A stretch of 64,000 bases of DNA. Source: Sulfuriroseicoccus oceanibius. GTDB taxonomy: Bacteria; Verrucomicrobiota; Verrucomicrobiia; Verrucomicrobiales; SLCJ01. This document shows, piece by piece, positions 1 through 64,000 of the stretch. Numbering within the stretch: position 1 is the first letter of the stretch; every line of letters begins with the position of its first letter. The notes beneath the pieces are model-generated. The model saw only the letters and a list, made by a program, of their open reading frames with translations, did not search any database and was not told the origin of the DNA. Position numbers and translations under genes: made by a program. The DNA lies in NCBI RefSeq assembly GCF_010681825.2, contig NZ_CP066776.1, positions 682,001-746,000 on the forward strand, given 5' to 3'.

Positions 1-1
1 T

Positions 2-2632
2 CGTGCATTCAGCAGCTTTGAGCAGATGCGTGAGTTCTACCGATCCTACAAGAAAAGCGGGCAAACACCGCTGGAGTGGGAGGGTGACGCGCCTGAGACT
101 CCTCTTTATCTTGGGCACAACGGAACCTACGGCCATGCGGCGGATCAGGGGTATCGGCGCACGCCGGTGGTGGCGAAGCACTACTCGGTTTACTCCTTGT
201 TTACTACCCGCAGTTCGGCAGACAACAGCCCGAACCAAGGAGACCGCGCGAATCTCTTCCAGAACGATATTGTTTTCTCCAGCGTCGTGGTGCTGTGGAA
301 CCCGTACAACGTGCCCTTGGAATTGCCGAGCGGCTACATGTTGACTTACACCTTGCCGTACAAGATCCTGCCAAGCTCTTACGTGGGTTATCGTGACGGG
401 CGTCAGTTGAATGCGAATTGGATCCGATTGGCGCAGGGGGCGAACTACAACCAGATGGGACGTGACTTCGCGGCTCCGATCCGCTCCAACGACGGGCAAC
501 CAATCCGCTTCGAGCCCGGGCAGTTCCGCATTTTCTCGAAGAAGGGACTCAGCGGATATGGGGGTAACGTGCTCAATGAGGCGCTGACGCCGGGCTACGA
601 CCCGACAGGGGCGTTCGGTCAGCGCATGCGTGTGTACTCCAACAAGCCAGCGGGCGACAGCAACCGCTGGGGCGTGGCTGTGCGGTTGGATCCATGGTGG
701 AACACCGACGGTACCGCCTACTATTGGGGCGGAAACCCAGGGGCTTTTGGTAACTTGCTGTGGCACCCGAACAGACGCGAGAACTACACCATGGGGACGA
801 TGTACGATTGGACCGGGCCGGACAACGATTACGTCGAGATTTCGGGAACTGCCAACAACGCGGCGGAAGTCGCCAACTACGACTTCAACGTGCGCGATAG
901 GGTGCAGCCATTCTGTGTGATCGGTATCACGCTGAAATCGGCTTACGAGAGCGATTACGGTGCGGTGGGGCAGAGAGTGAAGGATTACCGCTCGAAGAAC
1001 TGGTTGCAGTCGTTGAACGCTACATCGATGCAGAAGATGAACGTGAACTATCGTTCGGCGGATGTGCGCGAGATGCAGCGCCTCGACAGTGGCTATCGTC
1101 TGCACTTCACTGAAGTGAATTCGGTGAACGACGTGTCCAAGTTGTTCAACGTGGATGGAGCGACGCAGGAACTGAGCAGCCTCGATGTGGACCAGTTGGT
1201 CTACTCCGTGCCGACTTTGGAAGTGCCGACGGTGCCAATTACCTCGATTGCCGGATTTGCCGGGATGCGCCTGACTCCAGGTTGGTATCGGATTCCAAAC
1301 GGAGGAGGGCCGATGAATGCGATGTCGCGCTTCAATGATAACACGGAGGCGTACAACTCCGGCGTGCCGGGCATCGGAGTGGGCAACAGCTTCGCCCAGC
1401 CAACGATCCGCGGAAGCCGCGTCTATCAGTACCATGATGTATCGAAGCTCTATCCATCCTCCGACTCAGGTGGGCGCGGCGGTCAGGCATCGACCGACAG
1501 CAATGCCTTCTCCGATTACTGGGATCACGCCTTGCTGGTGAATGACGGGTTGTGGGATTCCTGGTTTGCTTCGTCGTTTGTTGACGCAACCCGCCCGACT
1601 GGAGGCAATGACCGTGAGCTCCGGGCATGGGCAACCAGGTTCTTCGAGGATGGCGAGCCTCTGCCATACACCGGCTACGAGCCATCGCCAGCCGCTGAGG
1701 CGACTCCCCAGCAGGCGATCACCGACGTGCTCGGCAACGAGGGTTACGAAGTGGTTGCTCGGTACCTGTTGAACCAGGGGGCGTTCAATGTGAACTCGAC
1801 CTCGGAGGATGCGTGGTTTGCGTTGTTCTCCGGATTGAACAAGCGCGATGTGGCGTTCCGCGATGGCTCAGGAAGTCTCGCGATCAGAGAAACCGACAAT
1901 GATGGATCGGTGGTTGTGTCGCGATTCGCCACACCGGTGGGAGGTGTGGAGGTCGATGACCCTCGTCAGGGCGTGCAAGTTGAGGGCGTCGGTCGAATGT
2001 GGACCGGCGTGCGTGAGATCTCCGAAGACCAGTTGCGTCGACTCGCCCAGGAGTGCGTGAAGCAGGTGAAGCTGCGCGGGCCATTCCTCAATATGTCCGA
2101 TTTCATCAACCGTCGTCTGACAGATGACAGGGCGGACGATCTCAATCGATACGGTGCCCTTCAGGCCGCGATTGATTACGATGATGATGCTCCTGAGCCA
2201 GGGTCGATCAATGGCATGTACAAGCAGGGAGAAGACATGATTCCGTTCAATGCGAACGAGACTTCGGTTTATCCGTTCCAGCGTGCAGCTGGTGGATCCC
2301 GTTTCACCGCGGCTCCGGGCTATGTCGTGCAGTCTGATCTGCTGCGCCCACTGGGCAACTCGCTGACCGTTCGCGATGACTCGTTCGTGATCCGCGCTTA
2401 CGGTGAAAAAGTCACGGATGCCGGCGAGGTGATTTCCCGGGCCTGGTGTGAAGCGGTCGTGCGACGTCTGCCTGAGTATGTCGATGGTAATGACGATCCG
2501 GAAGAGCCGGTGTTCATCCTCGACCAAGTGGGCAATCCGTCTGAAAACGGCGATCTTAGTGAGATCAACAAGCGTTTCGGACGTAAACTGCAGGTAATAT
2601 CGTTCCGCTGGTTGGATGCGGACGAGGTCTAG
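2..2632 (+). CDS. Verru_Chthon cassette protein A, C-terminal part (5' truncated by window)
   Basis: The reading frame is open from base 2, so the start lies left of the window and about 877 codons are visible. The protein resembles the very large Verru_Chthon cassette protein A family of Verrucomicrobia, whose genes sit with pseudopilin-like cassette genes; the molecular role is unknown, and an association with a type II/IV-like envelope apparatus is inference. It is rich in Tyr, Asn, Trp and Gly. The C-terminal third carries the features I associate with the family: a segment RGPFLNMSDFINRRL followed by a GALQAAID helix and a final conserved segment ending in FRWLDADEV. No membrane helix is seen in the visible part. 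Assignment is by recalled family resemblance and not by alignment. Confidence 0.75.
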   Translation, partial: RAFSSFEQMREFYRSYKKSGQTPLEWEGDAPETPLYLGHNGTYGHAADQGYRRTPVVAKHYSVYSLFTTRSSADNSPNQGDRANLFQNDIVFSSVVVLWNPYNVPLELPSGYMLTYTLPYKILPSSYVGYRDGRQLNANWIRLAQGANYNQMGRDFAAPIRSNDGQPIRFEPGQFRIFSKKGLSGYGGNVLNEALTPGYDPTGAFGQRMRVYSNKPAGDSNRWGVAVRLDPWWNTDGTAYYWGGNPGAFGNLLWHPNRRENYTMGTMYDWTGPDNDYVEISGTANNAAEVANYDFNVRDRVQPFCVIGITLKSAYESDYGAVGQRVKDYRSKNWLQSLNATSMQKMNVNYRSADVREMQRLDSGYRLHFTEVNSVNDVSKLFNVDGATQELSSLDVDQLVYSVPTLEVPTVPITSIAGFAGMRLTPGWYRIPNGGGPMNAMSRFNDNTEAYNSGVPGIGVGNSFAQPTIRGSRVYQYHDVSKLYPSSDSGGRGGQASTDSNAFSDYWDHALLVNDGLWDSWFASSFVDATRPTGGNDRELRAWATRFFEDGEPLPYTGYEPSPAAEATPQQAITDVLGNEGYEVVARYLLNQGAFNVNSTSEDAWFALFSGLNKRDVAFRDGSGSLAIRETDNDGSVVVSRFATPVGGVEVDDPRQGVQVEGVGRMWTGVREISEDQLRRLAQECVKQVKLRGPFLNMSDFINRRLTDDRADDLNRYGALQAAIDYDDDAPEPGSINGMYKQGEDMIPFNANETSVYPFQRAAGGSRFTAAPGYVVQSDLLRPLGNSLTVRDDSFVIRAYGEKVTDAGEVISRAWCEAVVRRLPEYVDGNDDPEEPVFILDQVGNPSENGDLSEINKRFGRKLQVISFRWLDADEV

Positions 2633-2668
2633 AGCTCCCTGTTGATTTGTGATTTAGTGATTACTCCT

Positions 2669-3385
2669 ATGAAGAAGATTATTGGATTGTTGTGTGTGAT
2701 GTTTCTGGTGCTGCCGGTATGCGCCCAGAGCGGAGGTCAGGCGGTGCGCACCTATGCGCGATTCCTCTACTTGAAAAAGCATCAGAGCACGCCGAGCGAG
2801 CTGTTGGTGATGGGGCGCAAGGGGCCGGAAGAGATCCGGATCTCGGGCCGCGCACCTGGTGAATACGTCGTGCTGCCCTCTAACGGGCAGATCATCGTGG
2901 GGACCCCGGGGGCGGACGAGGAAAATCCGATCATTCCATTGGTGAGCAAGAAGGTGCCTGCCGGTGCCACCAAGGTGCTGGTCCTGTTGGCTCCAATCGC
3001 AGATGGCAAGTACAGCGCCATGCTTCTCGATGAGCGCGAGTTCAAGGGCGGCAGTATTTTCTTCATCAACAACTCCGGCGAAGGGATCGGCGTGGCGGTG
3101 GATGAGAAGAAATGGATGGTGCGCAACCGCTCGACCAAGTTGGTCCAACTCAAGGTCGACGATGACGCCCGCAACACGCACGTCTCGTTCCATGTGCAGA
3201 GCGACGATCCGAAGAAGGGCAATCGCTTGAAGCTCCTCGGTGAGCACATTTGGAACATCGATCCCAAGCGTGGGGAGATCTGTGTGTTCTATCGCGACGA
3301 GATCCGCAACCGCTCGGCCTACAAGGTGTTCGCCAGCTACTTTTACCCGATTGAGCGCGACCGCGGCTCTTCGCAGGGCTCCTAG
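2669..3385 (+). CDS. Secreted protein of unknown function next to the Verru_Chthon cassette
   Basis: A 238-residue protein with a clean Sec signal peptide (MKKIIGLLCVMFLVLPVCAQ, probable cleavage near residue 20). The mature part is mostly beta-strand-like, with no catalytic motif that I recognise. It begins 37 bases after the preceding cassette protein A gene on the same strand and is probably co-transcribed, so a periplasmic or surface accessory role for that cassette is likely but unproven. The ATG at 2669 is chosen because it places the signal peptide at the N-terminus; no Shine-Dalgarno sequence precedes it. Confidence 0.7.
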   Translation: MKKIIGLLCVMFLVLPVCAQSGGQAVRTYARFLYLKKHQSTPSELLVMGRKGPEEIRISGRAPGEYVVLPSNGQIIVGTPGADEENPIIPLVSKKVPAGATKVLVLLAPIADGKYSAMLLDEREFKGGSIFFINNSGEGIGVAVDEKKWMVRNRSTKLVQLKVDDDARNTHVSFHVQSDDPKKGNRLKLLGEHIWNIDPKRGEICVFYRDEIRNRSAYKVFASYFYPIERDRGSSQGS

Positions 3386-3483
3386 GGAATGGGTGCGCCG
3401 TACAAATATGGTGCGGCGTGCATTCTGCTGAAAGATAGGCTGGATCTCCACGTCTCATTGGTGCATTAATTTTTGCATTAATC

Positions 3484-5367
3484 ATGAGCGTAAAACGAGC
3501 TTTAGCAGTCGCAGTGGCGGCGCAGATGGTAGTCGGGGGGATCGCGCAGGCGGACCCGGAAGTGAGCCCCTATGCCGGCGCGGCTGGATGGAAGGAGACC
3601 AAGCAGGAGCGGCTCCAGTGGTTCAAGGATGCCAAGTTCGGCATGTTCATCCACTGGGGGTTGTATGCTCCGGCGGGTGGGTATTGGCCGCCGACCCAAG
3701 AAACGGGGAAGAAGTATCCGCAGCACTATTCCGAGTGGATCCGCTTTTGGGCGAACGTATCGGAGCCGGAGTATGGGAGTTTGACCAAGCCGTTGTTCCA
3801 GCCTGATCCCGGATGTACGGACGAATGGGCGCAACTGGCGAAGGATGCCGGGATGAAGTACACGGTGCTGACCACCAAGCACCACGACGGTTACACGCTC
3901 TTTAACTCCAACGCGCCGTACTCGCTGAAGAACGACATTACCGGGAGTACGAACATTTCCCCCGACGGGCGCGACTTGGTTGCGGAGTATGCACAATCGG
4001 TGCGCGATGCAGGGCTCAAGGTGGGCTTTTATTATTCGTTGATCGACTGGCAACATCCTCATGCGTTGCCGCATAGCAGGAAGTGGCCAATCGCCGACGG
4101 TGCGGATCACGGCAAGTACGTCGATTACATGCATCAGCACATGGTGCAGTTGTTCTCCGACTACGGCCGCAGTGACTTGATGTGGGTGGACTACTCGAGT
4201 GCCCAGCATCAGGGGTCGGTGTGGAAGACGAACAAACTTCTGACCAAGCTGCACGAGCTGCAGCCGCAGGCGCTGGTCAACAACCGCTTCTGGAACGGTC
4301 TGGAGAATAGTCACGGTGATTTCTTCACGCCGGAAAAATACATCCCGGCGTCTGGCTATCCGGGCCGTGTGTTTGAAGTCTGCCACACGATGAATGAATC
4401 GTTTGGCTATTCGCATCACGACACCAAGTGGAAGAGCACCAAGGACGTGGTCGAGATGCTGGTGGACATCGTTTCCAAAGGGGGCAATCTGTTGCTCAAC
4501 GTGGGGCCGGATCCAAAGGGCCACATCCCTGACGAGTCTGCGCGCGTGCTGCGTGAGACCGGGCAGTGGCTCGAAGTTTATGGCGATGCGATCTACGGCA
4601 CCGATGCCACGCCATTCGCCAAGTTGTCGTTCGATGGGCGCTGCACGCGCAAGGTGCGTGAGGATGGATCTACGGATCTGTTTTTCCATCTGTTCAGCTG
4701 GCCGGAGGAGGGCAAGATCGTGCTGCCGGTGCTCGATAACGAGTTGGTCGGTGCGCGGATGCTGGCGAGTGGCAAGGCGTTGAACGTGACGACCTCGGAT
4801 GCAGGAGTCGTGATTGATCTGCCCGAGTCCGCTGAAAATGCGGTGTGCGACGTGGTCGTGCTGCGTGTGATGGGTGAGCCGAAAGTGAATGAACTGCTGA
4901 GCTTGCCACAACAACAAGCCGATCGAAGCGTGGTCGTTCAGGCGGCGGCAATGAAGCTGCACGGCACGAAGGGACTGCGGGTGACTCCAGCCTCTGGTGA
5001 GGTGCCAGCGCACGTCAGCTACTGGCTGCGCACCGACCAGTCGGTGGAGATTGCGTTCAACGTGACCCAGCCGGGGCAGGTCCACGCGGGTGGGCAAGTG
5101 ACACGCCAGCCAGGGCGCTATGCGGTGTGGCTGCGTTACGCGGCGGATCCCCGGGGAGGTGGTGAATTCGCGCTCGAGACCGTGGGGGATCAGAAGCTTG
5201 AGGGCGAACTCAAGCCGACCGGCGGTTGGCAGAAATTCACCGATCTCAAGGTGGGTGAAATCACACTGACCGATGCGGGTGAAACCTCGATCAAGCTGAA
5301 GGCCACGGCGATTGCCAAAGCTGGGTTTATCAATCTGGCATCGCTGAAGCTGGTGCCGCTCGACTGA
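3484..5367 (+). CDS. Secreted GH29 alpha-L-fucosidase
   Basis: This 627-residue enzyme is expected to release alpha-L-fucose from fucosylated glycans or fucoidan fragments outside the cytoplasm. A signal peptide covers about residues 1-23. The GH29 TIM barrel follows (about 30-370), with the hallmarks GMFIHWGLYAP, YTVLTTKHHDGYTLF, GFYYSLIDW and LMWVDYSS; Asp236 in WVDY aligns with the family's catalytic nucleophile. The GGNLLLNVGPDPKG segment closes the barrel. A beta-sandwich domain follows, and the last ~130 residues (YWLRTDQSV onward) look like a carbohydrate-binding or DUF5077-like module. A second glycoside-hydrolase-like gene starts 26 bases downstream, suggesting a small catabolic operon. 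Which glycan is used cannot be read from the sequence. Confidence 0.93.
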   Translation: MSVKRALAVAVAAQMVVGGIAQADPEVSPYAGAAGWKETKQERLQWFKDAKFGMFIHWGLYAPAGGYWPPTQETGKKYPQHYSEWIRFWANVSEPEYGSLTKPLFQPDPGCTDEWAQLAKDAGMKYTVLTTKHHDGYTLFNSNAPYSLKNDITGSTNISPDGRDLVAEYAQSVRDAGLKVGFYYSLIDWQHPHALPHSRKWPIADGADHGKYVDYMHQHMVQLFSDYGRSDLMWVDYSSAQHQGSVWKTNKLLTKLHELQPQALVNNRFWNGLENSHGDFFTPEKYIPASGYPGRVFEVCHTMNESFGYSHHDTKWKSTKDVVEMLVDIVSKGGNLLLNVGPDPKGHIPDESARVLRETGQWLEVYGDAIYGTDATPFAKLSFDGRCTRKVREDGSTDLFFHLFSWPEEGKIVLPVLDNELVGARMLASGKALNVTTSDAGVVIDLPESAENAVCDVVVLRVMGEPKVNELLSLPQQQADRSVVVQAAAMKLHGTKGLRVTPASGEVPAHVSYWLRTDQSVEIAFNVTQPGQVHAGGQVTRQPGRYAVWLRYAADPRGGGEFALETVGDQKLEGELKPTGGWQKFTDLKVGEITLTDAGETSIKLKATAIAKAGFINLASLKLVPLD

Positions 5368-5393
5368 TCCGAACCGAAACCCATCAAAGACTG

Positions 5394-6443
5394 ATGAAGC
5401 GATTGATCCTCTGGTGCGCCCTCGCTCTTGCGTGGGGCGCGCCTTCCTGGCAGGCGTTGGCGGCTGAAAGCCCGTCGGCGCAACTTCAGCCGATTACCGA
5501 GGCCAACCATTTCCGCGATCCGGATTGGTATCAATGGGGAGGTTCGATCCTGCGCGGTGAGGACGGTGGTTATTGGTTGTTCTACTCCCGCTGGCCCAAG
5601 TCGCACGGGTTCTACGCCTGGCTGACCGATTCTGAAGTCGCCGTGGCGCGCTCCGATTCTCCGGCGGGACCGTGGAAGTACCAGTACACGGCTTTGAAGG
5701 GACGCGGCGGCGCCCATTGGGATGCCGTGACCGCCCACAACCCGAAGATCAAGCACTTCGATGGGAGGTATTACCTCTACTATATTTCTACCGTCGGCGA
5801 CTACTCGGACGATGAACGAAAGAAGATCGCGAAGACTGGCTACTCGCATCCGGCGTGGTCGAAGTTGCGCAATGCCCAGCGCACGGGCGTGGCGGTGGCG
5901 GATTCTCCAGCGGGGCCGTGGAAACGCGCGGATTCCCCCATCTTCGAACCGACGCCCCCTCTGCACACCATCGTGGTGAACCCGGCCATCGTGCAACGTA
6001 AGCAGGGCGATTACCTGTTGATGGTCAAAGGTGACCGCGAACCTCGGCGGGGATCACCACGGATCCAGGCTGTGGCAATCTCGGATTCACCGGTGGGGCC
6101 TTTTGCGGTTCAGCCGGAGCCTGCGATCCGCGACTTTGATACCGAAGATGCGTCACTGTGGTATGACTCCAAGCTCGACGAGTACCGCGCGATCTATCAC
6201 GCGCATTCCCACTACGGGGTGATCACCTCGAAGGACGGCGTCACGTGGAAGGGAAGCAAGCACGCGGTTTACCATCCGAAGCGTTTCCGGTGGGAGGATG
6301 GCTCTGTATTCACCGCGCATCGGATTGAGCGTCCGTTCATTCATCTGGGTGAAGACGGCGAGCCCGCGGTGTTTCTGACGAGCTACTTCAAAGCCGGGCA
6401 CTCGGCCATTCTCACCATTCCGTTCGCGGTGGAGGAAAACTAG
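5394..6443 (+). CDS. Secreted GH43/GH117-type beta-propeller glycoside hydrolase
   Basis: A 349-residue protein with a signal peptide ending near ALAAES. The mature part shows the repeated pattern of the five-bladed beta-propeller hydrolases (clan GH-F and relatives): FRDPDWYQWGGSIL, DGGYWLFYSRW, AWLTDSEVAVARSDSPAGPW, HNPKIKHFDGRYYLYY, VADSPAGPW and VAISDSPVGPF. The Asp in FRDPDW is in the place of the usual general base. It lies directly behind the GH29 fucosidase on the same strand, so it probably acts on the same class of glycan. The exact GH family (43, 117 or an unnumbered relative) cannot be decided without a profile search. Confidence 0.72.
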   Translation: MKRLILWCALALAWGAPSWQALAAESPSAQLQPITEANHFRDPDWYQWGGSILRGEDGGYWLFYSRWPKSHGFYAWLTDSEVAVARSDSPAGPWKYQYTALKGRGGAHWDAVTAHNPKIKHFDGRYYLYYISTVGDYSDDERKKIAKTGYSHPAWSKLRNAQRTGVAVADSPAGPWKRADSPIFEPTPPLHTIVVNPAIVQRKQGDYLLMVKGDREPRRGSPRIQAVAISDSPVGPFAVQPEPAIRDFDTEDASLWYDSKLDEYRAIYHAHSHYGVITSKDGVTWKGSKHAVYHPKRFRWEDGSVFTAHRIERPFIHLGEDGEPAVFLTSYFKAGHSAILTIPFAVEEN

Positions 6444-6486
6444 AGAGATCTAAGTTCCGGGTCAGGCCCTTGGTTCGGTTGAGGTT

Positions 6487-6695
6487 GTGCCGCCCTTTTC
6501 AGGGCTCCTGATTGTGGTGCGGTGGTCTCCCCATGGCGTTGCCATGGGCTGTGTTAGGATGCGCCTCCGGCGCGGCGTGTTAGTGCGTGGCGGTGTCGGA
6601 CATAGCACCGGAGGTGCGGGGCATCGTAGCCCACGGCGGAGCCGTGGGGGGCATGAGCGAGACCAGTAGAGCCCCGTAGGGGCGGCGCAACGATG
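6487..6695. repeat. Composite palindrome: two head-to-head copies of a multi-hairpin element
   Basis: Six hairpins with 3-4 base loops are arranged in mirror order. They are A 6492-6505 (GCCCT/AGGGC), B 6530-6548 (CCCATGGC/GCCATGGG), C 6561-6573 (GCGCC/GGCGC), C' 6605-6617 (GCACC/GGTGC), B' 6630-6648 (CCCACGGC/GCCGTGGG) and A' 6671-6683 (GCCCC/GGGGC). The reverse complement of the right half aligns with the left half, including the flanks (GTTGTGCCGCCC versus GTTGCGCCGCCC). The stems differ but pairing is kept by compensatory changes, so the structure is under selection or was copied as a structured element. No protein-coding gene fits here. It fills the gap between the GH43-like gene and the PEP-CTERM gene; the rest of the gap (6696-6810) shows nothing recognisable. 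Confidence 0.8.
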
Positions 6696-6810
6696 TGCTC
6701 ACAAGTGTGGATCCCGGTGTTGAGCCTCACCTCATGGGATGGCGCAGGATTGAGCGTTGTGGCTCCGCGCCGAGTGGAATGACGCAGCGCGATGGAGATC
6801 GGCAAATAGC

Positions 6811-6851
6811 AAAAAACACTCCGCGCTCCGTCGTCGACGGAACGCAGAGTG
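6811..6851 (-). terminator. Intrinsic terminator of the PEP-CTERM gene
   Basis: Arms 6817-6832 and 6836-6851 form a 16-bp stem with two G-U pairs and a 3-base loop. On the minus strand it is followed by six T residues (6816-6811). It lies 14 bases past the stop of the PEP-CTERM gene. Confidence 0.85.
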
Positions 6852-6864
6852 CCTGATGGTTGAT

Positions 6865-7542
6865 CTACTTGCGCCGACGCATGATCAGGGCCAGACCACC
6901 GATACCGAGGAGCGCTGCGGAGGACGGCTCCGGTATGGCTTGTGCGGTTTCAAAGACGGTCAGGGCGTTGAGTTGGCCGCCTTTTGAATTCGAGCCGGCA
7001 AATGCCTCGATGGTGAAGTCCTGGGTTGTTGAGTCGGCGGTGAAGACACCGGTGACAAGCAGGCCGTTGCCCCATGTGACGCCACTGATCCCGTAAGAAT
7101 ATTGACCCTGATTGATACCATCAAATTCGACGGTGCGGCCGGGAATGTCACCTGCGCCGCGGCCATCGTAGACGAGAGCTTGGATGCGGTAGGTTTTGCC
7201 GATGATCAGGCCGTCGAGGCTGACAGTATCGGCGGCACCTCCGCCGCCATAGATACCGTGTTCTGAGAGTAGTTGGCCATTCTGGTGGAAGCCATCGAAG
7301 GTTCCTCCGGTCGTGAACGTGGTGTTGCCAGCGGCGAATGTGATGCCGTCAAAGGTGGTTTCCGAACCGCCGAGGTTTTCCGCCGAGACAAGCGTTCCGG
7401 AGGTGTCGAAGAGACCTTCGTTGAGGAGTTCGCCGAAGTTGCCGCTGGTGGGTGCGATCTCTGATCCCCACTGGATGGTGGCTGCGTTGGCCGCACTGGC
7501 AGCGAGAAGTGAGGCTGCGATGAGGTATGTGGTTGCTTTCAT
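6865..7542 (-). CDS. PEP-CTERM sorting domain protein
   Basis: A 225-residue exported protein. A signal peptide covers residues 1-20 (ending ASAANA). The middle is Gly/Thr/Asn-rich and beta-rich, as expected of a surface or extracellular protein. The C-terminus has the PEP-CTERM tripartite signal: IPEPSSAALL, a hydrophobic helix GIGGLALIM, and the basic tail RRRK. Family knowledge says such proteins are processed by an exosortase and are linked to exopolysaccharide production; no exosortase is in this window. It is transcribed alone, divergently from the BlaI-type repressor across a 263-base gap, and ends in its own terminator. The binding or structural function is unknown. Confidence 0.9.
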   Translation of the reverse strand: MKATTYLIAASLLAASAANAATIQWGSEIAPTSGNFGELLNEGLFDTSGTLVSAENLGGSETTFDGITFAAGNTTFTTGGTFDGFHQNGQLLSEHGIYGGGGAADTVSLDGLIIGKTYRIQALVYDGRGAGDIPGRTVEFDGINQGQYSYGISGVTWGNGLLVTGVFTADSTTQDFTIEAFAGSNSKGGQLNALTVFETAQAIPEPSSAALLGIGGLALIMRRRK

Positions 7543-7624
7543 TGTTGGTATGTTTGTGGCTTTCTATTTGCCTGGGTGGGCTGGGTCGGCAGCTTGCGGT
7601 CCCAGGTGCGACGGATTCTGATGT

Positions 7625-7702
7625 GCAAATTATTTTGCGTCAATATCGTTTGCAAAGATTTGTGCGAAAGTTGCCTTCGTGCTTCCTCGGACAATGTTTG
7701 TC
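7625..7702. promoter_or_regulatory. Dyad symmetries in the divergent PEP-CTERM / blaI-type promoter region
   Basis: The intergenic region holds several short palindromes: GCAAA-TTAT-TTTGC at 7625-7638, TTTGCAAA shortly after it, and GACAA-TGT-TTGTC at 7690-7702. BlaI/MecI repressors bind dyads of the ACA...TGT type, and the last palindrome fits that general form 104 bases before the repressor start. This makes it a candidate autoregulatory operator, which is inference. The remainder of 7543-7805 shows no gene. Confidence 0.35.
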
Positions 7703-7805
7703 GCGGTGGTTGATTGAGAGGTGCGTGGGCTTTTTTTCTCGACGATGCAGTGAATGCACATTATGGTGCGGCGCATAGCCCATCCTCCGCGAAATCCCAT
7801 AATCT

Positions 7806-8207
7806 ATGGCAAAGACGAGCAAAAAACCGGACTTTGAGAACCTCAGCCGCCGCGAGCGTGAGGTGATGTATGTCGTGCACCAGCATGGGCGGGTGTCCGC
7901 CGAGATGGTGCAGAGTGACCTGCCCAATGAGATCTCGTACTCTGGAGCCCGACGCTACCTCTCTATTCTTGAGGAGAAAGGCTTCCTGACGATGGAGAAA
8001 GAGGGCGCGCGCTACTTCTATTCGCCGGTGGCCGATACCACCGAGGTAGGGCTGGGATTGTTGAAGAAGGCCTTTGGTGCGTTTTTCAATGGTTCTCCTG
8101 TGATGGGGATTGCAAATTTTGTGCAGCGCGAGGGAAGTAAAATGGATGCCCGCGAGCTGGCTTACCTGGAGAAACTGATCCAGGATGCGAAAGAGCAAGG
8201 GCAGTAA
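7806..8207 (+). CDS. BlaI/MecI/CopY-family transcriptional repressor
   Basis: This 133-residue protein has an N-terminal winged helix (about 10-80: LSRREREVMYVVHQHGRVSAEMVQ, then the recognition region YSGARRYLSILEEKGFLTMEKEG and the wing RYFYSPV) and a C-terminal dimerisation helix (about 95-133). In staphylococcal BlaI and MecI the repressor is inactivated by cleavage at an Asn-Phe bond. The same dipeptide occurs here at Asn104-Phe105 in the equivalent linker (GIANFVQREG). The gene is followed after 20 bases by an M56 (BlaR1-type) peptidase gene on the same strand, the classical repressor-sensor pairing. The regulated genes are unknown; self-regulation and control of the divergent PEP-CTERM gene are possible. 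Confidence 0.88.
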   Translation: MAKTSKKPDFENLSRREREVMYVVHQHGRVSAEMVQSDLPNEISYSGARRYLSILEEKGFLTMEKEGARYFYSPVADTTEVGLGLLKKAFGAFFNGSPVMGIANFVQREGSKMDARELAYLEKLIQDAKEQGQ

Positions 8208-8227
8208 CCCTGAGTTGATTTCGCTTT

Positions 8228-10003
8228 TTGTTCCACTGGCTGGTCATCGTTGCGCTCAAGGCGTGTTTGGTCTTGAGCATGTTGCTGGGAGGCGTGTTGC
8301 TGACCCGCCGCACGGCATCGTCGGTGGTAAGTTTGGTGATAGCGGCGGTATTGTTGTCGCTGCCGTTTTTGGATGTGGCGGGCGGCTGGATTGGAGCATG
8401 GCATTGGCAGGTGCCGGAGTTGGCTTCGACTGGTGCGTTTTCCCGCGAGCTTCCGGCGTTTGAGTCACTGCAGATGGCGGGGCAGGTGCCGGCGGGAGTT
8501 GTGGATCGCAGTGACTATGCGGGGGAGTCGGAGCGCGGAATCGTTTTCTGGGGGCTGACGTTGTGGGGGATGGGAGCGGTCACGGTGTTGGCTTTGCGGT
8601 TGTGGCGGATGCTCAACGTACGTTTGCGCTATGCCCGGTCCGAACCCTTGGCACCGGAGCACCCCTTGGTTGCACGATTGGCGGCGGTCGCGGATCGCGT
8701 CGGGGTGGAGCAAGTGCCGTGGCTTTTGATGAATCCGGCGATTAGAGGGCCTCAGACGTCGGGGATCCTGCGGTCTTACATTCTGGTGCCGGCGGGGTTT
8801 GACCGGCTCGGGAACGAGGCGCAGGAGATGATTTTGTGTCATGAACTGGCGCACGTGCGGCGGGGCGATGTGTTGGTGAGGCTGATGCTTGAGGTGGTTT
8901 TGGTGTTGTTCTGGTTTCACCCTCTGGTGTGGTTGGCGCTTAGGCGTTATGACCTGGAGACCGAGAAGGCGTGTGATGATGCGGTGTTGGATGCCGGCTA
9001 TTCGGCGGCAGCCTATAGCGAGGCCTTGTTGATGATGGTGAAGGCGGATCACTCGGGAGGGGCTGCCGGTGGAGTGCGCAAGCGGATTGAGTCGGTCCTG
9101 AACCGTGGCAAGCATCGGCTACCTGTGTCACGAAGGTCCGCTGTTGGGTTCGTGACGCTGGTTTTGCTATTGCTGGCACCGGTTGCGTTGTTGGCGATTT
9201 CTCCCTATCCTCGGGTGCCGAAGTTTGAGCCGCTTGAGCCGGAGGGGGAGTTGCGGGCGCTGTGGCGGATGTCGCTCGGGCGTGGATCCGTGCTACCAGA
9301 CTGGAGCGGCAACGATTGTCACGGGCGGGTGATCGGAGCGCAGTGGGTGAACGATCCGGAGCGCGGTGCGTGCCTGAGCTTCGACGGTGTGGATGACCAT
9401 CTGGTGCTGCGTGCGCCGGATGCGGACTGGACGCGGCGGCCGTTCACTCTGTGTATTTGGTTGAAGCCTCCCGTAAGTGCCGATGGAGGAGGTTTGCTGT
9501 TAAAGGGGGATAACAATCAGGTGTGGAGTAGTGCGGTCGGTGATCCGAAAGACCGGTTTGAGAGGGGGGAGCGGTTCGCCGAGCGGGAGATTTCGCTGGC
9601 CGGGGACAGTTTGCCTGCGGGATGGCAGGAAATGCGGACCTTCCAGCCTGGGTTGAACCCAACGCTCAACTATTACAACGCGGCATTCCAGCGGTCGATG
9701 AGCCCGCTGCGTGCCGGTCAGTGGAACCATTTGGCAATTGTGTGGAACCCGAATACGGCCGGAGGCGCGGATGTGGCCATGTTCATCAACGGACAGGAAG
9801 TGGGAGTCGATAGTTTGTTTATCGCAAAGCTGGGCGGGCATCACGACTGGCCGACGTCGGTGTGGTACTTCGCACGGGGGGAGTCGCCGTTGACGAGTGG
9901 TAACCACTATGAGGGGCTGGCTTCGGATCTGGCGGTGTTTCAGCGGGCGTTGGATTCGGAGCAGGTCGGCAGGGTGATGCGAGGTGAATTCGGGGCCGAG
10001 TGA
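8228..10003 (+). CDS. M56 (BlaR1-type) membrane peptidase with C-terminal LamG-like domain
   Basis: A 591-residue polytopic protein. N-terminal membrane helices (about 4-50 and 100-128) are followed by the M56 zinc-peptidase region with His205-Glu206-Leu-Ala-His209 and the third-ligand region ETEKACDDAVL (Glu246). A further helix lies near 212-235 and the last one near 303-323. In BlaR1/MecR1 a penicillin-binding sensor follows the last helix. Here the segment after about residue 340 is instead a concanavalin-A/LamG-like beta-sandwich (LSFDGVDDHLVLRAPDADW, FTLCIWLKPP, GQWNHLAIVWNP, VAMFINGQEVG, YEGLASDLAVFQRAL). The expected role is to sense an extracellular ligand, possibly a glycan, and trigger cleavage of the neighbouring repressor. 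The start is TTG at 8228: an in-frame stop lies at 8216 and the next ATG (8279) would cut the first helix. Confidence 0.85.
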   Translation: MFHWLVIVALKACLVLSMLLGGVLLTRRTASSVVSLVIAAVLLSLPFLDVAGGWIGAWHWQVPELASTGAFSRELPAFESLQMAGQVPAGVVDRSDYAGESERGIVFWGLTLWGMGAVTVLALRLWRMLNVRLRYARSEPLAPEHPLVARLAAVADRVGVEQVPWLLMNPAIRGPQTSGILRSYILVPAGFDRLGNEAQEMILCHELAHVRRGDVLVRLMLEVVLVLFWFHPLVWLALRRYDLETEKACDDAVLDAGYSAAAYSEALLMMVKADHSGGAAGGVRKRIESVLNRGKHRLPVSRRSAVGFVTLVLLLLAPVALLAISPYPRVPKFEPLEPEGELRALWRMSLGRGSVLPDWSGNDCHGRVIGAQWVNDPERGACLSFDGVDDHLVLRAPDADWTRRPFTLCIWLKPPVSADGGGLLLKGDNNQVWSSAVGDPKDRFERGERFAEREISLAGDSLPAGWQEMRTFQPGLNPTLNYYNAAFQRSMSPLRAGQWNHLAIVWNPNTAGGADVAMFINGQEVGVDSLFIAKLGGHHDWPTSVWYFARGESPLTSGNHYEGLASDLAVFQRALDSEQVGRVMRGEFGAE

Positions 10004-10109
10004 TGTGTGGGTGCTCCTGTTAGTCTGAGGGGGGCAAGTGCTTCGCTTTGAGCGGATTCGGGTGGTCTCTGGGCTGGACTTGGCGGGTTACGAAAATTTG
10101 TGTGTGTTG

Positions 10110-10138
10110 GCGAAAAAAAAGCTAACTATTTTTTTCGC
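10110..10138. terminator. A/T-armed hairpin downstream of the M56 gene
   Basis: Perfect 10-bp arms GCGAAAAAAA (10110-10119) and TTTTTTTCGC (10129-10138). The T-rich right arm could terminate transcription from the M56 operon, or the structure could lie in the leader of the small ORF that follows. It is unusual in being mostly A-T. Confidence 0.45.
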
Positions 10139-10149
10139 ATTCCGTTTAT

Positions 10150-10272
10150 ATGGAAGAGCATCCGTCGCCTGAGAGCGACATTTGGCACCATAGCGTTGGG
10201 GCGCGGGAGGGGCCGAGTGTTAGCAATTGGTGGCGGATGTTCTTTTTGTTGGTGGTGGGTGGTTTGCTGTGA
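10150..10272 (+). CDS. Possible 40-residue membrane micro-protein
   Basis: A small open frame (ATG 10150, stop 10270-10272) in a 347-base gap between larger genes. The first 26 residues are acidic and polar (MEEHPSPESD...) and the last 14 (WWRMFFLLVVGGLL) could form one short membrane helix ending at the C-terminus, as in tail-anchored peptides. It is followed after 11 bases by a hairpin with a T-run, as for an independent short transcript. No Shine-Dalgarno sequence is present, which is normal in this window. Function unknown; it could be chance. Confidence 0.4.
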   Translation: MEEHPSPESDIWHHSVGAREGPSVSNWWRMFFLLVVGGLL

Positions 10273-10283
10273 GAGGGGGACTC

Positions 10284-10309
10284 AAGCGCTGCAAACTCCG
10301 GCGCTTTTT
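10284..10309 (+). terminator. Weak intrinsic terminator after the micro-ORF
   Basis: Stem AAGCGC (10284-10289) / GCGCTT (10301-10306) with an 11-base loop and a run of five T (10305-10309). Confidence 0.5.
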
Positions 10310-10350
10310 GCACTCGCCTTGGATGCAGTTAGTCGGCTTAGTAGCAGCCG

Positions 10351-12006
10351 ATGAACAAACAACTCAAACAATGGCTGGTGATGCTGGCGGCGTTGGTGCT
10401 GGCATCGTGTGTGGACGAGGAGCGCGAGTTCACGCTGAATCCGGACGGGTCTGGCAAAGTGAAGGTGGTTGCTACGTTTTCCACCGACTCGGTGATTTCC
10501 TTCAATGGAGAGAGTGACAGCCCGGAGAAGCGGGCGAAGGATGCGGTGAAGGCAACTCTTGAGGATTCCCGCGGCGTGATGACCTGGGCTGACGTCTCGT
10601 ATGAAGTGCTGGAAGGCAAGAAGGTGAAGTTTGAGGGGACGGCATATTTCCCGGATATCAACAAACTGCGAATCAAGGTGGGATCTACCAAGCTGGATAC
10701 CTTCCAGCCGGAGATGGTGACGCAGGACGGGGTGGTGACGATCACTTGCCCGGCCAAGGACAAATCCGAGGGTGGCGATGGGGATGTGGGCATCAAGATC
10801 GGACCGACCGGCGGGGACGCTGACCAGCCGGAATGGAGCACGTTGAGCAAGGAGGGGCAGGATGCCCGTTTGGCAGAGGTAAAGGCGGAGCTGAGCAAGA
10901 TGCGCATGATGATTGCGGGCTTGGCCGCGGATATGAGCAACCGGGTGGTATTCCATCTGCCTGCGGATCCACAAGGGGTGACCAATTTCGAGAAGTCGGG
11001 CGAGCGCACGCTGCGTGTTGAGCAGAGCGGCGAACAGCTTCTGGCCGCGGTGGACAAGTTGTTGGCCGATGATGAGCAGCTGCGCGGGTTGCTGGCCAGC
11101 GGTCACAATGTGATGAAGGACGGGCCTCCCGCCGAGTTGATGCTTGGGGCCAAGGGGGATCCGACGCTGCGCTTCGCGGCGAATGCGCAGCCACAGTTTG
11201 ATTATGCAAAAGAGCAAGAAGCCGCTGCTACTGCGTTTCCGCAGATGATGAAAGATCTCGGCTTGGTGGTGGTGATGGCGCCGCCGATGAAGGATGGGGC
11301 GAAGCTGGAGAATGTGCGGCTTGCCGGGGTGCAGATGGCGACCAAGCAGGTGGATCGCAATCTCCGACCGTTTAACCGCTCGCAGGGCATGTCGCTGGCG
11401 TTTGTTGCAGAATTGCCGGGATCGGTTTTCAGCGCGGGCGAGGGGAAACTGACCCGCTTTGTGATGGAGGGCGGCGAAGATATGATGCCGGAGAGTGAGT
11501 GGAGCCGGAAACCTAAGAATATCGAGGTGAGCGAGGATGGGAAGTGGCTGAAGTTTGAAGTGCAGGCGGACAAGTTGCCGACCAACGCGATCACCGTGAA
11601 AGAGCTGGCCGGCGAGATTGAGTGCATGTCTTCCGGCGGTTCCGAGTGGCTGGATCTTGGGTTCGCCTCACTCAAGGAGGGAGCCAAGGGGAACCTCTAC
11701 AATGCGGAGGTGAAGAAAGTAGGTGAGCATTCCTACAACGAGGGGAAATACGAGGTTTCCGTGTTTTTCGAGCTCGAGCGGGAGGTGATCAAGGACGTGA
11801 AATTCTACGACGCGGATGGGATGGAGATTCCGACCAGCCAGAATGGAGCGAGTTGGGGAGGGAAGCAGACGACGCTTGATTTCACGTTTGATGAATACCC
11901 ACCGGTCAACGCAAAGGTGAAGGCGGAGATTTACACGGATTTGTTGCGGATCAACGTCCCGTTCCAGCTGGAGAATGTGGTGATCATCCCCGAGGAAGCG
12001 GAGTGA
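10351..12006 (+). CDS. Lipoprotein of unknown function
   Basis: A 551-residue protein with a lipoprotein signal peptide: basic start MNKQLKQW, hydrophobic core LVMLAALVL and lipobox LASC (Cys20). The mature protein starts acidic and carries a FTLNPDGSGKVKVVATFS strand pattern, which resembles the opening of other secreted bacterial proteins with 'NxDGSG' stretches. Several long charged segments follow, with no catalytic motif that I recognise. It is probably anchored in the outer or inner membrane. The next gene begins about 190 bases downstream. No homologous family can be named from sight. Confidence 0.75.
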   Translation: MNKQLKQWLVMLAALVLASCVDEEREFTLNPDGSGKVKVVATFSTDSVISFNGESDSPEKRAKDAVKATLEDSRGVMTWADVSYEVLEGKKVKFEGTAYFPDINKLRIKVGSTKLDTFQPEMVTQDGVVTITCPAKDKSEGGDGDVGIKIGPTGGDADQPEWSTLSKEGQDARLAEVKAELSKMRMMIAGLAADMSNRVVFHLPADPQGVTNFEKSGERTLRVEQSGEQLLAAVDKLLADDEQLRGLLASGHNVMKDGPPAELMLGAKGDPTLRFAANAQPQFDYAKEQEAAATAFPQMMKDLGLVVVMAPPMKDGAKLENVRLAGVQMATKQVDRNLRPFNRSQGMSLAFVAELPGSVFSAGEGKLTRFVMEGGEDMMPESEWSRKPKNIEVSEDGKWLKFEVQADKLPTNAITVKELAGEIECMSSGGSEWLDLGFASLKEGAKGNLYNAEVKKVGEHSYNEGKYEVSVFFELEREVIKDVKFYDADGMEIPTSQNGASWGGKQTTLDFTFDEYPPVNAKVKAEIYTDLLRINVPFQLENVVIIPEEAE

Positions 12007-12199
12007 TCAGCCTCTGATGGAAACCTATCGATGGGCGCTGATCGGATTTTCCCGGTCCGCGCCCTTTTCGTTTTGGAGTGAGCAGAGTGAGGGCTGGGAA
12101 ATCGGCTTTGATCGAGCACGTGCCGCCCTGTCGATGAATCCAGTGCTTGCCAATAGCGGGACTCGTGGCAATGGTCGGCCTCTTCCCAACGCGCACGCT

Positions 12200-12898
12200 A
12201 TGACCAGTACCCAGCCAGAACCCCGCATTGATGTCGATTGGTGGAAGGACCGCCACGAGGAGAAGCTCGCCGAAGTGAAGGCTGCCTCTGGTGACTGTCG
12301 GGTGCTGTTTGTCGGCGACTCGATCACGCACAGCTGGGAGGACTATGGGGCAGAGGTTTGGCAGCGTTATTATGCGCCGCGTGGAGCGTTCAATCTGGGG
12401 TTTTCCGGGGATCGTACGCAGCATTTGCTCTGGCGGTTGCAGAATGGCGAGCTGGGGGCGCTGCAGCCGGAGGTGATTGTGTTGCTGATCGGCACCAACA
12501 ACACAGGGCACGTATTCCAAGAGGCGGAGGAAACCGCAGCCGGCGTGGAGGCTGTGGTGGAGCAGTTGCGGCAACATGCGCCTGCCGCGAAGCTGTTGTT
12601 GTTGGCGATTTTCCCTCGGGGCGGGACGGTGGATGATCCATTGCGCGTGCGCAATGCGGAGGTGAACGAGCGCATCCAGAGCCTGGCGGATGGCGAGCGG
12701 GTGCGTTTCCTTGATGTCGGGGATGGTTTCCTCCATGGCGATGGCTCGTTGCGAGATGAGATCATGCCGGATTTGCTGCATCCGCGAGAGGAGGGGTATC
12801 GGTTGTGGGCGGCGGCGATGGAGCCGACATTGGCGGAGATGCTGGGCGATGAACCGTTGGCTCCGATGGAGGGCGAGCTGAAGTTTTCTGAAATCTGA
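12200..12898 (+). CDS. SGNH/GDSL-family hydrolase (PAF-acetylhydrolase-like)
   Basis: A 232-residue cytoplasmic esterase or acylhydrolase. All SGNH blocks are visible: block I VLFVGDSITHSWE (Ser nucleophile), block II Gly in NLGFSGDRTQHLLWRL, block III GTNNTGH (Asn), and block V LHPREEGY (Asp/His region DLLHP). The spacing and the GDRTQ..LWRL segment match the platelet-activating-factor acetylhydrolase beta/gamma-like subgroup often found beside sugar-degradation genes in Planctomycetes and Verrucomicrobia. The frame is open from 12017, but the ATG at 12200 is preferred because the upstream residues are low-complexity and the family starts near IDVDWWKDRHEE. The 193-base gap before it shows nothing else. 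Confidence 0.85.
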   Translation: MTSTQPEPRIDVDWWKDRHEEKLAEVKAASGDCRVLFVGDSITHSWEDYGAEVWQRYYAPRGAFNLGFSGDRTQHLLWRLQNGELGALQPEVIVLLIGTNNTGHVFQEAEETAAGVEAVVEQLRQHAPAAKLLLLAIFPRGGTVDDPLRVRNAEVNERIQSLADGERVRFLDVGDGFLHGDGSLRDEIMPDLLHPREEGYRLWAAAMEPTLAEMLGDEPLAPMEGELKFSEI

Positions 12899-12937
12899 CA
12901 CAAAGAACCGGGGCGCGGTGGCGTATCGGATGAGCTT

Positions 12938-14218
12938 ATGAAATTTTTAAAGAACCTGATTTGGGCCGCGACTCTTGGGGCGGGCATTGTCACGTCGGCT
13001 AGTGCGGAGCGTGCGGAACCAACCGATGAGATGAAGGCGAAGGTCGACGGTGCCCTGCAGCGTCTCACTCTTTGGGAGCAGCCGGCGAATCCGGAAGAGC
13101 GCCGCACCATGAAGATCATCTACTGGACGCCGAGCGATCGCGAGCCGGCGCCGGGGTATCGCGAGCGTCTGTCCCGCGCGATGCGCCACATTGAAAACTA
13201 CTACCGCGGCGAGATGCAGCGTCTCGGGTTGGGCGAACGCACGATCGGACTCGAGCCGGCGGAGAATGATCCTGAGCAGGTGAAGATTCACTTGGTCACC
13301 GGCAAGAAGCCTTACTCCGAATACAATGTGCAGAGCGGTAATGCGATCCGCGAGGAGTGCCGCGCTGTGATGAAGGAGGCCGGCGTGGATATCGATCAGG
13401 AGACAATTGTGATCTTCTGCAACATGTCGAACTGGGATCCGGAGAAGCGAGCCATCAATCAAAACAGTCCGTACTACGCGTGGGGTGTGTCGACCAAAGG
13501 GACGGCATGGCAGGTGGATTCGCCGATCCTCGATCCGGAATTCATTCCGGTGAAGGACCAGCACGTGCGCGATGGCCAGTACGGACACATTTCGCTCGGT
13601 CGCTACAATTCGATCTTCATCGGTGGGATCGCTCACGAGCTCGGGCATGCGTTGGGGCTGCCGCATTGCCGTGAATGCCAGGCGGAGCGCAGTGTCTACG
13701 GCACCGCATTGATGGGCAGTGGCAACTTCACCTACGGGGAAGAGCTGCGTGGCGAGGGACCGGGGAGCTATCTGATTCTGCCTCATGCACTGAAGCTGGC
13801 GTCTCATCCGCAGTTCTCGAAGTCGATCAAGGAGATGAACCGTCGCGGTGACCGCAAGCTGACCGATGAGGTGGTGGGCGTGACCGAAGACGGGATGAAC
13901 GTGCACTACGAGGTGAAAGTGGACGGTACGCCGGAGGTCTACGTGGTGATCGCGTATTTCGATCCGGAGGGCAACAGCGACTACAACTCCGCCATTACCT
14001 GTGCGATTCCGGATGAGAATGGGCGCGTGGTGTTGCGTTCGAGCGAGCTGGAGAAAGGCAAACAGTACCAGGGGCGGATCGTTTTCGTCCACGTCAATGG
14101 CGATGCCTCGGGCTGGTCATCGTCGGGAACGGTGGTGAATCGTTTCGACTTCTCGACCGCGCCGGATGGCAAAGTCACCATCGGCGGCCTCGGAGCTGCA
14201 GCGAAGGCTGGAGAGTAG
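12938..14218 (+). CDS. Secreted metzincin-like zinc metalloprotease
   Basis: A 426-residue protein with a signal peptide (residues 1-23, ending SASA). The zinc-binding motif is the extended metzincin form: His233-Glu234-Leu-Gly-His237, then His243 in HELGHALGLPH. A Met in YGTALMGSGN about 20 residues on is a plausible Met-turn. The region after about residue 290 is a beta-rich domain (VHYEVKVDGTPEVYVVIAYFDP...), possibly for substrate binding. The upstream part with IYWTPSDREPAPGYRERLSRAMRHIENYYRGEM resembles the propeptide-like region of bacterial secreted proteases. The substrate is unknown. It has a strong terminator directly downstream. Confidence 0.8.
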   Translation: MKFLKNLIWAATLGAGIVTSASAERAEPTDEMKAKVDGALQRLTLWEQPANPEERRTMKIIYWTPSDREPAPGYRERLSRAMRHIENYYRGEMQRLGLGERTIGLEPAENDPEQVKIHLVTGKKPYSEYNVQSGNAIREECRAVMKEAGVDIDQETIVIFCNMSNWDPEKRAINQNSPYYAWGVSTKGTAWQVDSPILDPEFIPVKDQHVRDGQYGHISLGRYNSIFIGGIAHELGHALGLPHCRECQAERSVYGTALMGSGNFTYGEELRGEGPGSYLILPHALKLASHPQFSKSIKEMNRRGDRKLTDEVVGVTEDGMNVHYEVKVDGTPEVYVVIAYFDPEGNSDYNSAITCAIPDENGRVVLRSSELEKGKQYQGRIVFVHVNGDASGWSSSGTVVNRFDFSTAPDGKVTIGGLGAAAKAGE

Positions 14219-14233
14219 ACGATACTTTAGGGG

Positions 14234-14270
14234 GCGAAGCGATGGAGTGGTCGCTTCGCTCCTTTTTTTT
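14234..14270 (+). terminator. Intrinsic terminator of the metalloprotease gene
   Basis: Perfect 9-bp stem GCGAAGCGA (14234-14242) / TCGCTTCGC (14251-14259), 8-base loop, then eight T (14263-14270). The right arm and what follows are similar to a dispersed repeat near 49185-49241. Confidence 0.85.
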
Positions 14271-14826
14271 GGTGGCCGGATGGGAAACCGGCGGTCCGAA
14301 GGGGCGCGTTGTGGTGCGGTGAAAATGCTCGCGCAAAGACCCGGGCGGGGGCAAAAGGGGGGCGTGAACCGCTCAATCACCGATGGGGCTACGATACTTT
14401 TGTCGTAGGGCGATGGGCTCCGTGGTGAAGTGAGCTTGAGAAACGCCTGAGTCGAGCGCAGTGGTTTCGATAAGGATAAAGATCGCTGATCTGGCGTGCG
14501 CGGCGTTGGAGGGACGGTGTCCCCACCGTCAGTGTGGTGCCGTCATGCGCTTCATGCCACGAACTTAGTGGGCTCTGCCGCCAACCAAAGGAATCCGCGT
14601 AAATCCGGGTAATCTGCGGTTCCAAAAAGCGAATCCCCCTCCGCGCAGGATCCGGGGCGGCAATATTGAAGAGACGAGGGACTCGCTGCGCTCGGTGCGG
14701 TTACGGGTTTCGCTGTCGACGAGGACGTCGAGCCTCCGTAGGCGGGATTTCGCGCCGTCCTGGGGGGAGTTCACCCTTGTGATTTCCGGGTTGCGTGATG
14801 GGGTGGGGGCGTGAAAAGTGCCCATT
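14271..14826. repeat. Intergenic block of dispersed repeats upstream of fabD
   Basis: This ~550-base gap contains pieces found again near 49 kb. A 22-base word beginning CGGATGGGAAACC at 14277-14298 recurs identically at 49220-49241. A GACGGTGTCCCCACCGTC stem at 14513-14530 recurs near 49282. A module AAATCCGGGTAATCTGCGG at 14601-14619 recurs at 49139-49157 and, with one change, near 49375. No credible gene is present. The order of modules is the same at both sites, so this is a composite repeat and not a set of chance matches. Confidence 0.7.
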
Positions 14827-15765
14827 ATGAGTACATCGAATGACGTTGTCGTATTGTTTTCCGGTCAGGGCGCCCAGCAGGTGGGTATGGGCAAAGACCT
14901 GGTCGCTGAGTTTCCTGTGGCGCTTGAGCTCGCGGAGCGCGCCGACGAAGTGCTCGGCTGGAAGTTGAGCGAGGTCATGTTCGAAGGACCAATGGACGAG
15001 TTGACCCGCACGTCGCGTTGCCAGCCGGCGCTCTACTTGCACGGCATGATGGTGCTCGAGATTCTGCGCGACCTCGTGCCGGATCTGAATGTGAAGGCTG
15101 CCGCCGGGTTGTCGCTCGGTGAGTTCACCGCGCACGCTGCTGCTGGTACGTTCTCGTTCGAAGATGGACTCAAGTTGGTTGCCCGTCGTGGTCTCTTCAT
15201 GGAGCAGGCTTGCGAAGCCGAAGGTGGTGCAATGGTCGCCCTCATTGGCGGCGACGAAGAAAAGATCAAGCAACTCGCGGCTGACTGTGATGTCGACGTG
15301 GCAAACCTGAACGCACCAGGTCAGATCGTGCTTTCCGGATCGGTCGAGGGGATCGACAAAGCGGCTGCCTCCGCCAAGGAAGCGGCAGGTTGCAAGTTGG
15401 CCAAGAAGCTGCCGGTTGCCGGTGCATATCACTCGCGTTTGATGCAGAGCGCGCAGGACAAGTTGGCCGAAGAGCTGGCCGGCGTTGAGCTTTCCACCCC
15501 TGAGGTGCCGGTTTGGAGTAACTTCCTGGCCACCACCGTGAGCGATGCTGCTGAGATCCGCTCGGCGCTGGAGAACCAGGTCACCGGATCGGTGCGCTGG
15601 GCTGAGTCGATGGCGAAGATTGTGGAAGGCGGCGACACCACCTTCCTCGAGCTCGGGCCGGACAAGGCACTTGCCGGCATGATGAAGCGCATCGCCAAAG
15701 GCGCGAGCGTCACCAGCATCGGCTCTGCGGAAGACGTCGAGGCATTCGCTGGCGAAGATGCGTAA
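14827..15765 (+). CDS. fabD: Malonyl-CoA:ACP transacylase
   Basis: A 312-residue cytoplasmic enzyme that moves malonyl from CoA to acyl carrier protein to start fatty-acid elongation. Hallmarks are the N-terminal FSGQGAQQVGMGKDL, the nucleophile elbow GLSLGEF with Ser96 (often GHSLGE; here Leu replaces His), the Arg in VARRGLFMEQA, the catalytic His in VAGAYHSRLM and the C-terminal FLELGPDKALAGMMKR. The length is normal for the family. It stands alone, without the usual fabH/fabG/acpP neighbours. The start ATG at 14827 is chosen over the upstream GTG because family members begin just before the FSGQG strand. Confidence 0.96.
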   Translation: MSTSNDVVVLFSGQGAQQVGMGKDLVAEFPVALELAERADEVLGWKLSEVMFEGPMDELTRTSRCQPALYLHGMMVLEILRDLVPDLNVKAAAGLSLGEFTAHAAAGTFSFEDGLKLVARRGLFMEQACEAEGGAMVALIGGDEEKIKQLAADCDVDVANLNAPGQIVLSGSVEGIDKAAASAKEAAGCKLAKKLPVAGAYHSRLMQSAQDKLAEELAGVELSTPEVPVWSNFLATTVSDAAEIRSALENQVTGSVRWAESMAKIVEGGDTTFLELGPDKALAGMMKRIAKGASVTSIGSAEDVEAFAGEDA

Positions 15766-15801
15766 GCGTCGCGCGTTTCATTGATTTTGAATCAATCCAG
15801 C

Positions 15802-15839
15802 AACCCGGATCGACGTCCTCAGTCGGTCCGGGTTGTTTT
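15802..15839 (+). terminator. Intrinsic terminator of fabD
   Basis: 13-bp stem (15802-15814 / 15822-15834, one G-U pair), 7-base loop, then GTTTTG. It may also act on the convergent nitrilase-like gene from the other side. Confidence 0.8.
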
Positions 15840-15871
15840 GTATTCACGCCATGTGAACCGAGCGACGCGGA

Positions 15872-17464
15872 TCACTCCTCGGGGTCGGTGACAACGCTGC
15901 GTTCGACGCCTCGTTTTTCGAAGGAGTTGCTGAGGTAGTTTTTGAACTCGAAAAGGTCGCGGCGTCGGTCGCTGACCGGAGTGACACTGCCCGCCTCACG
16001 CGAGCGGTAGAGGTCGGAGATGTCGAGGTCGGTGACGAGCATGGTCTCGACATTGGCGTCCGACTGGGCTTGCACGCCGTCGCGGGCGAATTCGAAGTCG
16101 GACGGGGTGTAAACGGTCGCGCGGCCGTAGTGGATGTCCATCACCGGAACCGCAGGCAGGTTGCCTACGACTCCGGCGGTCACGACGTAGATCTGATTTT
16201 CGATTGCCCGGGCGTGGGCGCAGACGCTGACCCGCAGGAAGCCCTGGCGGTTGTCGGTGCAATAGGGGACAAAGATGATCTCGGCGCCCTTTTCGGCAAG
16301 ATAGCGGGCGGCTTCGGGGAACTCGATATCGTAGCAGATGAGGATGCCCACCTTGGCTTTCGGGGTTTGGATGAGCATCAACTCACTGCCGCCGGAGATG
16401 CCCCATGAGATGCGTTCCGACGGGGTGATGTGAAGTTTCGGCTGAGCGACGTGCGTGCCGTCCGGCCTGAAGAGCATCGCCTTGTTGTAGAGCTTTTCGT
16501 TCTCCAGAACCGGGTGTGATCCGGCGATGATATAGAGGCCGAATTCCTTCGCCAATCCGCTGACCAAGGCGATGAATTGGTCGGTGCATTCGGCGAGCTT
16601 GCGGATGCCTTCTTGCGAGGTTGCCGGATCCATCTGTGACAACAGCTGAACCGAGAAGAACTCGGGGAAGAGCACGAACTCGCTCTTGTAGTCGGCGGCG
16701 GTGGACACGAAGTAGCGCACTTGCGCTTCGAAGTCTTCGAATGAAGTCAGGCGCCGCATTTGGTACTGAACACAAGAGACTCGGACCTTGGTGTCTTCAT
16801 CGACGTTGGGTTGGTAGTCCGGGTTGAGCCATTCGATGAGCGAGGCGTGGTTGCCGCTGCGTTTGTCGTGGATGTAGTTGGGCATTACGGCGCGGACGAC
16901 GAACCCTTGCTTCAACTGGAAACTGAGAACCTGGTCGTGGATCTCACCGGCTTGGACGCGTGCGACGTACTCCTGTGGGGAGAACTCATCGGCGTACTTT
17001 TCGTAGTTCCAGAGCCGGCCGCCGGCGAGGATGCGGCGCAGGTTGAGCTTGCGGCAGAGGTCGCGGCGGCGGGCGTAGAGCGCGTTGCCTATGCCGGCGC
17101 GTTGAACTTTCGGATCGACGTAGACATCCGCACCGTAGAGCGTGTCGCCCTGGTAGTTGTGGTTGTAGAAGTAGCCGTCGTCGGTGATGCCGTAGTAGGT
17201 GTGTGGTCGCAGCGGGTCGTTGCCAAGATCGACAATCAAGCTCGAGGCCGCGCCGACGATCTCGTCATTGAGCTCGGCGACGAATTGCCCCTCTGGGAAG
17301 ATGTCGAGATGGCTCTCCAGTTGGGCTGGTTCCCATAGTTCGTCTGTTTCCAAGAGTGTGGGAAACGCGCGGGCGTAGATCTCGATCAATTTCGGGACGT
17401 CTTCGGCGCACGCATTGCGTACTTTGAGCGTGCCTGCCGGGGTTTCGAACAAAGTCTCGTCCAT
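15872..17464 (-). CDS. GNAT acetyltransferase - carbon-nitrogen hydrolase (nitrilase) fusion
   Basis: A 530-residue bifunctional protein. Residues about 12-215 are a GNAT domain with the acetyl-CoA loop VDPKVQRAGIGNALY. Residues about 230-515 are a nitrilase-superfamily amidase with all three catalytic positions: Glu in LFPEFFS, Lys in PKLHITPSE and Cys in ILICYDIEFPE. The same two-domain arrangement is known in other bacteria, but the substrate is unsettled. The cytoplasmic role could be coupled acylation and amide hydrolysis of a small metabolite; this is inference. The start at 17464 gives MDETLFET; the frame is open further upstream, but those residues show no domain. Confidence 0.9.
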   Translation of the reverse strand: MDETLFETPAGTLKVRNACAEDVPKLIEIYARAFPTLLETDELWEPAQLESHLDIFPEGQFVAELNDEIVGAASSLIVDLGNDPLRPHTYYGITDDGYFYNHNYQGDTLYGADVYVDPKVQRAGIGNALYARRRDLCRKLNLRRILAGGRLWNYEKYADEFSPQEYVARVQAGEIHDQVLSFQLKQGFVVRAVMPNYIHDKRSGNHASLIEWLNPDYQPNVDEDTKVRVSCVQYQMRRLTSFEDFEAQVRYFVSTAADYKSEFVLFPEFFSVQLLSQMDPATSQEGIRKLAECTDQFIALVSGLAKEFGLYIIAGSHPVLENEKLYNKAMLFRPDGTHVAQPKLHITPSERISWGISGGSELMLIQTPKAKVGILICYDIEFPEAARYLAEKGAEIIFVPYCTDNRQGFLRVSVCAHARAIENQIYVVTAGVVGNLPAVPVMDIHYGRATVYTPSDFEFARDGVQAQSDANVETMLVTDLDISDLYRSREAGSVTPVSDRRRDLFEFKNYLSNSFEKRGVERSVVTDPEE

Positions 17465-17613
17465 AGATGGGATCTGATGGTACACGAGTGGCAGCAGGAT
17501 GTCAGCCCGTAAGCCCGGAGGGTGGAAAACGGGGGGGCGGAAAATATCACAAACTGTGATTTTCTTGCCGACGCGATGAATACAGACGTGCAGCACAGCG
17601 TCGGCTGGTGACC

Positions 17614-18360
17614 ATGAAAACCAGTTTCCGTTATTTCGTCGTGCGCGCTCTTTGCGCGGTGTTCGCCCTTGTGTCGTTCGGCTCCGGTGAGGCGCTTGCT
17701 CAAGAGAATGGCTGGCGCTCGTGGGGCTTTGGCGATGACCGTGAAGTGCCGGTGCATCGGGGGCACCGGCATCCAGTGCACCCGCATTCCGGGCATCATT
17801 CCGATTGGTACCAGACGGATGATTGCCATCACCCGGTGGTTTGTGGTCGCTGCTACAGCAACCCGTGCCGCTGCCACGGGCACGGCGGGTATCATGAGGA
17901 CGATCGCTTCCATGATCACGATGGGTTCGACCATTGGGACGATCACGATGATCACTGGGATCATGGCGACCGCAGCGGTGATCTGAAGTTGGTCAAATAC
18001 CGACAGGGCAAACACCGTGGGGACAAACCGAAAGGATATCACCCGCCTGAATGGTGGAAGGAGCGGGGTTACAGCCTGAAGAAAAACACATTCAAAGATC
18101 GCGACGGGAAGTATCGCGGTGCGAACAGCCCGGTGTTGAACAAAGAGCGCAAGCCCAGTAGCGGCGATCTGCGCCTGGTCAAATACCGTCAGGGAAAGCA
18201 TCGCGGCAGAAAACCGTCGGGCTACCATTCACCTGAATGGTGGAAGAAGCGCGGCTACAGCTTGAAGAAAAATACCTTCAAGAACCGGGAAGGGGAGTAC
18301 CGCGGGGCGAAGAGTCCGGAGTTGAACAAAAAGCGGAACAAGAAAAAAAAGAAGCGCTAA
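17614..18360 (+). CDS. Secreted His/Asp-rich protein with two basic tandem repeats
   Basis: A 248-residue protein with a signal peptide (cleavage near EALAQ, residue ~30). Residues about 45-120 are extremely rich in His and Asp, with a CxRCxSNPCRC cluster, and could bind divalent metals. Residues about 122-245 are two ~58-residue copies, each starting SGDL(K/R)LVKYRQGKHRG, containing EWWK(E/K)RGYSLKKNTFK and ending near an LNK motif, about 80% identical to each other. The tail is Lys/Arg-only (KKRNKKKKKR). The signal peptide, metal-rich part and basic repeats suggest a periplasmic or surface protein that binds metals, acidic polysaccharide or nucleic acid. I do not recognise a named family. 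Confidence 0.75.
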   Translation: MKTSFRYFVVRALCAVFALVSFGSGEALAQENGWRSWGFGDDREVPVHRGHRHPVHPHSGHHSDWYQTDDCHHPVVCGRCYSNPCRCHGHGGYHEDDRFHDHDGFDHWDDHDDHWDHGDRSGDLKLVKYRQGKHRGDKPKGYHPPEWWKERGYSLKKNTFKDRDGKYRGANSPVLNKERKPSSGDLRLVKYRQGKHRGRKPSGYHSPEWWKKRGYSLKKNTFKNREGEYRGAKSPELNKKRNKKKKKR

Positions 18361-18471
18361 TGGGGGATCCTGTGCGGTCATGCGGTACGCGGGTGCCAAA
18401 GCGGAGGAAATCGTTCAATCGTGTTGATCCCCGCTCGACAATCGACGGATTTTCGACAGGTTAAACGAACC

Positions 18472-19395
18472 ATGAAAATCTTTAGTGGATCAGCACATCC
18501 GGAACTGGCCGAGAGTATCGCATCCGAGCTCGGGCTGGGCGTCACCAATGTCGATGTAAAAGCCTTCCCTGATGGCGAAACCTTTGTGCGGATTCATGAA
18601 AATATCCGTGGTCAGAATGTGTTCATCGTCCAGCCGACGTGCCCGCCGACGAACCACAATCTGATGGAACTTTTCATCATGGTGGATGCGGCCCGCCGAG
18701 CCAGTGCGGCGCACATCACCGCAGTGATTCCATTCTTCGGCTATGCGCGCCAGGACCGAAAAGACCAGCCACGTGTGCCGATCACCGCGAAGTTGGTGGC
18801 CAACCTGTTGGTGGCAGCCGGTGTGAACCGCGTGCTCACCATGGACCTGCACGCAGCGCAGATTCAGGGCTTCTTTGATATTCCGGTGGACCACTTGTAC
18901 GCGGCGCCGGTTCTTATCCGTCACCTCAAGGAGCGTGGGCTCAATGACAACCTGGTGGTGGTTTCGCCGGATGTGGGCGGTGTGAAGATGGCTCGTGCTT
19001 ACTCTGATGCATTGGGTGCTGAGTTGGCGATTGTGGCCAAGCACCGTGTCAGTGCCACCGAGGTGGAAGCGATCAATGTGATCGGTGACGTGGCCGGCAA
19101 GGACGTGCTGCTGGTCGACGATATGACCGAAACCGCAGGCACACTGACCGCGGCTGCCAAGATCCTCAAGGCAAGCGGCGCAGGGAAAATTTTCGCAGGG
19201 GTCAGCCACGCGGTGCTCAATGATTTGGCGCAGACGCGTCTCAATGAGTCCGAGATCGAAGAGCTGATCTGCACCGACTCGACTCCAATGGCCAAAGGCG
19301 AGGGCGTTACCACTCTGAGCGTGGCTCCACTGCTGGCTTCCGCGATCGAGCGCGTGAACAACGGCGAATCGGTGACCAGCTTGTTCCAAATCTAA
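18472..19395 (+). CDS. prs: Ribose-phosphate pyrophosphokinase (PRPP synthase)
   Basis: A 307-residue cytoplasmic enzyme that makes 5-phosphoribosyl-1-pyrophosphate from ribose-5-phosphate and ATP, supplying HisG (also in this window), purines, pyrimidines and NAD. Seen in order: MKIFSGSAHPELAESIA, the flexible loop region YARQDRKDQPRVPITAK, LTMDLHAAQIQGFFDIPVDHLYA, VVSPDVGGVKMAR, and the PRPP-binding loop VLLVDDMTETAGTL. In most relatives the last motif reads DDIIDTAGT; Met and Glu replacements are mild. The start at 18472 is set by alignment with the family N-terminus. Confidence 0.97.
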   Translation: MKIFSGSAHPELAESIASELGLGVTNVDVKAFPDGETFVRIHENIRGQNVFIVQPTCPPTNHNLMELFIMVDAARRASAAHITAVIPFFGYARQDRKDQPRVPITAKLVANLLVAAGVNRVLTMDLHAAQIQGFFDIPVDHLYAAPVLIRHLKERGLNDNLVVVSPDVGGVKMARAYSDALGAELAIVAKHRVSATEVEAINVIGDVAGKDVLLVDDMTETAGTLTAAAKILKASGAGKIFAGVSHAVLNDLAQTRLNESEIEELICTDSTPMAKGEGVTTLSVAPLLASAIERVNNGESVTSLFQI

Positions 19396-19462
19396 AAACG
19401 AGAGCTTGCGGTCAATTAATCCGCGCAACGCCCTCTCCCGCAAGACTTGCGGCTTCAAAGCG

Positions 19463-19491
19463 TTGACATCGATCTGAAGAGTGCTTAGTTG
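19463..19491 (+). promoter_or_regulatory. Sigma-70-like promoter for rplY
   Basis: A perfect TTGACA (19463-19468), a 17-base spacer and TAGTTG (19486-19491), 91 bases before the bL25 start. The -10 box is weak, so the call rests mainly on the -35 box and spacing. Confidence 0.45.
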
Positions 19492-19581
19492 AGCGCTCGC
19501 AGTCACCGATCGTCAGCCTGCGGTGCCCGGATCGCGGGCGTCGGGCCGAGCGCACTGCAAAGATCGAACACATCATTTACC

Positions 19582-20202
19582 ATGGCGAAGACGCACAATT
19601 TGAAAGCCACCCAACGCAATCGTTCGGGAAGTAGTTTGCTCAAGCAGATGCGCCGCGAGGGCCTTGTCCCAGCGGTGATCTACGGCAAGGACCAGGAAAA
19701 CCAGAACATCAAAGTCGATGCGAAGGAATTCTGGGACCTCCTCCACCACAGCGCATCCGAGAGCATTCTCGTGAACCTCGACATCGAAGGTACCCAGCGC
19801 TTGGCTCTGATTCAGGACGTTCAGCACGACGCAATCAAGGGTGAGACCGTTCACGTGGACTTCCTTGCAGTGGACGAAAAGGCTGAGATCACCGCAGTGC
19901 TTCCTGTGGAGATCGAAGGAAATGCTCCTGGCATCAAGGCTGGTGGTCTTCTCGACGTTCAGCTTCACGACTTGGAAATCACCTGCCTTCCACAGGATCT
20001 CCCAGAGGTTCTCAAGGTGGATGTTTCGTCGCTTGAGTTGGGTCAGGCCCTTCACATCAGCGAGATCACCTTCCCTGCGGGCGTTACTCCTACCCTCGAC
20101 GGTGGTGTGGTGGTTGCTCTCATCACCGAGCCACGCGTTAAGGAAGCTGATGCTGACGAAGCTGCTGAGGTGGAAGTCATCAACGAAAAAGCAGCTGAGT
20201 AA
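19582..20202 (+). CDS. rplY: 50S ribosomal protein bL25 (long CTC-type form)
   Basis: A 206-residue protein binding 5S rRNA. The N-terminal L25 domain (residues 1-95) has RNRSGSSLLKQMRREGLVPAVIYGK. The C-terminal TL5/CTC beta domain follows (about 100-190: AVLPVEIEGNAPGIKAGGLLDVQLHDLEITCLPQDLP). A short acidic tail ends the protein. The prs-rplY-pth-rpsF order fits a common bacterial arrangement. Codon choice leans to C/T-ending preferred codons, as for highly expressed genes. A strong terminator separates it from pth. Confidence 0.97.
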   Translation: MAKTHNLKATQRNRSGSSLLKQMRREGLVPAVIYGKDQENQNIKVDAKEFWDLLHHSASESILVNLDIEGTQRLALIQDVQHDAIKGETVHVDFLAVDEKAEITAVLPVEIEGNAPGIKAGGLLDVQLHDLEITCLPQDLPEVLKVDVSSLELGQALHISEITFPAGVTPTLDGGVVVALITEPRVKEADADEAAEVEVINEKAAE

Positions 20203-20250
20203 TTTTGGCTGCGCGGGGCTGGCGGCATCGCTGGTTTCGCACTGATTTTC

Positions 20251-20290
20251 CGGGTGGCATGGAATGATTCCGTGCCACCCGATTTTTTTT
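20251..20290 (+). terminator. Intrinsic terminator of rplY
   Basis: 15-bp stem (20251-20265 / 20267-20281, one G-U pair) with a minimal loop, then a run of eight T (20283-20290). Very strong. Confidence 0.9.
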
Positions 20291-20309
20291 GTCATCGAGT
20301 CAGCTGATC

Positions 20310-20912
20310 ATGTCGGAATCCGAATCCATCCAATTGGTTGTCGGCCTGGGGAATCCGGGGCGCAAATATGCTGAGACCCGTCACAATGTCGGGTTCATGG
20401 TGGTGGACGAGCTCGCGCGCAAATACGGCGTTGAGTTCAAGCCAGAGCTGCGCTGGAAGTCCGAGGTGGCGAAGTTGCCCGGCACCAACATCTGGCTGGT
20501 GAAGCCGCTGACTTTCATGAACTTGAGCGGCGAGGCGATCGGCGCACTCGCTCGCTTCCGCAAGCTCGATGCGGCGTCGGTTCTGCTGGTCTACGATGAC
20601 ATGGACCTCGAGCTCGGTAGGCTGCGCATCCGGCGCAAGGGGTCGGCCGGTGGCCACAATGGCGTGAAGTCCGCAATCCAGCATCTCGGTACCGATGCCA
20701 TCCCGCGTGTGAAGTTTGGAATCGGGCGCCATATCGCAGGGCGCGAGCAAACCCGAGTGGTGGGTCACGTTCTGGGAAAATTTTCTCCGGATGAACGATC
20801 CGAGCTTGAATTTTCTCTGACACGGGCGATAGATGCCATCCTCTGTGCCTGCAATAGCGGTGTCATCGAGGCCATGAACGCATACAATGCGTCACCCACT
20901 GATTCTCAGTGA
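20310..20912 (+). CDS. pth: Peptidyl-tRNA hydrolase
   Basis: A 200-residue cytoplasmic enzyme that recycles peptidyl-tRNAs released by stalled ribosomes. Conserved blocks: VVGLGNPGRKYAETRHNVGF (catalytic His in RHNVGF), KPLTFMNLSGEAIG, LVYDDMDLELGRLRIRRKGSAGGHNGVKSAIQHLGT (Asp of DDMDL; GGHNG). Length is normal. It begins 20 bases after the rplY terminator and precedes rpsF by 54 bases, as in a pth-rpsF unit. Confidence 0.97.
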   Translation: MSESESIQLVVGLGNPGRKYAETRHNVGFMVVDELARKYGVEFKPELRWKSEVAKLPGTNIWLVKPLTFMNLSGEAIGALARFRKLDAASVLLVYDDMDLELGRLRIRRKGSAGGHNGVKSAIQHLGTDAIPRVKFGIGRHIAGREQTRVVGHVLGKFSPDERSELEFSLTRAIDAILCACNSGVIEAMNAYNASPTDSQ

Positions 20913-20966
20913 GTGAAAACGATTTTACTCAGAACCGAGCAACCCACAGCAACCAGCATTTTTATC

Positions 20967-21254
20967 ATGAAGCGTAAATACGAAGGCGTTATCGTCCTGA
21001 ACACCAAGGACAAGGAAGACAGCGTGGACACCATGATCAGCAACGTGAGCAAGGAACTCGAAGCTCTCGGCGCTGAACTCGAGCAGGTCGAACAGCTCGG
21101 ACGCAAGGAGTTCGCTTACAATGCACGCCACCTGGCTGCCGGCTTCTACGTGAACTACTTCTTCACCGCTGAGCCAGCCGCTATCGACGCGATCACCGAG
21201 AAGCTTAAGCTTAACAAAGACGTTCATCTCCAGCACTACAAGCGTTTGGGCTAA
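20967..21254 (+). CDS. rpsF: 30S ribosomal protein bS6
   Basis: A 95-residue small-subunit protein with the bS6 ferredoxin-like fold: YEGVIVLNTKD, LEQVEQLGRKEFAYNARHLAAGFYVNYFF and the final strand with LKLNKDVHLQHYKRLG. The frame stays open upstream to 20913, but the ATG at 20967 gives the family N-terminus (MKRKYEGVIV). The usual partners ssb and rpsR do not follow; a terminator does, and trpB comes next. This separation from rpsR is a small departure from the common gene order. Confidence 0.97.
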   Translation: MKRKYEGVIVLNTKDKEDSVDTMISNVSKELEALGAELEQVEQLGRKEFAYNARHLAAGFYVNYFFTAEPAAIDAITEKLKLNKDVHLQHYKRLG

Positions 21255-21308
21255 TCCAGCTCAGGCACCTGTAAACCACTCCGCTGGGGAGTAGGTTCTG
21301 AATTTACC

Positions 21309-21353
21309 ATCCGCCACACGGCCGAATCGTCGGTCTGTGTGGCGGATTTTTTT
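21309..21353 (+). terminator. Intrinsic terminator of rpsF
   Basis: 11-bp perfect stem ATCCGCCACAC (21309-21319) / GTGTGGCGGAT (21337-21347) followed by a seven-T run ending at 21353. Confidence 0.9.
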
Positions 21354-21493
21354 GTGTTGGATGCCGTCGCTGTCGTGCGGTTTTCGCCCTCTCGTTGGTG
21401 AATTTGCCAAACGCGGGCGCGATGTGAAAATCAGGATTGCCGGACAGGTGCAATTCGCTCCAAGGTGTCCCGCTCAGCCCCATTTTTGAATTC

Positions 21494-22708
21494 ATGAAAA
21501 ACACATTCACGCACACGACCCCGACCGCAGAAGGATTCTTCGGTGAGTATGGCGGGAGTTTCATTCCTCCGCAGTTGAAGCAGGTGATGGACGAAATTAC
21601 CGCGGCCTATGATGAGATCACGCAGGACCAGAGCTTCCTCGATGAGCTTGCATCGCTCTACCGCCACTATGTGGGCCGTCCAAGCCCGGTTTTCCATGCC
21701 AAGCGCTTGTCGGAGAAGTACGGTGCTGAGATCTACCTCAAGCGTGAGGACTTGAACCACACCGGTGCGCATAAGATCAACCACTGCCTCGGTGAGGCCT
21801 TGTTGGCCAAGCGTATGGGCAAGACCAAGCTCATTGCCGAGACCGGTGCTGGTCAGCACGGTGTGGCGCTGGCGACTGCGGCTGCGCTGCTCGGGATGGA
21901 GTGTGAGATTCACATGGGCGAAGTGGATATCGCCAAAGAGCACCCGAACGTCGTGCGGATGAAAATTCTCGGCGCCACCGTGGTGCCGGCTACGCATGGC
22001 TTGAAAACATTGAAGGAAGCGGTGGATTCCGCGTTTGAGGCGTATCTGGCGGATCCTGTGAACCAGTTCTACGCGATTGGTTCGGTGGTCGGGCCGCATC
22101 CGTTCCCGCGGATGGTCCGCGATTTCCAGTCGGTGGTGGGCAATGAAGCGCGTGAGCAGATCCAGGAGATGACTGGCAAATTGCCGGACCACGTGGTTGC
22201 GTGCGTTGGTGGCGGGTCGAATGCGATGGGGCTTTTCAGTGCGTTCCTTGATGACGAGGGCGTGGCATTGCACGGGGTGGAGCCTGCGGGGCGCGATCTC
22301 GATCAGGTCGGTGAGCATGCGGCTACCTTGACCAAGGGTGCGCCAGGCGTGATGCACGGCTTCAAGTCCTACATGCTGCAGAGCGCTGACGGTGAACCGC
22401 AGGAGGTGTACTCGGTGGCGAGTGGATTGGATTACCCGTCGGTCGGGCCGCAGCACAGCTACCTCAAGGATCTTGGGCGTGCGGAGTACCACACTGTCAA
22501 CGATCAGGAAGCGATTGATGCGTTCTTTGAGCTGTCGCGCGTCGAGGGGATTATTCCGGCCATCGAGAGCTCACACGCCGTGGCGCACGCGATCAAGCTG
22601 GCCCAGCAAAAGCCGGGGCAGGCGATCTTGCTCAACCTCTCCGGACGGGGCGACAAGGACATCGACTTCGTGGTCGATAAGTACGGTGCTGGCTACGGCA
22701 TCGGCTAA
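21494..22708 (+). CDS. trpB: Tryptophan synthase beta chain
   Basis: A 404-residue PLP enzyme that joins indole and serine to make tryptophan. Seen: [58 protein letters not shown] with Lys94 (in HTGAHK) as the Schiff-base lysine, the glycine-rich phosphate loop [10 protein letters not shown], and [14 protein letters not shown] at the C-terminus. The AGQHGVA segment supports the TrpB1 class that normally pairs with TrpA. No trpA or other trp gene is adjacent, so the pathway genes are dispersed in this genome. Confidence 0.97.
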
Positions 22709-22731
22709 TGCCGGTTGTTTCAGGTGTTTTC

Positions 22732-22776
22732 GAGCCCCTTCGTTCATCTCCTTGATGGGCGGAGGGGTTCTTTTGT
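22732..22776 (+). terminator. Intrinsic terminator of trpB
   Basis: Stem AGCCCCTTC / GGAGGGGTT (two G-U pairs) with a long loop, followed by CTTTTG. Moderate strength. Confidence 0.55.
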
Positions 22777-22815
22777 GTGGTGGGGATGCGGGGCTGTCTG
22801 TGTACGCCGCATGAA

Positions 22816-22859
22816 CAAAAAAAATCCGCCTGCCCCTCGGTGTGAGGAGCAGGCGGATT
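22816..22859 (-). terminator. Intrinsic terminator of the ammonium transporter gene
   Basis: Perfect 11-bp stem AATCCGCCTGC (22823-22833) / GCAGGCGGATT (22849-22859). The A-run at 22817-22824 becomes the T-run on the minus strand. Confidence 0.85.
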
Positions 22860-22877
22860 GATTCAATTGGTGAGGGA

Positions 22878-24209
22878 TTAGGAATCCCAGTTGTAGGCTT
22901 CTTCGCCGTGTTCGGTGCGGTCGAGGCCGTTGTGCTCGACTTCCTCGCTGACCTTGATGCCGCGGCAGACCGCTTTGGCAACGACCAGGGCGATCACCGC
23001 GGCAATGGCGCTCCATCCTGCGGTGAGGAGCACGCTCTTGGCTTGGACCCAGAACTGGAGCAGGCTGCCGCCTTCGTCGCCGCGGATGAAGACACCGGTG
23101 AGCAATGCGCCCACGATGCCGCCCATGCCGTGCACGCCGAAGACGTCCAGGCTGTCGTCGTAGTTGAGCTTGTGCTTGAGGCCGGTCACCGCAAAGTAGC
23201 AGACCAAGCTGGAGATGGCGCCGATGGCCATGGCTCCGCCGATGGTCGACGTGCCCGCAGCAGGCGTGATGCCCACCAGGCCCGCCACAGCGCCGGTCGC
23301 GGCACCCACAGCAGTCGGCTTTTTCGAGATCAGCCATTCCAGAGCCATCCAGACGACGAGCGCGGCGGCGGTGGCGATCTGGGTGGTCAGCATTGCCATG
23401 CCGGCATCGCCATTGGCACCCACGGCCGAGCCTGCGTTGAAGCCGAACCATCCGACCCACAGCAGCGACGCGCCGATTGCCACGTACGGAACGTTGTGCG
23501 GCATCAGTGTTGGTCCTGGGAAGCCTTTGCGCTTGCCGACGAAGATACAGGCCACGAGTCCGGCTACACCAGCGTTGATGTGAACCACGTTGCCGCCCGC
23601 GAAGTCGATCGCGTGCTGTCCTGCGCCCATCAGCCAGTTGCCTTCTTCACCGCCGTGGAAGAGTCCGCCGCCCCACACCATGTGCCACATCGGCAGGTAG
23701 GAGAGGATGGTCCAGAGCACGGTGAATACGAGAATCGCGCTGAACTTCATGCGCTCGGCAAATGCGCCAACAATGATCGCCGGGCTGATGATGACGAAGG
23801 TCATCTGGAACGTGACGAAGACACTCTCCGGGATGGTGCCGCCGGACATCACGGTCTCGGGCTGGATGTGGCCGAGGAATGCGAATGCGGAGTCCCAGCC
23901 GAAGTAGGCATTGCCATTGCCGCCGGCGGCCACTGCGTAGCCGAAGGCAACCCACAGCAGCGACATGATGCCGGCCATGGCGAAGCATTGGACGAAGATG
24001 CTGAGCACGTTCTTGGCGCGGACGAGGCCGCCGTAAAAGAGCGCGAGGCCCGGCAGGCACATCATCAGGACAAGGAGGGTGGCGGTGAGCATCCAAGCGG
24101 TGTCGCCGCTGTCGATCTGAGCCGGTGCGGCGCTGGCGGCTGCTTCCGACGCGCGGGCCGGAGCGACGGCTGCCAGAGCAACAAGGGCTCCCAGGAGTCG
24201 TTTGGTCAT
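22878..24209 (-). CDS. amt: Ammonium transporter (Amt/MEP/Rh family)
   Basis: A 443-residue inner-membrane channel for ammonium uptake. It has a cleavable signal peptide (residues ~1-20, ending PARA) followed by about 11 membrane helices. Family landmarks: WMLTATLLVLMMCLPGLALFYGGLVRAKN, the first pore His in DFAGGNVVHINAGVAGL, the second in DVFGVHGMGGIVG, and the GFNAGSAVGANG helix. The C-terminal tail (GIKVSEEVEHNGLDRTEHGEEAYNWDS) has the conserved GLD..EHGE.AY motif that contacts GlnK. No glnK gene is adjacent, unlike the frequent glnK-amtB operon, so the PII partner must be encoded elsewhere. Confidence 0.96.
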   Translation of the reverse strand: MTKRLLGALVALAAVAPARASEAAASAAPAQIDSGDTAWMLTATLLVLMMCLPGLALFYGGLVRAKNVLSIFVQCFAMAGIMSLLWVAFGYAVAAGGNGNAYFGWDSAFAFLGHIQPETVMSGGTIPESVFVTFQMTFVIISPAIIVGAFAERMKFSAILVFTVLWTILSYLPMWHMVWGGGLFHGGEEGNWLMGAGQHAIDFAGGNVVHINAGVAGLVACIFVGKRKGFPGPTLMPHNVPYVAIGASLLWVGWFGFNAGSAVGANGDAGMAMLTTQIATAAALVVWMALEWLISKKPTAVGAATGAVAGLVGITPAAGTSTIGGAMAIGAISSLVCYFAVTGLKHKLNYDDSLDVFGVHGMGGIVGALLTGVFIRGDEGGSLLQFWVQAKSVLLTAGWSAIAAVIALVVAKAVCRGIKVSEEVEHNGLDRTEHGEEAYNWDS

Positions 24210-24281
24210 GGTTGGGTGATGGGTTGGTTGTAATGGTTACGACAGTGGCCTGTCGTTGGTGGGTAGGGGATTTGGGTAGCA

Positions 24282-24320
24282 CAAAATGCCGACAACACAC
24301 GGGGCGTTGTCGGCATTTTG
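24282..24320. terminator. Bidirectional terminator between amt and the bS22-like gene
   Basis: Perfect 15-bp stem: left arm CAAAATGCCGACAAC (24282-24296), right arm GTTGTCGGCATTTTG (24306-24320). T-rich ends on both strands; on the minus strand it closes the small bS22-like/hisG side. Confidence 0.85.
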
Positions 24321-24378
24321 GATAAGGTTTCAGATGCGGGCGGGTGTGACCGCCCAGCGTAGTGCTTAAGCCCTTAGC

Positions 24379-24483
24379 TTAGGACTTGTAGCGAAGACGC
24401 TTCTTGTGGCGGTTGGCCTTGAGGCGCTTCTTACGCTTGTGCTTGTTGATTTTCGTCTTACGACGCTTCTTGAGGGATCCCAT
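24379..24483 (-). CDS. 34-residue bS22-like / AURKAIP1-COX24 domain ribosomal protein
   Basis: A very small, extremely basic protein: starts MGSLKKRRKTKINKHKRKK and ends KKRLRYKS, 34 residues with about 20 Lys/Arg. It matches the AURKAIP1/COX24 domain (mitochondrial mS38), whose bacterial relatives of about the same size (for example mycobacterial bS22) sit on the small ribosomal subunit. It has its own downstream terminator and lies 60 bases after hisG on the same strand. It is shorter than usual gene-calling limits and easily missed. Confidence 0.85.
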   Translation of the reverse strand: MGSLKKRRKTKINKHKRKKRLKANRHKKRLRYKS

Positions 24484-24543
24484 AATAGTTTCCGGTTAAG
24501 TTGTGGTTGTGTGACCCGCGGTTGATTTCCCCAGTGGGATGGA

Positions 24544-25425
24544 TCATCCGATGATCTTGTTGAGCGGATACTCGATGATCCCCTCGGCGCCGAGCTCTTT
24601 GAGCTTTGGCAGGATTTCCCGCACAACCGATTCATCGATAACCGTTTCCACAGCGACCCATTCGTCGGAATTTGCCAAGGTGGAGGCAGTAGGCAGGCGG
24701 AGGGAAGGTAGGCATTCAAGCAAGCTTTGCAACTTGTTTTGAGGGAGATTCATCTTGAGGCCGACTTTTCCGCGGGCGTCGAGGGCGCTGCGCAGCATCA
24801 ATCCGATGGTTTCCGCCTTGGCTCGCTTCCATGGATCTTTGGCGGCTTCTTTGCCGATGACCAACTGTGGGTACGACTCCATGATCGTGTCCACGATGCG
24901 CAAGTTGTTCGCGCGCAGTGAGTTGCCGGTCTCGGTGATGTCGACGATGGCGTCGACGAGTTCTGGTACCTTCACTTCGGTTGCGCCCCAGGAGAACTCG
25001 ACTTTTGCGTTCACGCCCTTCGAGGCGAGGTAGCGCTCGGTGATGCCGATGCCTTCGGTGGCAATGCGTTTTCCTTCAAGATCTTCCACCGATTTGATCG
25101 GGGATTCCTCTGGCACGACGAGCACCCAGCGGGTTGGGCGCGAGGTGGCACGGCTGTAGGCGAGGTCGCAGATGACTTCGACTTCCGCATTGTTCTCGTA
25201 GATCCAGTCCTTGCCGGTGATACCGCAGTCGAGGAACCCTTCATGGATGTAACGACCAATTTCCTGGGCTCGAAGCAGGCGCATATCGATCTCGTCGTCG
25301 TTGATCGACGGACGGTACGAACGGCTGCTGACGTAGACATTCCAGCCGGCCTGCTTGAACAGGTCGACGGTTGGATCTTGCAGGCTGCCCTTAGGCAGGC
25401 CGAATTTCAGGGATGGCGTTGACAT
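24544..25425 (-). CDS. hisG: ATP phosphoribosyltransferase, long form
   Basis: A 293-residue enzyme for the first step of histidine synthesis (PRPP + ATP). N-terminal catalytic lobes: [38 protein letters not shown], and the phosphate loop with [14 protein letters not shown] and [32 protein letters not shown]. The C-terminal ~75 residues ([25 protein letters not shown]...[14 protein letters not shown]) are the HisG regulatory domain for histidine feedback, so this is the long, HisZ-independent form. It is not beside other his genes. The start at 25425 ([15 protein letters not shown]) is favoured over an ATG five codons upstream. Confidence 0.96.
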
Positions 25426-25654
25426 GACGCGTCTAATCAAACCGACAACGGCCGCATTGCAAGTTCAGATGGCACATTGCTCCCCGCTTGCCGAAATTGA
25501 CCCGGTTCCGTGCCGGATTGGCGGTGTATGGCGGGCTTGAAACCGATTCTCGGGTTGCGCAATCGGCAGCAGTTGCTTTAGTTGCGTTGCTCATCCGCGC
25601 GCGGGGACTCCGCGGTCGCGGCTCGCCCGAGGTCGGAAAATTTTCCCACATCCT

Positions 25655-27640
25655 ATGAACACAGATATTCTTTCTACTGCTGCAAACCAAGCCCGCGGGC
25701 TTGCCATCGATGCCGTGCACGCCTGCTCGTCCGGTCACTTGGGTCTTCCCCTTGGCTGCGCTGAAATCGGTGCCGTGCTTTTTGGTGAGGCGCTGCAGTT
25801 TGATCCGTCGGCTCCAAAGTGGGTCAACCGCGACCGCTTCGTGCTGTCGGCCGGTCACGGGTCGATGTTCCTTTACAGCTGGCTGCACCTGGCTGGCTAC
25901 GATCTTCCGTTGGATGAAGTGAAGGCATTCCGCCAGCTCGGTAGCAAGACCCCGGGTCACCCTGAGAACTTTGAAACCGTCGGCGTGGAAGCCACCACCG
26001 GTCCACTCGGCCAGGGCGTGGGCAACGCGGTCGGATACGCATTGTCCGGCAAGATGGCTGCCGCTACCTACAACACCGCAGACCACACCATTCTCGACTA
26101 CCACGTGGTCGCACTCGCCGGTGACGGCTGCTTGCAGGAAGGTGTCGCTCGTGAGGCTGTCGCATTTGCCGGCCACAACAAGCTCGACAACCTCATCCTG
26201 ATCTACGATTCAAACGACGTCACCCTCGACGCGATGGCCGATGTCACCCAGTCGGAAGACACCGCCGCTCAGTACGAGTCGATGGGCTGGGATGTGCAGA
26301 CCGTCGACGGTCACGACATGGTCGCGTTCGCCAAGGCATTCCAGGCTGCCAAGGACAACAACAACGGCAAGCCAAAGCTCATCATCGCCAAGACCGAGAT
26401 CGGTCGCGGGATCTCGCAGGTCGCTGGCACTGCTAAGGCCCACGGTGAAGGTGGCGCCAACTTCGCCGACGAAGCACACGCCGCTCTCGGACTGCCAGCA
26501 GGTGAAACCTTCTACGTGTCGCAGGACGTGCGCGACTTCTTCGCCAAGCGCGCCGAAGAGCGTGCCGCTCAATTCGCCGAGTGGGAGAAGACCTTCGACG
26601 CTTGGACCGAAGCCAACGAAGAGCTCGCCTGCCAGTTCGGCGATGCACTCGCCGGTGCGGTGCCATCCGACATCCTCGAGCAGATTCCTGAGTTCGGTGA
26701 AGATTACAACGGTGCCACCCGTGCAGCGGGCGGTGACGTGATCCAGGCAGTCGCCAAGGCGGTGCCTCACTTCATCACCGGCTCGGCCGACCTCTACGGC
26801 TCGACCAAGAACTACATCAAGGACGGCGGCGACTACAGCGACGGCAATCCAACCGGCCGCAACATCTGGTACGGTATCCGTGAGCACGCCATGGGCGCGA
26901 TCATGAACGGTATCGCCTACGACGGCATCTGGCGCACATCGGGCGCGACCTTCGCGGTCTTCGCCGACTACCTCCGTCCGTCGATCCGCATCGCGGCTCT
27001 GGCCAAGTTGCCAGTGGTTTACATCTTCACCCACGACTCCGTGGGCGTGGGCGAAGACGGCCCAACCCACCAGCCGGTGGAAACCTGCTCCGGTCTGCGC
27101 GTGATCCCGAACCTCGATGTGATCCGTCCTGGCGATCCGGAAGAAACCGCAGGTGCCTATGCTGCAGCCATGCTCCGCACCGACGGACCGACTCTTCTAT
27201 TGCTCAGCCGTCAGAATGTGAAGACGCAGAGCCAGATCCCGGCGAAAGATCGCCGCGTGGGCGCGGAGAAGGGCGGCTACATCGCACGCAAGGAAAGCGC
27301 TGCGTTGGAGACCATCCTCATCGCCACCGGCTCGGAACTCGACCTGGCAATGCAGGCCGCCGAGCAACTCGGTGCCGGCACCCGCGTCGTCTCGATGCCA
27401 TGCATGGAGCGCTTCGACCGCCAGAGCGCCGAGTACCGCGAAAGCGTGCTCCCAGCGGCATGCACCAAGCGCGTCGCTGTCGAAGCCGGTGTCTCCGGCC
27501 TCTGGTGGAAGTACGTCGGCACCGCCGGACAGGTGGTCGGCATCGACCGCTTCGGCATCAGCGCCCCGGGCAACACCGTCTTCTCCGAACTCGGCATGAC
27601 CGTCGATAACATCGTCGAAACCGCCAAGTCCCTCGGCTAA
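25655..27640 (+). CDS. tkt: Transketolase
   Basis: A 661-residue thiamine-diphosphate enzyme of the pentose phosphate pathway. N-terminal pyrimidine-pyrophosphate domain: [67 protein letters not shown], and the ThDP/Mg motif [35 protein letters not shown]. Middle domain: [31 protein letters not shown] (catalytic Glu in REHAM), [19 protein letters not shown]. The C-terminal domain is complete. Codon use is strongly C-biased compared with neighbours, as for a highly expressed gene. It supplies ribose-5-phosphate, the substrate of the Prs encoded about 7 kb away. Confidence 0.97.
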
Positions 27641-27667
27641 GGCCACAGAGACATTGCTTTCAATGAA

Positions 27668-27706
27668 TGCCGCATCGCCTGTCACGGGCGGTGCGGCAAT
27701 TTTTTT
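27668..27706 (+). terminator. Intrinsic terminator of tkt
   Basis: 12-bp stem (27668-27679 / 27688-27699, one G-U pair) with an 8-base loop and seven T (27700-27706). The GxxExxY-cassette repeat starts 2 bases after the T-run. Confidence 0.9.
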
Positions 27707-27707
27707 G

Positions 27708-27737
27708 CCACAGATGGGCGGGGATGGGCACAGATGC
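27708..27737 (+). repeat. Left inverted repeat of the GxxExxY cassette
   Basis: A 30-base sequence, CCACAGAT at its left end and GATGGGCACAGATGC at its right end. It matches the reverse complement of 28213-28242 at 27 of 30 positions. It overlaps the start codon of the GxxExxY gene (ATG 27724), so the repeat encodes the protein's first residues. Confidence 0.9.
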
Positions 27738-28164
27738 GTTTTGGTCTGACTTTTATTCTAAGGGAGGCGGGCGTTCTGGCGTCTTTTGGGATGTGAGCAG
27801 AGGCGACCCGGAGAGTTATGCTGTGATTGGGGCTGCGATGGAGGTGCAAAACCATCTTGGGCGCGGGTATTTGGAGAGGGCGTATCAGGAAGCGTTGGAG
27901 ATCGAGTTCATTGAAAGGAAGATCCCCTATCAGCGCGAGGTTGCTGTTACTCTGCATTACAAGGGGCGTCAGTTGGGGGCGCCGTACCGAGCCGACTTCG
28001 TGTGCTACGGATCTCTGCTGGTTGAGTTGAAGGCGATCCCAAGGTTGGGGGATCGGGACAGAGCACAAATGCTTCATTACCTCAAGGGGACCAAGATCGA
28101 GCGAGGGTTACTGATCAACTTCGCCAGCGATCGGCTTGAGTATGAACGATATATTCTCAGCTGA
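27724..28164 (+). CDS. GxxExxY protein (PD-(D/E)XK nuclease-like)
   Basis: A 146-residue protein of the GxxExxY family, which belongs to the PD-(D/E)XK nuclease superfamily. The name-giving motif is Gly48-x-x-Glu51-x-x-Tyr54 (GYLERAYQEAL). The nuclease-core residues are also present: Asp91 in YRADFV and Glu101-Leu-Lys103 in LLVELKAI. After it comes a Gln-helix region DRAQMLHYLKGTKIERGLLINFASDRLEYER. No function has been established for the family. The ATG at 27724 lies inside the left inverted repeat; the frame is open to 27667, but that part is the tkt terminator. The gene sits between 30-bp inverted repeats and looks like a transferable unit. Confidence 0.88.
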   Translation: MGTDAFWSDFYSKGGGRSGVFWDVSRGDPESYAVIGAAMEVQNHLGRGYLERAYQEALEIEFIERKIPYQREVAVTLHYKGRQLGAPYRADFVCYGSLLVELKAIPRLGDRDRAQMLHYLKGTKIERGLLINFASDRLEYERYILS

Positions 28165-28212
28165 ATCCTCAGAGCAAGCAAGGTGCGCGGTTTTGCTTTC
28201 AAGTCACTCAAA

Positions 28213-28242
28213 GCATCTGTGCCCATCTGCGCCGATCTGTGG
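28213..28242 (-). repeat. Right inverted repeat of the GxxExxY cassette
   Basis: Starts GCATCTGTGCCCATC and ends GATCTGTGG on the plus strand. It is the inverted partner of 27708-27737 (27/30) and is identical over 30/30 bases, and over six further flanking bases, to the copy at 29808-29837. Confidence 0.9.
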
Positions 28243-28496
28243 CTCTGAGAAAAACCGTGATAGGCAATTTCTGGGATACGGTGGCGGTTTCAGGCGGAAC
28301 CTCTTGGAATCCCTTCATTCGGGAAAATCTGCGGGAATTGGTGGAGGCGGGGTGAAATGGCTTGTCGATGAGCTGTCGGGTTTGCAGAGTGTCGCGAATG
28401 GTTAGAAATTATACGTGTCCCGGTTTTAGTACGAGGCTATTGGGGTCGCAGTGGTTGGCGGTTCGTTACAGTGAGTGTGATTAGTTGCTGCTTGTT
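28243..28496. other. Intergenic region between GxxExxY cassette and orphan gene
   Basis: No convincing gene. A frame from GTG 28257 to 28355 would encode a 32-residue peptide (FWDTVAVSGGTSWNPFIREN...) that reads like a real protein fragment but has no start context. The base composition shifts from GC-rich to AT-rich towards the right end, where the orphan gene begins. Confidence 0.5.
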
Positions 28497-29453
28497 ATGT
28501 GTTTTAGATTGCTGTTTTTGATATTGTTGTTTCTAGTTTCGTTTCCGGTTCGTCTCGTAAGCGAGGAGTCTGATGTGAAGCCGGATGTTGAGAGGTTTAG
28601 GCAAGATCGCCTGGTTATACAGCAGAGGGTTCGAGGGTTTGTTGCTGCGGAGGAGGGAGTCTCGACGCAGTTAGCAAAAAATTTAATCCGTGCATTTCAG
28701 GATGTTGGTCAGATTAAAGAGCTTACGGTCTCAGGGGTTGAAATGTTGGAAGATGATATTCGCAGTGGTCGGTGCAGCGTCGATCAACTTTTGATTGCTA
28801 TGTTGCACATAGATGAGCAAACGGTTCGGGATTCATTTGTGCAGGGGCGCGATGCAGTCGTGAGCTTGAACAATCTAGTGCGTATCTCGACGGTTGATCC
28901 TGAGGATACGTTGGTAGAAAAGTCGATTTTTTATGATCTTGCATTATCCTCAATCGAAGGGGCTGAATCGGATCGTTTGGTGAAGGGAATTAAAGAGAAC
29001 GAGAGTCTTGCTTTTCGGGCTGCTGTTGTTCGGTCAATTCGCTTTCTGCAGAACGAGAATGTGTTGGATGCCGTGATCGAGGAGTATCTTGAGGATACTA
29101 GGGATGTGGTGTTGGGAGGGCCAACAGGTATAGGATTCAATTTTCGGGTGTGCGATATCACAGTGCACGAATTCCATAAGAGGTATCGTGTTGGGGTGTT
29201 TGGTATTCCTGGAGTGAGGGTGTCAGATTCAGAATTGAAGAGAGTGAAGGAATTGCATCTGAATGCGAGCGAGAGGAGGGAGCGACGACATGAGGCCTCG
29301 ATCCAGGATATGGGGGCGGAATCGAGTTCCGAGGATGAGGCAGAGGTTGGCGATAGTCGTGCCTATTTGTGGTGGGGTGCTTCGATCTTATTAGCAGTGT
29401 TGGCTTACCTGATTAAGATGAGGCTTTCCGAACGTTCTCCCGGAAGAGACTAA
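28497..29453 (+). CDS. AT-richer orphan gene, bitopic membrane/secreted protein of unknown function
   Basis: A 318-residue protein. A very hydrophobic N-terminal segment (MCFRLLFLILLFLVSFPVRLV) acts as a signal anchor or signal peptide. The middle (about 25-250) is helical and charged, without recognised motifs. A second membrane helix is near the C-terminus (YLWWGASILLAVLAYLI), then a short basic tail. Both predicted ends are therefore membrane-associated, with a ~270-residue loop between them. Its codons are markedly richer in A/T and in T-ending forms than all neighbours, which points to recent acquisition. It lies between the GxxExxY cassette and a decayed second copy. The ATG at 28497 is preferred over TTG 28485. 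Confidence 0.7.
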   Translation: MCFRLLFLILLFLVSFPVRLVSEESDVKPDVERFRQDRLVIQQRVRGFVAAEEGVSTQLAKNLIRAFQDVGQIKELTVSGVEMLEDDIRSGRCSVDQLLIAMLHIDEQTVRDSFVQGRDAVVSLNNLVRISTVDPEDTLVEKSIFYDLALSSIEGAESDRLVKGIKENESLAFRAAVVRSIRFLQNENVLDAVIEEYLEDTRDVVLGGPTGIGFNFRVCDITVHEFHKRYRVGVFGIPGVRVSDSELKRVKELHLNASERRERRHEASIQDMGAESSSEDEAEVGDSRAYLWWGASILLAVLAYLIKMRLSERSPGRD

Positions 29454-29621
29454 ATGGTAGCGGCAGGTGAGCGGCGAACCGGGACAGGCATTTCCTAGGC
29501 TCTGACGAGCGGGCGGTTGCCGCGGGACGGTGGTGTTGGCGGAGCCTGAGCGACGGCCTGCGGGATGGACGCTCGGCTCAACGGAGTGAGTTGGCTTGGC
29601 CAGCGAAGATTGGCTGCGTGA
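29454..29621. other. Intergenic sequence, no feature recognised
   Basis: GC-rich sequence immediately after the AT-richer orphan gene. The composition changes abruptly at about 29454, consistent with a junction. No gene or clear hairpin is seen before the element at 29622. Confidence 0.5.
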
Positions 29622-29666
29622 CACAGGGCAGAAGCCCTGTGCTGTGATCCAGCCTCCTTTCAGGAG
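29622..29666 (+). repeat. Two-hairpin intergenic element, copy 1
   Basis: Hairpin 1 is CACAGGGC/GCCCTGTG (29622-29641). After a 12-base linker comes hairpin 2, CTCCT-TTC-AGGAG (29654-29666). The layout (longer stem, GCT, short linker, short stem with a pyrimidine loop) is the same as at 31965-32029 and 32664-32727. Confidence 0.6.
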
Positions 29667-29669
29667 AGC

Positions 29670-29722
29670 TTGGAGAGGGGCTGATCAACTTCGCCATCGA
29701 CCGGCTTGAGGATGAGCCGTGT
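29670..29722 (+). pseudogene. Remnant of a second GxxExxY gene (3' end only)
   Basis: The stretch containing CTGATCAACTTCGCCA (29681-29696) and CGGCTTGAG (29702-29710) matches the end of the intact GxxExxY gene (from 28111) almost base for base. It would encode LINFAIDRLEDEP against LINFASDRLEYER in the intact protein. Nothing upstream matches the rest of the gene, so only the last ~17 codons survive. The 30-base cassette repeat lies downstream at 29808-29837, in the same relative order as in the intact cassette. Confidence 0.8.
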
Positions 29723-29807
29723 CTCTCCAGATGTCCCCGAGGATTCGTGAGCCGTAGAGCCCGAGAGCATGCGATGTGCGCTGCCAGGCCCTCAGCTAGC
29801 ATTTACA

Positions 29808-29837
29808 GCATCTGTGCCCATCTGCGCCGATCTGTGG
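29808..29837 (-). repeat. Third copy of the GxxExxY cassette repeat (right-end type)
   Basis: Identical to 28213-28242 over all 30 bases, and over the next six (CTCTGA), in the same orientation. Together with the gene remnant it marks the right end of a decayed cassette. It ends 39 bases from the ABC-F stop codon. Confidence 0.9.
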
Positions 29838-29876
29838 CTCTGACAACGGACCTATCTGCGGCCCCGATCAGCGGCC

Positions 29877-31772
29877 CTATTCGGCTTCGCCGTTTTTGAT
29901 CTTCTCGAGTTCTTCCCAGCGTTCGTAGAGAACAGGGACCGCCTCTTTGGCGGCTTTGAGGTCGGCTTCGAGTTGTTGCCAATCGTCGGCGTGGTTTTCG
30001 TAGAAATCCGGAGCGGTGAACTCGGCCTCGAGGGTGGCGACTTTTTCTTCGGCGGCGAGGATGTCCTCCTCGATGGTTTCGAGTTCGCGGGTTTCGTTGT
30101 AGGTGAGCTTGCGCTTACGGCCCTGGCTTTTTGGTGCGCTGGTTTGTTTTGCAGCGGCGGCCTGGGCTTGCCACATGGCGTCGACCTTGTCGCGGGCGGC
30201 CTTTTTCTCGAGGTAGTAGTCGTAGTTGCCTTCCTGATAGTGGACCACGCCATTGCCCTCGAACCCAAGAGTGGCGGTGCAGACGCGGTTGAGGAAATAG
30301 CGGTCGTGGCTGACCACGATGACACAGCCGTCGAAGTGAACGAGCGCTTCCTCCAGCACGCGGAGTGTGGCGAGGTCGAGGTCGTTGGTCGGTTCGTCGA
30401 GCACCAATACGTTGCCGCCGCGTTTGAGGATCTTCGCGAGCAGGACACGGCTACGTTCGCCGCCGCTGAGGAGCTCGATCTTCGTGTTGATGCGGTCTTC
30501 GGTGAAGAGGAAACGTCGCAGGTAGCTGCGCAGGCTGATGCGTTCGGTGCCCAATTGAACGTAGTCCACGCCCTCGCCGACGTCTTCCCAGACGGCTTTT
30601 TGGTCGTCGAGAAGGAGGCGGTCCTGGTCGACGAAGTTGATTACGGCCTGGGTGCCGACTTTGACCGATCCGGTGGTGGGCTCGAGCTTGCCGAGCAGCG
30701 TCTTGAGCAAGGTGGACTTGCCGAGGCCATTGGCGCCGACGATGCCGAGGCGCTCACCGGGCTCGAGTTTGAGGGTGAGGTTCTCGAAGAGAACGCGCTC
30801 ATCGTAGGCGAATCCAATGTTGGTGGCTTCGATCACACGGTTCGAGAGCTGCGGGGCGGGCGGGATGATGAGATCGATGTCCATCTCCTTTTCCGGAGCG
30901 TCCTTGCCGGCCTCTTCGAAATAGCGGTCGAGGCGGTCGCGCGACTTCGTGCGGCGGGCGCTCGGGGACTTGCGCACCCATTCGAGTTCCTTTTTCAGGA
31001 AGCGCTGGCGTTTGTGTTCGGCCTGGGCTTCCGAGGCGTCGCGCTCGGCGCGGGTGATGAGGAAGTCGGTGTAGTTGCCCTCGTAGGTTTCGCATTTGCC
31101 GCGTCGGATCTCGACGATGCGGGTAGTGATGCGGTCGAGGAAATAACGGTCGTGGGTGACGAAGAGGCAGGTGCCGCGGTATTTGTTGAGGAACTGCTCC
31201 AACCACTCGATGGATCCGGTTTCGAGGTGGTTGGTCGGTTCGTCGAGGATGAGGAAATCCGGCTCGGGCAAAAGCGCGCGGCACAGCGCGACGCGGCGTT
31301 TTTCCCCGCCGGAGAGCGTGCCGATGACGCGGTCGGGTGCTGGGGCGTGGAGGTTGTTGAGCAGGCTTTCGGCGCGTTGATCGATGGTCCAGCCGTCGAA
31401 GTGGGTGATGCGCTCCATCAGGTCGGCGGCTTTGGTGCTGTCGGCCGGGAGGGATTCGTACTCGGCGATCATGTCGCGGATGAACCCGGCACCGGAGAGC
31501 ACGGCGTCGAGCACGGTGGAGGATTCGTCCAACTCGAAGTCCTGCGGCAGGTAACCGGTGACGAGGCCGCGGCGGGTGACAAATTCTCCAGAATCCGGAG
31601 CGAACACACCGGCGGCAATCTTGAGCAAAGTCGATTTGCCCGAGCCATTGCGGCCGACCAGGCCAACGCGGTCGCCTTCGTGGATGGCGAGGGTGGCTCC
31701 GTCGAGTACGGACTGGTGACCGTAGGCAACGGTGAGTTCGCTGGCGCTGGCAATGGCTGGTGTGTCGGACAT
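29877..31772 (-). CDS. ABC-F family ATPase (Uup-like)
   Basis: A 631-residue soluble protein with two ABC domains and no membrane part. First Walker A GRNGSGKST, signature LSGGE and Walker B LILDEPTNHLE; second Walker A GANGLGKST, signature LSGGE and Walker B VLVLDEPTNDLD. The ABC-F linker between them is rich in charged helices. The last ~80 residues (starting about RKRKLTYNETRELE) form the C-terminal coiled coil typical of Uup. ABC-F proteins act on the ribosome; Uup also binds branched DNA. The start at 31772 (MSDTPAIAS) replaces an upstream TTG. Confidence 0.93.
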   Translation of the reverse strand: MSDTPAIASASELTVAYGHQSVLDGATLAIHEGDRVGLVGRNGSGKSTLLKIAAGVFAPDSGEFVTRRGLVTGYLPQDFELDESSTVLDAVLSGAGFIRDMIAEYESLPADSTKAADLMERITHFDGWTIDQRAESLLNNLHAPAPDRVIGTLSGGEKRRVALCRALLPEPDFLILDEPTNHLETGSIEWLEQFLNKYRGTCLFVTHDRYFLDRITTRIVEIRRGKCETYEGNYTDFLITRAERDASEAQAEHKRQRFLKKELEWVRKSPSARRTKSRDRLDRYFEEAGKDAPEKEMDIDLIIPPAPQLSNRVIEATNIGFAYDERVLFENLTLKLEPGERLGIVGANGLGKSTLLKTLLGKLEPTTGSVKVGTQAVINFVDQDRLLLDDQKAVWEDVGEGVDYVQLGTERISLRSYLRRFLFTEDRINTKIELLSGGERSRVLLAKILKRGGNVLVLDEPTNDLDLATLRVLEEALVHFDGCVIVVSHDRYFLNRVCTATLGFEGNGVVHYQEGNYDYYLEKKAARDKVDAMWQAQAAAAKQTSAPKSQGRKRKLTYNETRELETIEEDILAAEEKVATLEAEFTAPDFYENHADDWQQLEADLKAAKEAVPVLYERWEELEKIKNGEAE

Positions 31773-31964
31773 GGGATCGCGGCTGGAGTTCTCCGCCAAG
31801 GTAAATGTGGATGCGCCGATTGCCAGCGGTTACCCGCCGATTTGGGGAGTTGGTTGTAGGTGTGGAATTTGCGAGTGTCTTGTCGTGTTGGGAGCGGCCG
31901 GCGGGTGGGTGATGCGCGTTGGCGGTGCCGCAGGCTTGGCCTAGGCTGAGTCGGCGCGGAATAT

Positions 31965-32029
31965 CCCAGGGTGTGGTCGCCTGAGGCTCCCGTCACCCTG
32001 GGCTGGTTTGCGGCTCCCTCTCAGGGAGC
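31965..32029 (+). repeat. Two-hairpin intergenic element, copy 2
   Basis: Long hairpin with arms CCCAGGGTG (31965-31973) and CACCCTGGG (31994-32002), then CTGGTTTG and a second hairpin GCTCCCT-CTC-AGGGAGC (32013-32029). It ends 12 bases before the first ATG of the next gene. Confidence 0.7.
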
Positions 32030-32040
32030 GATTGACGGAG

Positions 32041-32613
32041 ATGGGGCTTAGGCTAGTGGCATTTGAGCGTGTCCCTGATTGCTGGGAGCGCTTCTTTGTG
32101 CTTGATCTGCCAGCGGTGAAAATGCTGTATTCCGTGGCTATGCTAACGAATGCGCAACATGTGTCGAAAGCGACAATCAGTGCCGCGGTGGAGATCATCG
32201 GAAGGGATGGGATCACCGAGGAGGAGATCGAGGACGAGGTGTTGGCATTGGTTGGCGACCCATTGGTGGCGCGGCGCCTGATCGACTGGGTGCCGGAGGT
32301 GTTTGGCAGGGTGCTGGTTGCCAGTATGGGGCGGGTGACGGTGGTGAAGGAGTTCGAGGTGCAGGACGAGCGCGGCGAGTGGCGTCGGCTGCCATTTGAG
32401 TCCGAGCCGATTGTGGCGGTGGCGCAGCAGCGGGCGCGCGAGTTGGGTGCGCAATCGCCGAACGATCTGTTTCTCAAAGTGGCGCTGCGCAGCGCGGTGG
32501 CGTCGGCCGTGGCGGACGCGATCAAAGAAGGGCACCCGCTGACGGGCAGCTCGATTGGTGGCCCGTCGTTTGTGACGCTTCCTGCGAGTGTCTACCTGAA
32601 TGGGCAGGGGTGA
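32041..32613 (+). CDS. Conserved-looking hypothetical protein
   Basis: Up to 190 residues. The C-terminal 157 residues from a second ATG (32140, MLTNAQHVSK) are well structured: charged helices (GITEEEIEDEVLALVGD), a strand-rich middle (VLVASMGRVTVVKEFEVQDERGEW) and a final helix with TLPASVYLNGQ. I recognise no family. Either ATG 32041 or 32140 could be the true start; the N-terminal residues from 32041 look weaker. It is flanked on both sides by copies of the two-hairpin element, which may mean insertion or only that these elements gather in gaps. GC-rich codon use argues that it is coding. Confidence 0.55.
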   Translation: MGLRLVAFERVPDCWERFFVLDLPAVKMLYSVAMLTNAQHVSKATISAAVEIIGRDGITEEEIEDEVLALVGDPLVARRLIDWVPEVFGRVLVASMGRVTVVKEFEVQDERGEWRRLPFESEPIVAVAQQRARELGAQSPNDLFLKVALRSAVASAVADAIKEGHPLTGSSIGGPSFVTLPASVYLNGQG

Positions 32614-32663
32614 TCGTAGTGGGTGGATGGTGTCCGTTCGTGATGGGATGGGTGCTGGTATTA

Positions 32664-32727
32664 CCTGGGTTGGCACTCGCCAGAGGCTCGTTGACCCCAG
32701 GCTGTTATGAGACTCGCTTTCAGCGAG
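32664..32727 (+). repeat. Two-hairpin intergenic element, copy 3
   Basis: First stem with arms CCTGGG (from 32664) and CCCCAGG (to 32701). Then GCTGTTATGAGA, and a second hairpin CTCGCT-TTC-AGCGAG (32713-32727). Same architecture as at 31965-32029. The rest of the gap (32728-32857) shows nothing else. Confidence 0.65.
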
Positions 32728-32857
32728 AACTTGGGCTGGCGTGCGATTGTAGGATGTCTGTATTGCCCAGTTTCATCACGAGGATGAGCGCGGTTCGCGC
32801 CTTGCGTCATTCGAAAAAGCTCTCGGCCATTTCGCCAATTTGGTAGTTCAATTGGTA

Positions 32858-34102
32858 TCACTCGAAGGCATTGAGAACGCCGACCCACGCGGTGTCTTCG
32901 AGTTGTTCGGTCAGTCGGTCGATTTTCTTCTGCAGTTTGTTGCGGGATTCTTCGTCGGTGGATGGGCCGGCGTCGGCGAGCTCTCTGGTGGCGAACCGTT
33001 GCATCAGATCGAGACCTTCGATGTAACGTTGAGTCTCTTCATTCTCACAGGCTGTCCATTGTGATTTGAACCGCGCTTTTTGGGCTTCGGTCATGCGGAC
33101 GGGGCGCAGCCAATGGAGCCAGAGTATTGCTCGCTCCGTGTTGTCTGGTGCCAAGGACTCGACCTTGCTGAGCGCGCGGTCGACGAAGCCCCGGACTTCC
33201 GCCGAACGTGAGACACCCTCGTTGCTGTAATAGTGTGCAGCCATGAAGACGAATGCGTCCTCGTAGTCGTCCGGGTTGCCGTTTTTGCGACCAGCATCCG
33301 TTAGGCGCAGCAGGGATCCTTTCGGTGCTTTTTTATCGAAGCCCTTGCTGACGCTTTTGCGGCCGGCTGTGTTGATCCCCACCGAGCAATAGCTGACGGG
33401 AACCGCGCCTCCCGATCCATTCAGTTCACCGCAAAAGCTGATGTATCCTTGGAACCTGCCAATCTTCTTGTGAAGCAGCATCAACGCGTCCATCCCTGAG
33501 CCGTAACCGGCACCGAAGAGCCGCTCCGGATCGACGGGAAGGTTTTCTTCCATCGAGGCCAGCCAGCTTTCGGCCAGATCTGGGGCTGCGCTTTTCATGA
33601 GGCTGCCTTTGGCCTCCGTGTTCATGACCACCGGCCACCCGGCGATTTCCGCGCCACGTGCCAGACGCTTGAGATGTTTGGTCTGGGCTGTGGTTTGAGT
33701 GATGTAGCAGACGGTGGGAAGTTTGGTGTCTGGCAGCGCCGATCCGGGCACGTAGGCGACGAGGTAGGTCATCTCCCCCGCGGGGATTTCGTCGATAAAT
33801 GTCCCCTTTGGCTGTTGGGTGGGTGTGGAATTGGACGCCTCCCCGGGCGCCTGTGCCGGGGCTCCTTTGAAATGCTGCTCGAGGAACTGTTGGTCCGCTG
33901 GGGAGAGTTTTTCCAGCGGGACTCGGAGCAGGTCGCCTGTGGCGGATTCTAAAATAACATCGCCGGCGTCGATCCCGTGGGCGACGGCGGCGATTTGAGT
34001 TCCTTGAGAAGAGGTCCAGGTGCGCGATGCAGTGGGGGCGCTGATGACACTGGATACGCAGAGCAGGACGGCGGAAAGCCGGAGGGCTGCTTTGGTGATC
34101 AT
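32858..34102 (-). CDS. Secreted SHD1-like / alpha-beta-hydrolase-like protein without a nucleophile
   Basis: A 414-residue protein with a signal peptide (residues 1-22). Residues about 26-80 (RTWTSSQGTQIAAVAHGID...LRVPLEKLSPADQQFLEQ) are an SHD1-type domain, common in exported proteins of Planctomycetes and Verrucomicrobia. Residues about 100-300 resemble an esterase/dienelactone-hydrolase fold, with the elbow region PERLFGAGYGSGMDALM. Where GxSxG is expected the sequence is G-Y-G-S-G, so the serine nucleophile appears to be lost. It may therefore be a binding protein. The C-terminal ~90 residues are charged helices. Substrate unknown. Confidence 0.65.
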   Translation of the reverse strand: MITKAALRLSAVLLCVSSVISAPTASRTWTSSQGTQIAAVAHGIDAGDVILESATGDLLRVPLEKLSPADQQFLEQHFKGAPAQAPGEASNSTPTQQPKGTFIDEIPAGEMTYLVAYVPGSALPDTKLPTVCYITQTTAQTKHLKRLARGAEIAGWPVVMNTEAKGSLMKSAAPDLAESWLASMEENLPVDPERLFGAGYGSGMDALMLLHKKIGRFQGYISFCGELNGSGGAVPVSYCSVGINTAGRKSVSKGFDKKAPKGSLLRLTDAGRKNGNPDDYEDAFVFMAAHYYSNEGVSRSAEVRGFVDRALSKVESLAPDNTERAILWLHWLRPVRMTEAQKARFKSQWTACENEETQRYIEGLDLMQRFATRELADAGPSTDEESRNKLQKKIDRLTEQLEDTAWVGVLNAFE

Positions 34103-34150
34103 CCTGCGATCACAACACGCCGCTTAAAATATAACAAGTGTCGATTACTG

Positions 34151-34570
34151 CTATTTGTTTTCTTCGACGGGGTGTTTGCCCTTTTTGGCGTCGACGTAGA
34201 GAGCGGATTCGATGCAGTGGGTGAGGGTGACCATGTCGACGGGTTTGCCGAGCATGCGCAGGTCGCCGCTTTCGACGACGGAGTTCTCGCTGATTTCGCC
34301 CTTGGCCACCAATGCGGTGAGCATGATGATTGGGATTTTGGCGGTGGCTGGGCGTTTGCGCAACTCGGCGACGACGTCGCCTCCGTCCATGCCTGGCATG
34401 ACGATATCGAGCAGGATGAGGTCTGGGAGGAAGACCTGGGCGGTTTGCACGGCGTGTGGGGCGTGGTTGACCTCTTTGACCTCGTATTTTCCGGTGCCCT
34501 CAAGATTGAGTTTTACCAGACGGGTGAAGCCGGCTTCGTCGTCGACAATGAGAATGCGTTTTTTGACCAT
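34151..34570 (-). CDS. Single-domain response regulator
   Basis: A 139-residue receiver with no output domain. Acidic pair Asp10-Asp11, phosphoacceptor Asp55 (LILLDIVMPGMDG), Thr85 (MLTAL) and Lys109 (GKP). It lies 71 bases downstream of a PAS histidine kinase on the same strand and is its likely partner. With no DNA-binding domain it probably acts through protein contacts or as a phosphate carrier. Uniquely here it has a strong Shine-Dalgarno sequence. Confidence 0.95.
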   Translation of the reverse strand: MVKKRILIVDDEAGFTRLVKLNLEGTGKYEVKEVNHAPHAVQTAQVFLPDLILLDIVMPGMDGGDVVAELRKRPATAKIPIIMLTALVAKGEISENSVVESGDLRMLGKPVDMVTLTHCIESALYVDAKKGKHPVEENK

Positions 34571-34578
34571 GGGGTTTT

Positions 34579-34584
34579 CCTCCT
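34579..34584 (-). promoter_or_regulatory. Perfect Shine-Dalgarno sequence of the response regulator
   Basis: AGGAGG on the minus strand, 8 bases before the ATG at 34570. Almost no other gene in this window has such a site, so translation of this receiver may be unusually efficient or use a different initiation mode. Confidence 0.85.
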
Positions 34585-34641
34585 ATGTGTTGAGTTTATC
34601 AGGTTATGGAGAGAATCGGAAGCTGTGATGCGGATGGCGGC

Positions 34642-36237
34642 TCAGTCGGTTGGGTTGTTCTCGTGATCGGCCGATTCGTTACTCGAGACTTTCATCATGA
34701 TACGAATGGCGGTGCCCGCTCCGACTTTGGAGAATACGTCAATCCAGCCATTGTGGAGGTCGATGATCTTGCGGCAGATCGAGAGGCCGAGTCCGGTGCC
34801 TTCTCCTGTGGGTTTGGTAGTGAAGAAGGGATCGAAGATACGCTGCAGGTTTTCGCTGGAGATGCCGGGGCCCGTGTCTTTGATGGTGATGGTGGTGACG
34901 GTGTCGCCGGTGCGCAGGTGGTCCCGTGTGCGGATGCCGGCGTCGTAGGGCAAGCCGACCAGTTGCTCGGTCGAAGTACTGATGGTGAGTGTTCCCCCCG
35001 AGCGGCCCATTGCCTGGATGGCGTTGAGAGCCAGGTTGACCACCACTTGCTCGAACTTTTGGACGTCGACCCGCATTTCCGGTAGATCGGGTGCCAGGTC
35101 GAGCTCGAGGTCGATGTGGTCACGTGTGAGCTCGTGGCGCAGGAAGGGCAGGCAGCTTTCCACGATGAAGTTCATGGTCACGTGGTGGAACTCGAGCTGG
35201 CGGTTGGCCGAGAAGTCCACCATTCCGTGAACGATGGCCTCGGCGCGCTTCACCGCGGTGCGCATTTGTTCGAGCACTTCCTCCAAGTTAGGGTCTACTT
35301 CCTTCGGCAGGTTGCTCATGTATTCGATCCCCATCAGCATCATCGCCAATGGGTTTTTCACCTCGTGGGCGACGCCGGCGGCGAGGCGGCCGATCGATTC
35401 CATTTTCTCCGCCTGGATGAGCTGGAGCTGGATCAGCTTGAGTTCTTTGTACGCATCCTCGTACTTGCGGCTAAGTTTGCGCAGTTTCCGCTCCGCCTTG
35501 ATCCGCGGGGTGATGTCCGCCGCCATCCCGCCGACGCCTGTGAGAAAGCCTTTCTCGTCGTAGAGCGGGAAGGCCCAAGTCAGCGAGACAAACTCGCGGC
35601 CGTGCGCGATCATGTGGTCTTCAAACTCGTGGGGCTTGCCGCTTTGTGCCACTTCGGCGTCGTGGTCGAGCATCTTGGTGGCGCGGTCTTTCTCGAACAA
35701 ATCGTGGGGTGTCTTGCCCTCGATTTCGCGGCGGGTGATGCCCCATGCTTCTTCGGCGCAGCGGTTGATCAAAGTGAAGCGGCCATTGAGGTCGCGGGTG
35801 TAGATCAGGAAAGGTGCGCGGTTCATGATCCGGTTGAGCAAATCGTAACCGGCGGCAGGTCCCGTCCCCGACTGGTTCCCCCTGCGGAACGAGGCGACTT
35901 CCACCACGATCACTCCTTGTACCGGCCGTCCTTTGACTTGGGCGTAGACGGTGTCGCCGCTTTTGGCGAGGTAGCGCTTGGTTTTGTGGTATGTGCCGAG
36001 GCCGGCTTTGATAATCGCCTGGGTGTCACGGATATCGGCGGTCCTGTCTTCCTTCTTGGTTAATTTGAAGTTGTTGTTACCGACCAGGTCCTCCGGCTTC
36101 TCGTAGCCTAGCATTTCGGCGAACTGTCGGTTCATCGCCAGAATTTCCCCCTCCTTGGTGATGATCTGAGCAGGGGATGGTAACCAATGGATCCAATCAA
36201 AATCGGGCTTGCCTGCGGATGTGGGGGACGGTGGCAT
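34642..36237 (-). CDS. PAS-domain sensor histidine kinase (soluble)
   Basis: A 531-residue kinase without membrane helices. PAS 1 at about 12-115 (WLPSPAQIITKEGEILAMNRQFAEMLGYEKPEDLVG), PAS 2 at about 130-260 (NRAPFLIYTRDLNGRFTLIN...VGGMAADITPRIKAERKL), then a short coiled coil. HisKA follows with the phosphoacceptor His near residue 290 (GVAHEVKNPLAMM). HATPase: N box NLALNAIQAM, G1 DTGPGIS, F box IFDPFFTTK and G2 GEGTGLGLSICRKIID. It probably senses a cytoplasmic signal such as redox or a ligand and phosphorylates the receiver encoded directly downstream. Confidence 0.95.
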   Translation of the reverse strand: MPPSPTSAGKPDFDWIHWLPSPAQIITKEGEILAMNRQFAEMLGYEKPEDLVGNNNFKLTKKEDRTADIRDTQAIIKAGLGTYHKTKRYLAKSGDTVYAQVKGRPVQGVIVVEVASFRRGNQSGTGPAAGYDLLNRIMNRAPFLIYTRDLNGRFTLINRCAEEAWGITRREIEGKTPHDLFEKDRATKMLDHDAEVAQSGKPHEFEDHMIAHGREFVSLTWAFPLYDEKGFLTGVGGMAADITPRIKAERKLRKLSRKYEDAYKELKLIQLQLIQAEKMESIGRLAAGVAHEVKNPLAMMLMGIEYMSNLPKEVDPNLEEVLEQMRTAVKRAEAIVHGMVDFSANRQLEFHHVTMNFIVESCLPFLRHELTRDHIDLELDLAPDLPEMRVDVQKFEQVVVNLALNAIQAMGRSGGTLTISTSTEQLVGLPYDAGIRTRDHLRTGDTVTTITIKDTGPGISSENLQRIFDPFFTTKPTGEGTGLGLSICRKIIDLHNGWIDVFSKVGAGTAIRIMMKVSSNESADHENNPTD

Positions 36238-36473
36238 TGGTTGGTTTGAGGAAATCGGGCGGAGGGGCAGTGACGGCCTGACGAGGTGCCGTAGGATTGG
36301 TCAACAAATCCGTGCAGGCTTCATGTGAAGATTACGCTTCAAAGGATCTTTCAGGATATGCTGGATATTTATTGCGGAAGATAGGATGGTGTTGCTCGCG
36401 CGGCGCAGGCCATCCGATCAGGTGGGTAGTCGTGACCAGAATTATCCAATTTGATCATCCTTTCCAAGTTCCT

Positions 36474-38402
36474 ATGAGTCAGCGTCGGATCGCCTATCTT
36501 TACTCTCGCTACCCTGTTGTTTCGCAGACGTTCTGCGATTCCGAGATGTTGGAGCTTGGGCGTCAGGATGTGGATTTGGTGGTGGCATCGATTTGCCCGC
36601 CGAAGGACAGTTTCCGGCACGAGCGGTTGAATGATTTGCAGGCGCCGGTTTTCCATCAGCCGGGCACTGCGGTACTCAAGCGCCTGGAGGCCGAGGCGCG
36701 GGCCGACGGATCATGGCCGCAGGAAATGATCGATCGCCACGAGCGCGAGTACGGGCCGTCTTATAAAGCGGCGACGCGGGCGCGCAATGCATTGTACTTT
36801 TCCAAGTTGTTCAAACGGTTGGGCGTGTCGCACTTCCACGTGCACTTTGCCAACCGAGCGACCCACACGGCTTTGTTTATCAAAGCAATCTCTGGCATTA
36901 CCTTCAGTTTTACCCCGCACGCCCAGGACTTCATGGTCGACTTGGGGAGCGATGATTTGTTGCGCGAGATGTGCCGCGAAGCAAAGTTCGTAGTCGCTGT
37001 CAGTGATTTCTCCCGTAACCTTCTGTGCGAAACCTGTCCCGACTCGTGTGATAAAATCACTCGCATCTATAACGGGATCGATCCCGAGGGCTTTCCTCTG
37101 GCATCGCCCGGATCGGAGTGGGCCAACGGGATGCCGCTGCGCATCATCAGTGTCGGCCGCTTGATCGAGTTCAAGGGCTTCCGCCATTTGATCGATGCGG
37201 TGGCAAAGCTCAAGCAACAGGGAATCCCAGTCGACTGCCGGATCATTGGCGAAGGTCCGTGGCATGAGCGCTTGAGCCAACAAATCGGTGAGCTCGGGCT
37301 GGAGGATGAAGTGCAGTTGCTCGGGCGCCGATCGCAGGATGCAGTGAAGGCGGAGCTGCTGGCGGCCGATGTCTTCGCGTTGCCGTGTATCGTCGACTCC
37401 AAGGGCGCCAGTGATATTCTACCAACAGTCATCACTGAAGCGATGGCTTGTGGGTTGCCTATTGTTTCGACCCATCTCGTGGGAGTGCCGGAAATGGTCG
37501 ATGATGGCGTGACTGGGTTCCTCGCGGAGCCTGGTAACAGCGACGAGCTCGTTGCGGCATTTACCCGATTGTTTGAGCGCCCGCAGTTGGCGTATTCGAT
37601 GGGGCGTGCCGGCCGTGAACGCATGGAGCGTATTTTCGCGCTGAAGGTGACGGCGGGGCAGCTCAAAGAACATCTGATGGCCGCGGTTGCGGATGATGCA
37701 GCAGCCGGAACCCCAGCTGAACTGATGGTTCTAACGGATTCTCTGCCACAGGTCTCCGAGGATTTGGGCGATGCTGCGTTGGCTCAGGAGCTGAACTGGT
37801 TGCTGGATTGCAGTGGCGTGAATGTGTTGTCACTCACCGAGCAAGGCGCCTGTGCAATGCCGGAGCCTCTGGCACGTCACATTGGCGAACGCCTGGAGTT
37901 TGTGCCCGATGGCATGGTGCTTGAGATGGAGTGGCGCAGCCGGACCGAGTGGCGCCAGCAAATGGAAAACCTACGCTGCAGCCTTCATCAGGCCATCGAT
38001 GGCGAGACCTTCTTGCTTCACGCGCGGCGTGCGGTCTGGCTCGCGCAGGCCATCGAGCGCAACGGGGTGAAGCGTGTTCACGCCTCGCGGTCCGAGTGCG
38101 CGCTGGTGGCGTGGCTGGTTTCCCGTCTGATCGGCGTGCCGTTCACCGTCGGGGTGGAAGAAGGTGCCGCCTGGTCGTCATCGCTGTGGAAGCACATTTT
38201 GAAGGATGCCGACAAGGTATCCATCGCCGACCACCGGGTGGCGAAGAAGGCCGAACAAACCGGAACAGCCGACACCCTGCACCTGGCGGTCCCCGAGTTG
38301 AAAGTGAAGCGCCTCGGCCCGATCCGCTGGCGCCAGCAGGCACTTCCAATTGCTACTGAGACGCGCAAAGCCGCGTTGATGAAGTTTCTGTCCCTTGGTT
38401 AG
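36474..38402 (+). CDS. GT4-type glycosyltransferase with an additional C-terminal half domain
   Basis: A 642-residue enzyme. Residues about 1-400 are a complete GT-B glycosyltransferase: N-lobe AYLYSRYPVVSQTFCDSEM, HFHVHFANRATHTALFIK; C-lobe ISVGRLIEFKGFRHLIDAVA, VQLLGRRSQDAVKAELLAADVFALP and the nucleotide-sugar motif DSKGASDILPTVITEAMACGLPIVST...GVPEMV. This resembles glycan and exopolysaccharide transferases (colanic-acid WcaL/AmsK type). Residues about 410-642 look like the N-lobe of a second GT-B enzyme with no C-lobe (VKRVHASRSECALVAWLVSRLIGVPFTVGVEEG). ATG 36474 is chosen by alignment with the family N-terminus; the 236-base gap before it shows no other gene. Confidence 0.88.
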   Translation: MSQRRIAYLYSRYPVVSQTFCDSEMLELGRQDVDLVVASICPPKDSFRHERLNDLQAPVFHQPGTAVLKRLEAEARADGSWPQEMIDRHEREYGPSYKAATRARNALYFSKLFKRLGVSHFHVHFANRATHTALFIKAISGITFSFTPHAQDFMVDLGSDDLLREMCREAKFVVAVSDFSRNLLCETCPDSCDKITRIYNGIDPEGFPLASPGSEWANGMPLRIISVGRLIEFKGFRHLIDAVAKLKQQGIPVDCRIIGEGPWHERLSQQIGELGLEDEVQLLGRRSQDAVKAELLAADVFALPCIVDSKGASDILPTVITEAMACGLPIVSTHLVGVPEMVDDGVTGFLAEPGNSDELVAAFTRLFERPQLAYSMGRAGRERMERIFALKVTAGQLKEHLMAAVADDAAAGTPAELMVLTDSLPQVSEDLGDAALAQELNWLLDCSGVNVLSLTEQGACAMPEPLARHIGERLEFVPDGMVLEMEWRSRTEWRQQMENLRCSLHQAIDGETFLLHARRAVWLAQAIERNGVKRVHASRSECALVAWLVSRLIGVPFTVGVEEGAAWSSSLWKHILKDADKVSIADHRVAKKAEQTGTADTLHLAVPELKVKRLGPIRWRQQALPIATETRKAALMKFLSLG

Positions 38403-38432
38403 GGGGCTCCGGATGTCGATTGATTCAGCTTT

Positions 38433-38675
38433 CTAGCGGTACCACACCACGGTGATGCCGTGGATGCTGCTGTGGAATGTCTGAATCTGGACGATCTCGA
38501 TGTGTGGGTTGTGATTGATCCACGCTTCGGCTTGCGCGTGGGATCTCTCGATCAATCCATAATCAAACTCGATATTGCCGAGCCGGGATTTCATCACTTC
38601 TTTGAAGACAGCCCGCTGGATGGCTTTCACCATCGGGGTGTCCGACTGCTCTGGAAGAGGTGGTGGGGTATTCAT
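38433..38675 (-). CDS. Small hypothetical protein
   Basis: An 80-residue protein with a proline-rich start (MNTPPPLPEQSDTP). A helical middle (MVKAIQRAVFKEVMKSRLGNIEFDYGLIERSHAQAEAWIN) and two final strands (IEIVQIQTFHSSIHGITVVWYR) follow. No family recognised. It is convergent with the glycosyltransferase gene, 30 bases away. Small size and lack of homology by sight keep the confidence moderate. Confidence 0.5.
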   Translation of the reverse strand: MNTPPPLPEQSDTPMVKAIQRAVFKEVMKSRLGNIEFDYGLIERSHAQAEAWINHNPHIEIVQIQTFHSSIHGITVVWYR

Positions 38676-38687
38676 GTGGGGGGATGG

Positions 38688-38988
38688 AACCACAGAGGCC
38701 GCAGAGAGCACAGAGGAATTGTTTGGAAAGAGGGGATGTCGCGAGGCTGCTGCTCTTCTAGTACCCTGAGTCAGGTTCGTGGTCGCTCCGACGGATTGAA
38801 TGGCGCCGGGGACGTTGAGCTATCCGCAGATGGTATTGCTTCTAACTACAAAACAATCTGTGGAATCCGCGTAATCTGCGAATGGCCAAAAGCGACCACG
38901 GGTAGTGTGGTTGAAACCACAAAGGGCACGAAGCACACGAAGGATTTGAAGGAGGGGGATCCTTTGCGTCTTTGCGGCTCTGCGTGAG
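38688..38988. repeat. Dispersed repeat block with CACAGAG / CACGAAG modules
   Basis: Contains ACCACAGAGGCC...GCACAGAGGA (38688-38716), GAATCCGCGTAATCTGCG (38863-38880), ACCACAAAGGGCACGAAGC (38916-38934) and CCTTTGCGTCTTTGCGGC (38961-38978). These are tandemly biased, palindrome-like intergenic modules. The second recurs near 14.6 and 49.1 kb. No gene fits in this 350-base gap. Confidence 0.6.
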
Positions 38989-39026
38989 TATTTTAACGTG
39001 AGGCTGCGCCCGATGGGACGGGGGGC

Positions 39027-42000
39027 TTATTTCAAGGCGGCGGCGATGAAGGGGGCGGTGTGGGAGGTCTTTTTGGCGGCGACTTGCTCCGGGGTGCCGG
39101 CGGCGGTGATGGTGCCGCCGTTAGGGCCGGCGTCGGGGCCGATGTCGATGAGGTAATCGGCTTCGGCCATGACATCGACATTGTGTTCGATGACCATGAC
39201 GGTGTGGCCGTCGTCGACGAGGCGGTGGAGGACGTCGATGAGTTTGGCGACGTCTTCCATGTGCAGACCGATGGTAGGTTCTTCGATCAGGTAGAGACAA
39301 CCGGGAGCCTCGCGCAATTTGAGCTTGGCGTTGGCGCTGCGGCCGACTCCACGGATCAACTGTGCGACCAGTTTGATGCGCTGGGCTTCGCCGCCGGAGA
39401 GCGTCGGGCTTGGCTGGCCGAGCTGGAGGTAGCCGAGGCCGGTGTCGGTGAGCAGCTCGAGGGTGCGACGAATTTTCGGATGGGCGTCGAAGAACGCAGC
39501 GGCCTCCTCAATGGTCATGGCCATGACATCGCCGATGGACTTGCCATTGTAGAGCACCTCGAGGGTGGCGGAGTTGTAGCGCTGGCCATTGCACTCGTCG
39601 CACGGCACCCAGGTGGTGGGGAGGAAGTTCATTTCCAGCTTCACGCGGCCGTTGCCTTTACAGGCTTCGCAGCGTCCGCCTTCCGTATTGAACGAGAAGC
39701 GGGAGGCGGTGTAGCCGCGGAGGCGTGCGTCCGGGACGTTGGCGAACAACTTGCGGATGTCGTCGAAGACCTTGACGTAGGTCGACGGTGTGGAGCGCGA
39801 GGTTTTGCCAATCGGTGACTGGTCGACTTCGTAGACGGCGGTGAGTTGGTCGAAGCCGGTGGCGGACTTGCAGAGGTCGCTGAAGTCCGGCTTTTTCGTG
39901 GTCTTCTTCTTACCGGCGAGAGCCTGGGCGACCGGGTGGACGACGCCGCGCATCAGCGTGCTTTTGCCGGACCCGGAGACGCCGGTGATGACGGTGAGGC
40001 GCTTCTCCGGGATCTGAACATTGAGGTCCTGGAGGTTGCGCAGGTGGGCGCCGTTGATCTTGAGCCACCCTTGCTTCGCGGACTTGGCGGGGAGCTTGCG
40101 GCGGGTGCCGTGGATCGGGTGTTGCATTGGCGCCTTCATGTGGCGCGCCGTGGCGGAGATCCTCGTTTTGCGTTTGATCTGGGCGAGCGACCCGGACGCG
40201 ACGACTTCCCCGCCGAGGCGGCCTGCGCCGGGGCCGAGGTCGATGATGTGGGACGCGCGCTGCATGGTTTCCTCATCGTGTTCGACGACGAGCAGCGAAT
40301 TCCCCTGGGTGCGCAGTTGTTCGAGGGTGTCGAGCAAGTGTTTGTTGTCCTTCGGGTGGAGACCGATGGTGGGTTCGTCGAGGACGTAGAGGACGCCGCG
40401 CAGGTTCGACCCGAGTTGGGCGGCGAGGCGGATGCGCTGGGATTCGCCGCCGGAGAGCGTGGTGGCCGCGCGGTCGAGCGAGAGGTAGCCGAGGCCGACC
40501 GATTCCATGAAGTGGAGGCGCTGGGTGATCTCGGGCAGGATGTCGCGGGCGATGAGTTTTTCGCGTCCGCTGAACGTGAGGCTGGAGATGTCGGCTTTGA
40601 GTGAGGCGACGTCGCGGGTGACGAGTTCCGGTAGCGACCACGGGTGGCCTCCGCTTTCTGGCAGGCGCACGGCGCGGGCATTGCGGTGGAGGCGTGAGCC
40701 GCCGCATTGCGGGCAGGCGACGAGTTCCGATTCGGCGGCATTTTCGAGTCGGCGTTCCTCGTTGAGTTCTTCTTCCAGCACGGATTCCTCTCGGCCGGTG
40801 GGTTTGGCGAACGAGTGGACGAAGCCGAACCCTCGGCATTCGGGGCACCATCCGCGCGGTGAGTTGAACGAGAATGTGTTGGGCTCCAGGTCGTCGAACG
40901 ACTCACCGGTGACCGGGCTGACGGCGCGGGTGCTGAAGACCTGAAGCGATTTCGAACGTCCGGCGAGCACGCGCAGCGTTCCTTTGCCGTGGAGCAGCGC
41001 GGTGGCGATTAGTTCGTCCATCGCGGTGACGGACAGTCCGCCTTTTGGAACCTCACCGATGACGATGTCGATGTCGTGGGTTTTGAAACGTTCCAGTGGT
41101 TGGAAGCCGTCGATGGCGGTGATTTTGCCATCGACCAGCAAATGGGTGAACCCTTTGCGGCCCGCGGCTTCCGCGACGTCGGTGTGGAAGCCTTTACGGT
41201 TGCGGATGACGGGCGCGAGCACCTTCAGCGACGCGGATTTGGCGAGCTCGTGGAGCTGTGAGCTTATGGCCGATTCCGACTGCGAGACCACAGGCACGCC
41301 GGACTCCGGGCAATGCTGGATGCCGACTTTGGCAAAGAGCAAACGCAGGAAATGGTAGACCTCCGTGACCGTACCAACCGTGGACTTCCCGCCTCCGCGC
41401 GAGATGCGTTGTTCGATGGCGACGGTCGGCGGCAGGCCGTCGATGTGGTCGACGTCCGGCTTTTCCATCTGCTCGGCGAACTGGCGGGCATAGGGCGACA
41501 TCGAGTCGAGGAAGCGGCGTTGGCCTTCGGCGAAGACGATGTCGAAGGCGATGGTCGACTTGCCGGATCCGCTGAGGCCGGTGATGACGACGAACTCATC
41601 TCGCGGGATGTCGAGGTTGATGTTTTTGAGGTTGTGCTCGCGGGCGCCGTGGATCGAGATGGTGTTGGTTTCGGGTGGGGCGGCGTTGTAGTGGGCCTCG
41701 GATTCGGCGGCGAGCGAGCGGCCGTCGGTGAGGAGTTCGGCGAGGAAGCGTCCGGTATGGGTATCTCGCTCGGCGACTTCCTCCGGCGTGCCGGTGGCGA
41801 CGACGAGGCCACCGTCGGCGCCGGCGTCCGGGCCTAGGTCGATGACGTGGTCGGCGCACTTGAGGACGTCGAGGTTGTGCTCAATGACCAGCAGCGAGTG
41901 GCCGGAGTCGACCATGCGTTGGAAGGCGGCGAGCAGCAGGCGGATGTCGTCGAAGTGGAGGCCGGTGGTCGGTTCGTCGAAGATGAAAAGTGTTTTGCGC

Positions 42001-44609
42001 GTGGACTTGCCCGACGGACTTTCCAGCAAGTGGGAGATGAGCTTGAGGCGCTGGGCCTCGCCGCCGGAGAGTGTGTTGACGGGTTGGCCGATACGGAGGT
42101 AGCCGAGGCCGAGTTCGCGCATCAGGTCGAGGGCGTCGAGGATGCGTTGAAGGTCGCGGTTGGGCTTTTTGTGACCGGCGCGTCCGGCGAAGAAGTCGCG
42201 CGCTTCGTCGGTGGTGAGCTCCAGGGTTTCGGCGATGGTTTTGCTGCCGAGGGTGAACTCGAGCGCCGCGCTGTGGTAGCGTTTGCCCTCGCACTCAGGG
42301 CAGACCACGAACAGATCGCTGAGGAACTGCATCTCGATCTTTTCCCAACCCATGCCGCCGCAGCGCTCGCAGCGTCCGCCGGATGTGTTGAATGAGAAGT
42401 AACCTGGCTTGAGATCCTGGGCTCGCGCTTGTGGTGTGTTGGCGAAAAGCTTGCGGATAGCGTCGAAGACCCCGAGGTAGACGACCGGAGTCGAGCGAGG
42501 GGTGCGGGCGATGGGCGTTTGGTCGACCATCACGACGTCGCTGAGGTTTTCCGTGCCGGCGAGCGAGCGGATGCGCCCTTGGGACGTGCCAGAGGCGGTG
42601 GCTTTACCCAATGCGGCGGCGATGTGCGGGTGGAGAATGTGGTGGACCAGCGTGGACTTGCCGGAGCCGGAAACCCCGGAAACCGCGCAAAAGACACCGA
42701 GCGGAATGTCGACGTTGAGCTTCTTCAGGTTGTGGCCGCTGGCACCATTGACGCGCAGCCAGTTCTTCAAGGTCGGACGTCGGCGCTGGGCGGGGATGGC
42801 GATCTCCGCGGTGCCGCCGAGGTATTGTGCGGTGAGTGATTTCGGAGTGGTGGCGGGCGAGAGCTTGGCCAATGGGCCGGAGAAGACGAGGTCGCCGCCG
42901 TCCTTGCCTCGGCCCGGACCGATGTCGACCAAGTGGTCGGCGGCGCGCATGACGGACTCTTCATGTTCCACGACGACGATGGTGTTGCCCTGGTCGCGCA
43001 GGCGGTGCATCACCTCGATCAGGCGGGACGTGTCGCGCGGGTGGAGGCCGACCGATGGTTCATCGAGAACGAAGAGCGTACCGGTGAGTGCGGCGCCGAG
43101 GCAGGTGGTGAGGTTGACGCGTGCGGTTTCGCCGCCGGAGAGGGTACGGGTTTCGCGGTCGAGAGTGAGGTAGGTCAGGCCGACCTTGGTCAGGTAGTTG
43201 AGGCGAGACTCGACGTTTTCGTAGACCAGGCGGGTGGCCGGGTCGTCCTTGGGCAGTAGCGGTGCGACTTCGTTGCGGAAGAACGGCAGCAGCAGGTTGA
43301 CCGGCGTGGTCCAGACCTCCGGCAGTGTGAGGTCGGCGATGCGGAAGTTGAGCGCATCAGGTTGAAGGCGCGCGCCACGGCAGGCCGGGCATTCCGTGTA
43401 GTCGCGGAAGCGGCTCAGGAACACACGGACGTGCATCTTGTAGGACTTGGATTCCAGCCAATCGAAGAACCCACGCACGCCGTACCACGCCTGGTTCGCC
43501 CACGCGTCGTCCGGGTCGGCATAGCCGGGGTCGCCGTCGCGCACCCAGTCCTGGTCGTCTTCGTCGAGGTCTTCGAATGGAACGTCGAGATCGAGGCCGC
43601 GGGTTTTGGCGCAGCGGATCAGGTCGCGTTGGCACTCGCTGTAGGTTTCCCCTTGGAAGGCTTTGACCGCTCCCTCGCGGATACTCAGCGTGGGATCCGG
43701 GATGGCGCGGTGGATGTCGAGTGCGATGACCTTGCCGAAGCCGCGGCATTTCGGGCAGGCGCCGACCGGTGAGTTGAACGAGAAAAGCCCGGGTGTGGGT
43801 GGGTGGAGGCGGATGCCGCTTTCGGGGCAGAGCCAGTCGGCGGTGAAGCGTTGCTGGTCGCCGGACTTGGAATCGATGAGCACGGCTTCGCCTTTGCCTG
43901 AATGGAGTGCGGCCTCAATGGCTTCGAGCAGGCGCGTGCGTTGGTCGTCCTTTGAGCGAATGCGGTCCTGGACGACGAGCACTTCGGCGGGGAGACGCTT
44001 TTTCGAGTAGCTTTCCGGTTCATCCGTGCGCAGCACCTCGCCGAAGATGACGACGCGCAGCACGCCTTGCTGGTGGAGGAACTCGAAGAACTCCGCGGGC
44101 TCTTTGTCGGTGGGGGCGGGAACGGGAAAGGTGACCAGCAGCGCGCGGTCCTCCCATTCGTTGAGCGCGAAGCTGAGGATGGACTGGGCGGTGGCTGGAA
44201 CGACTTCGAGGCCGGTTTGCGGGCAGTAGCCCTTTGCCAGCCGGGCGAAGAGAATCTTCAGGTAGTCGTTGATCTCGGTGATGGTGCCGACGGTCGAGCG
44301 GGACGTGCGGACGTTGTTGGTTTGCTCGATGGCGATGGCCGGTGGGATGCCGTCGATGCGGTCGACCTGGGGTTTGTCCATGCGGTCGAAGAACTGCCGG
44401 ATGTAGGGCGAGAACGTTTCGACGTAGCGGCGCTGGCCTTCGGCGTAGAGTGTTTGGAAGGCGAGCGAGGATTTGCCGGAGCCGGATGGGCCGGTGACCA
44501 CGGTGAGCTTGCCGACAGGGATTTCGAGGTCGATCCCGTTAAGGTTGTTTTGGCGGGCTCCTGTGACGCGGATGACGCGCTGCTTTGTGGGTTGTTTTTT
44601 GCGGGGCAT
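39027..44609 (-). CDS. uvrA: UvrA excinuclease subunit, tandem-duplicated form
   Basis: A 1,860-residue protein made of two complete UvrA copies in one chain (about 1-1000 and 1000-1860); ordinary UvrA has about 940-960 residues. UvrA recognises damaged DNA in nucleotide-excision repair as an ATPase dimer, and the fusion gives a built-in dimer with four ATPase sites. Walker A: near residue 36 (GPSGSGKSS), in the first half's second domain ([14 protein letters not shown]), near 1011 (GLSGSGKST) and again later ([13 protein letters not shown]). Zinc clusters are kept in both halves: [16 protein letters not shown]...[25 protein letters not shown]...[14 protein letters not shown] signatures are present in each. 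This form is known from Chlamydiae and related PVC bacteria. Confidence 0.96.
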
Positions 44610-44783
44610 CCGGTGGGGTGGGTGGTAGAAGAATATTACGTCTCGCGCGGCGGTTTCGGGCTGCTGGGTTGCTGGGGCTTTCTGGAGTGAATGGTGGCTG
44701 CGCTTCGAGGGATGGTGGTTTTTTCTGCGTAGCGAGACCTTCTGTCCATCATGTGAACCCTGACTAGTTCCCGAAGCGGGGGC

Positions 44784-45221
44784 TTACGCCGGATCCGAGC
44801 CAACGAAGCGTTGGGCCCAGTCGGCGGGAAGGCGCATTGGTTTGCCGGCGGGCATTTGAACCAGGGCCAGTGATTGGCGTGCGGTGACCAGCAGGGTGTC
44901 GTCCGCCTCGCGGTACATGCGGAACTCAACCCAGAAGCGTACGCGTTCCAGAGCTGCCAGGGTGCCTTCGATGCGCAGTTTGTCGCCGAGCTTGCCCGGG
45001 CGTTTGTAGTCGACTTCCGTGCGGCAGAGGACGGGGAAGACCTGGGAATCGGCCATCGAGCGGAGGTCCATGCCCATTTTGGTGGCGAGGTGGGTGCGCG
45101 CGGTTTCGATCATGCGCAGGTAGGCCAGGTTGTGGACCACGCCGCCGCAGTCGGTGTCGAAGAACATGACGTCTTCGTGCGTGGTGATTTCTGGAGTTTG
45201 AAGATCTGGCGAGGCTTGCAT
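44784..45221 (-). CDS. YbgC/FadM-type acyl-CoA thioesterase
   Basis: A 145-residue hotdog-fold thioesterase. The catalytic region is VMFFDTDCGGVVHNLAYLRMIETAR (Asp in FFDTD). Then comes VFPVLCRTEVDYKRPGKLGDKLRIEG, which is typical of the 4-hydroxybenzoyl-CoA thioesterase/YbgC group. The C-terminal strand ends VTARQSLALVQM. No Tol-Pal genes are adjacent, so the usual ybgC-tolQRAB context is missing. The 174 bases between this gene and uvrA hold no gene that I can support. Confidence 0.88.
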   Translation of the reverse strand: MQASPDLQTPEITTHEDVMFFDTDCGGVVHNLAYLRMIETARTHLATKMGMDLRSMADSQVFPVLCRTEVDYKRPGKLGDKLRIEGTLAALERVRFWVEFRMYREADDTLLVTARQSLALVQMPAGKPMRLPADWAQRFVGSDPA

Positions 45222-45311
45222 GAGGGAATCCTGTCTTATAGGTCTGTTTGTGTTCTTGACGGAGACCGACGAAATATGGTCGGTTGAGCAACTTAGCGAT
45301 CACAATATTCC

Positions 45312-47210
45312 ATGCAGCGAGTTTTTTCCAAATCCCTGATCCGGCCATCATTGGTAGTTAGTTTGTCCGCGTTGATGGGATTGGCGGTGGTCGAGGCTGG
45401 GTATGTTCGTCCGTCGGTAGAGAAGGGATTGTTTTGCAACGAGATGTTGACTTTGGATGTTGGTCAGCGGCGCGAGGTGGCATCGATTTTGGCGGCGCTG
45501 GTGCGCAATTTCCCGGGATCCAAGGCGGACGACAATGGAGTGCGTGCGCGGGCTGTGGCGATCGCTCTGAGGTTGGACCCGACGAACCGCGACGCGATTA
45601 CGGCCAATGGGATGTTTGCGCGTGGTTTGCCATTGACCAAAGTCGAGGGGATGGGGTCGTTCACCGAGTTGACCGGAGATCTTAATGATTTGGTCACTTA
45701 TTTGACCAGCGATTCTGCGACCCAGGAGGACCGGAAGCTCGGGCATTATTTGCAGGATATCGGATGGCGCGTGGACCCTAATGGTGCAGCTGGGCGCTCT
45801 TACCAGGTGTTGTTGGATGCCGGCAACGGCGTGGATTGGGATGGCATTGTGGATGCTGCGGTGGACGACGAGAACGCTGAAGGCTCGTCGGAAGGCGATG
45901 ATGCCAAGTACGGGGGATTCGAGGATGATGCGGGTTTGGTGGTAGAGCAGAAGGAGTCGCCGCAAGAAGTGTTGCCGGAGAAGAAGTCCGAGCCGGAGGA
46001 CTTGAGAGCAGACGGCTCTCGTTTGTTGCTCCCGAAAGCGGAGGTCTCGACCATGGTGTCGGCTCCGGGGCGTGGGTTTATGCCGGAGGTGACTACCTTG
46101 ACGGTGCAGAAGAACACGCGCGAGTGGAAGTGGGTGACGGGCAAACGCAAGGAGGGGGATGACAAGAAAAACAAGCGGGGGAAAGCGCGGCAGGAGTGGG
46201 TGAGTGTGCCGCGTGATCAAGGGATGCGCATGGGGTTCGCCAAAGGACACAATTTCTCCAAGAGTTTTTGCAAGCGCACCGAGCGGGCGCTGCGCGAATT
46301 GCAGAAGACGTATAAAGGCTGGCCCAAGGGGCTGGTGGTCGAAGCAGAGGCCAAATATTACGGCAAGGTCAGCGGGTCTTTGGGTGCGCTGGCGGCGTTG
46401 GTAGGTGTGGATTCGATGATTTCCGGGGTGAAGCTGGCTCCAGACGTGGCGTATGTCGGGAGCTTTGATGAGGGGAACGGCAAGTTGATCCATCACACCG
46501 AGGTGCCGACGGTGTTGTTGCGTTTGGATGAGAAGGATTTGGATTCAGTCCGGCGGCTGGTGGTGCCTCAGGATGGGGAGCAGCTGTACGTGGACATTCT
46601 TGCATCGGCGAACCCGGAGATGGCGCTGCGGATGGAGGTGATGGGGGCGTCTGGGGTGCGGCATGCGACGCGTCTTGGATCGGAGGAGTTGGAAGAATCC
46701 GAGGCACGGGCGGTGGCGGAGTTTGCCAAAGTGCAGGCGTTGGACATGCGCTTCCGCGATTTGTTGAGCAACCGGTCGGTATTGGAGAAATTGCAGGAGG
46801 TGGTGGATTTGTGCCCGAGTCACCTTTCCGCGCGGGCATTGCTGACTGCGGCACAGATGCAGCCTTACGGGCGGGTGACTTTGCCAAGGGACCGCTCGGT
46901 GGCGGTGATGGTGGAGTTGCTACGGCCGTTCGGGCACATGGTGGAATATGAGTTGGACGCGATCCGCGCGAGTGCTGCGGAGGCGGAAGCCGTGTTGCTG
47001 AAAGAGCGGCTGTCCGTGGTGCGGCGGAAGTTGGACCGCGGGATGAGTCCGGTGGTGACGCTGGCGGTCGATTTCTCGGAAGCCTTTGAGAAGTTCACTT
47101 CGCGGAAGAACCGCTCAAGCACGATGGCGCAGCAGACATTCGAGCAGGCCGAGGCGTTCTACAAAGAGCTTCAGAAGGAGATCCAGACGCGGGGCGGGAC
47201 CTTGCGTTAG
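45312..47210 (+). CDS. Secreted protein with a Lon-protease-like fold lacking the catalytic lysine
   Basis: A 632-residue exported protein (signal peptide about 1-29). Residues about 100-320 are low-complexity, acidic then basic. Residues about 340-420 resemble the S16 (Lon) proteolytic domain. The nucleophile loop GSLGALAALVG lies where Lon has PSAGxTMxTALVS (candidate Ser356). After the same spacing come DVAYVGSFDEGNGKL against Lon's DVAMTGEITLRGQVL, and LVVPQDGEQL in the place of LIPEEN. The lysine that pairs with serine in Lon, about 43 residues on, is not present. The C-terminal 200 residues are helical. A structural or pseudo-protease role is inference. Confidence 0.6.
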   Translation: MQRVFSKSLIRPSLVVSLSALMGLAVVEAGYVRPSVEKGLFCNEMLTLDVGQRREVASILAALVRNFPGSKADDNGVRARAVAIALRLDPTNRDAITANGMFARGLPLTKVEGMGSFTELTGDLNDLVTYLTSDSATQEDRKLGHYLQDIGWRVDPNGAAGRSYQVLLDAGNGVDWDGIVDAAVDDENAEGSSEGDDAKYGGFEDDAGLVVEQKESPQEVLPEKKSEPEDLRADGSRLLLPKAEVSTMVSAPGRGFMPEVTTLTVQKNTREWKWVTGKRKEGDDKKNKRGKARQEWVSVPRDQGMRMGFAKGHNFSKSFCKRTERALRELQKTYKGWPKGLVVEAEAKYYGKVSGSLGALAALVGVDSMISGVKLAPDVAYVGSFDEGNGKLIHHTEVPTVLLRLDEKDLDSVRRLVVPQDGEQLYVDILASANPEMALRMEVMGASGVRHATRLGSEELEESEARAVAEFAKVQALDMRFRDLLSNRSVLEKLQEVVDLCPSHLSARALLTAAQMQPYGRVTLPRDRSVAVMVELLRPFGHMVEYELDAIRASAAEAEAVLLKERLSVVRRKLDRGMSPVVTLAVDFSEAFEKFTSRKNRSSTMAQQTFEQAEAFYKELQKEIQTRGGTLR

Positions 47211-47272
47211 CGCGCTCGCGTTTGGCATTATCCGGCCTGGTGCGACTCAAACTTTTTCTGGAGTAGCGCCCG

Positions 47273-48889
47273 ATGTGGGCGGATGGTGCGGACATGATCA
47301 AGGAATGCGAGATTGCCCTGACCCATGACCGTGCGGATGACGAGCAGCTGTGGAAGAAGCGTGCCGCCCGTGCGTTGAAGATCCATCCGAACCGGATCAC
47401 GGGGATCGAGCTGACCAAGCAATCGATCGATGCGCGCAAGGCGCCGGTGAAGTTCCGTCTGCGCTTGAAGGTGACGATTGACGAAGCCTTTGAGCCGACG
47501 CCTCAGCCGGAGGCGAACGAGCAGCGATATCCATCGGTTTCGGGGGGCGGGAAGCCGCGGGTGATCATTGTGGGGTGTGGCCCGACCGGGATGTTTGCGG
47601 CGTTGGAGTGCCTGCGCCAAGGGCTGCAGCCGGTGATTCTCGAGCGCGGGAAGGATGCATCGGCGCGGCGTTACGATTTGCGCCCGATTTTGATGGAAGG
47701 TCGGGTGCTTGAGGACTCGAACTATTGTTTCGGGGAAGGCGGAGCGGGGACGTTCTCTGATGGCAAGTTGTACACCCGTGCAACCAAGCGGGGCGATGTG
47801 ATGGACGTTTATGAAACGCTCGTCGCTCATGGTGCCAAGCCGGATATTCTTACCGACGCGCACCCGCACATCGGCTCGAATGCATTGCCGAATGTGATCA
47901 AGTCGATGCGTACGACCATCCTTGAGCGCGGTGGTGAAGTGCACTTTGAGTCGAAGGTGGTGGACTTGCTGGTCGAAGGAAAGGGGAATGAGCGCAGGCT
48001 TTCGGGAGTGCGCACGGCTGATGGTAAAGAATGGCTGGGCGACGCCGTGGTGATCGCGGCCGGGCATTCGGCGCGCGATATCCTGCGTCTGCTCGATAGC
48101 CATCAGGTCACTCTTGAAGCCAAGCCGTTCGCGGTGGGCGTGCGGATCGAGCACCCGCAGCCGATGATCGATTCTGTGCAGTACCATCTGCCGCGCGGTG
48201 AAGAGCGTCCGCATTCGCTGCCGGCTGCGGCATACCGCGTGGCGTGCAAGATCGAGGGGCGTGGAGTGCACTCGTTCTGCATGTGCCCTGGTGGGTTTAT
48301 CGTGCCGGCATCGACTGCTAACGACGAAGTGGTGGTGAATGGCATGTCTCTGGCCAAGCGGGACTCGCCATTTGCCAACTCGGGTTTGGTGGTGACCGTC
48401 GAGCCGGAGGATACTCTCGCGTTCGCCGAGGAGCATGGTGCGTTGGCAGGGATCGCGTATCAGTCGGCGATCGAGCATGCGGCGAAGAAAGCGGGGGGTG
48501 GTGGTCAGGCTGCACCTGCACAGTTGACCCGCGACTTCATGGCGGGGCGCATTTCAGAGGAACTGCGTCCGACATCGTACAAGGCGGGGTTGAACTCATC
48601 GCCGCTGCACGAGTTGCTGCCGAAGGGGATTGTCGATCGCATGCGCACGGGATTGAAGTTGTTTGGCAAACAACTGGAAGGTTTCATTGGCGAGGAATCG
48701 CAGATGATTGGATTTGAAACGCGGACGTCGTGTCCGGTGAGGGTTCCGCGTGATCCGGAGACCTTGGAGAGCCCGGATCTCAAGCGGTTGATCCCGGCGG
48801 GTGAGGGCGCTGGTTATGCCGGCGGGATTGTCTCGGCGGCACTTGATGGCATCCGCGTGGCGAAGGCCGCGAAGAAGCTGATTCATTAG
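47273..48889 (+). CDS. FAD-dependent oxidoreductase (COG2509-type)
   Basis: A 538-residue cytoplasmic flavoprotein. N-terminal ~85 residues form a small alpha/beta domain (ALTHDRADDEQLWKKRAARALKI...). Then the Rossmann FAD motif VIIVGCGPTGMFAALECLRQG, a YCFGEGGAGTFSDGKLYTRATKR loop, and the second dinucleotide region VVIAAGHSARDILRLL. Near the C-terminus PAGEGAGYAGGIVSAALDGIRVA completes the FAD site. This matches the uncharacterised family often annotated as 'NAD(FAD)-utilizing dehydrogenase' of bacteria. The substrate is unknown. An alternative start is ATG 47294. Confidence 0.88.
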   Translation: MWADGADMIKECEIALTHDRADDEQLWKKRAARALKIHPNRITGIELTKQSIDARKAPVKFRLRLKVTIDEAFEPTPQPEANEQRYPSVSGGGKPRVIIVGCGPTGMFAALECLRQGLQPVILERGKDASARRYDLRPILMEGRVLEDSNYCFGEGGAGTFSDGKLYTRATKRGDVMDVYETLVAHGAKPDILTDAHPHIGSNALPNVIKSMRTTILERGGEVHFESKVVDLLVEGKGNERRLSGVRTADGKEWLGDAVVIAAGHSARDILRLLDSHQVTLEAKPFAVGVRIEHPQPMIDSVQYHLPRGEERPHSLPAAAYRVACKIEGRGVHSFCMCPGGFIVPASTANDEVVVNGMSLAKRDSPFANSGLVVTVEPEDTLAFAEEHGALAGIAYQSAIEHAAKKAGGGGQAAPAQLTRDFMAGRISEELRPTSYKAGLNSSPLHELLPKGIVDRMRTGLKLFGKQLEGFIGEESQMIGFETRTSCPVRVPRDPETLESPDLKRLIPAGEGAGYAGGIVSAALDGIRVAKAAKKLIH

Positions 48890-49504
48890 GGCGTGGATTC
48901 GGACGTGTGCGACGTTCTCCCGCACCCTCTCAGGGTGCTGGGGAAATGCTCGCTGCGCTCGAGAGGTGTTGGTCAACCACAGGAGTGTGGTTGCTCCATC
49001 GGTTTGCGTGGTGCGGCGGGCGGGAGATCCTAACGGTTTCGCGTTGGAGGCATGTTCCGCCTCCTTATCTTTATCCTCTTCGTTATCCTTATCCACCGTC
49101 AGTGTGGCCCGGTCGCAACTGACAAAAAGAATCCTCGTAAATCCGGGTAATCTGCGGTTCCTCAAGAACGAACTGGGCTGAGCTCTGGAGTGGTTGCTGC
49201 GCTCCTTTGTGTTTGGGGGCGGATGGGAAACCGGCGGTCCGGAGAGGCCATCGGTATGTCCGTCGTGGATCTCGATTGGAGTGACGGTGTCCCCACCGTC
49301 GGTGTGACGTCGTCCTGCGAGTTGGCTAACAAGCCGCGAAATCTCCGTAGCAACCCACAAAAGAGAATCCTCGCAAATCTGGGTAATCTGCGGTTCCTCA
49401 AGAACGAACTGGGCTCAACTTTGGATGAGCTTGCTCCAGCGGTTTGTGTGGTGTGGAGCGTGTGATCCGTTGGTTACCTAGTGGCTGGATCAGGGCACAA
49501 AAAA
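48890..49504. repeat. Composite repeat region between the FAD gene and tRNA-Pro
   Basis: About 600 bases without a gene. A hairpin GCACCCT-CTC-AGGGTGC lies at 48922-48938, like the second hairpin of the two-hairpin elements. Modules shared with 14.3-14.6 kb occur at 49139-49157 and 49220-49241. A segment TTGCTCCATCGGTTTG (from 48991) recurs as TTGCTCCAGCGGTTTG (from 49431), and CAAGAACGAACTGGGCT occurs at both 49164 and 49399. The region seems to have been built by duplication of a ~250-base unit. Confidence 0.65.
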
Positions 49505-49578
49505 TCGGGGAGACAGGATTCGAACCTGCGACATCTGGTTCCCAAAACCAGCGCTCTACCAAGCTGAGCTACTCCCCG
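49505..49578 (-). tRNA. tRNA-Pro (anticodon UGG)
   Basis: 74-nt tRNA on the minus strand. Acceptor CGGGGAG pairs with CTCCCCG, plus discriminator A. The D arm has GCTC...GAGC, the anticodon stem is CTGGT/ACCAG with loop TTTGGGA (anticodon TGG), and the T arm is GCAGG-TTCGAAT-CCTGT. The CCA end is not encoded. Six T follow the 3' end, a probable terminator for this single-gene transcript. Confidence 0.97.
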
Positions 49579-49695
49579 ATATTGTCCGTCACCGTGAGTG
49601 GTGCGGGCGGCACATTGCGTCAGGATGACGGAGTGTGCAACTTAATTTTTGCCATCTTTTACGAGAATTTTTCGTGGGGTGGATTTTCTCTGAGC

Positions 49696-51822
49696 TCAGT
49701 GTTTGTCCAAGCTTATGACACCCTTCCACTTACGCGGAGGGCGGGTGACAAATCCTTGTGCGCCTTCGAGCATGGTGGTGACCAATCCATCGGTCGGTGA
49801 GGCTGAACGGCAGCGGTCGAAATGGCGGACAGCGCTCTCAAAATCGCCGTCGTTGAAGGATTTGAGACCGGCGAGGTAGTCGTCTTTGTAGGTCAGCCAG
49901 TGGTCGACCTTTTCGCTGCGCAGCACATCAAAGAGCGTGAGGGCTTCCGGGTTGCCGTGGATTTGAATGAATGGGAGCGGGCGCATCAGCGGTTGGACGT
50001 CCTCAGGAAGGAGGCTGCGCATGGACTCGGAGAGGATGATCTCCGAACTGAACTTATGGGTGAGCGCTTCGATCTGGCGCACGGTGCTGGCGGTGCGGCC
50101 GACGATATTGAGTTGGCGTTGGTTGTGCGGGCCGATTTCTCCGATGATGCACTCGCCGACGTGGAGGCCGATGCCTTGTTTGAGGGGCGGGAACTTGCGG
50201 CGCATCCAGTAGGAGTTGAGTTCGTCGAGTTCGTGGCGGATTTGGCGTGCTGCGTCGAGAGCTCGTGGGGCGGAGGATGCGGGAGGTTCGGCGTCGAGGC
50301 TGCCCCAGCTGGCGAGGATCGAGTCGCCGGGCGAGGTGGAGGTGATGCCGTCGTTGTCGAAGATGCAGTGGTTGATGTGCTCCAGGTACTTGTTGAGCTG
50401 GGTCACGCTTTGGCCCGGAGTGCGGGGCTCCACCACTTCGGCGAAGTCTTTGAGGTTGACGGTTAGCAGCGGCATCGGGCGACGGGTGCCGGCGAGGCTT
50501 TCGCGGTATGGGGATGGGCGCCGACGCACCTTGCGGATCAACTTTGGCGAGGTTTGGCGGCTGAGTGATTGAATCATCGTCCTGCGGGCGGCGCGTTGGG
50601 CCGTCATGTCGGTGACGATTCCCACCGCGGAGACGCAGCCGAGAGCGAACAACATACCGCTCCATGGAACGAGCTGGTTGCTGCGGTTGAAAAGAATCCA
50701 TACCAACCCGAGGAGAACTATCGCGGCTAACAGGGCCGCTCCTGTGCGGTAGGCTGGGTTGCGGATGAGGCAGAAGAGAACGAGGGCAACCAGGACGCCG
50801 GTGATCAGAGGCGCGTGTTCCCATTCTGTGGGAAGCTCTGTGATGATGCCGCGTTCTCCGGCGAGCAGTGCGTTGAGCGAGCAGAGTTGGATCTGTGCGG
50901 GGGATGTCGGGCCGAGAGGCGTGTTGTGCACGCTGTGGTGGGCTGGCGTGATGAGCACCTTTTTCCCATTGAAGAATGTTCCGTTATCGAACTTATCCTG
51001 CCACGTGATTGGATCGAACAAATCGCTGAGTCGGTATGGCTGAAAAGGGGCGTATCCGGCGCCCTTGGGCGAATGGGTCCAGCGGATTCGGTGTGTTTCA
51101 CTTGTGATATTCTCAAGTGCTATCTTGGAGCCGGCCAAGCGTGCCGCCATACTCAGCCAGATGTGCCTTTCGGGGTGGTCTCCGGGCTGGGCTTGGGTGT
51201 CGATGACGGGAAAGGAATGGAGGATGAGCCGCACGACGCCGTCGTTGCGGTCGGGGGGGAGCGTCATGACACCAAGATCTGCGGCGTCCGGAGTGAGTGG
51301 AATAATGGCCTCGTCGGGTACCGCGAGTACTGGGTGCCCGGCAAAGAGAGTGGACTGGGGGAAGGGGCCGACCTCAGCCGAGAAATAGGCGAACTGTTGG
51401 TGCTCTGCAGCCGTGACCGCGAGTTCGTGGTCGCCCTCCGGGTACTGTAACGACGGGCGGGAGATGGGGGCGGTGATGCCGACAGTTTGGGCTCCGGCGG
51501 CGTGGAGGCGGCGGATGGCTTGGGCCAACACGGCGCGAGAGAATGGAGGTGTGCCGGTGAATGGGGCAAGTTCCGGAGTGTCGCTTTCGCGGGGGATGCG
51601 ATCGATTTCGATCAGGACGATTTCAGGCGCGGGTTTGAGTTGGGTTCCGAGGCGTGTGATCAAGTCTGCCCCGGCGTTGTCTGCGGTTAGCAATATCTTC
51701 CTGCCGATAGGGGTGAAGCAAAGGACGAGGGTCAGGAGGCAGGCAACGGTGCTGATGAGTACGACGGATCCTAGTGACGGAGTCGAGGGGGGGGGGCTCT
51801 TGAATGTCGGCAGTTGGTCCAT
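49696..51822 (-). CDS. CHASE2-domain protein with a degenerate class III cyclase domain
   Basis: A 708-residue membrane protein. A first helix (about 19-40) and an extracytoplasmic CHASE2 sensor (about 45-330; EIVLIEIDRIPRESD, then FSRAVLAQAIRRLHAAGAQTVG) are followed by three membrane helices (about 335-405). The cytoplasmic class III nucleotide cyclase fold comes next (about 445-620). The first metal Asp (usual FADI/VGF) is Asn in TVNLKDF, near residue 453; the second is kept in GDSILASWG. The usual GDxVNxAAR is replaced by GRTASTVRQ, losing the purine-binding Asp and the transition-state Asn and Arg. Hence it is probably not an active cyclase. A C10 tract lies in codons 9-12. The C-terminal ~80 residues resemble a TPR pair. 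Confidence 0.85.
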   Translation of the reverse strand: MDQLPTFKSPPPSTPSLGSVVLISTVACLLTLVLCFTPIGRKILLTADNAGADLITRLGTQLKPAPEIVLIEIDRIPRESDTPELAPFTGTPPFSRAVLAQAIRRLHAAGAQTVGITAPISRPSLQYPEGDHELAVTAAEHQQFAYFSAEVGPFPQSTLFAGHPVLAVPDEAIIPLTPDAADLGVMTLPPDRNDGVVRLILHSFPVIDTQAQPGDHPERHIWLSMAARLAGSKIALENITSETHRIRWTHSPKGAGYAPFQPYRLSDLFDPITWQDKFDNGTFFNGKKVLITPAHHSVHNTPLGPTSPAQIQLCSLNALLAGERGIITELPTEWEHAPLITGVLVALVLFCLIRNPAYRTGAALLAAIVLLGLVWILFNRSNQLVPWSGMLFALGCVSAVGIVTDMTAQRAARRTMIQSLSRQTSPKLIRKVRRRPSPYRESLAGTRRPMPLLTVNLKDFAEVVEPRTPGQSVTQLNKYLEHINHCIFDNDGITSTSPGDSILASWGSLDAEPPASSAPRALDAARQIRHELDELNSYWMRRKFPPLKQGIGLHVGECIIGEIGPHNQRQLNIVGRTASTVRQIEALTHKFSSEIILSESMRSLLPEDVQPLMRPLPFIQIHGNPEALTLFDVLRSEKVDHWLTYKDDYLAGLKSFNDGDFESAVRHFDRCRSASPTDGLVTTMLEGAQGFVTRPPRKWKGVISLDKH

Positions 51823-52096
51823 GGACAGGAGGAGAAAACAAAGGAGACGTACCGGAATCCTACTAGAGAAGTAACGAATGCGAATGCGATTTCAGCTGCA
51901 AGGGCATCGTCATCTTTTCGGGATAATCGAATTTGCAAAAATTAGAACCGCCCGGACCAAGGGGGGCGAAGGTGTAGGCGAAAAGAGAGTGGCGCATTTG
52001 CTATCGGGTAGCTACCATGCGGAACCTCTGAAACCACGTGGGCTGGCGCTGTGAGCCGCGCTGGCGCGGAAAGCTTTGAGATGGATGGGACTGCCA
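51823..52096. other. Divergent promoter gap between the CHASE2 protein and DUF58 gene
   Basis: 274 bases with no gene. A slightly AT-richer part near 51900-51950 is the likely promoter area. No convincing -35/-10 pair is called. Confidence 0.4.
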
Positions 52097-53569
52097 ATGA
52101 CTAAAACTACCGATAAACAACAGCGTCGTGAGGGCTGGCTGTATCGTCGGATGGCAACGGGCTACGAGCGTGGGGCGCAAACCCGGCAGCATGTGATGTT
52201 GAGGGTGACTGCGTTGGGGTGGTGGACATTGGTGTTCATGATGGCGTTCGGGTTCTTCGGTCTCGATGCGAACCGAGCGTTGGCGTACATGCTGTTCACG
52301 TGGTTTTTCGGAATGTTTTGGGCAGGCTTTTTGAGCAGTTTTCGTTTGAGCCAGCGGTTGGAGGTTGAGCGGGTGTTACCTGGGGTGGCGGCGGCCGGCG
52401 GTGCGGTGAACTACAGGGTGGTGGTGAGGAACCGAGGGAAGCGTCCGTTGTTTGGTGTTCGGTTGGTCGATCTGGCGCCACCGATGGCGCCGGAGGGCGA
52501 TGAGTTTTTCACCGTGGAGGAACCCGGGGAGGCGGAGCGCAATGCGTTTGACCGGTTCTTTCGTTACTATCGGTGGACGTGGCTGGCGGATCGTCGGCAC
52601 GTGCGTGAGGACATTTGGAGTAAGCCCTTTGATATTGGTGTGGGGGAAACGCGTGAATTGGAGATGCGCTTTGTGGCATTGCGTCGTGGGCGGGCGGAGT
52701 TCCGGAAGTTGCGGCTGACCCGTCCGTCGGCATTTGGTTTGTTTCGTGCGTGGTCGAAGTTGGATGCGGGATCAGGTTCGGTCGTGGTTTTGCCGAAGCG
52801 ATTGAATGGCGAGCCTCAGATGATCGGGCGTGGGTCGCGCCAGCAGATGGGGGGGGAGGTGTCGCAGGCGATGGTGGGATTGTCAGACGAGTTTCATTCC
52901 CTGCGCGATTACATGCATGGCGATTCGTTTCATCACATTCATTGGAAGAGTTGGGCGAGAACCGGTAAGCCAATTGTTCGTGAGTATGAGAATGTGTTTT
53001 ATCCCAGGTATGGCCTGGTGATTGATTCGCAGTTGCCGGCGTTTCCGAAAGGCAGCGCGCACCGACTGACGGCGGCATTTGAGAATGTGATGGCGTTGGC
53101 GGCGACCTTGGCGTCGGACATGGATGCGCGGGAAACGTTCTTGGATGTGTTAGTGGCGGGCGAAAAGGCGATCCAGGTGGAATCAGGGCCCGGGCGTGCC
53201 AGCACAAGGCATGTGTTGGAGGTGTTGGCTGGCCTGCATCTGGAAGGTGGTGATCACGGGGCGGAGGGTGTCCGCACATTGGTGCAGCGGTATGCTCCGG
53301 CGATGACGGGATGCTGGGTGTTGTTATTGGACTGGGGAGGATGGCGCAAAGGGCTGGTAGAAGATTTGATGGTGCGTGGTGTGGAGGTGCGCGTGCTTGT
53401 GGTGCGCTCCGAAGGTGTGGACTTCACCGAAGCGCCGGACCCTAATGATTTGGCGGTGCGGGTAGTGGATCAGGATACCGATCTGGACCGTGTGTTGTCC
53501 GGGTGGCCTGACCGTCCGCAGCGTGTGTTGGCAGGGAGTGTGAGTGACTCAGCGAAACCCGGAGCATGA
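52097..53569 (+). CDS. DUF58-domain membrane protein
   Basis: A 490-residue protein with two N-terminal membrane helices (about 35-55 and 60-80), a beta-rich region and the DUF58 core. The core has the hallmark DYMHGDSFHHIHWKSWARTGKPIVREYE (consensus Y-x-x-GD-x-x-x-x-I-x-W-x-x-x-AR). A von Willebrand A-like segment follows. In most bacteria DUF58 genes lie beside a MoxR ATPase and a transglutaminase; only the latter is here. The gene overlaps the next by four bases (ATGA), a sign of translational coupling. ATG 52097 is preferred; 52085 is the alternative. Confidence 0.9.
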   Translation: MTKTTDKQQRREGWLYRRMATGYERGAQTRQHVMLRVTALGWWTLVFMMAFGFFGLDANRALAYMLFTWFFGMFWAGFLSSFRLSQRLEVERVLPGVAAAGGAVNYRVVVRNRGKRPLFGVRLVDLAPPMAPEGDEFFTVEEPGEAERNAFDRFFRYYRWTWLADRRHVREDIWSKPFDIGVGETRELEMRFVALRRGRAEFRKLRLTRPSAFGLFRAWSKLDAGSGSVVVLPKRLNGEPQMIGRGSRQQMGGEVSQAMVGLSDEFHSLRDYMHGDSFHHIHWKSWARTGKPIVREYENVFYPRYGLVIDSQLPAFPKGSAHRLTAAFENVMALAATLASDMDARETFLDVLVAGEKAIQVESGPGRASTRHVLEVLAGLHLEGGDHGAEGVRTLVQRYAPAMTGCWVLLLDWGGWRKGLVEDLMVRGVEVRVLVVRSEGVDFTEAPDPNDLAVRVVDQDTDLDRVLSGWPDRPQRVLAGSVSDSAKPGA

Positions 53570-55791
53570 AAATCAAAAGGCCAGCGAAGATTGATTACGT
53601 TGATCACGATCCTTCCCAGGAGGGCGTGATTCCGGCTGTGTGGTCGTCCCGGCAGCGGTTGCCGCTGGGGATGATGGCGGCGGCGGTGATGATCTGGGCC
53701 TACGCCACGGGGAACTGGATGTGGGGGGGGGTCGTCGGTGCGGGGTTGGAGGTGCTCAACTTTTTTTGGAGTCGGCGAATGCAGATTGCGTTCAAGACCC
53801 AGCGGCGGGCGTGGTTGGTGACGATTGTGTTCTTGTGGTGGCTGGGGATCTCGGCGTGGTTGGAAAACACACCGACCGAGGCGGTGAGGTTGGTGTTGTC
53901 ATGGGCGCCGATGACTTTGCTGCCGTTGGTGGCGGTGGGAATAGCCGGGGTGCGCGGTGGAGTGCCGATGACGGTGTTTCCCTATATATTCCGTGCGCGG
54001 ATCCGGCGGCATCATCGCAATGGTCGGAATTACCAGGCGCCGCGGTTTTCTCCGCATCTGCCATTTGTGGCGTCGTTGTTGCTTGGCGCGAGCTACGGAT
54101 GGAGCCGCGACGTGGGAGACCGCTGGGGATTTTTGGTGGTCTCGGCATTGATGGTGACGTGGGTGTGGGTGGATGAGTCCGGGCGTTTTCGTGATCTGGA
54201 ATCGGGGCGGGCAATCAGGCGGAGGTTGCCTGGGTTTGTGGTGTCGATGGCGATGGTATTGTGCTTTGCCTTCGCGGCTTCGTATGGGGTACAGCGCTTA
54301 CATGAGTGGGCGGAAAGCGGCGGTTTTGGGTGGAGCGCCTCGGGCGGGCGCAACATGACCAACCGGGCGAGTGTGCAGCTGGGGGATGTGGGGGAGATCC
54401 AGTTGAGCCAGGACGTGATCTGGCGGCTGAAGACTCTGCAGGGTATTGCGCCCGATCGGGTATGTGATGGAGTGTTTGATTTGATCCGGACGTCGGTTTG
54501 GATCAACCGGACGCAGCGGCAATTCACCCGGATGGGGGATGTGATTGAGGGTGAGTATGTGGTGCGAGGAACGTGGCCATTGAGCCCGCTTCAGGCGTTG
54601 GGGAATTCGGGCGGGGGGAAGTCTCCAACCGAGGGTGGTGTGATCTGGCGCTATGAGATGTATGGCCAGGCAAATGATGATTTCACGGTGCTGCCGATGC
54701 CTAAGTCTCCGCTGTCGGTGAGTGAGCTGCCAGCGTATGAAGTCGAACGCAATGGCTTCGGCGTGGTGCGTGCGACATTGGCGCAACCCGTGATCAAGGC
54801 CGAGGTGATTGCGGCACCGATGCGGATGCCCCAGCTCGGTGCGTTGGAGCCGGATCTCGAGACCGACTTGGATCTGGGGCCGCGCTATGAAGCGTGTTTC
54901 AAGCCCTTGGCAGACGAGCTGGGGCTGCAGGGGATGAGCGACCGGGAGAAAATCGCAGCAGTGCGCGCGTTCTTCGGTGATGGGTTCCGCTATAGTTTGA
55001 GCGAGCGGCCGGATCAGGTGGAGGAATTTGTGACGACTGACAGGCAGGGGCACTGTGAGCTGTTTGCCACGGCGACGGTGTTATTGTTGCGTGCTGCAGG
55101 TGTTCCTGCCCGGTACCATACCGGGTTTGTGGTCGATGAGTACGATGCGGACGATGAGTGCTACGTGTTGAGGGGTGTGCATGCGCATGCCTGGGCGGAG
55201 GCGTGGATCGATGGTAGTTGGCGGGTCGTGGATACGACTCCGGCGGGCTGGCTTGCGATGGCGGGGGGCGATGCATCGTGGTGGCAGCGGGTAGGGGATC
55301 AGTTGCGGCTTTGGTTGCTGGATTTCCGTTATTGGCGGTCGAGTTTGGAGTCTTCGGCGTGGGCGAGCTATGTGCTGCCATGGGCGGTGGCGTTGGTGGT
55401 GGTGTACATTGCGATCCGAGTGTGGCTGGGAAGATCCCAGCTGTTGGGGGGGCGGAGTGAGGAGAGTGGCCGTTTAGTGGGAGGTGAGTTGGGGGATCAC
55501 CGCGATGAGCCGACGGGGTGGGACCGATTGAGACCGGCGGTTGAGCGTGCTTTTGGTGAGATTCCCGCGGCACAGCCCGTGCGGCATTGGGTGGTGACCC
55601 ACCCTGCGATTCCGGACCCCCTGCGCGCTCGGATGATTCGGCTGGTGCGAGCCCACTATCGGATTCGGTTCGCCGGGCACGACAGTGGAGAGGTCGAATC
55701 GGAAACGGCGGAGTTGGTCGATGGGTTGACCCGCGAGCTGGTGGCCAAGCCAACCGGAGAGCTTGCAAATGGGCGTATCAAGAGCAGTTGA
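53566..55791 (+). CDS. Transglutaminase-like membrane protein (TgpA-type)
   Basis: A 741-residue protein with N-terminal membrane helices (about 25-60, 75-130, 165-250) and a periplasmic transglutaminase-like domain. Its triad is Cys497 (GHCELFATA), His541 (HAHAWAEAW) and Asp556 (VVDTTP). A further helix near 605-625 precedes a cytoplasmic C-terminal tail with DUF4129-like character. It overlaps the DUF58 gene, and together they form the DUF58-TgpA pair of unknown function, perhaps cell-envelope protein crosslinking or proteolysis. No MoxR gene is nearby. A G9 homopolymer occurs in the N-terminal part (about 53723-53731). Confidence 0.9.
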   Translation: MKIKRPAKIDYVDHDPSQEGVIPAVWSSRQRLPLGMMAAAVMIWAYATGNWMWGGVVGAGLEVLNFFWSRRMQIAFKTQRRAWLVTIVFLWWLGISAWLENTPTEAVRLVLSWAPMTLLPLVAVGIAGVRGGVPMTVFPYIFRARIRRHHRNGRNYQAPRFSPHLPFVASLLLGASYGWSRDVGDRWGFLVVSALMVTWVWVDESGRFRDLESGRAIRRRLPGFVVSMAMVLCFAFAASYGVQRLHEWAESGGFGWSASGGRNMTNRASVQLGDVGEIQLSQDVIWRLKTLQGIAPDRVCDGVFDLIRTSVWINRTQRQFTRMGDVIEGEYVVRGTWPLSPLQALGNSGGGKSPTEGGVIWRYEMYGQANDDFTVLPMPKSPLSVSELPAYEVERNGFGVVRATLAQPVIKAEVIAAPMRMPQLGALEPDLETDLDLGPRYEACFKPLADELGLQGMSDREKIAAVRAFFGDGFRYSLSERPDQVEEFVTTDRQGHCELFATATVLLLRAAGVPARYHTGFVVDEYDADDECYVLRGVHAHAWAEAWIDGSWRVVDTTPAGWLAMAGGDASWWQRVGDQLRLWLLDFRYWRSSLESSAWASYVLPWAVALVVVYIAIRVWLGRSQLLGGRSEESGRLVGGELGDHRDEPTGWDRLRPAVERAFGEIPAAQPVRHWVVTHPAIPDPLRARMIRLVRAHYRIRFAGHDSGEVESETAELVDGLTRELVAKPTGELANGRIKSS

Positions 55792-55924
55792 TTTGCCGAT
55801 TCACAGCGAATCGGCGTGCCAAATTGTCACCTTCACTATAGAATGGACGATGTCTGGCGTGAAACCGGCATCAGTGGGTGCGGATTTCTGCCGAAATCTT
55901 ACCGGCGGGACTAAGAAAATGGCA

Positions 55925-55953
55925 TTGACAGCCGGTTATGGGTTTGAAATAAA
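55925..55953 (+). promoter_or_regulatory. Sigma-70-like promoter for the proline-rich protein gene
   Basis: TTGACA (55925-55930), 17-base spacer, AATAAA (55948-55953), 67 bases before the start codon. The -35 is perfect and the -10 fits 4 of 6 positions. Confidence 0.6.
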
Positions 55954-55960
55954 CGCAACT

Positions 55961-55984
55961 CGGCGAGATGGTAGCGTCTCGCCG
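55961..55984 (+). promoter_or_regulatory. 5' leader hairpin of the proline-rich protein gene
   Basis: Perfect 8-bp stem CGGCGAGA / TCTCGCCG with an 8-base loop, just downstream of the predicted promoter and 36 bases before the ATG. No T-run follows, so it is not a terminator. A role in mRNA stability or control is possible. Confidence 0.45.
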
Positions 55985-56020
55985 AATCAACGCGCACTGT
56001 GACGCAGAGACTTTTTTATC

Positions 56021-56773
56021 ATGAGCGACGATAATCAACCAACACCTCCAAAGCCGACTCCCCCGAAGCCGACTCCTCCAGCGGCACCGGCACCTCCAGC
56101 GCCTAAAGCGGGTGGCGTCGACAAGAAAACTCAGGCGGTTCAGTTGCCTCCGCAGAAGGAAACTTCGCGGATTCCAACCAAGACCCAGCGTGTTTCGCTT
56201 TCAGCCAAGCCTCAGTCCAAGACATCTGCAATTCCTCTTCGTAAGGAGACGGTGCGCATTACATTGAAGTCGTCGCCAGCCGAGCGTGCTGCCACGGCCG
56301 GGGTGGATGCTCCGGAGCCGAAGTCGATGTCCGCTCCAGTGGCACCGGCACCGGGTGTTCCGTCGGCAACGTCGAAGTCGCAGCCAGTGCCTCCGACCGC
56401 ACCAGTGGCCAAGCCAGGTGCACCAGCTGCCGCGGCACCAACCGTTCAGCTCAAGAAGGGAACCACAGCTCCAGCTCCACCAGCACCAGGTGCCGCCACG
56501 CAGGAGTTGCCACAGGCCACCGTCAAGCTCAAGCAGACGCAGCCGCTTTCCTCGCCACCAGCCGCAGCCAGCCCAAGTGGTGCGGTCAAGGTGCTGCCAG
56601 GTGCCGCTGCTGCCGATCGCGAAGAGTCCGACACCGTCGCCATTGCCATTGCGGCTGTTGTGCTTCTTCTGATGGGCTTGGTGATCACATTCGAGTACGC
56701 CAAGAGCAAGGTGCCTGACGTGACCAACGCGCAGATCCTTGAGAAAGGCTGGACCGAACTGCTGAGCCAGTAA
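56021..56773 (+). CDS. Proline/alanine-rich tail-anchored membrane protein
   Basis: A 250-residue protein. Residues 1-200 are disordered-looking and made of Pro, Ala, Lys and Thr with repeated PKPTPP, VQLPPQKETSRIPTKTQRVSL, AIPLRKETVRITLKS and VKLKQTQPL segments. These short motifs, each a T/S-x-R/K-(V/I)-x-L pattern, recur about five times. One membrane helix (DTVAIAIAAVVLLLMGLVITFEYAKS) precedes a ~20-residue C-terminal tail. The topology suggests a cytoplasmic N-terminal part that could bind a partner through its repeats. Own promoter and leader hairpin upstream; the next gene is a 26-residue membrane peptide. Confidence 0.7.
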   Translation: MSDDNQPTPPKPTPPKPTPPAAPAPPAPKAGGVDKKTQAVQLPPQKETSRIPTKTQRVSLSAKPQSKTSAIPLRKETVRITLKSSPAERAATAGVDAPEPKSMSAPVAPAPGVPSATSKSQPVPPTAPVAKPGAPAAAAPTVQLKKGTTAPAPPAPGAATQELPQATVKLKQTQPLSSPPAAASPSGAVKVLPGAAAADREESDTVAIAIAAVVLLLMGLVITFEYAKSKVPDVTNAQILEKGWTELLSQ

Positions 56774-56813
56774 TCCGCCTTAACTCGAAACTCACCCTCA
56801 ACCCGTAGTTATC

Positions 56814-56894
56814 ATGGGAACCGTTATTTTTGTCGCTGTTGTTGTACTCGCCGTTCTTGCGCTTCAGTTCATGCTGTCGCGTGAAGGTAAGTAA
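56814..56894 (+). CDS. 26-residue single-helix membrane peptide
   Basis: A complete micro-gene between the proline-rich protein gene and a strong terminator: MGTVIFVAVVVLAVLALQF then MLSREGK, a single hydrophobic helix with a short charged tail. The start is preceded by TTATC, the same leader as the neighbouring upstream gene (TTATCATG). Only 40 bases separate the two genes, so they are probably co-transcribed, and the peptide could partner the helix of the larger protein. Too small for standard gene callers. Confidence 0.65.
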   Translation: MGTVIFVAVVVLAVLALQFMLSREGK

Positions 56895-56945
56895 ACGAAC
56901 GGCTGGTGATCCAGCCGGTTCAGCTAGAGACTAGCAACGATTTTT

Positions 56946-56990
56946 CGGGGCGCTTCCACTCATCGTGGGGGCGCCCCGATTTGTTTTTTG
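56946..56990 (+). terminator. Intrinsic terminator of the proline-rich protein / micro-peptide operon
   Basis: 14-bp stem (56946-56959 / 56965-56978, two G-U pairs), 5-base loop, then ATTTGTTTTTT. It supports the 26-residue ORF as the last gene of the transcript. Confidence 0.88.
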
Positions 56991-57075
56991 AGAGTGCTTA
57001 CCGGGCCAGCTGGAGAGTATTACTTTTTTGGCTGAACTCTTGATCGGATGGGTGATCGGGCTACACTCCGGCACC

Positions 57076-57771
57076 ATGATGATTGAGCGATTTTTGTTGG
57101 TTCCTGCCGTTTGTGCGGCCGCTGCCGTGGCCTTGGTTGCCTGCGGAGTGAAGAAGACGGAAACCGTTGAGTTGAATCCGGATGAGCTTGAAGTGCAGGC
57201 CCCGGCGCTGGACGAAATCACGTTGGTTCTCAAAGAGGACGGCAAGTTCTACCAAGAGGGGAGAAAGAAGCCGTTTGGTGGGGTCGATGTGGAAGAGCGC
57301 ATCGAAGTGGATGCCGATGGCAACGAGAAGCGTTTCGTGATCGAGACGCCCTACCGCTCCGGTGTGATCGACGGCGTGAAGCGGACGTATTTCAGCGGTG
57401 GCAGTGTGCGTGAGGAACGCCATTACAAGAAGGGCAAGCCATTGCACGTGGTCGGCTATTACTCTGATGGCTCGAAGAAACTCGAACGACTGCTCAATGA
57501 CCAGGACGTGGCGGAAGGGCCATCGAAACGCTGGCACCGCAATGGCACACTCGCCAACGAGGGCTCCTACGACGCACATGAAGAGCACCACGGGATTTGG
57601 AAGGAGTACGCCGAGGACGGCTCGCTCTGTGGTCAGTATGAGTGGGAGCACGGCAAGCTCAAGCGTATCATCTTCGAGACCGATACCCAGCGTGGGCGCC
57701 GTTTGGTGCATTACGGTGAGGTCGAAGGGGCGAACAACACACCACCAGCGGCCGGTGTGGCGCCTCGCTAA
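57076..57771 (+). CDS. Lipoprotein with MORN-like (YwqK-type) repeats
   Basis: A 231-residue lipoprotein: signal peptide with lipobox LVAC (about residue 23). The mature part carries repeated YF/Y-x-x-G-(S/K)-x-x-x-E-x-x-Y-K-x-G-K segments (KRTYFSGGSVREERHYKKGK, VGYYSDGSKKLERLL, KRWHRNGTLANEGSYD, GIWKEYAEDGSLCGQYEWEHGKLKR) typical of the MORN/YwqK antitoxin-like family. These repeats commonly bind other proteins or lipids; calling it an antitoxin is not justified, because no toxin gene is adjacent. It precedes holA by 33 bases on the same strand. Confidence 0.78.
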   Translation: MMIERFLLVPAVCAAAAVALVACGVKKTETVELNPDELEVQAPALDEITLVLKEDGKFYQEGRKKPFGGVDVEERIEVDADGNEKRFVIETPYRSGVIDGVKRTYFSGGSVREERHYKKGKPLHVVGYYSDGSKKLERLLNDQDVAEGPSKRWHRNGTLANEGSYDAHEEHHGIWKEYAEDGSLCGQYEWEHGKLKRIIFETDTQRGRRLVHYGEVEGANNTPPAAGVAPR

Positions 57772-57804
57772 GTTGCTGTTCCGGGGGAATTGACCAATCA
57801 GGTT

Positions 57805-58929
57805 ATGGCATCGTCAAAAGATCGTATTCTCGCATTCGTCGGCTCGGACGAGGCGCAGGTGAAAGAGGCCGCGCTGGCTGCTGTGCGGCAGCGCAGTCCG
57901 CAGGACGACGGCGGCATGGGCACCGACATTGTGGACGGTGGCTCCGAGAACTCGGAGGACGCCGCGCGCATCGTGCGTGAAGTGATCATGGCGTTGCAGA
58001 CCTTGCCATTTTTCGGTGGTACCAAGTTGGTATGGCTGAAGAATGCGAACTTTCTCGGTGATTCGGTGACGGGTCGGGCCGCGGCGACGCAGGACGCGGT
58101 GAAAGAGCTTGAGGCTTTGCTGGCGAAGGGCTTGCCGGACGAGGTGTGTTTTGTGATCTCGGCGACGGCGATTGACAAGCGGCGGGCGTTTTACAAGTTT
58201 CTGCAGAAATCGGCGACCTTGGAAGTGTTCGACAAAGTCGACATTTCCCGCGAGGGCTGGGAGAGCAAGCTGGTGCCATTGATTGTGAAGCGTGGCCGGC
58301 GTCTGGGCCTCGATTTTGCGCCTGGGGCTGCCGAGCACTTTGTGATGACCGTTGGCGAGGACACCCGCCAATTGGAAAGCGAGTTGGTGAAGCTGCGTGC
58401 CTATTTGGGCAATGATGAGCGGCCCGTTACATCGGACGACTTGCGCGAAATTATTTCCAAGACCCGTGGAGGGATCGTGTTCGAGATCGGCAACGCGATT
58501 GGTCGCCGCGACTTGCCCAAAGCGCTTCAGCTGCTCGAGCATTTCTTGCGTCTGGGCGAAAGCGCCGTCGGTATCATCCGTGCGGCGATTATTCCCAAGA
58601 TCCGTAATCTGCTGGCTGCGCGTGATCTGATGGACCGCCACCGCAACCTGCCGTGGAACAACTACAACGCGTTCCAAGCCGCACTGGAGCGCCTGCCGGA
58701 AAGTGAAACCGCTACGTTGCCACGCACCAAGCAAGGCAAGCTGTCGGTGTACCCGCTTTTCCTAGCGGCGGGAGAGGCCAAGAAGTACTCGTTGAGCGAG
58801 TTGGCGAACGCACTCCGTGGCTGTCTCGATGCGGACTACCAGTTGGTTTTCAGTTCGACGCCGCCGAAGCTGGTGTTGTCGCAGTTTTTGATCAAGACCC
58901 TGGCCCGCACCGATAAGAAGGCGGGTTGA
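57805..58929 (+). CDS. holA: DNA polymerase III subunit delta
   Basis: A 374-residue clamp-loader subunit that opens the beta clamp. N-terminal region: ILAFVGSDEAQVKEAALAAV. Then FFGGTKLVWLKNANFL, FVISATAIDKRRAFYKFLQKSATLEVFDKV, DTRQLESELVKLRAYLG and FEIGNAIGRRDLPKALQLLEHFLRLGESAVGIIRAAI, in the expected order for HolA. Length is slightly above the common ~340. The start ATG 57805 is chosen over the upstream TTG. Confidence 0.92.
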   Translation: MASSKDRILAFVGSDEAQVKEAALAAVRQRSPQDDGGMGTDIVDGGSENSEDAARIVREVIMALQTLPFFGGTKLVWLKNANFLGDSVTGRAAATQDAVKELEALLAKGLPDEVCFVISATAIDKRRAFYKFLQKSATLEVFDKVDISREGWESKLVPLIVKRGRRLGLDFAPGAAEHFVMTVGEDTRQLESELVKLRAYLGNDERPVTSDDLREIISKTRGGIVFEIGNAIGRRDLPKALQLLEHFLRLGESAVGIIRAAIIPKIRNLLAARDLMDRHRNLPWNNYNAFQAALERLPESETATLPRTKQGKLSVYPLFLAAGEAKKYSLSELANALRGCLDADYQLVFSSTPPKLVLSQFLIKTLARTDKKAG

Positions 58930-58989
58930 TTATGGCCTAATCGATCCCGCTATGGGCGGAGGAGCAAGCTCAACTCTTGAGTCGATGGC

Positions 58990-59029
58990 ACAAAAAAAAT
59001 CCAGCCGCCCTGGGTGAGGGAGGCTGGAT
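58990..59029 (-). terminator. Intrinsic terminator of msrB
   Basis: Stem ATCCAGCC (58999-59006) / GGCTGGAT (59022-59029) with an A-run at 58992-58999 that becomes a T-run on the minus strand. Confidence 0.8.
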
Positions 59030-59050
59030 GGTGGGTTGAAGCGATCCGGT

Positions 59051-59602
59051 TTATTCGGATTTTTCTGCTGCGTCGTCGGCAGGCACGAAGCGCAGGGCGA
59101 CGCCATTGATGCAGTAACGGACGTCTTGTGGGAGGTCGGTGCGCCCTTCGCCGCGGAAGACGTGGCCGAGGTGGGCGTCGCACATCGAGCAGACGACTTC
59201 GGTCCGGACCATGCCGTGTGAGCGGTCTTCGATTTCGCGGATGCCTTCTGCGGTGGCTTTATCGTAGAAGGATGGCCAGCCGCAGCCGGAGTCGAACTTG
59301 GTGTTCGAGTGGAAGAGTTTGTTGCCGCAAGCCACGCAGTAGTAGGTGCCCATGCCTTGCTTCTTGAACTCCTTGTAGGCTTTTCCGTTGGGAGCTTCGG
59401 TGCCGGCTTCGCGGGTGACCCGGTATTGTTCCGGGGTGAGCTGTTCGCGCCATTCGGCGTCGGATTTTTCGACTTTTTCCATAGGTTGTTCAGGTGCTTG
59501 TTTTGCGGTTGCGATGGACTCTCCTTTGTCGCCCGAGCGGACCACGGCGGTAGTGGCGATGAGGGCGAGAACGGCAACCAGTGCGATGGAGAAGGATTTC
59601 AT
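59051..59602 (-). CDS. msrB: Exported peptide-methionine (R)-S-oxide reductase
   Basis: A 183-residue enzyme with a signal peptide (residues ~1-23), so it repairs oxidised methionine in the periplasm. The MsrB domain is complete: EWREQLTPEQYRVTREAGTEAPN, zinc cysteines in CVACGN and CSMCDAH, FDSGCGWPSF, HLGHVF, and the catalytic Cys in VRYCINGVALRF (many relatives have RYCINSASL). An acidic linker joins the signal peptide to the domain. It is monocistronic with its own terminator. Confidence 0.95.
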   Translation of the reverse strand: MKSFSIALVAVLALIATTAVVRSGDKGESIATAKQAPEQPMEKVEKSDAEWREQLTPEQYRVTREAGTEAPNGKAYKEFKKQGMGTYYCVACGNKLFHSNTKFDSGCGWPSFYDKATAEGIREIEDRSHGMVRTEVVCSMCDAHLGHVFRGEGRTDLPQDVRYCINGVALRFVPADDAAEKSE

Positions 59603-59663
59603 GGGATTGAAGCGGGGTACTGGAATGGGAGGGCTGCCGTGCGGTAAATATTCCAGCTTTGGG

Positions 59664-61556
59664 TCAGTCGCGCGGGGTGACTTCGGTTTCGTTGAACTGG
59701 TGGCGGAAGGGGGGCAGTGGGGTCTCTTTCAGCCCTTGGACTTTAGGCCATAACAGAGCGGCTTCAACGAGGACCCAGATTTCCAGCGCAATGGTCGCCA
59801 AGCCTACTCCGACGAGCAGGTAGTTCTTTTGATCGAGCCAGCTTTGGTCGCTTCCGAGTGCTGCCACGAAGATCTGATACAGCATGGCGTAGGCCGGCAG
59901 CACGAGCATGAAGAGAGCGGGCACCGCGGCAAACCAGAGCGGCAGCCGGCGTCGGCGCAGCCAGAACAGAATGATCAGGAAGGCCACGCCGCCCAGCAGT
60001 TGGTTGGTGGCTCCGAAAAGCGGCCACAGGATCAGGCCGCCCTTGCCCGCATTCGCCCACGACCATTCCGCTCCGGCCATCGGAACCGCGGCCAGTAGCG
60101 CGGCGGTGGCAACGGCAAAGAGAGTCGCTAAGTATGGGTTGGTGAGTGGCTTAAGAGGCTTCAGCACGGGGAACCCTTCGTCAGCTGTGCGGCCGATTTC
60201 CTGCACGACATAGCGTTGCAAGCGGCAGGCCGTGTCGAGGGTGGTGGCGGCGAACGAGGCGACGAACACACCCATTAGCGTGCGTGCGAAGTCGCCGGAG
60301 ATGCCGATGGCTTTGAGGAAGTTGGCGGCGCCGTCGACGAACGCGCCGACTTTTGGTCCGAGGCCATTGAGCCCTGCCCACGACGCGTAGCGGGCGTTGA
60401 ATGCATCGGTGCCGGTGAGGATGGTGCCGTTTTCTCCGGTGATCCCGAGGCCGAGGCCGGCGACGCAGGCGAGGATGACGATGACGGCGAGGAAGCCTTC
60501 GGCGAGCATTGAGCCGTAGCCGATCATGCGGGCGTCGGTTTCGCAGCGCAGTTGTTTGCTCGACGTGCCACTGGAGACGAGGCAGTGGAAGCCGGAGACG
60601 GCGCCGCAGGCGACGGTGACGAAGAGAAATGGGAAAATGAGCGGTAGTTGTTTGCCGAGGTGGTCAGCTTCGATCGCAGGGGCGGCGATCTCGAGTGGTG
60701 GACGTTCTGCCGAGAGGGCGGGGTCAATGGGGGCGCCGCCCATCAGTCCGGCGACGACGAGTCCGGCGACGATGAGAACGAGAGCGGAGAGGAGTTGCAG
60801 GCTGTTGATGTAGTCGCGGGGTTGGAGGAGTGACCAGACGGGGAGTACCGAAGCAACGAGCGCGTAGCCGAGAAGAACGACGACCCATTGGATCATCGAC
60901 CAGCCTTTGAGGCTTTGGTTGAAGTCGTGGAGCCATCCGGTGTCTCCGAACCATACGCTGAGGTACATCAGGGCGAGGACCACGAGCGATGGGATGAGGA
61001 TGTTGCCGCCGCGTTTGTGAACGAGCAGGCCGATGCCGATGGCGAGTGGGATTTGGAGCATGCACGGAGCAATCGACTCCGGGTACATTTTGAAAACCGC
61101 GGCAATGACCAGACCGAAGATGGCGAGAACAATGGTCAGTGCCATGAAGAGGATGAAGAGAAATGCCAGCCGCACGCGGGGCGTGATCAGACGTCCCGCC
61201 AGGTCGCCGACGGTCTGGCCGCGGTTGCGCATTGAGACGACGAGCGAGCCGAAGTCGTGCACCGCGCCGATGAAGATGGAGCCGACGAGCACCCAGATCA
61301 ACGCGGGGAGCCAGCCCCAGATCACGGCTAACGCGGGGCCGACAATCGGTCCCGTGCCGGCGATCGATGTGAAATGGTGGCCGAATACGACGCTGCGCGA
61401 GGTAGGGACGTAGTCCTTTCCATCGTCGATCTCACGGCTTGGCGACATGTTATCGCGGCTGAGTTTGAAGATGCGTTTGCCCAGCCATTTGCCGTAGGTG
61501 TGGTAGGCAACCAGATAAAGAACGAAAGAAGCAATGGCGATGGCGAGGGTTTGCAT
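59664..61556 (-). CDS. cstA: Carbon starvation protein CstA family (peptide/pyruvate transporter)
   Basis: A 630-residue inner-membrane protein with about 16 helices. It begins with MQTLAIAIASFVLYLVAYHTYGKWL. The CstA signature stretches follow: DGKDYVPTSRSVVFGHHFTSIAGTGPIVGPALAVIWGWLPALIWV and VHDFGSLVVSMRNRGQTVGDLAG, and later ACGAVSGFHCLVSSGTSSKQL. Members transport peptides or pyruvate and are usually induced during carbon limitation. The C-terminal extension matches the short CstA type. It is divergent from a sugar-binding-type lipoprotein gene only 31 bases away. The start at 61556 aligns with the family N-terminus. Confidence 0.93.
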   Translation of the reverse strand: MQTLAIAIASFVLYLVAYHTYGKWLGKRIFKLSRDNMSPSREIDDGKDYVPTSRSVVFGHHFTSIAGTGPIVGPALAVIWGWLPALIWVLVGSIFIGAVHDFGSLVVSMRNRGQTVGDLAGRLITPRVRLAFLFILFMALTIVLAIFGLVIAAVFKMYPESIAPCMLQIPLAIGIGLLVHKRGGNILIPSLVVLALMYLSVWFGDTGWLHDFNQSLKGWSMIQWVVVLLGYALVASVLPVWSLLQPRDYINSLQLLSALVLIVAGLVVAGLMGGAPIDPALSAERPPLEIAAPAIEADHLGKQLPLIFPFLFVTVACGAVSGFHCLVSSGTSSKQLRCETDARMIGYGSMLAEGFLAVIVILACVAGLGLGITGENGTILTGTDAFNARYASWAGLNGLGPKVGAFVDGAANFLKAIGISGDFARTLMGVFVASFAATTLDTACRLQRYVVQEIGRTADEGFPVLKPLKPLTNPYLATLFAVATAALLAAVPMAGAEWSWANAGKGGLILWPLFGATNQLLGGVAFLIILFWLRRRRLPLWFAAVPALFMLVLPAYAMLYQIFVAALGSDQSWLDQKNYLLVGVGLATIALEIWVLVEAALLWPKVQGLKETPLPPFRHQFNETEVTPRD

Positions 61557-61587
61557 GCTATGGGTGCGGTGGAGTCGAGACAGTTTC

Positions 61588-62622
61588 ATGGAAAATTCCG
61601 CACAGACAAGGATTGGTTGGTTGGTGATGGCAGTGATTTCACTGTGTGTGTTAGTGGCGTGTGGCGATCGCACCGGGCAGGGCAATGGAGGCGATCGTTC
61701 GGAGGGCGATGTGTTGGTAGCCCCGGTTGGTGACGATGGCGTGCCATTGGTTGTCCAGCGGGTGGCGGTGGTTGGTGATGGTGCGGGTGACCGGGCGTTG
61801 GTCGGTGTGGTGCGGGCGATGGTTTGGAAGCGCGTGAACGAGCGCCCGGATCTTGAGTGGATGGAATATCAAGCGGACGCCACGGCCGATGTTTGTGTGG
61901 TGGTGGGCGGTGACCGCAATGTCATTGCCGACGTGGCCCAACGAGCCGGTGCCGTGGTGCTGGTCGGCGATGGCTTGGGTGACGGAGCCCCGGTCGTGGC
62001 ACGGGTGAGCTCGGATGTGGATCTGGCGGCAGGTCAGACCGGCGAGGCGATTTGGGCGGCCGCGGATGGCGAAGGCCGCGTCGTGATGGCACCTGTGTTA
62101 GTGGATTACCCGCGTGCACAGCGGCGGATAGAAAAGGTTCAGGAGTACCTGCAGCGAGCGACTCCCGAGCGTGCGAGTGAGGAGCTGGAGTTGCATTTTG
62201 AGACCGAGGGTGTGGAGTCGCACGCGCAATGCGAGGCGTGGCTCAATGATGCGTTGGGGATGCGGGTGAGCGATGGCGAGCTGTCTGCGGTGGTGGCGGT
62301 GACGCGCAATGCGACCGAGGATGTGTTGCGGCGGATGCGGGCGATCGGGCTTGCCGAAGCGGTGCCGGTGATAGGATTTGGGTTGGATGTGGATGTCGCC
62401 TCTGCGATGGATGATGGGGAGATCGTGGGGACGTTTGTTTACGATCCGGGGACGCTGGAGGCGTGCCTGCGGGTAGCGCTTGACCATGCGGCCGGAGTGA
62501 AGCTTGGCGGGCCAACCAACGCGCTTGAGGACCAATTGGTTCCGCTGCGGTGGCTCGATCACCAGCGGCTTGGAAGTGCGGATGGACGCGCTATTGCCAC
62601 GCCCTATCTGGAGGCTCGTTGA
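61588..62622 (+). CDS. Periplasmic-binding-protein-like lipoprotein
   Basis: A 344-residue lipoprotein with lipobox LVAC (about residue 25). The mature part has the alternating alpha/beta pattern of type 1 periplasmic sugar-binding proteins: ADVCVVVGGDRNVIADVAQRAGAVVLVGDGLG, AIWAAADGEGRVVMAPVLVDYPRAQRRIEKVQEYL, ELSAVVAVTRNATEDVLRRMRAIGLAEAVPVIGFGLDVDVASAMDDGEIVGTFVYDP. No permease or ATPase gene is adjacent, so it may act as a sensor or chemoreceptor-type binding protein. It lies back to back with cstA, suggesting shared regulation. Confidence 0.7.
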   Translation: MENSAQTRIGWLVMAVISLCVLVACGDRTGQGNGGDRSEGDVLVAPVGDDGVPLVVQRVAVVGDGAGDRALVGVVRAMVWKRVNERPDLEWMEYQADATADVCVVVGGDRNVIADVAQRAGAVVLVGDGLGDGAPVVARVSSDVDLAAGQTGEAIWAAADGEGRVVMAPVLVDYPRAQRRIEKVQEYLQRATPERASEELELHFETEGVESHAQCEAWLNDALGMRVSDGELSAVVAVTRNATEDVLRRMRAIGLAEAVPVIGFGLDVDVASAMDDGEIVGTFVYDPGTLEACLRVALDHAAGVKLGGPTNALEDQLVPLRWLDHQRLGSADGRAIATPYLEAR

Positions 62623-62716
62623 TCGGCGTAGACCGCTAGTGGCCAATGGGGTGTGACAACATCGGCACCCACGGTTGCGTGCGCTGGGGGCGGGGTGCGT
62701 GCTATTCATCGGCCTG

Positions 62717-63571
62717 ATGAAAAAGACACGTCTCCGGTTCAAGACCGTGATTATTTCGGACGTCCATCTGGGAACGCCCGACTCCAAAGTGCGTCAGGTG
62801 ACACGCTTTATCCGCCACATCTCATGTGAGCGATTGATCCTCAATGGCGACATTGTGGATGGTTGGTACCTGCGCCGCCACAGCGGTGGATGGACCGACG
62901 AACATACCCGCTTCGTGCGCCATTTGCTCAAGCTGGCTGAGAAGCAGGACACCGAGGTGATCTACCTGCGCGGCAACCATGACGAAGTGATCGAGCCGTT
63001 TTTGCCACTGACCTTTGGGTCGCTCAAGATGCGCTTTGAGTACCGCCACCACACGCCGCAGGGCGACTACTTGGTGGTTCACGGTGACGGCTTCGACCAC
63101 GTGACCACCGGCTACAAGTGGGTGGCCGGTCTGGGTTCGGTGGGCTATGAGGCGTTGCTCAAGTTCAACCGGGGGTATAACCAAGTGCGGTCGTGGTTCG
63201 GCAAGGACTACTATTCGGTGAGCAAAGCGATCAAAGCCCGGGTGAAGAACGCGGTGAGCTTCTTTGGTCGTTATGAAGAACAACTCCAGATGCTGGCGGA
63301 GCGGCGCGGGTGCGTCGGTATCATCTGTGGCCACATCCACACGCCCGAGGACAAGCAGGTGGGCGGCGTGCATTACCTCAACTCGGGGGATTGGGTGGAG
63401 TCGATGACGGCGATTGTTGAGAATGAACCGGGTGAGTTCGAAGTGATCGACTACAAGGAGTTCAACCGCCGACTTGATGACAAAGCGTGGCAGATGGCGC
63501 TGGAGTACGAGCAGGAGAAGTCACACGACGGCCCGGGCCTGCGCGTGGTGGACGAGCGCATGGCGGAGTAG
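62717..63571 (+). CDS. LpxH-like metallophosphoesterase
   Basis: A 284-residue protein of the calcineurin-like phosphoesterase family, nearest by eye to UDP-2,3-diacylglucosamine pyrophosphatase (lipid A synthesis). All metal-binding blocks occur: SDVHLGT, NGDIVDGWYLRR, LRGNHDEVIEP, VVHGDGFDH and CGHIHTPE. The segment GYKWVAGLGSVGYEALLKFNRGYNQVRSWFGK is typical of the larger bacterial homologues often annotated as LpxH-like or UDP-2,3-diacylglucosamine hydrolases. The exact substrate is uncertain. ATG 62717 gives the expected N-terminus. Confidence 0.85.
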   Translation: MKKTRLRFKTVIISDVHLGTPDSKVRQVTRFIRHISCERLILNGDIVDGWYLRRHSGGWTDEHTRFVRHLLKLAEKQDTEVIYLRGNHDEVIEPFLPLTFGSLKMRFEYRHHTPQGDYLVVHGDGFDHVTTGYKWVAGLGSVGYEALLKFNRGYNQVRSWFGKDYYSVSKAIKARVKNAVSFFGRYEEQLQMLAERRGCVGIICGHIHTPEDKQVGGVHYLNSGDWVESMTAIVENEPGEFEVIDYKEFNRRLDDKAWQMALEYEQEKSHDGPGLRVVDERMAE

Positions 63572-63580
63572 ATGGAAAGG

Positions 63581-63612
63581 CGCCCGCATTCAGGGGGATC
63601 TGAACGCGGGCG
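63581..63612. other. Hairpin between convergent genes
   Basis: 13-bp stem CGCCCGCATTCAG (63581-63593) / CTGAACGCGGGCG (63600-63612), one G-U pair and a 6-base loop. No T-run on either side, so termination is possible but not shown. Confidence 0.5.
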
Positions 63613-63637
63613 GAAATGGACGGGCTGTCCGGGGCCG

Positions 63638-64000
63638 TTATTGCACCAGTTCCTCCGGGATGTGGGCGATGCTGTCGACCACGTAATCCGGTGAGTACGC
63701 ATAGTCCGCCAGGTCTTGGCGGGCGGTGCCTCCGGAGAGAACCAGAACGGTTTTGTAGCTGAGCTGCGTGCCGCCGAGGATGTCGGTGGTCATGGTGTCG
63801 CCGACCATTACGGTTTGTTCGCTGGAGAGTCCGAGTTGTTTGCGCGCGGCGCGCATCATCACCGGGCTGGGCTTGCCGACGGAGAACGCCTGCTTGCCGG
63901 TGGCGGCTTCGATCATGGCAACGATAGCGCCACAGCCCGGGCGGATTCCCTCGTCGGTCGGGCACGAGGGATCAAGATTGGTGGCGATGAGCTTGGCTCC
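63638..64000 (-). CDS. HAD-IIA (NagD-type) phosphatase, C-terminal part (5' truncated by window)
   Basis: The gene enters from the right edge and ends at 63638; 120 residues are visible. They match the second half of HAD-IIA phosphatases: GAKLIATNLDPSCPTDEGIRPGCGAIVAMIEAATGKQA, the Lys-containing GKPSPVMM, and the motif III VMVGDTMTTDILGG. The protein ends with TGGTARQDL-like VLVLSGGTARQDLADYAYSPDYVVDSIAHIPEEL. Members are cytoplasmic sugar- or nucleotide-phosphate phosphatases. The catalytic N-terminal DxDxT motif lies outside the window. Confidence 0.92.
   Translation of the reverse strand, partial: GAKLIATNLDPSCPTDEGIRPGCGAIVAMIEAATGKQAFSVGKPSPVMMRAARKQLGLSSEQTVMVGDTMTTDILGGTQLSYKTVLVLSGGTARQDLADYAYSPDYVVDSIAHIPEELVQ

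Follow-up and report, generated by a model that had tools for sequence, protein, structure and literature searches.

The window analyzed here is a 64,000-nucleotide stretch of the Sulfuriroseicoccus oceanibius genome (NZ_CP066776.1, positions 682,001 to 746,000). Behind the tkt gene it contains a small gene of the GxxExxY family set between two inverted repeats (Table 1). The left repeat directly adjoins the T-run of the tkt intrinsic terminator, and the original prediction had the element in this position. The 30-bp inverted repeats it described at 27708-27737 and 28213-28242 are real, and are the core of 34-nt arms that are 88% complementary and separated by 469 nt. Local alignment of the two arms scores 26. 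The highest control scores were 19 among 960 dinucleotide-shuffled versions of arms from every locus tested, and 16 in 126 neighboring ORFs. The start of the gene is uncertain because, besides the in-frame ATG at 27724, a GTG at 27793 yields a protein of ordinary length. A start codon inside the left repeat, as predicted, is therefore available but not assured, and it is not general among the loci; at other GxxExxY loci the arm mostly stops well ahead of the conserved domain of the gene. In the one genome of the same genus, no such element follows tkt, a comparison that had been proposed along with the prediction. G001 was considered as an empty tkt site and set aside, since synteny with it stops at tkt and the comparison is uninformative.

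Table 1. Features of the tkt-downstream locus and of related repeats elsewhere in the window.
Feature	Position	Strand	Remarks
tkt	end at 27640		
tkt intrinsic terminator	27669-27706	+	GC-rich stem and T-run; from sequence
Left inverted repeat	27707-27740	+	three ~10-bp units, GCCACAGATG GGCGGGGATG GGCACAGATG
GxxExxY / PDDEXK_3 gene	27724-28164	+	stop codon 28162-28164
Right inverted repeat	28210-28243	-	opposite orientation, head outward
Third repeat copy, gene-less	29808-29837	-	~37 bp identical to right arm
Gene-less triple-unit repeat cluster	38686-38988	.	alternating: CACAGAG >, CGCAGAT <, CACGAAG >, CGCAAAG <

The assignment of the gene to the GxxExxY family was correct. The protein matches TIGR04256 (E=1e-37, 129 bits against a cut-off of 35) and PF13366, PDDEXK_3 (E=2e-34, 119 bits against 22), and it is an ordinary member of the family by score and by motifs. 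It holds all residues of the GxxExxY, D, ExK, and QxxxY motifs; across 203 proteins, the conservation of these residues is 87-100%. No match to an HUH (Y1_Tnp) domain or another recognized transposase was found; PF13366 and TIGR04256 are the only hits. No relative came up when PDB sequences were searched with the family profile. The structure model (pLDDT 95.6) has its best PDB match in SSO0001 (E=2e-4), a Cas4 protein, followed by LHK-Exo and lambda exonuclease, and it weakly resembles the homing endonuclease domain of I-Bth0305I. The model has the structural core of the PD-(D/E)XK superfamily, and the protein is a predicted nuclease with a conserved active site. GxxExxY proteins share with the Cas4, lambda exonuclease, and RecB-type nucleases both the fold and the set of E, D, ExK, and QxxxY motifs. 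They differ in being much smaller (a domain of ~115 aa), in having no fixed partner gene that we noticed, and in having dispersed cognate repeats. We found neither a role nor a repeat association for GxxExxY in 5.39 million open-access papers, a corpus in which the family name occurs twice, at least once incidentally, and the Pfam number in one paper, on algae. A 16-letter stretch of the repeat likewise had no match in the open-access literature. Priority in the literature for the link between GxxExxY and the repeats is not certain.

Flanking inverted repeats are common at GxxExxY genes. The genome of S. oceanibius has seven such genes and all seven are flanked by inverted repeats, every one of a different sequence; five are clearly above the controls and two (L002 and L003) are weak. 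Across the order (57 relatives and S. oceanibius itself), 69% of 96 testable loci have arms that reach the threshold score of 18, compared with 0.2% of shuffles and none of 126 neighboring ORFs. The ~30% without detectable repeats, which count against a general gene-repeat system, include many from one subfamily. GxxExxY is present in 172 of 289 genomes of a phylum sample, and in a phylum-wide draw 86% of 29 loci have flanking inverted repeats. We also collected named loci from public contigs; these cover mainly the focal subfamily because the query was a three-row alignment of that subfamily. Flanking repeats occur at 66 of these 78 loci, from ~17 phyla; among 167 control ORFs, 2 have them. 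The arm sequences have a period of 9-10 bp. Chance repeats are ruled out by the shuffles, the neighboring ORFs, and reversed-pattern controls. Two loci are of interest for their surroundings. On a Sphingomonas plasmid (L288, ~1450-1910), the GxxExxY gene lies between fabD and fabG and has CGCGAAG-type inverted repeats. At L053 (raw coordinates 1428-1475), an arm lies inside the apparent signal-peptide coding region of a neighboring gene, where translation by eye gives an in-frame hydrophobic stretch.

The repeat consists of three units of 9-10 bp, for example AACCACAGAT-GGACACAGAT-AAACACAGAT. In the focal repeat, the units are 10 bp long (GCCACAGATN-NGCGCAGATN-NNCACAGATR), the head of the repeat being constant and the spacer letters variable. 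It is not restricted to the focal gene. A genome-wide search for further copies, as the original prediction had proposed, found 21 with up to three mismatches, two of which are the gene's own arms; the reversed control had none. The third copy in the window and the ~18 beyond it are absent from the original prediction. In 464 kb of the genome, from stretches picked partly for containing repeat copies, the scores are sharply two-humped: 22 copies match at least 20 of 25 positions, none match 18-19, and the reversed control has no copies. Copy counts of the non-focal repeats derive from stretches and patterns. Gene-less repeats occur as singles, as arrays, and, often, as palindromic doublets of ~85 bp with heads outward and diverse spacers; head-out is the most frequent arrangement (14 of 27 adjacent pairs). 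The four classes in the gene-less cluster of Table 1 are all other than that of the focal repeat. The doublets are clearest in G006, where gene-less copies of 81-93 bp consist of a repeat, a 20-30-bp spacer unique to each copy, and a second, inverted repeat, with both heads pointing outward. The only gene-bearing element of that genome has doublet arms identical in type, with the gene forming the loop. Two further repeat structures were seen. An extra family with a 9-bp period, CTCACGCAGAGACGCGAAGACGCAGAG, is found in S. oceanibius at C1:61917, 66846, 80214, 92399, 471749, and other places, and has matching arms at none of the seven GxxExxY genes there. A tandem array in another genome (G004:C81:1305-2126) has a period of 347 bp; its repeats share one orientation and are separated by truncated GxxExxY fragments. 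It is probably a decaying element.

The distribution of repeats among genomes points to a link with the gene. Among 54 related genomes, 14 contain the CRCAGAT triple and nine contain the CRCAGAG triple, and the controls had none. The original prediction had counted repeats unrelated to any GxxExxY gene against itself. For the two classes tested this was not seen: they are in 18 of 38 genomes with a GxxExxY gene and in none of 16 without, figures that are suggestive only because a single genus supplies many of those 16. CRCAGAT repeats occur in seven of eight genomes with the cognate gene and in three of 46 without it (p=5e-6, the gene's own arms counted), and all seven hold copies away from the gene. 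The three genomes (G001, G016, and G032) that have CRCAGAT repeats although no locus read in them holds a cognate gene argue against a gene-repeat system.

The sequence of the repeat varies between paralogs and tracks the protein subfamily across phyla, a pattern absent from the original prediction. Classes were read from the arms (CAGAT, CAGAG, AGGATT, CTRAT, CRAAG, CRAAA, and others). The nearest protein of less than 80% identity carries the same class in 123 of 143 cases, where 41 are expected, and in 59 of 78 cases, where 13 are expected, if the test is confined to the phylum sample. Protein and repeat distances are correlated (Mantel r 0.66; permutation maximum 0.12). Changes of class on the protein tree number 17, compared with 67 after shuffling (minimum 61). 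The CRCAGAT repeat is found in 62 of 66 named relatives of the focal subfamily, from at least 15 phyla including Verrucomicrobiota, Pseudomonadota, Chloroflexota, and Spirochaetota. Compared locus by locus, mean identity to the named set and mean repeat similarity are uncorrelated (rho 0.03), a value of little weight because it averages across a homogeneous set. Inheritance at orthologous sites plays a part within genera and does not readily explain the agreement across phyla. Either gene and repeat travel jointly or their matching is maintained.

Comparison of sites between close relatives showed that occupancy by the gene varies from one congener to another. At L040 of G020, the congener G048 (flanks 85-90% identical) is without the gene and the left arm and keeps the right arm. 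At L083 of G048, it is G020 in which other sequence occupies the place of the gene and left arm, and a remnant of the right arm stays. The element at L053 of G028 was seen in ~4 of 25 genomes from its genus and is apparently broken in one of them. Gene-less versions of that site retain one arm in G013; in G341 one arm persists along with the outer end of its partner, and this site looks like a deletion scar and not a pre-insertion site. We found no target-site duplication at the compared sites, which retain a repeat arm, and no clean empty site free of repeat remnants among the sites with close flanks. Thus, the original view of the gene and its ends as a mobile unit holds insofar as the unit is recurrent, but a single ~535-bp insertion with target duplication is not supported, since no duplication was seen and one arm can persist where the gene is missing. 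A different kind of change is found between pheS and pheT (both inferred from end and start sequences), where L070 and L074 have flanks that are 94% identical, proteins that are 55% identical, and differing repeat sequences. This is either replacement of the cassette or very fast joint change. Occupancy of the pheS-pheT site by GxxExxY is retained across genera, which suggests long vertical retention; a host function is therefore possible.

The closest known parallel is with REPINs, as defined in PMC8049555, and RAYTs, which are held to disperse REP repeats (PMC3733652, PMC8049555). The original prediction had drawn this parallel, with an unrelated enzyme in place of the RAYT, and the architecture matches. 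Common to both are scattered short repeats, inverted doublets with a highly diverse spacer, several lineages per genome, and an enzyme gene between its cognate repeats, as found in G006. The differences are in the enzyme and the repeat. RAYTs are HUH/Y1 transposases, whereas GxxExxY proteins are PD-(D/E)XK nucleases by fold. RAYT-associated REPs are tagged single palindromes, whereas GxxExxY repeats are three direct units of ~10 bp that are palindromic only as a doublet. Tagged REPs are known from this superphylum, where GTAG and CGTC palindromes are tied to tyrosine transposases (PMC3733652); neither tag occurs in the GxxExxY arms. RAYT-like genes of these same genomes bear other repeats. Five Y1_Tnp (RAYT-like) genes, at L347, L348, L349, L351, and L353, lie between their own long palindromic inverted repeats. 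The element also resembles S23 intervening sequences, which are units of ~500 bp with inverted ends around a gene of ~120 aa. That protein is a four-helix bundle unrelated to GxxExxY and encoded in 23S rRNA, while the focal element belongs to another family and lies behind tkt; the S23 arms have a 7-nt period and the GxxExxY arms one of 9-10. S23/TIGR02436 genes are found in S. oceanibius itself (L029-L035), four of the seven with inverted repeats around them, and represent a second protein family of like architecture. An insertion sequence would have terminal inverted repeats together with a target-site duplication, and a transposase; here there are inverted repeats, no duplication was seen at the compared sites, which keep a repeat arm, and the focal element has no recognized transposase.

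The nuclease-like gene and its repeat probably constitute a previously unrecognized selfish or mobile DNA system, because the repeat sequence follows the nuclease subfamily and not the host, the gene lies between copies of the repeat, and the repeats are scattered gene-less. Our preferred explanation, to which we give a probability of roughly 0.6, is that GxxExxY genes and triple-unit repeats are the two halves of one selfish, REPIN/RAYT-like system. The chief alternative is homing, in which the nuclease would cut gene-less repeat copies and double-strand-break repair would insert the gene, with the arms serving as homology and the repeats spreading by other means. Retention of a cognate arm at gene-less sites fits with this, as do the exchange of cassettes at the pheS-pheT site and the weak fold similarity to I-Bth0305I. 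The natural empty site for homing would be a doublet, however, and the compared sites carry a single arm, with G341 resembling a deletion. Homing alone also leaves the dispersed repeats with their diverse spacers unexplained. The homing-only alternative ranks close behind the best explanation, and we regard it as rather unlikely.

Two other explanations appear improbable. The nuclease might serve the host in DNA binding or repair, with the dispersed repeats as binding sites and the inverted repeats autoregulating the gene or processing its transcript. Genes kept across genera between operon partners (fabD-fabG in Sphingomonas; pheS-pheT) would suit such a function, and several elements sit right behind terminators. 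Patchiness among congeners, several paralogs and repeat classes per genome, and one gene-repeat pairing across phyla would not. Nor do the mismatches in the arms have an RNA-strand bias (109 vs. 105), thus giving no sign of RNA-stem selection; as neither strand has an excess of G-U among them, an intervening-sequence-like RNA-stem model was also rejected. Least probable of all is that another enzyme of the same genomes, a RAYT/Y1 transposase, moves the repeats and that GxxExxY genes are passengers trapped between copies. Y1_Tnp genes are common in these genomes, with seven in S. oceanibius, and dispersal of REPs is the role in which RAYTs are held. This explanation is nonetheless unlikely because the RAYT-like loci read bear other palindromes: none of the 10 Y1_Tnp loci read has the triple-unit repeat and most are accompanied by their own long palindromic repeats. 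A repeat class that tracks the protein subfamily is also not expected of a passenger.

From the observed co-association and co-variation of gene and repeat, we infer that the nuclease moves the repeats. In the two-part selfish system that we favor, a small nuclease with a Cas4/lambda-exonuclease/RecB-like fold and an intact active site would recognize its cognate repeat, perhaps with one repeat unit per helical turn. It would cut at the repeat, possibly in hairpin or single-stranded repeat DNA exposed during replication. Cutting would lead to copying of the doublet, whether or not the gene forms its loop, by the host repair or replication machinery. In this scheme the gene would be autonomous, and the doublets that lack it would be its non-autonomous derivatives. 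A broader form of this reading is that the system is an independent counterpart of REPIN/RAYT, in which Cas4/lambda-exonuclease-type nucleases of many phyla each recognize and disperse their own three-unit repeat, the doublets being both non-autonomous mobile DNA and the cradle of the nuclease gene. We consider the case for this to be evenly balanced.

If true, the system would account for a large class of the repeats interspersed in genomes of environmental bacteria and would bring a second enzyme type, unrelated to RAYT, into bacterial repeat dispersal. GxxExxY is a widespread family, and a candidate cognate DNA for each subfamily gives a testable enzyme-substrate pair. The way in which repeat unit and protein co-vary in nature would then be a readable specificity code.
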